Shown: one piece after another, positions 1 to 14,544 of the stretch
Layout of the letters: every line of letters begins with the position of its first letter
Position numbering within the stretch: position 1 is the stretch's first letter
From: Deltaproteobacteria bacterium RBG_13_61_14
GTDB taxonomy: Bacteria > RBG-13-61-14
Length of the DNA: 14,544 bases
Direction: 5' to 3'
Assembly: GCA_001797815.1 (NCBI GenBank)
Contig: MGQK01000077.1
Coordinates: 25,545 to 40,088 of the forward strand
Translations under genes and position numbers: made by a program
Notes under the pieces: generated by a model
Told to the model about the DNA's origin: nothing
Seen by the model: only the letters and a program-made list of their open reading frames with translations
The model's database searches: none

Positions 1-151
1 CGCGCTCGTCCAAGCCCCAGATCTCCTGGTAGAGGTCCATGTAAGGCTCGATCTCCGGCGCGGTGTCGAGCCGGGTGAGGGTGAGCACCCGGCCGTGGAA
101 GGGCTTGACCAGGTCGCGGCCTTGGCGCTCGAATCCGTAGGTTTCGATCAT
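1..151 (-). CDS. N-terminal fragment of an unidentified protein, possibly a GNAT acetyltransferase
   Basis: An open frame on the minus strand begins with ATG at 151-149 and runs 50 codons off the left edge without a stop. The visible protein is soluble-looking and ends with the stretch YMDLYQEIWG. An 'EIWG'-type motif early in the protein recalls some predicted GNAT acetyltransferases, but 50 residues are not enough to assign a family. No convincing Shine-Dalgarno sequence lies at normal spacing; a GAAGG at 169-165 is 13 nt away and is buried in a 7-bp hairpin. The gene diverges from sucC, so the 148-nt gap between them should hold promoters for both. It could also be another hypothetical protein, and the exact start is uncertain. 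Confidence 0.5.
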   Translation of the reverse strand, partial: MIETYGFERQGRDLVKPFHGRVLTLTRLDTAPEIEPYMDLYQEIWGLDER

Positions 152-162
152 CGCCGCCGCCC

Positions 163-179
163 GCCCTTCTTCGAAGGGC
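163..179. repeat. Short perfect hairpin in the leader of the divergent gene
   Basis: A 7-bp perfect inverted repeat (GCCCTTC at 163-169, GAAGGGC at 173-179) encloses a 3-nt loop. On the minus strand it ends 11 nt before the ATG at 151 and covers the only GA-rich ribosome-binding candidate, so it could modulate translation. No T-tract follows, so it does not look like a terminator. Any function is inference. Confidence 0.35.
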
Positions 180-228
180 AGGCTCCCTCACCCTAACAAA
201 TCCGGCCGAGGAGTCAAGGAACGGAAAG

Positions 229-257
229 TTGCGAACCTTGGCGTGAAATGCTAATCT
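229..257 (+). promoter_or_regulatory. Candidate sigma-70-like promoter for sucC
   Basis: TTGCGA at 229-234 and TAATCT at 252-257 are separated by 17 nt. The -35 matches TTGACA at four of six positions. The -10 is weaker, with three of six matches to TATAAT. Transcription would start near 264, giving a leader of about 36 nt before the GTG start at 300. The surrounding sequence is AT-richer than the flanking genes, as expected for a promoter, but the call rests on pattern only. Confidence 0.4.
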
Positions 258-299
258 AGCGCCGGTTAATTTGAAAACGGAAGTAAAAGAGGTAGTGCA

Positions 300-1478
300 G
301 TGAACATTCACGAATACCAGGCCAAGCAGTTGTTAGCCCGGTATGAAGTGCCGGTGCCCAAGGGCAAAGTGGTAACAACGCCGGAAGAGGCGGAGGCGGC
401 CGCGCGGGAGATCGGCGGCGCGGCTTTTGCGGTCAAGGCGCAGATCCATGCCGGCGGCCGGGGCAAGGCCGGGGGGATCAAGCTGGCGAAAAGCCCGGCG
501 GAGGTGAAGCGGGCGGCCGCGGAAATTTTGGGAAAGGTGCTGGTAACGCCGCAGACCGGTCCGGCCGGGAAAAAGGTGCGCCGGGTCTGGGTGGAGCCGG
601 CGACCGAGATCAGCCGCGAGCTTTACCTGGGCCTCTTGGTGGACCGGGCCACGGCCCAGGTGGCGGTGATGGCGAGCGCGGCCGGGGGCATGGAGATCGA
701 GGCCGTGGTCAAGCACTCCCCGGAGAAGATTTTCACCGAGCGGATTGATCCGGCCGCGGGGTTGATGCCCTTTCAGGTGCGCAAGCTTGCCTTTGCCCTG
801 GAGCTTTCGGGCGAGCAGAGCAAAGAGCTCGGCGCTTTGGTCCGCGGCCTGTATCGTGCCTTCCTGGAGCTCGATTGCTCGCTGATCGAGATCAACCCCC
901 TGGTGGTGACCAAACCGGGAAAGCTGCTCGCGCTCGATGCCAAGGTCAATTTCGACGACTCGGCGCTGTATCGCCACCCCGAGCTCGAGGCCTGGCGGGA
1001 CGAGGCGGAAGAAGACCCGATCGAGGCGCAGGCGCGCAAGTTAGGGGTCAGTTACGTGCACCTGGACGGCTCGATCGGCTGCCTGGTCAACGGCGCCGGC
1101 CTGGCCATGACCACCATGGACGTGATCAAGGCGCGGGGAGGGTCGCCGGCCAACTTCCTGGATCTCGGCGGCCGCGCCGACACCGAGGCAGTGGCCCAGG
1201 CCCTGTCGCTGATCATGGCCGACCCCAAGGTCAAGGTCATTCTCATCAACATCTTCGCCGGGATCATCCGCTGCGACATGATCGCGGAGGGCATCATCGC
1301 CGCGGTCAAACAGATGAGCCTGAAGGTGCCCATGGTCATCCGTCTCTCCGGCACCAACTACGAGAAAGGCCGGCAGATGCTCCGAGACTCGGGCCTGGCT
1401 TTCACCATGGCCGAGACCTTGAACGAGGCCGCGGAAAAAGCGGTGGCGCTCCTCCAGTCCCAGATCCCCGGCGCCTGA
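300..1478 (+). CDS. sucC: ADP-forming succinyl-CoA synthetase beta subunit (or close acyl/malyl-CoA ligase relative)
   Basis: This 392-residue protein matches the SucC family in length (E. coli 388) and along its whole sequence. The N-terminus MNIHEYQAKQLL is typical, and the ATP-grasp domain carries the nucleotide loop GGRGKAGG at residues 52-59. The metal-binding stretch IEINPLVVT lies at 196-204, and the C-terminal CoA-ligase domain contains VNGAGLAM (263-270) and NIFAGIIRCD (317-326). Translation starts at GTG 300, preceded by AGAGGT at 288-293 with 6-nt spacing. Together with SucD, the enzyme converts succinyl-CoA, ADP and phosphate to succinate, CoA and ATP in the cytosolic TCA cycle. 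The phosphohistidine sits on the alpha subunit, so this protein is inactive alone. Unusually, no sucD follows. Malate-CoA ligase beta subunits (MtkA) look very similar, and residues such as FDDSALYRHP and NIFAGI do not exclude that. Family membership is firm; the exact substrate is less so. Confidence 0.93.
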   Translation: MNIHEYQAKQLLARYEVPVPKGKVVTTPEEAEAAAREIGGAAFAVKAQIHAGGRGKAGGIKLAKSPAEVKRAAAEILGKVLVTPQTGPAGKKVRRVWVEPATEISRELYLGLLVDRATAQVAVMASAAGGMEIEAVVKHSPEKIFTERIDPAAGLMPFQVRKLAFALELSGEQSKELGALVRGLYRAFLELDCSLIEINPLVVTKPGKLLALDAKVNFDDSALYRHPELEAWRDEAEEDPIEAQARKLGVSYVHLDGSIGCLVNGAGLAMTTMDVIKARGGSPANFLDLGGRADTEAVAQALSLIMADPKVKVILINIFAGIIRCDMIAEGIIAAVKQMSLKVPMVIRLSGTNYEKGRQMLRDSGLAFTMAETLNEAAEKAVALLQSQIPGA

Positions 1479-1527
1479 CCTTCCCGCTGAATTTCAACAG
1501 CGCATAGGGACTTGCCTCCAACCCCTC

Positions 1528-1555
1528 TTTACTTTTCGCCGGCCTCGGCTAAGAT
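1528..1555 (+). promoter_or_regulatory. Candidate promoter for the methyltransferase-GH94 pair
   Basis: TTTACT at 1528-1533 and TAAGAT at 1550-1555 are separated by 16 nt; each matches its sigma-70 consensus at about four of six positions. The 119-nt gap 1479-1597 also holds two small hairpins without T-tracts: CGCTG/CAGCG at 1485-1502 and GGATG/CATCC at 1564-1578. Neither is a convincing terminator, so read-through from sucC remains possible. Confidence 0.35.
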
Positions 1556-1597
1556 AACCCCCAGGATGCATTCCATCCTCAACTCCAGGAGTCAATC

Positions 1598-2608
1598 ATG
1601 AGTCACGACGCCGCGGTATCTCCGGACAAGATCATGGTCCACGGTTTTGCCTTTGCGCCCGGCCAGGTGATCCTCAGCGCGGTCGAGCTCGGCGTGTTCG
1701 AAGGCATCCACCAGGGACACCCTACCAGCGACGACCTGGCCCGGCACCTCGGCGCCGACCCGCGCGGCGTCCGCATCCTGCTCAACGCTTTGGTCGGGAT
1801 CGAGCTGCTCGAGAAAGTCGGCGACCGCTACGGCTGCACCCCGGTGTCCGAAACCTACCTCGTCCCCGGCGCGCCCGCCTACCTGGGCGACTCGCTCCTG
1901 CACAACAAAGCCGTCCGCGAGTCCTGGTCGCACCTGACCGAGGTGGTGAAAACCGGCCAGCCCTGGCGCAACCCCGAGCGCGCCAAGGACCTGGGCAAGC
2001 ACCTCGGCCACCTGGTCAAGGGCCTTTACCTGCGCAACTACCAGACCGCGCGGGAGCTGGCCCGCCGCCTGGGCGCCGGCGACAATCTCAAGGGTTTGCG
2101 CATCCTGGACGTGGGCGCCGGCTCCGGCGCCTGGAGTATCCCTTTGGCCGAGGCCGACGCCTCGGCCCGGGTGACCGCGGTGGACCTGCCGCCGGTGATC
2201 CCCACCACCCAGGAGTTCGTGGCACGGCACGGCTTGGCCGCGCGCTACCAGTTCCGGCCCGGCAACGTGCGCGAGCTGGACTTCGGCACCGCCGAGTTCG
2301 ATCTCGCTGTCCTCGGCCACATCTGCCATTCCGAAGGCGCCGGGCACGCGCCCGCCCTGATCCAGAAAGTCGGCAAGGCCCTCAAGCCCGGCGGCCAGAT
2401 CGTGATCGCGGATATGATCCCCAACGACCAGCGCACCGGGCCGCCCTTCCCGCTCCTCTTCGCGGTCAACATGCTGGTCAACACCGACCAGGGCGATACC
2501 TTTACCCGGGCTGAATACCGCGCCTGGCTGAAAGAAGCCGGGTTCGGGGAACCGCACGAGCTGATGACCGACCGCGACTCGCCCATCCTGGTCGCGACTA
2601 AAAAGTGA
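1598..2608 (+). CDS. COMT-like SAM-dependent methyltransferase (O-methyltransferase family 2)
   Basis: A 336-residue protein with the two-part layout of plant COMT-like and bacterial BchU/CrtF-like O-methyltransferases. Residues about 10-100 form an N-terminal winged-helix dimerisation domain. A Rossmann-like domain follows, with SAM motif I ILDVGAGSG at 169-177, the ribose-binding acidic residue in VDLPP (D196), and LKPGGQIVIAD at 262-272. The HICHSEG stretch at 241-247 sits where plant enzymes have the catalytic HDW, so H244 is a plausible general base, by alignment in the mind only. The ATG at 1598 has AGGAG at 1587-1591 with 6-nt spacing. The stop overlaps the next gene's GTG by 4 nt, so the two are probably translationally coupled. 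The substrate is unknown. Nothing nearby marks a bacteriochlorophyll, carotenoid or polyketide cluster, so I give no symbol. Confidence 0.88.
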   Translation: MSHDAAVSPDKIMVHGFAFAPGQVILSAVELGVFEGIHQGHPTSDDLARHLGADPRGVRILLNALVGIELLEKVGDRYGCTPVSETYLVPGAPAYLGDSLLHNKAVRESWSHLTEVVKTGQPWRNPERAKDLGKHLGHLVKGLYLRNYQTARELARRLGAGDNLKGLRILDVGAGSGAWSIPLAEADASARVTAVDLPPVIPTTQEFVARHGLAARYQFRPGNVRELDFGTAEFDLAVLGHICHSEGAGHAPALIQKVGKALKPGGQIVIADMIPNDQRTGPPFPLLFAVNMLVNTDQGDTFTRAEYRAWLKEAGFGEPHELMTDRDSPILVATKK

Positions 2609-5256
2609 TTACCGCCGTATTCCTTTGTTTAATCAGTGCCGCCGGATTGCATCCGAAGGGTTTGGAATCCGACCCCGCTTTCGGCTCCGGCATTTTCGGG
2701 CAATGGACCACGGACCGCTTCGGTCTCCCGGCCTACCTCTATACCATGGACGAGCGCACCGAACCCGGGGCCGAGTGGGACCCCAAAGTGAAGCCCGTCT
2801 CCCGCCTGATGTGGACGCAAATCGGCAACGAGCGGATCAACGCCGCGGCCTTTAATGCCGGGTTCGTGGAGCTTTTCTATTCCGAGGCCGGCACCTACTG
2901 GCTCAATGACTATGAGCCGGGAGAGTGCGCTTTTGCCGGCGGCTTCGGTTGGATCGAGGAGGACGGGCGCTTCTTCTCCACCTTGCTCACTCACAACCCC
3001 GACGCGAAGATCCTTCGCCGGGTTTTCGGCATGGGCTATTTTGAGAAAGAACTGGAAACCGGGGAGCTGCGGGTGCGCGAGCTGGTGTTTGCGCCGCGAG
3101 GCGATTGGCCGGCTTTGGTGGCGGAAGTCACGATTGAAAACCTCTCGGAGCGGGAGCGCGACCTGGACTGGTTCGAATACTGGGACCTGAACCCAAAAGA
3201 ACTTTTAGGCTTTGTGCCGCCGGCGCTCCTCTCCCAGGCGGCGGAGCGCAAAGCATTCCAAATGCGCTTCCACGCAGCGCAGCGCCTGCTCGCGGCCGAA
3301 AGCAAAAAGATCTGGGGCCCGGAAGGCGGCTTTCCGCCCGGGCCGCGGCTCCGGGATCCGGAGCTGCCCTCCTATTTCCTGGCGCAGGTCGAGGGCGAGG
3401 TCGCGGGCATCGGCTACGACCAAGCCCGGATCTTCTCCGGCGCCGACGGCTGGATCGGAGACGGCGCCGGGCTTCGGGGCCTGGAACTTTCAGAACCGAA
3501 TAACCGGCGATGGAGCGCCGAGGCGCTTTGCCTGGTCCTGCGCTCGCCGGCCAAGCTCAAACCCGGTGAAGCCAAAACCCTGCGCTTCCTCTTCGGCTAC
3601 GCCAAAGGAAAGCAGCCGGAGGCGATGGTGGCGGCGATGCGGGCCGCGGGCGCGGATCAGATCGCGGCCACCGCTGCGCTTTGGCGGGAGGAGCTGCCCG
3701 CGCTCTCGGTCCCGGGATCTCCCTGGATGGACCGGGAGCTGAAATGGGACTATTACGCCACTTCCTCCGCCTCGCTCTACGACGGCTATTACCAGCGCCA
3801 TTACGTGCCCCAGGGCGGCCATTACCTCTACGTGGCCGGGACCAACGGCGCTACCCGCGACGTGGCCGCCTTTGCCCAGAGCCTGATCTATTACCGGCCG
3901 GAGCAGGCGCGCGAGATCCTGGAATTCATCATGCGCTCGCAGGAGCCTTCCGGCCGGCTCTTCTACGACCTGGAAGGCTACGGCCACCGCTACCTGGTCC
4001 CCTACCGGCCCTCGGACCTGGACCTGTGGCTGCTCAATGCCGTGGTCGAATACGTCTTCGCCACCCGCGACTTTGACTTCCTCGACCTGGAGGTCCCCTT
4101 TTATCCAAAAGAGAAAAGGGAGAGCGGCACGGTTTACGAGCACCTCCGCCGCTCCTTCATTCACCTTAAGGAGAACGTGGGGATCGGAAAACACGGCCTG
4201 GTCAAGCTCAAGTTTCATGATTGGAACGACGAGATGGTTTTCCTGGTCTGCGGGCCCAACCCGGTTGACATTCTGCTCACCGCTCGGGACGGCGGCTCGA
4301 CCATGAACAGCGGCATGGCCGCCGAGATCCTGCCCCGCTTCGCCGAGCTCGCGGAAATGCATGGCGACGCGGAGAGCGCCGCCCGCGCCCGGGTCTGGGT
4401 GGAGCAGTTGCTGCCGGCGCTCCAGGCGCAATGGCGGGGCCGCTATTTCAACCGGGCTTACTCTGCTTTCGGCAAGGAATATGGCGCGGATTACATTCAC
4501 CTGGAGTCCCAGATCTGGCCGCTGCTCGCCGGAAATGTCCTGACCGAGGAGCAGACCCGGATCTTGCTCGAGGAGATCAAGACCAAGCTGATGGATCCGT
4601 CGGTCCTGGGCATGACTATCAGCTCGACCCTCGCCGGCCAGATGTTCACCAAGCCGGGCGAGCAGGAAGAGGGCGGCATCTGGCCGGCCATGAACGGGCC
4701 GGCGATGGTGGCGCTGGCCCGCTATCGGCCGGACTGGGCCTGGCAGCAGCTCAAGCAGAACGCGCTCGCCTGGCATGCGGATTTGTATCCGAAGATATGG
4801 TTCGGGATCTGGGGCGGACCGGACGCCTGGAACTCGGCGGCCTCGGCCCGGCCGGGCGAGACATGGTTCGTGCAGAACCCGCTCCTCGCGCTGGCCGCCC
4901 AGGAGTGGCCGGTAATGAACACCCATGCCCACAGCGAGTGGCTCTGGGCCGCGGCCCGAATCGCGGGATTAAATCCCACGGCCCAGGGCTACGTGATTGA
5001 CCCCGTCATCCCGGGTGATTTCGCTTTTGTCTCGGAGATCGCCAAAATCGAAAGCCAGGGCGGTTGGCTGAGGGGAAGCTTCCGGCTGCGCGGGGAAGGC
5101 CGCCTGTGCGTAACCCTGCGGGAGCCGCGATCAGCTTATACAGTTATGGTTGACGAGAAGCCGGTGGAATCCGTTACCCAAAATGACTGGATTTCATTCG
5201 ACTTGCCCGCCAGTAAAAACCAAAAGATCACCTGGCAGATTTTGCCCAAACCTTAA
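2605..5256 (+). CDS. GH94/GH36-like carbohydrate-active enzyme (glycosyltransferase-36 fold)
   Basis: This 883-residue protein has the cellobiose-phosphorylase-like architecture. An N-terminal beta-sandwich region begins near FGQWTTDRFGLPAY (31-44), an (alpha/alpha)6 barrel spans roughly 375-800, and a small beta-rich tail runs to the end. HDWND at 538-542 matches the motif whose first Asp is the general acid in GH94 enzymes, making D539 the likely catalytic residue. The GGIWPAMNG stretch (690-698) appears to match the GH94 phosphate-site segment but lacks its histidine, so phosphorolysis is not assured and hydrolysis is possible. Translation probably starts at GTG 2605, overlapping the methyltransferase stop by 4 nt. 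No clear Shine-Dalgarno is seen, which fits coupling. The first 15 residues are hydrophobic but lack basic residues, so export is doubtful. The substrate is unknown. The tail meets gshB end-to-end 21 nt away. Confidence 0.85.
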   Translation: MITAVFLCLISAAGLHPKGLESDPAFGSGIFGQWTTDRFGLPAYLYTMDERTEPGAEWDPKVKPVSRLMWTQIGNERINAAAFNAGFVELFYSEAGTYWLNDYEPGECAFAGGFGWIEEDGRFFSTLLTHNPDAKILRRVFGMGYFEKELETGELRVRELVFAPRGDWPALVAEVTIENLSERERDLDWFEYWDLNPKELLGFVPPALLSQAAERKAFQMRFHAAQRLLAAESKKIWGPEGGFPPGPRLRDPELPSYFLAQVEGEVAGIGYDQARIFSGADGWIGDGAGLRGLELSEPNNRRWSAEALCLVLRSPAKLKPGEAKTLRFLFGYAKGKQPEAMVAAMRAAGADQIAATAALWREELPALSVPGSPWMDRELKWDYYATSSASLYDGYYQRHYVPQGGHYLYVAGTNGATRDVAAFAQSLIYYRPEQAREILEFIMRSQEPSGRLFYDLEGYGHRYLVPYRPSDLDLWLLNAVVEYVFATRDFDFLDLEVPFYPKEKRESGTVYEHLRRSFIHLKENVGIGKHGLVKLKFHDWNDEMVFLVCGPNPVDILLTARDGGSTMNSGMAAEILPRFAELAEMHGDAESAARARVWVEQLLPALQAQWRGRYFNRAYSAFGKEYGADYIHLESQIWPLLAGNVLTEEQTRILLEEIKTKLMDPSVLGMTISSTLAGQMFTKPGEQEEGGIWPAMNGPAMVALARYRPDWAWQQLKQNALAWHADLYPKIWFGIWGGPDAWNSAASARPGETWFVQNPLLALAAQEWPVMNTHAHSEWLWAAARIAGLNPTAQGYVIDPVIPGDFAFVSEIAKIESQGGWLRGSFRLRGEGRLCVTLREPRSAYTVMVDEKPVESVTQNDWISFDLPASKNQKITWQILPKP

Positions 5257-5260
5257 AGAT

Positions 5261-5277
5261 TTGCCCCTGCTTGGCAA
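5261..5277. terminator. Weak hairpin between convergent genes
   Basis: TTGCC at 5261-5265 and GGCAA at 5273-5277 form a 5-bp stem with a 7-nt loop. A flanking GAT/ATC can extend it with one bulged T. It lies exactly in the 21-nt gap between the tail-to-tail GH94-like gene and gshB. On the minus strand it is followed by ATCTTTAAGG, only mildly U-rich; on the plus strand there is no T-tract. It is a plausible but weak terminator for gshB. Confidence 0.25.
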
Positions 5278-6276
5278 TCAGGCCGATGCGGGTTTGGAGG
5301 CCTGCTTCGCGGTCTGGACCAGCCACTCGAAGTAGTCCCAGATTCTTTCCTCCAGGCAGACGTGGTCCAGCCGGTCAATCTCCTGAACGCCGGTGGGGCT
5401 GGTGACGTTGACCTCGGTGAGGAATCCGCCGATCACGTCGAGCCCGACCAAGTGCAGGCCGAGGCTCCGGAGCGAGGGCGCGAGCCGGGCGCAGATCTCG
5501 CGGTCGCGCCTGGTGATCTCGGCCTTCCGGCAGGTGCCGCCGACGTGGATGTTGGCCCGGTGCTCGCCGGCTTGGGGCACCCGCAGGGTGGCGCCGATCG
5601 GCTCGCCCGAGAGCACGATGATTCGCTTGTCGCCCTTCTTCGCCGCAGGCAGATACTTCTGGGCGAGGGTGAAGCGGGTCTGGTAGCGGGTGGCGGCCTC
5701 CAGGATCACGTTCAAGTTGGGGTCTCGCGCCTCCACGATAAAGACCTCGTCGCCGCCCCGCGCGTTGATCGGCTTCACCACCATCTTGCCGCCCACTTCT
5801 TTCAGGAAGTCCTTGAGCTCGGCGATGCGGCGGGAGATGATCGTGGGCGGGATCAAGTCCGGGGAATGCAGGGTGAAAAGCTTCTCCCCCGCGGTGCGGA
5901 GTCCCACCGGCCGGTTGACCACCACCGTGGGCGGCGGGATCAGGTCCAGGAACTGGGTGAGCAGCACGTATTCGATAGTGACCGGCGGGTCCACCCGCAT
6001 CAGCACCATATCGGCCTTGGCCAGCGGCTCTTCGGACTGGCCGGCCGGCCGGAAGTGAGGCTGGCCCGGGCGCTTGGGCCGGAAGACCTCGACCTCCTGG
6101 AGAGCGGCCCAAGGCCTCCCGGCCTGGATGCGCATCTCGGCCGGGGTAAAGTAGAGGACCTGGTGGCCGCGCTTTTGCGCCTCCAGCATCAGCGCGAAAG
6201 TAGTGTCTTTGTCCGGGAGAATGCCCGGGAGCGGGTCCATGAAAAAGGCAAGACGATAAGAAGTGGAATTTTTCAT
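5278..6276 (-). CDS. gshB: Glutathione synthetase
   Basis: The 332-residue product aligns along its whole length with E. coli GshB (316 residues), which joins gamma-glutamylcysteine and glycine using ATP in the cytosol. It has the N-terminal domain start LAFFMDP (9-15), VLMRVDPP (91-98), VNRPVGLR (120-127) and EKLFT (131-135). The ATP-grasp core carries VVKPINARGG (166-175), the QKYLPAAKKGDKR segment (206-218), and VGLDVIG plus LTEVNVTSPTG (277-296). The start at ATG 6276 matches the family N-terminus; the frame is open further upstream, but that extension overlaps ORF6N and looks non-coding. No Shine-Dalgarno precedes this ATG, and a -10-like box ends 7 nt before it. No gshA is present in the window. 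GshB suggests a proteobacterial-like redox system rather than a Gram-positive thiol. Confidence 0.95.
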   Translation of the reverse strand: MKNSTSYRLAFFMDPLPGILPDKDTTFALMLEAQKRGHQVLYFTPAEMRIQAGRPWAALQEVEVFRPKRPGQPHFRPAGQSEEPLAKADMVLMRVDPPVTIEYVLLTQFLDLIPPPTVVVNRPVGLRTAGEKLFTLHSPDLIPPTIISRRIAELKDFLKEVGGKMVVKPINARGGDEVFIVEARDPNLNVILEAATRYQTRFTLAQKYLPAAKKGDKRIIVLSGEPIGATLRVPQAGEHRANIHVGGTCRKAEITRRDREICARLAPSLRSLGLHLVGLDVIGGFLTEVNVTSPTGVQEIDRLDHVCLEERIWDYFEWLVQTAKQASKPASA

Positions 6277-6283
6277 GAGGAGC

Positions 6284-6312
6284 TTTTTAGCACAGCGGGA
6301 GTGAAAGGTAAA
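6284..6312 (-). promoter_or_regulatory. Candidate gshB promoter giving a leaderless mRNA
   Basis: On the minus strand TTTACC (6312-6307) and TAAAAA (6289-6284) are spaced by exactly 17 nt, each matching the sigma-70 consensus at four of six positions. The ATG at 6276 lies directly after a 7-nt interval, so transcription would begin at or next to the start codon. This fits the absence of a Shine-Dalgarno sequence, but it is prediction only; gshB could instead be read from upstream. Confidence 0.35.
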
Positions 6313-6340
6313 GCGGAATCGGGAGCGATCCCCGGTTGGA

Positions 6341-6901
6341 TCAGTTGGAGTTTCCCCGGTGAAACCCGATCCGGCGAGGGGAGGGAGAGGATGGGGTGGT
6401 AAGCCGGCGGAGGGCGTCGAAGACCACTTTGAACTGGGCGTCGTATTTCTTCTCCAGGGCCTCCAGTTTCCGGGCCAGCTCCCGGTTTCCGGCCAGCATT
6501 TCCCGGAGTTTGACGAAGGCGCGCATGATGGCGATATTGACCTGAACGGCCCGCTCGCTCTTGAGGACACTGGAGAGCATGGCCACGCCCTGTTCGGTGA
6601 AGGCATAGGGCAAGTATTTGATATTCTTGCCTTTCTTCAAGATCACAATTTGTGATCTTGAAGAAGTGTATAGTTTGGCACTTGAAACCACAATTTGTGA
6701 TTTCAAGAGAGAATATTCTTCCCAAGTCAGTTGGAACATGAAATCCTCGGGAAAACGGGAAAGGTTTCTCTTCACGGCCTGCACCAGAACCCTGGGTTCC
6801 ACTTCGTAGAGCTCGGCCAGGTGCATGCTCAGCATAACCTTTTGTCCTCGGATCAAATAGATGCGCTTTTCAATCTGTTCGACAGGGATAATCTGACCCA
6901 T
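6341..6901 (-). CDS. ORF6N-domain protein (phage-antirepressor-like DNA-binding family)
   Basis: This 186-residue protein carries an ORF6N domain, a KilA-N-related putative DNA-binding module known from phage antirepressors and also common as a stand-alone bacterial gene. Visible family features are [21 protein letters not shown] (split here at residues 14-34), [11 protein letters not shown] (49-59), [18 protein letters not shown] (96-113) and [19 protein letters not shown] (116-134). A coiled coil (about 138-160) follows, then a tail ending RRIGFH. Between 67 and 90 lies an insert-like region with two SQIV peptides (68-71, 83-86), each encoded by a DNA palindrome. The ATG at 6901 has GAGGGG at 6911-6906, 4 nt away. 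The 5' half is AT-rich (about 37% GC near 6601-6660) compared with the 3' end (about 57%). No other phage gene is nearby. The biological role is unknown. Confidence 0.85.
6633..6665. repeat. Perfect 16-bp inverted repeat inside the ORF6N gene (copy 1)
   Basis: The arms 6633-6648 and 6650-6665 are perfect reverse complements separated by one base (T6649), with the core CACAATTTGTG at 6644-6654. In the ORF6N reading frame it encodes the peptide around [10 protein letters not shown] perfect 33-nt palindrome inside a coding region is far from chance and marks a likely inserted or amplified element. Confidence 0.9.
6681..6707. repeat. Imperfect inverted repeat inside the ORF6N gene (copy 2)
   Basis: Arms 6681-6693 and 6695-6707 pair at 12 of 13 positions (mismatch 6688/6700) around T6694, with the same core CACAATTTGTG at 6689-6699. 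In frame it encodes LKSQIVVSS. It lies 15 nt from copy 1 in the same translational phase (centres 45 nt apart, a multiple of three), so both keep ORF6N open. Confidence 0.88.
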
Positions 6902-6963
6902 GCTTCCCCTCTACCTCTCTTAATCTGCATCCCTGGTTCGGCAAAAACATCTCTTACGCCCTC

Positions 6964-7002
6964 GATCTTCTTGCCTTTGTTCAAGGGCACAATTTGTGAC
7001 CC
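6964..7002 (-). repeat. Duplicated ORF6N-like fragment upstream of the ORF6N gene
   Basis: Read on the minus strand, 7002-6964 matches 6658-6620 within ORF6N at 33 of 39 positions by my count. It encodes GSQIVPLNKGKKI against [13 protein letters not shown]. Outside this stretch the similarity fades quickly. It looks like a decayed partial copy of the ORF6N insert region or a second copy of a mobile repeat. Confidence 0.65.
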
Positions 7003-7006
7003 TGAA
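6980..7006. repeat. Imperfect palindrome upstream of ORF6N (copy 3)
   Basis: Arms 6980-6992 and 6994-7006 pair at 11 of 13 positions around T6993, with the core CACAATTTGTG at 6988-6998 identical to the two copies inside ORF6N. Compared with copy 1, the arms have changed at several bases with only partial compensation. Confidence 0.75.
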
Positions 7007-7019
7007 TCCGGTCCTGCGG

Positions 7020-7044
7020 TTAAGGTGGCAAACAGGCACCTTAA
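7020..7044. repeat. 8-bp hairpin downstream of lysK
   Basis: TTAAGGTG at 7020-7027 and CACCTTAA at 7037-7044 form a perfect 8-bp stem with a 9-nt loop, 61 nt past the lysK stop. No T-tract follows on the minus strand, so intrinsic termination is not supported. It may be an RNA 3' structure or a processing site. Confidence 0.45.
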
Positions 7045-7104
7045 AGAATTAGCCGCTGCGCGCCTTACCCTTACTTTTAGGGCCCAAAAAATTGTTATTT
7101 TAAA

Positions 7105-8808
7105 TTACACTTTAATTTTTTGCAAGTCCAGCATCTTTTCAGGAGGAGATTCCTCGATAAACTTTTTTATTTCTTCAATTACCAAAGGCACCCTGGCAAC
7201 TTCTTCTCTTACTTTTGGGACCCGGATAATCATTTCAGCCAAACGATCTTTCCCGATAAGTTTGGCAAATGTCCCAAATCGTGGTCCTTGGTCCTGGCCC
7301 AAAAGGACTTGATAAATTACTTTGAAAAGTTCGGACGGTTTGATCTTAAACACCTGGGCTATAAGAAAAACCATTGCCTGCATGACCTCGGCATTATCCC
7401 CGGAGTAATTTTTTAATAATTGAAAAAGAGTTGCCAGAAGCAAGGCTTCATTTCCTTGGGGTTGTCGGTACTTTTTGTCGGGCTCGATGAAGTCGCGGAA
7501 GTAGTGGAGCCCGGCCGAGATCAGGCTCTCGACCAGCTCGCGGTTCTCGGCGGCCTGGGGGTCGTAGCGGAGCAAATAGCCATAAAGCAACTTGGCGTCA
7601 TCTGCGCCAATGCCTTGGATCAGGTTCAGGACCAGGCTGTAGTTGATCGCGCCGGTGTAGGCCGGGGTTTCGCCCTTGAGTTTGGCTAAGTGCCAGATCA
7701 CCGAGCTTTGCGACGGGCCCTCTTCCAGCGAAGGGTAGCGGGCCAGCTCGACCAGGTAGTCGTCCACGCTCTTGGGGATCACGTCGAAGTAAAGCCGGCG
7801 CTGCTTCTTCGGGTTCTGGTAAAGGTAGTAGAGCATGGACTCGAGCGGCGCGTAGCGCAGCCAGTCCTCCACCGCCAGGCCCTCGCCCACGCTCTTGCTG
7901 ATCTTTTTGCCGTCCTCGCTCAGGAACATCTCGTAGGACATCCCGGCCGGCGCCTCGCCGCCCAAGAGCCGCACCAGCTTGCCGGAAAGCTTGGCCGAGT
8001 CAATCAGGTCCTTGCCGAACATCTCGTAGCCGACGCCGTAGGAGAGCCACCGGAGCGCCCAGTCCATCTTCCAGCCCACCTTGGCGTTGCCGAAGAGCAC
8101 CGAGACTTCGGCTTGATGACCGCAACCCTTTACCGGCGGCTCGCCGAAGACGCCGTCGCAAACGTAACTGAGCGAATCCCGCTCCGGGTGGTAAGCGGTG
8201 ACGCGGGTGGTGTAAAGCCGGCCGCATTTGGGGCAGACCGGGAAGAAGGGCGACCAGTCCTCCCGGTTCTCCTCCTTTAGCGTGGGCAGAATGACGGCCT
8301 TGACCTGTTCCACCTTTTGCAGGATCAGGCGCAAGCCCTCGTTGAAAACGCCGCGCCGGTATTCTTCGGTGGAGCTTTTCAACTGGTAGGGGAGTTGATA
8401 GGCGTCCAGCATTTCCTGGAGCTTCTTTTCCATGTGGCCGGCGTAAGAGTCGCAGCAGCCAAAGGGGTCCGGGATCTGGGAGATCGGCCGGCCCAGGTGC
8501 TGCTCCAGCAAATCCGGCCGGGGCAGGTTCTTGGGCACCCGGCGCAAGCCGTCCATGTCGTCGCAAAAGGCATAGAGCACGCCTTGCCGGCCAGTCAGGT
8601 GCTCGAAGGCCTGGAGCACGAAAGTGGTGCGGACCACTTCGGCAAAGGTGCCGATGTGCGGCAGCCCGGAGGGGCCGAAGCCGGCCTGGAAGATCACCGG
8701 AGGGGCGCCGGCGCCCGTTCGGCTGAGCTCACGGCCGAAAGCCTCACCGGCGGATCCGGGCTTGATCTTTTTGGCTTCCTGGAAGGGCCAGGCCACTGGA
8801 TCGCTCAT
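7105..8808 (-). CDS. lysK: Lysyl-tRNA synthetase, class I type
   Basis: This 567-residue enzyme charges tRNA-Lys with lysine using ATP. It is the class I LysRS found in archaea and scattered bacteria, not the class II LysRS of E. coli. Class I signatures are plain: GPSGLPHIGT (45-54) is the HIGH motif and KISKS (302-306) is KMSKS. A probable zinc site is formed by CPKC (192-195), C217, C229 and H231. The helical C-terminal half is the anticodon-binding cage typical of this family. The start at ATG 8808 overlaps the prfB stop as ATGA. An upstream extension of the frame exists but lies inside prfB and looks non-coding. The last 110-120 codons (7105 to about 7440) are near 40% GC against about 65% around 7861-7920. 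It stands where many bacteria place a class II lysS after prfB. Confidence 0.95.
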   Translation of the reverse strand: MSDPVAWPFQEAKKIKPGSAGEAFGRELSRTGAGAPPVIFQAGFGPSGLPHIGTFAEVVRTTFVLQAFEHLTGRQGVLYAFCDDMDGLRRVPKNLPRPDLLEQHLGRPISQIPDPFGCCDSYAGHMEKKLQEMLDAYQLPYQLKSSTEEYRRGVFNEGLRLILQKVEQVKAVILPTLKEENREDWSPFFPVCPKCGRLYTTRVTAYHPERDSLSYVCDGVFGEPPVKGCGHQAEVSVLFGNAKVGWKMDWALRWLSYGVGYEMFGKDLIDSAKLSGKLVRLLGGEAPAGMSYEMFLSEDGKKISKSVGEGLAVEDWLRYAPLESMLYYLYQNPKKQRRLYFDVIPKSVDDYLVELARYPSLEEGPSQSSVIWHLAKLKGETPAYTGAINYSLVLNLIQGIGADDAKLLYGYLLRYDPQAAENRELVESLISAGLHYFRDFIEPDKKYRQPQGNEALLLATLFQLLKNYSGDNAEVMQAMVFLIAQVFKIKPSELFKVIYQVLLGQDQGPRFGTFAKLIGKDRLAEMIIRVPKVREEVARVPLVIEEIKKFIEESPPEKMLDLQKIKV

Positions 8809-9942
8809 GAGGCCTTTTTCTCCCCGGAGCTTTTGCCGCCGGCCGATTGGGCCTGCTCGGCCAAATAGGCCTCGATGAAGGACTGCAGCTCGCCGTCGAG
8901 CACGGCCTGAACGTTGCCGGTCTCGTGGCCGGTGCGGGTGTCCTTGACCATTTGGTAGGGCTGGAGCACGTAGCTCCGGATCTGGCTGCCCCACTCGATA
9001 TCTTTTTTGGTGGAGTGGAAGGCTTGCATCCTCTCGTCGCGCTTGGCCCGCTCGTGCTCGTAGAGCTTGGCCTTGAGCACCTTCATGGCCATGGCCTTGT
9101 TCTTGTGCTGAGAGCGCTCGTTCTGGCAGGTGACTACGATCCCGGTGGGGAAGTGGGTGATGCGGACCGCGGACGAGGTCTTGTTCACGTGCTGGCCGCC
9201 GGCGCCGGACGAGCGGAAGGTGTCAATCCGGAGGTCGTCGGGGTTGATCTCCACCTCGATGTCCTCCTCGATGTCCGGGAGCACGAAGACCGCGGCAAAG
9301 GAAGTATGCCGGCGCTTGTTCGCGTCAAAGGGCGAGATGCGGACCAGCCGGTGCACGCCCGACTCGGCCTTGAGATAGCCGTAGGCATACTCCCCGCTCA
9401 CGGTCAGGGTGGCGCTCTTGATCCCGGCCTCCTCGCCGGGCAGCTCGTCAATCAGCTCCGCGGCGAGGCCGGCCCGCTCGCAGTAGCGGAGATACATGCG
9501 CAGCAGCATCTGGGCCCAGTCCTGGGCCTCGGTGCCGCCGGCCCCGGCGTTGATGGAGAGGATGCAGCTCTTGGCGTCGTGCTCGCCCGAGAGCATCCGT
9601 TCCAACTTGAACTTACCCAGCCGCTCCTCCAAGTCGGCCAGGCTCTGGTCCACTTCCTTAAGCGCCGCCTCGTCGCCTTCTTCCTCGGCCAGCTCCAGCA
9701 GCACCCGCGCGTCCTCCAGGTCCTTCTCCATTTTCTCCCAGCGCGCGAGCTGGGCCCGAAGCCGGGTGGCTTCCTGGTTTACCTTCTTGGCCTGCTCCGG
9801 GTTATTCCAAAAGCCGGCCGCGGCCATGGGCTGCTCCAACTCGGCCACGCGGGCGCGCCAGCCTTCGAGATCAAAGGAACCTCCGGAAATGGGCGAGCTC
9901 GCGCTCCAGGGTTCGGGTCTTCTCTTGCGATTCTACCAGCAT
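8805..9942 (-). CDS. prfB: Peptide chain release factor 2 with programmed +1 frameshift
   Basis: RF2 releases finished chains at UGA and UAA. Translation begins at ATG 9942, preceded by AAGGAG (9957-9952) with 9-nt spacing, and reads 23 codons to an in-frame TGA at 9873-9871. A +1 shift at CTT-T moves into the main frame (GAT at 9872-9870), giving 378 residues in total against 365 in E. coli. In full-length numbering the tripeptide SPF, which reads the stop codon, is at 203-205. GGQ, the catalytic motif, is at 248-250, almost the E. coli positions. The N-terminal coiled region is followed by the codon-recognition and peptidyl-hydrolase domains; the C-terminus has a short charged extension. 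The gene lies 51 nt after lnt, and its own stop overlaps the lysK start. An annotation starting at 9848 would miss 31 residues. Confidence 0.95.
9871..9884 (-). promoter_or_regulatory. RF2 programmed +1 frameshift site
   Basis: On the minus strand GGAGG (9884-9880) is followed by TTC CTT TGA, with the slippery CTT at 9876-9874 and the stop TGA at 9873-9871. The 3-nt spacing from the internal Shine-Dalgarno to CTT and the base order match the known bacterial prfB element. In the known mechanism, scarce RF2 leaves the ribosome paused at UGA, it slips one base and full RF2 is made; abundant RF2 terminates early. Confidence 0.95.
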
Positions 9943-9951
9943 GGTCCCGTT

Positions 9952-9957
9952 CTCCTT
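9952..9957 (-). promoter_or_regulatory. Ribosome binding site of prfB
   Basis: AAGGAG lies 9 nt before the ATG at 9942. It supports the upstream frame-0 start and therefore the frameshifted gene model over a start within the downstream frame. Confidence 0.8.
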
Positions 9958-9993
9958 TAATTACGATGTCGGTTTCCGATCAAGAGTTTACGC

Positions 9994-11571
9994 TCAGGAG
10001 CCGGCTTCCTTTCCGCGAGCCCGGAAGCGCAAACCGGCCCCGGCCAGGACCGCCAGGGTGCACAGGTAGGCGAAGAGGTCGCCCACCCGAGTATAAAAGG
10101 TAGTCCAGGCCGGACCCAGGCGCAACTCCACCGAGAGCGCGGCCGGCTCAAAAATCTCGGATGCCACCTCCACCCGGCCCACCGGGTTGACCAGGGAGGA
10201 GATGCCGGTGTTGGCGGCCCGGGCAAAATAGACCCGGTTCTCCACCGCCCGGAAAGCCAGGTTGGCGTGGTGCTGGAAAGGGGCGGAGGTCCGGCCGAAC
10301 CAGGCGTCGTTGGTGATGGTGGTCATAAACTGGGCACCCTTTTTCACAAACTTGCGGTCCAGGTTGCCGTAGATCACCTCGTAGCAGATCACGCAGCCGA
10401 AGCGATAGCCGGGCGGCTCGAAGACCACTACTTCCCGGCCCGGGGTGGTGTTGCCGGTGTTGCCTTTGGCGATGGCGTCGGCGAAGAAAAAGAGGCGTTG
10501 CAGCGGCACGTATTCGCCGAAGGGGACCAGGTGGATCTTGTCGTAGCGGCCCCACAGCGTCCGGGAGCGGGGCGAGAGCAGGTAGGCGCTGTTGAAATAG
10601 TGCCGCTCGAAGTTGTAGACCTCCCGGCTCAAGCTCCCGGCCAGGAAGTCCACGTCGAAGCCGTTGATCGCCTTGACCACGTCGGAGTCCACCTGAAAGT
10701 GCTCGTTGAAGAAGACGGTGAGCGCCGCTTCCGGCCAGATGAGCAGGTCGGGCTGGTCCTGGATCAGCCGCCGGCTGAGCGCGAGATGGGTCTCCAGGTT
10801 TTCCCAGAACTCCGTTTCATCCCACTTCACGCCCTGGTCAATGTTGCCCTGGACCAGCGCGAGTTTCAGCTTGGGCCGATCCGCAAAAGCCTCGTCCACC
10901 TGGCGCAGGCGGAGGTAGCCGAAGCCCAGGTCGCCGGCCAGGAGCAGCCCGGCCAGGCAAAGCTCGCGCCAGGCGTGGAGGAAGTTGGCGGTTGACGGTT
11001 GGCGGTTCACGGTGGAAAGAAGGGCGGCGGCCAGCGCGGCGTTGACGAGCACAATCAAGAATGAAACTCCGTAGATGCCGGTGAACTCGGCCACCTGGAT
11101 CACCGGGAGAAAAGCGTGCTGGGAAAGCCCGAGCAAGGTCCAGGGGAAGCCGCCGAAAGGAAAATAGGTCCGGAGCAGTTCCACCGCCACCCAGGCCAGG
11201 GGCGCGGCCAGCATCAGGTGGAAGCGGGCGCGAAGCATGAGGAGGCGGCTGAGGACCATGAACAGACCGAAATAAGAAGCCAAGAGCGCGATCAAGAGGA
11301 AAAGGATGAGCCAGGCCAACGGCCGGGACATGTTGGCATAGGTGACCATGCAGTGCACGATCCAGTAGAGGATGCCGGGATAGGCCACGGCGCCGGCGAC
11401 CGTCCCGCGCCAAAAGGCTTGGGGGTAGCTGGTTTCCGGGAGGGTGAGCAGCAGCGGGACCAGGGCTACCCAGGCCAGCCACCCCAGCTCGGTTTTCAGG
11501 AAGCTGGGGAAGATGACGATCAGGATCAGGCCGGAGACCGCGGCCAAGAGGTATGGGCGCAAGGTTTTCAT
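9994..11571 (-). CDS. lnt: Apolipoprotein N-acyltransferase
   Basis: Lnt adds the third acyl chain to the N-terminal cysteine of lipoproteins in the inner membrane of outer-membrane bacteria. The 525-residue product (E. coli 512) has about six N-terminal membrane segments up to residue 190, another near 205-220, a periplasmic carbon-nitrogen hydrolase domain, and a final membrane helix. The catalytic triad is visible as E281 in WPEAA, K345 in YDKIHLVPFGEY and C396 in CYEVIY; the accessory Glu of PFGEY is also kept. Two adjacent ATGs (11574 and 11571) overlap the ybeY stop. I chose 11571 because AGGA at 11581-11578 sits 6 nt from it and only 3 nt from the other. A small direct repeat encodes TVNRQPSTAN near 187-196, a loop between membrane segments. 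The stop is TGA, 51 nt before prfB. Confidence 0.94.
   Translation of the reverse strand: MKTLRPYLLAAVSGLILIVIFPSFLKTELGWLAWVALVPLLLTLPETSYPQAFWRGTVAGAVAYPGILYWIVHCMVTYANMSRPLAWLILFLLIALLASYFGLFMVLSRLLMLRARFHLMLAAPLAWVAVELLRTYFPFGGFPWTLLGLSQHAFLPVIQVAEFTGIYGVSFLIVLVNAALAAALLSTVNRQPSTANFLHAWRELCLAGLLLAGDLGFGYLRLRQVDEAFADRPKLKLALVQGNIDQGVKWDETEFWENLETHLALSRRLIQDQPDLLIWPEAALTVFFNEHFQVDSDVVKAINGFDVDFLAGSLSREVYNFERHYFNSAYLLSPRSRTLWGRYDKIHLVPFGEYVPLQRLFFFADAIAKGNTGNTTPGREVVVFEPPGYRFGCVICYEVIYGNLDRKFVKKGAQFMTTITNDAWFGRTSAPFQHHANLAFRAVENRVYFARAANTGISSLVNPVGRVEVASEIFEPAALSVELRLGPAWTTFYTRVGDLFAYLCTLAVLAGAGLRFRARGKEAGS
10987..11014. repeat. 14-nt tandem repeat within lnt
   Basis: Two adjacent 14-nt units, GGCGGTTGACGGTT (10987-11000) and GGCGGTTCACGGTG (11001-11014), differ at two positions. 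On the coding strand they give TVNRQPSTAN-like residues in an extramembrane loop of Lnt, where length changes would be tolerated. The period is not a multiple of three, so gain or loss of one unit would shift the frame. Confidence 0.6.
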
Positions 11572-11996
11572 CATCGTTCCTGGAGCACCTTCCAAAGTGC
11601 GGCTTCCTGGCGGCGCATGCGACGAGCTTTCCGGCCGCCCGGCTCGTGGTCGTAGCCGCGCAAGTGGAGGATGCCGTGGATCAGGAGGACCGCAAGCTCA
11701 TCCTGGAGGGAATGGCCGCGCTCCCGGGCCTGGCGGCGGGCGGCGGGCAAAGAGATGACCACGTCGCCCAGGAGGTTTCTAGCCGGCCCTTCCTGGACAA
11801 AGGCGAGCACGTCGGTGGTCCGGTCTTTCCGGCGCCAGAGGCGGTTGAGCCGCCGCATCTCCCGGTCGGACACCAGCGCCACGCTGAGCTCAGCCCGCTC
11901 ACATGCCAAGGCGCTTAAGATATTCTTCGCTGTCCTCGAGATCCAGGCCCTCACCGTTTTTGGGCTTCTTGTCCGGTCGTTTATCCGAATCGGCAT
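11571..11996 (-). CDS. ybeY: Endoribonuclease YbeY (16S rRNA maturation factor)
   Basis: YbeY is a metal-dependent single-strand endoribonuclease that helps 16S rRNA 3'-end maturation and ribosome quality control. The 141-residue product contains the diagnostic zinc motif HGILHLRGYDH at 107-117, with H107, H111 and H117 as ligands. It also has the family stretch LNRLWRRKDRTTDVLAF (50-66) and GDVVIS (77-82). The N-terminus MPIRINDR fits the first beta strand of the family, supporting the ATG at 11996 even though that start lies 98 nt inside the upstream HD gene. No strong Shine-Dalgarno precedes it (only AAGAAGAAAAG). The stop overlaps the lnt start. The neighbours phoH and the HD phosphohydrolase form the common phoH-HD-ybeY arrangement. 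Confidence 0.93.
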   Translation of the reverse strand: MPIRINDRTRSPKTVRAWISRTAKNILSALACERAELSVALVSDREMRRLNRLWRRKDRTTDVLAFVQEGPARNLLGDVVISLPAARRQARERGHSLQDELAVLLIHGILHLRGYDHEPGGRKARRMRRQEAALWKVLQER

Positions 11997-14349
11997 CGCT
12001 TTTCTTCTTCAAGGGCACCGCGCCCTTCTCCACCGGCTCCGGGTAATCGGGCCGGGAGTGATACATGGCCCCCAGCACCTTGTTGAACGACTTGGCGATG
12101 GCGTTCAAGTCCTTGAGGGTGAGCTCGCACTCATCCAACTGGCCGTCGGTGAAGATGCGGCTGATGATCTTCTGGACCATGCCCTGGATGCGGGCGTGGC
12201 TGGGCTCGCGCATGGTGCGGGCCGCGGACTCCACCGCGTCGGCCAGCATCATGATCCCGGCTTCCCGGGTCTGCGGCTTGGGCCCGGGGTAGCGGAAGTC
12301 CAGCTCATCCACCGGGTCCACCTCCGGGTTCTCCAGCTCCTTGGCCTTCTCGTAGAAAAATTTGATCAGGCTGGAGCCGTGGTGCTGGGCGATGCAGTCA
12401 ATCGCCTCCCTGGGCAGCCGGTGCTTCTCCGCCAGCTCCACTCCTTCCTTGACGTGGTTGGTCAGGATCAGGGCCGACATGGTGGGCCGCAGCTTCAGGT
12501 GCGGGTTCTTGCCGTCCCATTGGTTCTCCCCGAAATAGTGCGGCTTCTGCATCTTGCCGATGTCGTGGTACATGGCCAGCACCCGGGCCATCAGGGGGTT
12601 GGCATGAATGGCCTCGGCCGCTCCCTCGGCCAGGTTGGCCACCGCCAGGCTGTGCTGGTGGGTGCCCGGCGCCCGCAGCGTCATTTCCTTGAGCAGGGGG
12701 TGGTCCTGGTTCAAAAGTTCCAGGAGCTTGATGTCGGTGGCGTAGCCGAAGACCGACTCGACGAAGGGCACCACCCCGGTGATGATGACCGCGGCGAACA
12801 GCCCGCCGGCAAAAGCGAAGAACCCATTTAAGAGAAGCGCCTGAACTTCCAGAAACTGGTTTTCCGCTAAAGCCACCATCAGGACCAGAGCCACGTTGGC
12901 CAGGCCCAGCACCAGGCCCCCGCGCAAGATGGCGGCCCGGGTCCGGCACTGGCCCACTTCCGCCGCGGCCACCACGCTTCCCACCAGGGTGTAGAAGGCA
13001 AAGGTCAGGCTCCGGCCGGCCACCAGGCCGCCGAAAAGACCGGCGAACAAGGAATAAACCAGCGCCACCTCGGAATTGACCACCAGCCGCACCAGCATGG
13101 CGCCGCCGGCCAGGGCGATCAGGTAACGGAAATCCACCTCCTCGGGCAGACCGGTAAAGGCCTCCCGCACCGGGCCGGACAACTGGTCCACCAGCTTAAG
13201 CGAGGCCAGGCTGATCACCAGGACCAGGGAGAGGAAGATCAGGTCGCGCGGCTGGAAGGAGAACTTGCGGATGTTGCGGCTGGCAAAATGGACCACGGTG
13301 GCCAGGCTGATCAGCCCCAGGAACAAAAGCCCGGCGTAGATGAACGGGAGTTCCCAGGGCACTCGGATCGAGGCCAGCGCCTTGATCTTTTTCACCTGCG
13401 GCTCGGTGATGCGGTCGCCCCTGCGCACGATGATCTCGCCCCGCTTGAGCTTGGAGAAGACCGGCTTCACCTGGGCCACGGCCTGGCTCCGCACTTTCTC
13501 GGTTTCGTCCTTGTTAAAGGTCAGGGGGGGAGCTAAAAGCTTGGCGGCCAGCCGGCCGGCGGCGGCGCGGAAGCTCGCGGACTTGTCCTTGAACTGGTTC
13601 TGCGCCGCCGCTTCCACCGCGGCCTGGGCCTCAGCCAGGTCCTGGATAGAAGAGAAGTCGGCCAGCGCGCTCCGCTCGTCCTGCGGCAGCTTGCGGACCA
13701 CGATGCCCTTGTCCTTGTCCTTGAGCAGCAGCTCCCTGCTCACCACGATCGGCTTGCCGTAGGCCACCCGGAGCAGGCTCTGCACCGCGGACTCCAGCTC
13801 CAGGGAATAGTTCTGGTGCGCGAGCGCCTTGAGCAGATCCTGGTCCAGGGGCACCCCCAGCCCCTTAAGCAGTTCCTGCTCCCGCTCTTCCCGGAAGGCG
13901 GAAGGCACCCCGATCACTTGCCCGCCCCCGCCGCGGTCCGCGGGGCGGGTCATGTTCAATTCCCGGAACCCCTGGAAAAATTTCTTGAGCCGCTCCTCGG
14001 CCACGGCCCCGGCCTTGGTGTCCAAATCATAGACCGATTGCACCGCGGCCGCCGCCTCTTCCCTCCGCTTCGCCGTGGCCGCGGTGTCTTCCACATCCAG
14101 GTCGCGGGGCACCTTGACCGTCTTGACCGCCACCTCGCCCACCACAAACTCGTCCTCGGGCAACTGTTCGTGTGGATAGTAAACCACCGCCACCACCGCC
14201 AGGCTCAAGGCCAGGTTGATCGCCCACTTGGTGGCCCCGGGATGGGCCAGGTATTTCTGGTGCAGGCGTTTGTCCCAGGTGAGCTTCTTCCCGCTCTTGG
14301 GCACGCCCAGGGAAACCTTGGGCGCCCGATCGGTCTCGCGCAATGCCAT
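11899..14349 (-). CDS. 7TMR-HDED/HD-domain membrane phosphohydrolase, PgpH-like
   Basis: The 816-residue protein matches the PgpH/YqfF family, whose characterised members hydrolyse cyclic di-AMP. One membrane segment (41-58) leads to a large extracytoplasmic 7TMR-HDED domain (about 60-330). A seven-helix membrane block (about 333-530) and a cytoplasmic HD domain follow. The metal-binding residues are H566 in THQHS, HD at 595-596 in YHDIGK, H632, H656/H657 and D704 in LADAVES. The C-terminus (about 780-816) is a charged, Lys/Asp-rich tail. The start at ATG 14349 has AAGGAG at 14362-14357, 7 nt away, and overlaps the phoH stop by 1 nt. The last 98 nt overlap ybeY in another frame. Whether this lineage makes c-di-AMP cannot be told from the window, so the substrate is inferred from the family. 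Confidence 0.93.
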   Translation of the reverse strand: MALRETDRAPKVSLGVPKSGKKLTWDKRLHQKYLAHPGATKWAINLALSLAVVAVVYYPHEQLPEDEFVVGEVAVKTVKVPRDLDVEDTAATAKRREEAAAAVQSVYDLDTKAGAVAEERLKKFFQGFRELNMTRPADRGGGGQVIGVPSAFREEREQELLKGLGVPLDQDLLKALAHQNYSLELESAVQSLLRVAYGKPIVVSRELLLKDKDKGIVVRKLPQDERSALADFSSIQDLAEAQAAVEAAAQNQFKDKSASFRAAAGRLAAKLLAPPLTFNKDETEKVRSQAVAQVKPVFSKLKRGEIIVRRGDRITEPQVKKIKALASIRVPWELPFIYAGLLFLGLISLATVVHFASRNIRKFSFQPRDLIFLSLVLVISLASLKLVDQLSGPVREAFTGLPEEVDFRYLIALAGGAMLVRLVVNSEVALVYSLFAGLFGGLVAGRSLTFAFYTLVGSVVAAAEVGQCRTRAAILRGGLVLGLANVALVLMVALAENQFLEVQALLLNGFFAFAGGLFAAVIITGVVPFVESVFGYATDIKLLELLNQDHPLLKEMTLRAPGTHQHSLAVANLAEGAAEAIHANPLMARVLAMYHDIGKMQKPHYFGENQWDGKNPHLKLRPTMSALILTNHVKEGVELAEKHRLPREAIDCIAQHHGSSLIKFFYEKAKELENPEVDPVDELDFRYPGPKPQTREAGIMMLADAVESAARTMREPSHARIQGMVQKIISRIFTDGQLDECELTLKDLNAIAKSFNKVLGAMYHSRPDYPEPVEKGAVPLKKKSDADSDKRPDKKPKNGEGLDLEDSEEYLKRLGM

Positions 14350-14544
14350 CAGGCCTCTCCTTTTTTGGGTGAAGGCTCCGGCCCCGCCACCAGTTCCTCC
14401 CGGTCATAGGCCCGGAGGATATCTTGGACCAGAGGATGGCGCACCACGTCGCGCTCGGAAAAATAAGAAAAATGCAAACCCGGAATTCCGGCCAGGATCT
14501 CCCGGGCATGGACCAGCCCGCTTTTCTCGTTCGGGGGCAGGTCC
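14349..14544 (-). CDS. phoH: PhoH-family protein, C-terminal fragment
   Basis: The last 64 codons of a gene entering from the right edge end with TGA at 14351-14349. The residues DLPPNEKSGLVHAREIL, GLHFSYFSERDVVRHPLVQ (split: GLHFSYF then SERDVVRHPLVQ) and a short charged tail match the C-terminal end of PhoH-like ATPases, where the family has TQVDLP-type and F-ERDVVRHPLVQ-type segments. PhoH proteins are P-loop ATPases, often linked to RNA metabolism; the Walker motifs lie outside the window. The stop and the next start share the bases TGATG, so translation is coupled. It is the first visible gene of the minus-strand operon, and its promoter is not in view. Confidence 0.88.
   Translation of the reverse strand, partial: DLPPNEKSGLVHAREILAGIPGLHFSYFSERDVVRHPLVQDILRAYDREELVAGPEPSPKKGEA
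14357..14362 (-). promoter_or_regulatory. Ribosome binding site of the HD phosphohydrolase gene
   Basis: AAGGAG lies 7 nt before ATG 14349 and falls within the last codons of phoH. It supports this start and tight phoH-HD coupling. Confidence 0.75.

What the first reader, a model, noticed from the sequence alone, without database searches (positions are those of the whole stretch)
6620..7006. Family of in-frame palindromes amplified in and upstream of an ORF6N gene
Three palindromes share the identical 11-nt core CACAATTTGTG (6644-6654, 6689-6699, 6988-6998). Copy 1 is a perfect 16-bp inverted repeat with a single-base spacer. Copies 1 and 2 lie inside the ORF6N gene with centres 45 nt apart, in the same phase, each encoding a SQIV peptide and making an apparent insert (residues 67-90) between the conserved MFQLT and [10 protein letters not shown] blocks. 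I recall ORF6N proteins elsewhere with SQ-V/I-type repeats at this point, which suggests a recurrent in-protein palindromic element. It could be a small mobile repeat that spreads while keeping frame, or a diversity-generating hotspot in a DNA-binding protein.
Basis: partly seen in the sequence, partly recalled or inferred. Interest (0 to 1): 0.68.

Follow-up and report, generated by a model that had tools for sequence, protein, structure and literature searches.

The report
Palindrome inside DNA-binding-protein genes
Genes for a widespread class of bacterial DNA-binding proteins (ORF6N) nearly all carry a long, nearly perfect DNA palindrome inside the stretch that codes for the protein's presumed DNA-contacting loop; it is kept as DNA even where the reading frame differs, which suggests that a DNA signal, most likely the protein's own binding site, is built into the gene itself.

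Summary
The three CACAATTTGTG palindromes are real; in the whole genome all five exact copies lie in or just upstream of two of its three ORF6N genes, and the third gene carries a different palindrome at the same codons. In 99 ORF6N genes from many phyla, found by protein sequence alone, 82% hold a strong palindrome between MFQLT and YxFTE, against 0.15% of synonymous recodings. Bases T(-6), C(-3), A(-2) are nearly invariant; other stem bases vary but co-vary across the arms. The same palindrome occurs in two reading frames (SQIVT, VTNCD), so it is selected as nucleic acid. G.T mismatches are not favoured over A.C, so an RNA hairpin is unlikely. Similar sites are about 40-fold enriched 25-50 nt before the start codon. 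Genomes without ORF6N almost lack the palindrome (2/44 against 25/29). Palindrome plus 3' neighbour behaves as an exchangeable cassette. KilA-N and RhuM genes carry palindromes with other cores. Most likely it is a DNA site for the ORF6N protein (portable autoregulation); binding is untested. A mobile in-frame repeat is not supported; a diversity hotspot is partly supported. No report was found in the literature held.

The parts
6341..6901 (-). ORF6N-domain gene (186 aa; Pfam PF10543, residues 13-112)
   Evidence: ORF; Pfam E 5.8e-32
6633..6665 (.). internal palindrome 1 (33 nt, 16-nt arms, perfect), codes for [11 protein letters not shown]
6681..6707 (.). internal palindrome 2 (27 nt, one mismatched pair, CTTGAAATCACAAATTGTGGTTTCAAG), codes for LKSQIVVS
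6980..7006 (.). upstream palindrome TTCAGGGTCACAAATTGTGCCCTTGAA, centre 92 nt before the start codon
6964..7006 (-). non-coding copy of a whole cassette (palindrome + NKGKKI codons), 86% identical to 6620-6662
6620..6662 (-). in-gene counterpart of the 43-nt copy (most of palindrome 1 plus the KKGKNI codons)
7020..7044 (.). fourth, decayed palindrome TTAAGGTGGCAAACAGGCACCTTAA upstream of the gene
   Evidence: sequence; pairing read by eye

Best explanation
The palindrome is a double-stranded DNA site of 25-33 bp, core T-NN-CA-NNN-TG-NN-A, built into the codons of the loop or wing of the ORF6N DNA-binding domain. Most likely the ORF6N protein, which ends in a long helix that could dimerise, binds it as a dimer. 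Binding inside its own gene (codon about 65-75), and in about a fifth of genes also just before the start codon, would hold down its own transcription by roadblock or by bridging the two sites. Because the site travels inside the reading frame, a gene moved by itself to a new genome stays self-regulated, and swapping the loop cassette moves the site with it. Shown: the site, its conservation at DNA level, its tie to ORF6N genes, the upstream enrichment, the cassette exchange. Inferred: that ORF6N protein is the binder, that it represses, and how.
For: DNA-level selection: strong palindromes in 82% of 99 genes against 0.15% of synonymous recodings, 87/99 genes beyond their own null at p<0.006. 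The 5' Leu codon is TTG in 103 genes with Ser in the 3' arm, TTA in 28 and CTA in 4 with Leu there, one exception. Same palindrome and same invariant bases in two reading frames, 181 and 21 genes. 178 double-change cells against 53+-6 shuffled. G.T 20 against A.C 31 mismatches, and loops about equally often in both orientations (AAA/TTT 16/14), as for a double-stranded site. Tie to ORF6N: 69/79 sites in or within 800 nt of an ORF6N gene in 15 genomes; 25/29 ORF6N genomes against 2/44 ORF6N-free genomes, Fisher p 3e-13. Upstream: 19 sites at -50 to -26, 0.44 expected; Butyrivibrio has nearly the same 27-nt palindrome inside and at -43. Place in the fold: between strands 55-57 and 99-102 of the window protein. 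KilA-N and RhuM genes have palindromes with their own cores, and one KilA-N gene has a site with the KilA-N core upstream.
Against: No binding data exist. Only 38/184 genes have a site within 160 nt before the start. Upstream and internal variable bases are not clearly coupled within a locus (p 0.10 and 0.24). A simple operator would not need every variable stem base to be mirrored. The wing assignment rests on weak fold matches (Z at most 5.5) and a low-confidence loop.
Confidence: 0.5

Rival explanations
1. Recombination or cassette-exchange site: the palindrome (as cruciform or hairpin) is the place where loop cassettes are exchanged between ORF6N genes, so it is kept because it promotes diversification of the DNA-binding loop.
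For: Genes with 80-86% identical flanks carry different cassettes, even in different reading frames. Cassette type needs 85 changes on the flank tree against 100 for shuffled labels. Tandem cassettes in one gene and a whole cassette copy outside the gene in the window.
Against: Ordinary homologous recombination in the conserved flanks would do the same. It does not explain sites 25-50 nt before the start codon without cassettes or the invariant core bases.
Confidence: 0.15
2. Mutational self-perfection: replication template switching keeps correcting one arm to match the other, so an old palindrome stays perfect and drifts symmetrically without any function of its own.
For: Symmetric but free identity of stem bases, almost no G-U intermediates, loop sequences about equally often inverted; template switching is known to create and maintain perfect stems (PMC8794818).
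Against: Does not explain presence at one homologous place in most genes of many phyla, invariant T/C/A positions kept in two reading frames, sites upstream of start codons, or separate cases in KilA-N and RhuM. It may well act together with selection.
Confidence: 0.15
3. RNA hairpin in the mRNA (translation pausing, mRNA stability or binding of the protein to its own message).
For: A perfect 13-16-bp stem would form in RNA; upstream sites lie in the probable 5' leader.
Against: G.T mismatches are not commoner than A.C on the sense strand (20:31 coding, 6:9 non-coding); loop orientation matters little; no Rfam match.
Confidence: 0.08
4. Mobile palindromic element that inserts in frame, like Rickettsia palindromic elements or REPs.
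For: Several copies per locus, tandem arrays 31-40 nt apart (L207), a few isolated copies between genes.
Against: Fixed homologous place in ORF6N domains, near absence from ORF6N-free genomes, hardly any copies in unrelated genes; no uniform element boundaries, since outer arms differ with cassette type.
Confidence: 0.07

Closest known systems
Intragenic operators and roadblock sites (gal internal operator, lac O2, CcpA or CodY roadblock sites; own knowledge)
   Same: A protein-binding palindrome inside a coding region, sometimes paired with one near the promoter
   Different: Here the site lies in the codons of the DNA-binding loop itself, in nearly every member of the family across phyla, in two reading frames; binding is not shown
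Rickettsia palindromic elements (own knowledge; searched)
   Same: Palindromic DNA within open reading frames, kept in frame
   Different: Those lie in many unrelated genes; this one is at one homologous place in one gene family
PARCEL, palindromic amphipathic repeat coding elements (PMC2996958)
   Same: Coding repeats with dyad symmetry, spread by horizontal transfer
   Different: PARCELs are tandem 25-residue repeat domains, often in membrane-targeted proteins; here usually one site in a DNA-binding domain
REP palindromes and their RAYT transposase (own knowledge)
   Same: Short palindromes found where a partner gene is present
   Different: REPs are extragenic and numerous; here few, mostly inside the partner gene, which has no recognised catalytic domain (Pfam shows ORF6N only)
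Type I restriction specificity-subunit domain swapping (own knowledge)
   Same: Exchange of specificity cassettes between conserved flanks
   Different: No DNA target is carried within the exchanged piece

Membership tests
ORF6N domain protein | Match to Pfam PF10543 above its cut-off | tested here: met
   110.3 bits against 27.8
Autoregulatory (intragenic) operator | Palindromic site in or near the regulator's own gene | tested here: met
Autoregulatory (intragenic) operator | Regulator binds the site | not testable with these tools
   needs EMSA or DAP-seq
Autoregulatory (intragenic) operator | Internal and upstream sites share specificity | tested here: inconclusive
   core shared, variable bases not significantly coupled; near-identical in Butyrivibrio
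Mobile palindromic element (RPE- or REP-like) | Dispersed over unrelated genes or intergenic regions | tested here: not met
   69/79 sites in or within 800 nt of ORF6N genes; 2/44 ORF6N-free genomes
RNA structural element | Covariation including G-U pairs on the transcribed strand | tested here: not met
   covariation without excess of G.T over A.C
RNA structural element | Match to a described RNA family | tested here: not met
   no Rfam match at E up to 1
PARCEL | Tandem 25-residue amphipathic repeat domain | tested here: not met
   usually one copy, in the ORF6N domain (11/210 genes with two or more)
Winged-helix DNA-binding fold | Helix-turn-helix plus beta wing | tested here: inconclusive
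   AlphaFold models and weak matches to MerR-type and Dachshund domains, Z at most 5.5

The most novel reading that the evidence does not exclude
Self-addressed specificity cassettes: in ORF6N, KilA-N and RhuM regulators the nucleotides that code for the DNA-reading loop are at the same time the DNA site that loop reads. Exchanging the cassette changes protein specificity and target together, so a freely moving regulator always carries its own matching operator.
Probability: 0.25. Interest if true: 0.95.

Novelty: categorically new. Interest (0 to 1): 0.85.

Why it matters
Many bacterial genes are annotated only as 'ORF6N domain-containing protein', 'KilA-N' or 'RhuM' with no known function or DNA target. 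A conserved palindrome inside their own DNA-binding codons gives each of them a candidate binding site that can be tested at once. It would be a rare case in which one stretch of DNA is under strong selection as protein code and as palindromic DNA at the same time, in alternative reading frames and in probably three protein families. If the protein binds it, it shows how horizontally moving regulators can stay self-controlled without bringing a promoter.

Tried and rejected
Coupling of upstream and internal variable bases as proof of one specificity per locus: not significant. Upstream palindromes as silent donor cassettes: only the window's own copy clearly carries cassette codons, the others do not. 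RNA hairpin: no G-U excess, no Rfam family. Solved relatives: none by sequence; no Foldseek match with E below 0.001, only weak winged-helix-like matches. Literature: no paper on palindromes in ORF6N, KilA-N or RhuM genes recognised in the open-access library; most subscription journals are not held. Assembly artefact: rejected, because complete plasmids of isolates (Bacteroides, Legionella, Sulfuricurvum, Treponema, Butyrivibrio, Haliovirga, Segatella) show it too, though some with short arms.

Full report
Observation. Copy 1 is a perfect 33-nt palindrome, copy 2 a 27-nt one with one mismatched pair, 45 nt apart and in the same phase. Copy 3 belongs to a 43-nt stretch upstream of the gene that repeats palindrome 1 plus the codons after it. 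In the 4.74-Mb genome there are five exact cores, all in or just upstream of two of its three ORF6N genes. The third gene has another palindrome at the same codons, CTTGAGGTGCCATTTTGGCACCTCAAG.

A family-wide feature. I collected ORF6N genes by protein sequence alone: 80 loci from bacterial genomes of many phyla and 23 from viral contigs. Between MFQLT and YxFTE nearly all have a palindrome of 21-35 nt. Synonymous recoding reaches a score of 10 in 0.15% of trials, the real genes in 82%. In an enlarged set, which includes some loci fetched through the palindrome model, 195 of 210 genes score at least 8. Other windows of the same loci: 13 of 275 reach 9, ORF6N 188 of 208.

It is kept as DNA. T at -6, C at -3 and A at -2, with their partners, are nearly invariant; the other stem positions vary, but both arms change together (178 double-change cells against 53 in shuffles). 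In 21 genes the same palindrome stands in another reading frame and codes for VTNCD instead of SQIVT. The Leu codon of the 5' arm is TTG in all but one of the 104 genes with Ser in the 3' arm; with Leu there it is TTA (28) or CTA (4). The relatives L234, L220 and L224 show GGTGCC..GGCACC, GGCGCC..GGCACC and GGCGCC..GGCGCC, consistent with one arm changing and the other following. Mismatches are G.T 20 and A.C 31, so the stem does not look like an RNA helix. Loops occur about as often in one orientation as in the other (AAT 77, ATT 55; AAA 16, TTT 14), as expected of a double-stranded site, or of template switching.

It depends on ORF6N. A covariance model of the palindrome searched in 15 genomes found 79 sites: 49 inside ORF6N domains, almost all 168-177 nt from the domain start, 16 upstream, 4 downstream and 10 elsewhere. 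In 73 further genomes, 25 of 29 with ORF6N have hits and 2 of 44 without (p 3e-13). The model was trained on ORF6N palindromes and only up to 99-150 candidates per genome were scored, so other kinds of palindrome would be missed.

Upstream sites. In 184 genes with enough upstream sequence, 38 have such a site within 160 nt before the start codon. The density at -50 to -26 is 4.1 per kb against 0.095 per kb background. Their variable bases are not clearly those of the internal site (p 0.10 and 0.24), which speaks against a simple one-protein one-sequence rule; in Butyrivibrio they are nearly identical over 27 nt.

Cassette exchange. Genes with flanks 80-86% identical in DNA can have wholly different segments, even in different frames (L217/L228, L314/L326, L227/L315). 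Pairs with 70-75% identical flanks share the cassette type in 29% of cases, 17% expected at random. On a tree of the flanks the cassette type needs 85 changes, shuffled labels 100; the tree rests on about 110 residues and is poorly resolved. The window gene holds two cassettes in tandem, and a third, non-coding copy lies upstream. AlphaFold places the segment in a low-confidence stretch between two strands, where a winged-helix protein has its wing; the best fold matches are weak.

Beyond ORF6N. In Bacteroidota genomes, KilA-N genes carry palindromes around TCGAATTCGA that code for FNPVEFDGIK (9 of 14 domains score at least 9). RhuM genes carry palindromes around GGAATTTCC or similar that code for SVVRNFRTT (16 of 21), with coupled R..R or K..F/L codons in the two arms. 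These were seen late, in one phylum, in small numbers.

Interpretation. The best single explanation is a DNA site for the protein itself, inside its own gene, allowing autoregulation that travels with the gene. The site, its DNA-level conservation, its tie to ORF6N and its upstream enrichment are shown; binding and repression are inferred. The mirrored but free stem bases could reflect specificity that changes with the loop, or arm correction by template switching (PMC8794818), or both. If autoregulation were proved, this would be a new variant of intragenic operators; as it stands, no described kind that I tested fits, and no paper that I found in the held library describes it.

Noticed in passing
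L352-L360, L365 (Bacteroidota genomes): KilA-N (PF04383) genes also carry long coding palindromes, core TCGAATTCGA, coding for FNPVEFDGIK; L353 has one of 44 nt.
   Followed up: partly
L369-L389 (Bacteroidota genomes): RhuM (PF13310) genes carry coding palindromes such as CAGTTGTTCGGAATTTCCGAACAACTG (SVVRNFRTT), with coupled codons in both arms.
   Followed up: partly
L352, about -105 from the start of a KilA-N gene: An ORF6N-type palindrome (TTTAAGATCACAGACTGTGACCTTAAA) stands upstream of a KilA-N gene, which hints at cross-regulation.
   Followed up: no
L168 726-756; L181 664-694: ORF6N-type palindromes upstream of what looks by eye like a DUF1016-type nuclease gene, and inside the 3' end of an apparently truncated RhuM-like gene.
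   Followed up: no
L068, upstream of the ORF6N gene: One of the few ORF6N genes without an internal palindrome has a 47-nt palindrome and a second one upstream.
   Followed up: no
L207, upstream of the ORF6N gene: Four palindromes with different stems at exact 34-nt steps upstream of the gene, near a truncated ORF6N frame.
   Followed up: no
L347 (Treponema plasmid), L351 (Segatella plasmid): ORF6N genes whose palindrome has an altered core (TCGAAAATTTCGA; TCAAAAAATTTGA) but is still symmetric.
   Followed up: no
window 7070-7092 and 7208-7230: A 23-nt direct repeat, 78% identical (CTTACTTTTAGGGCCC...), near the end of the lysyl-tRNA synthetase-like gene.
   Followed up: no
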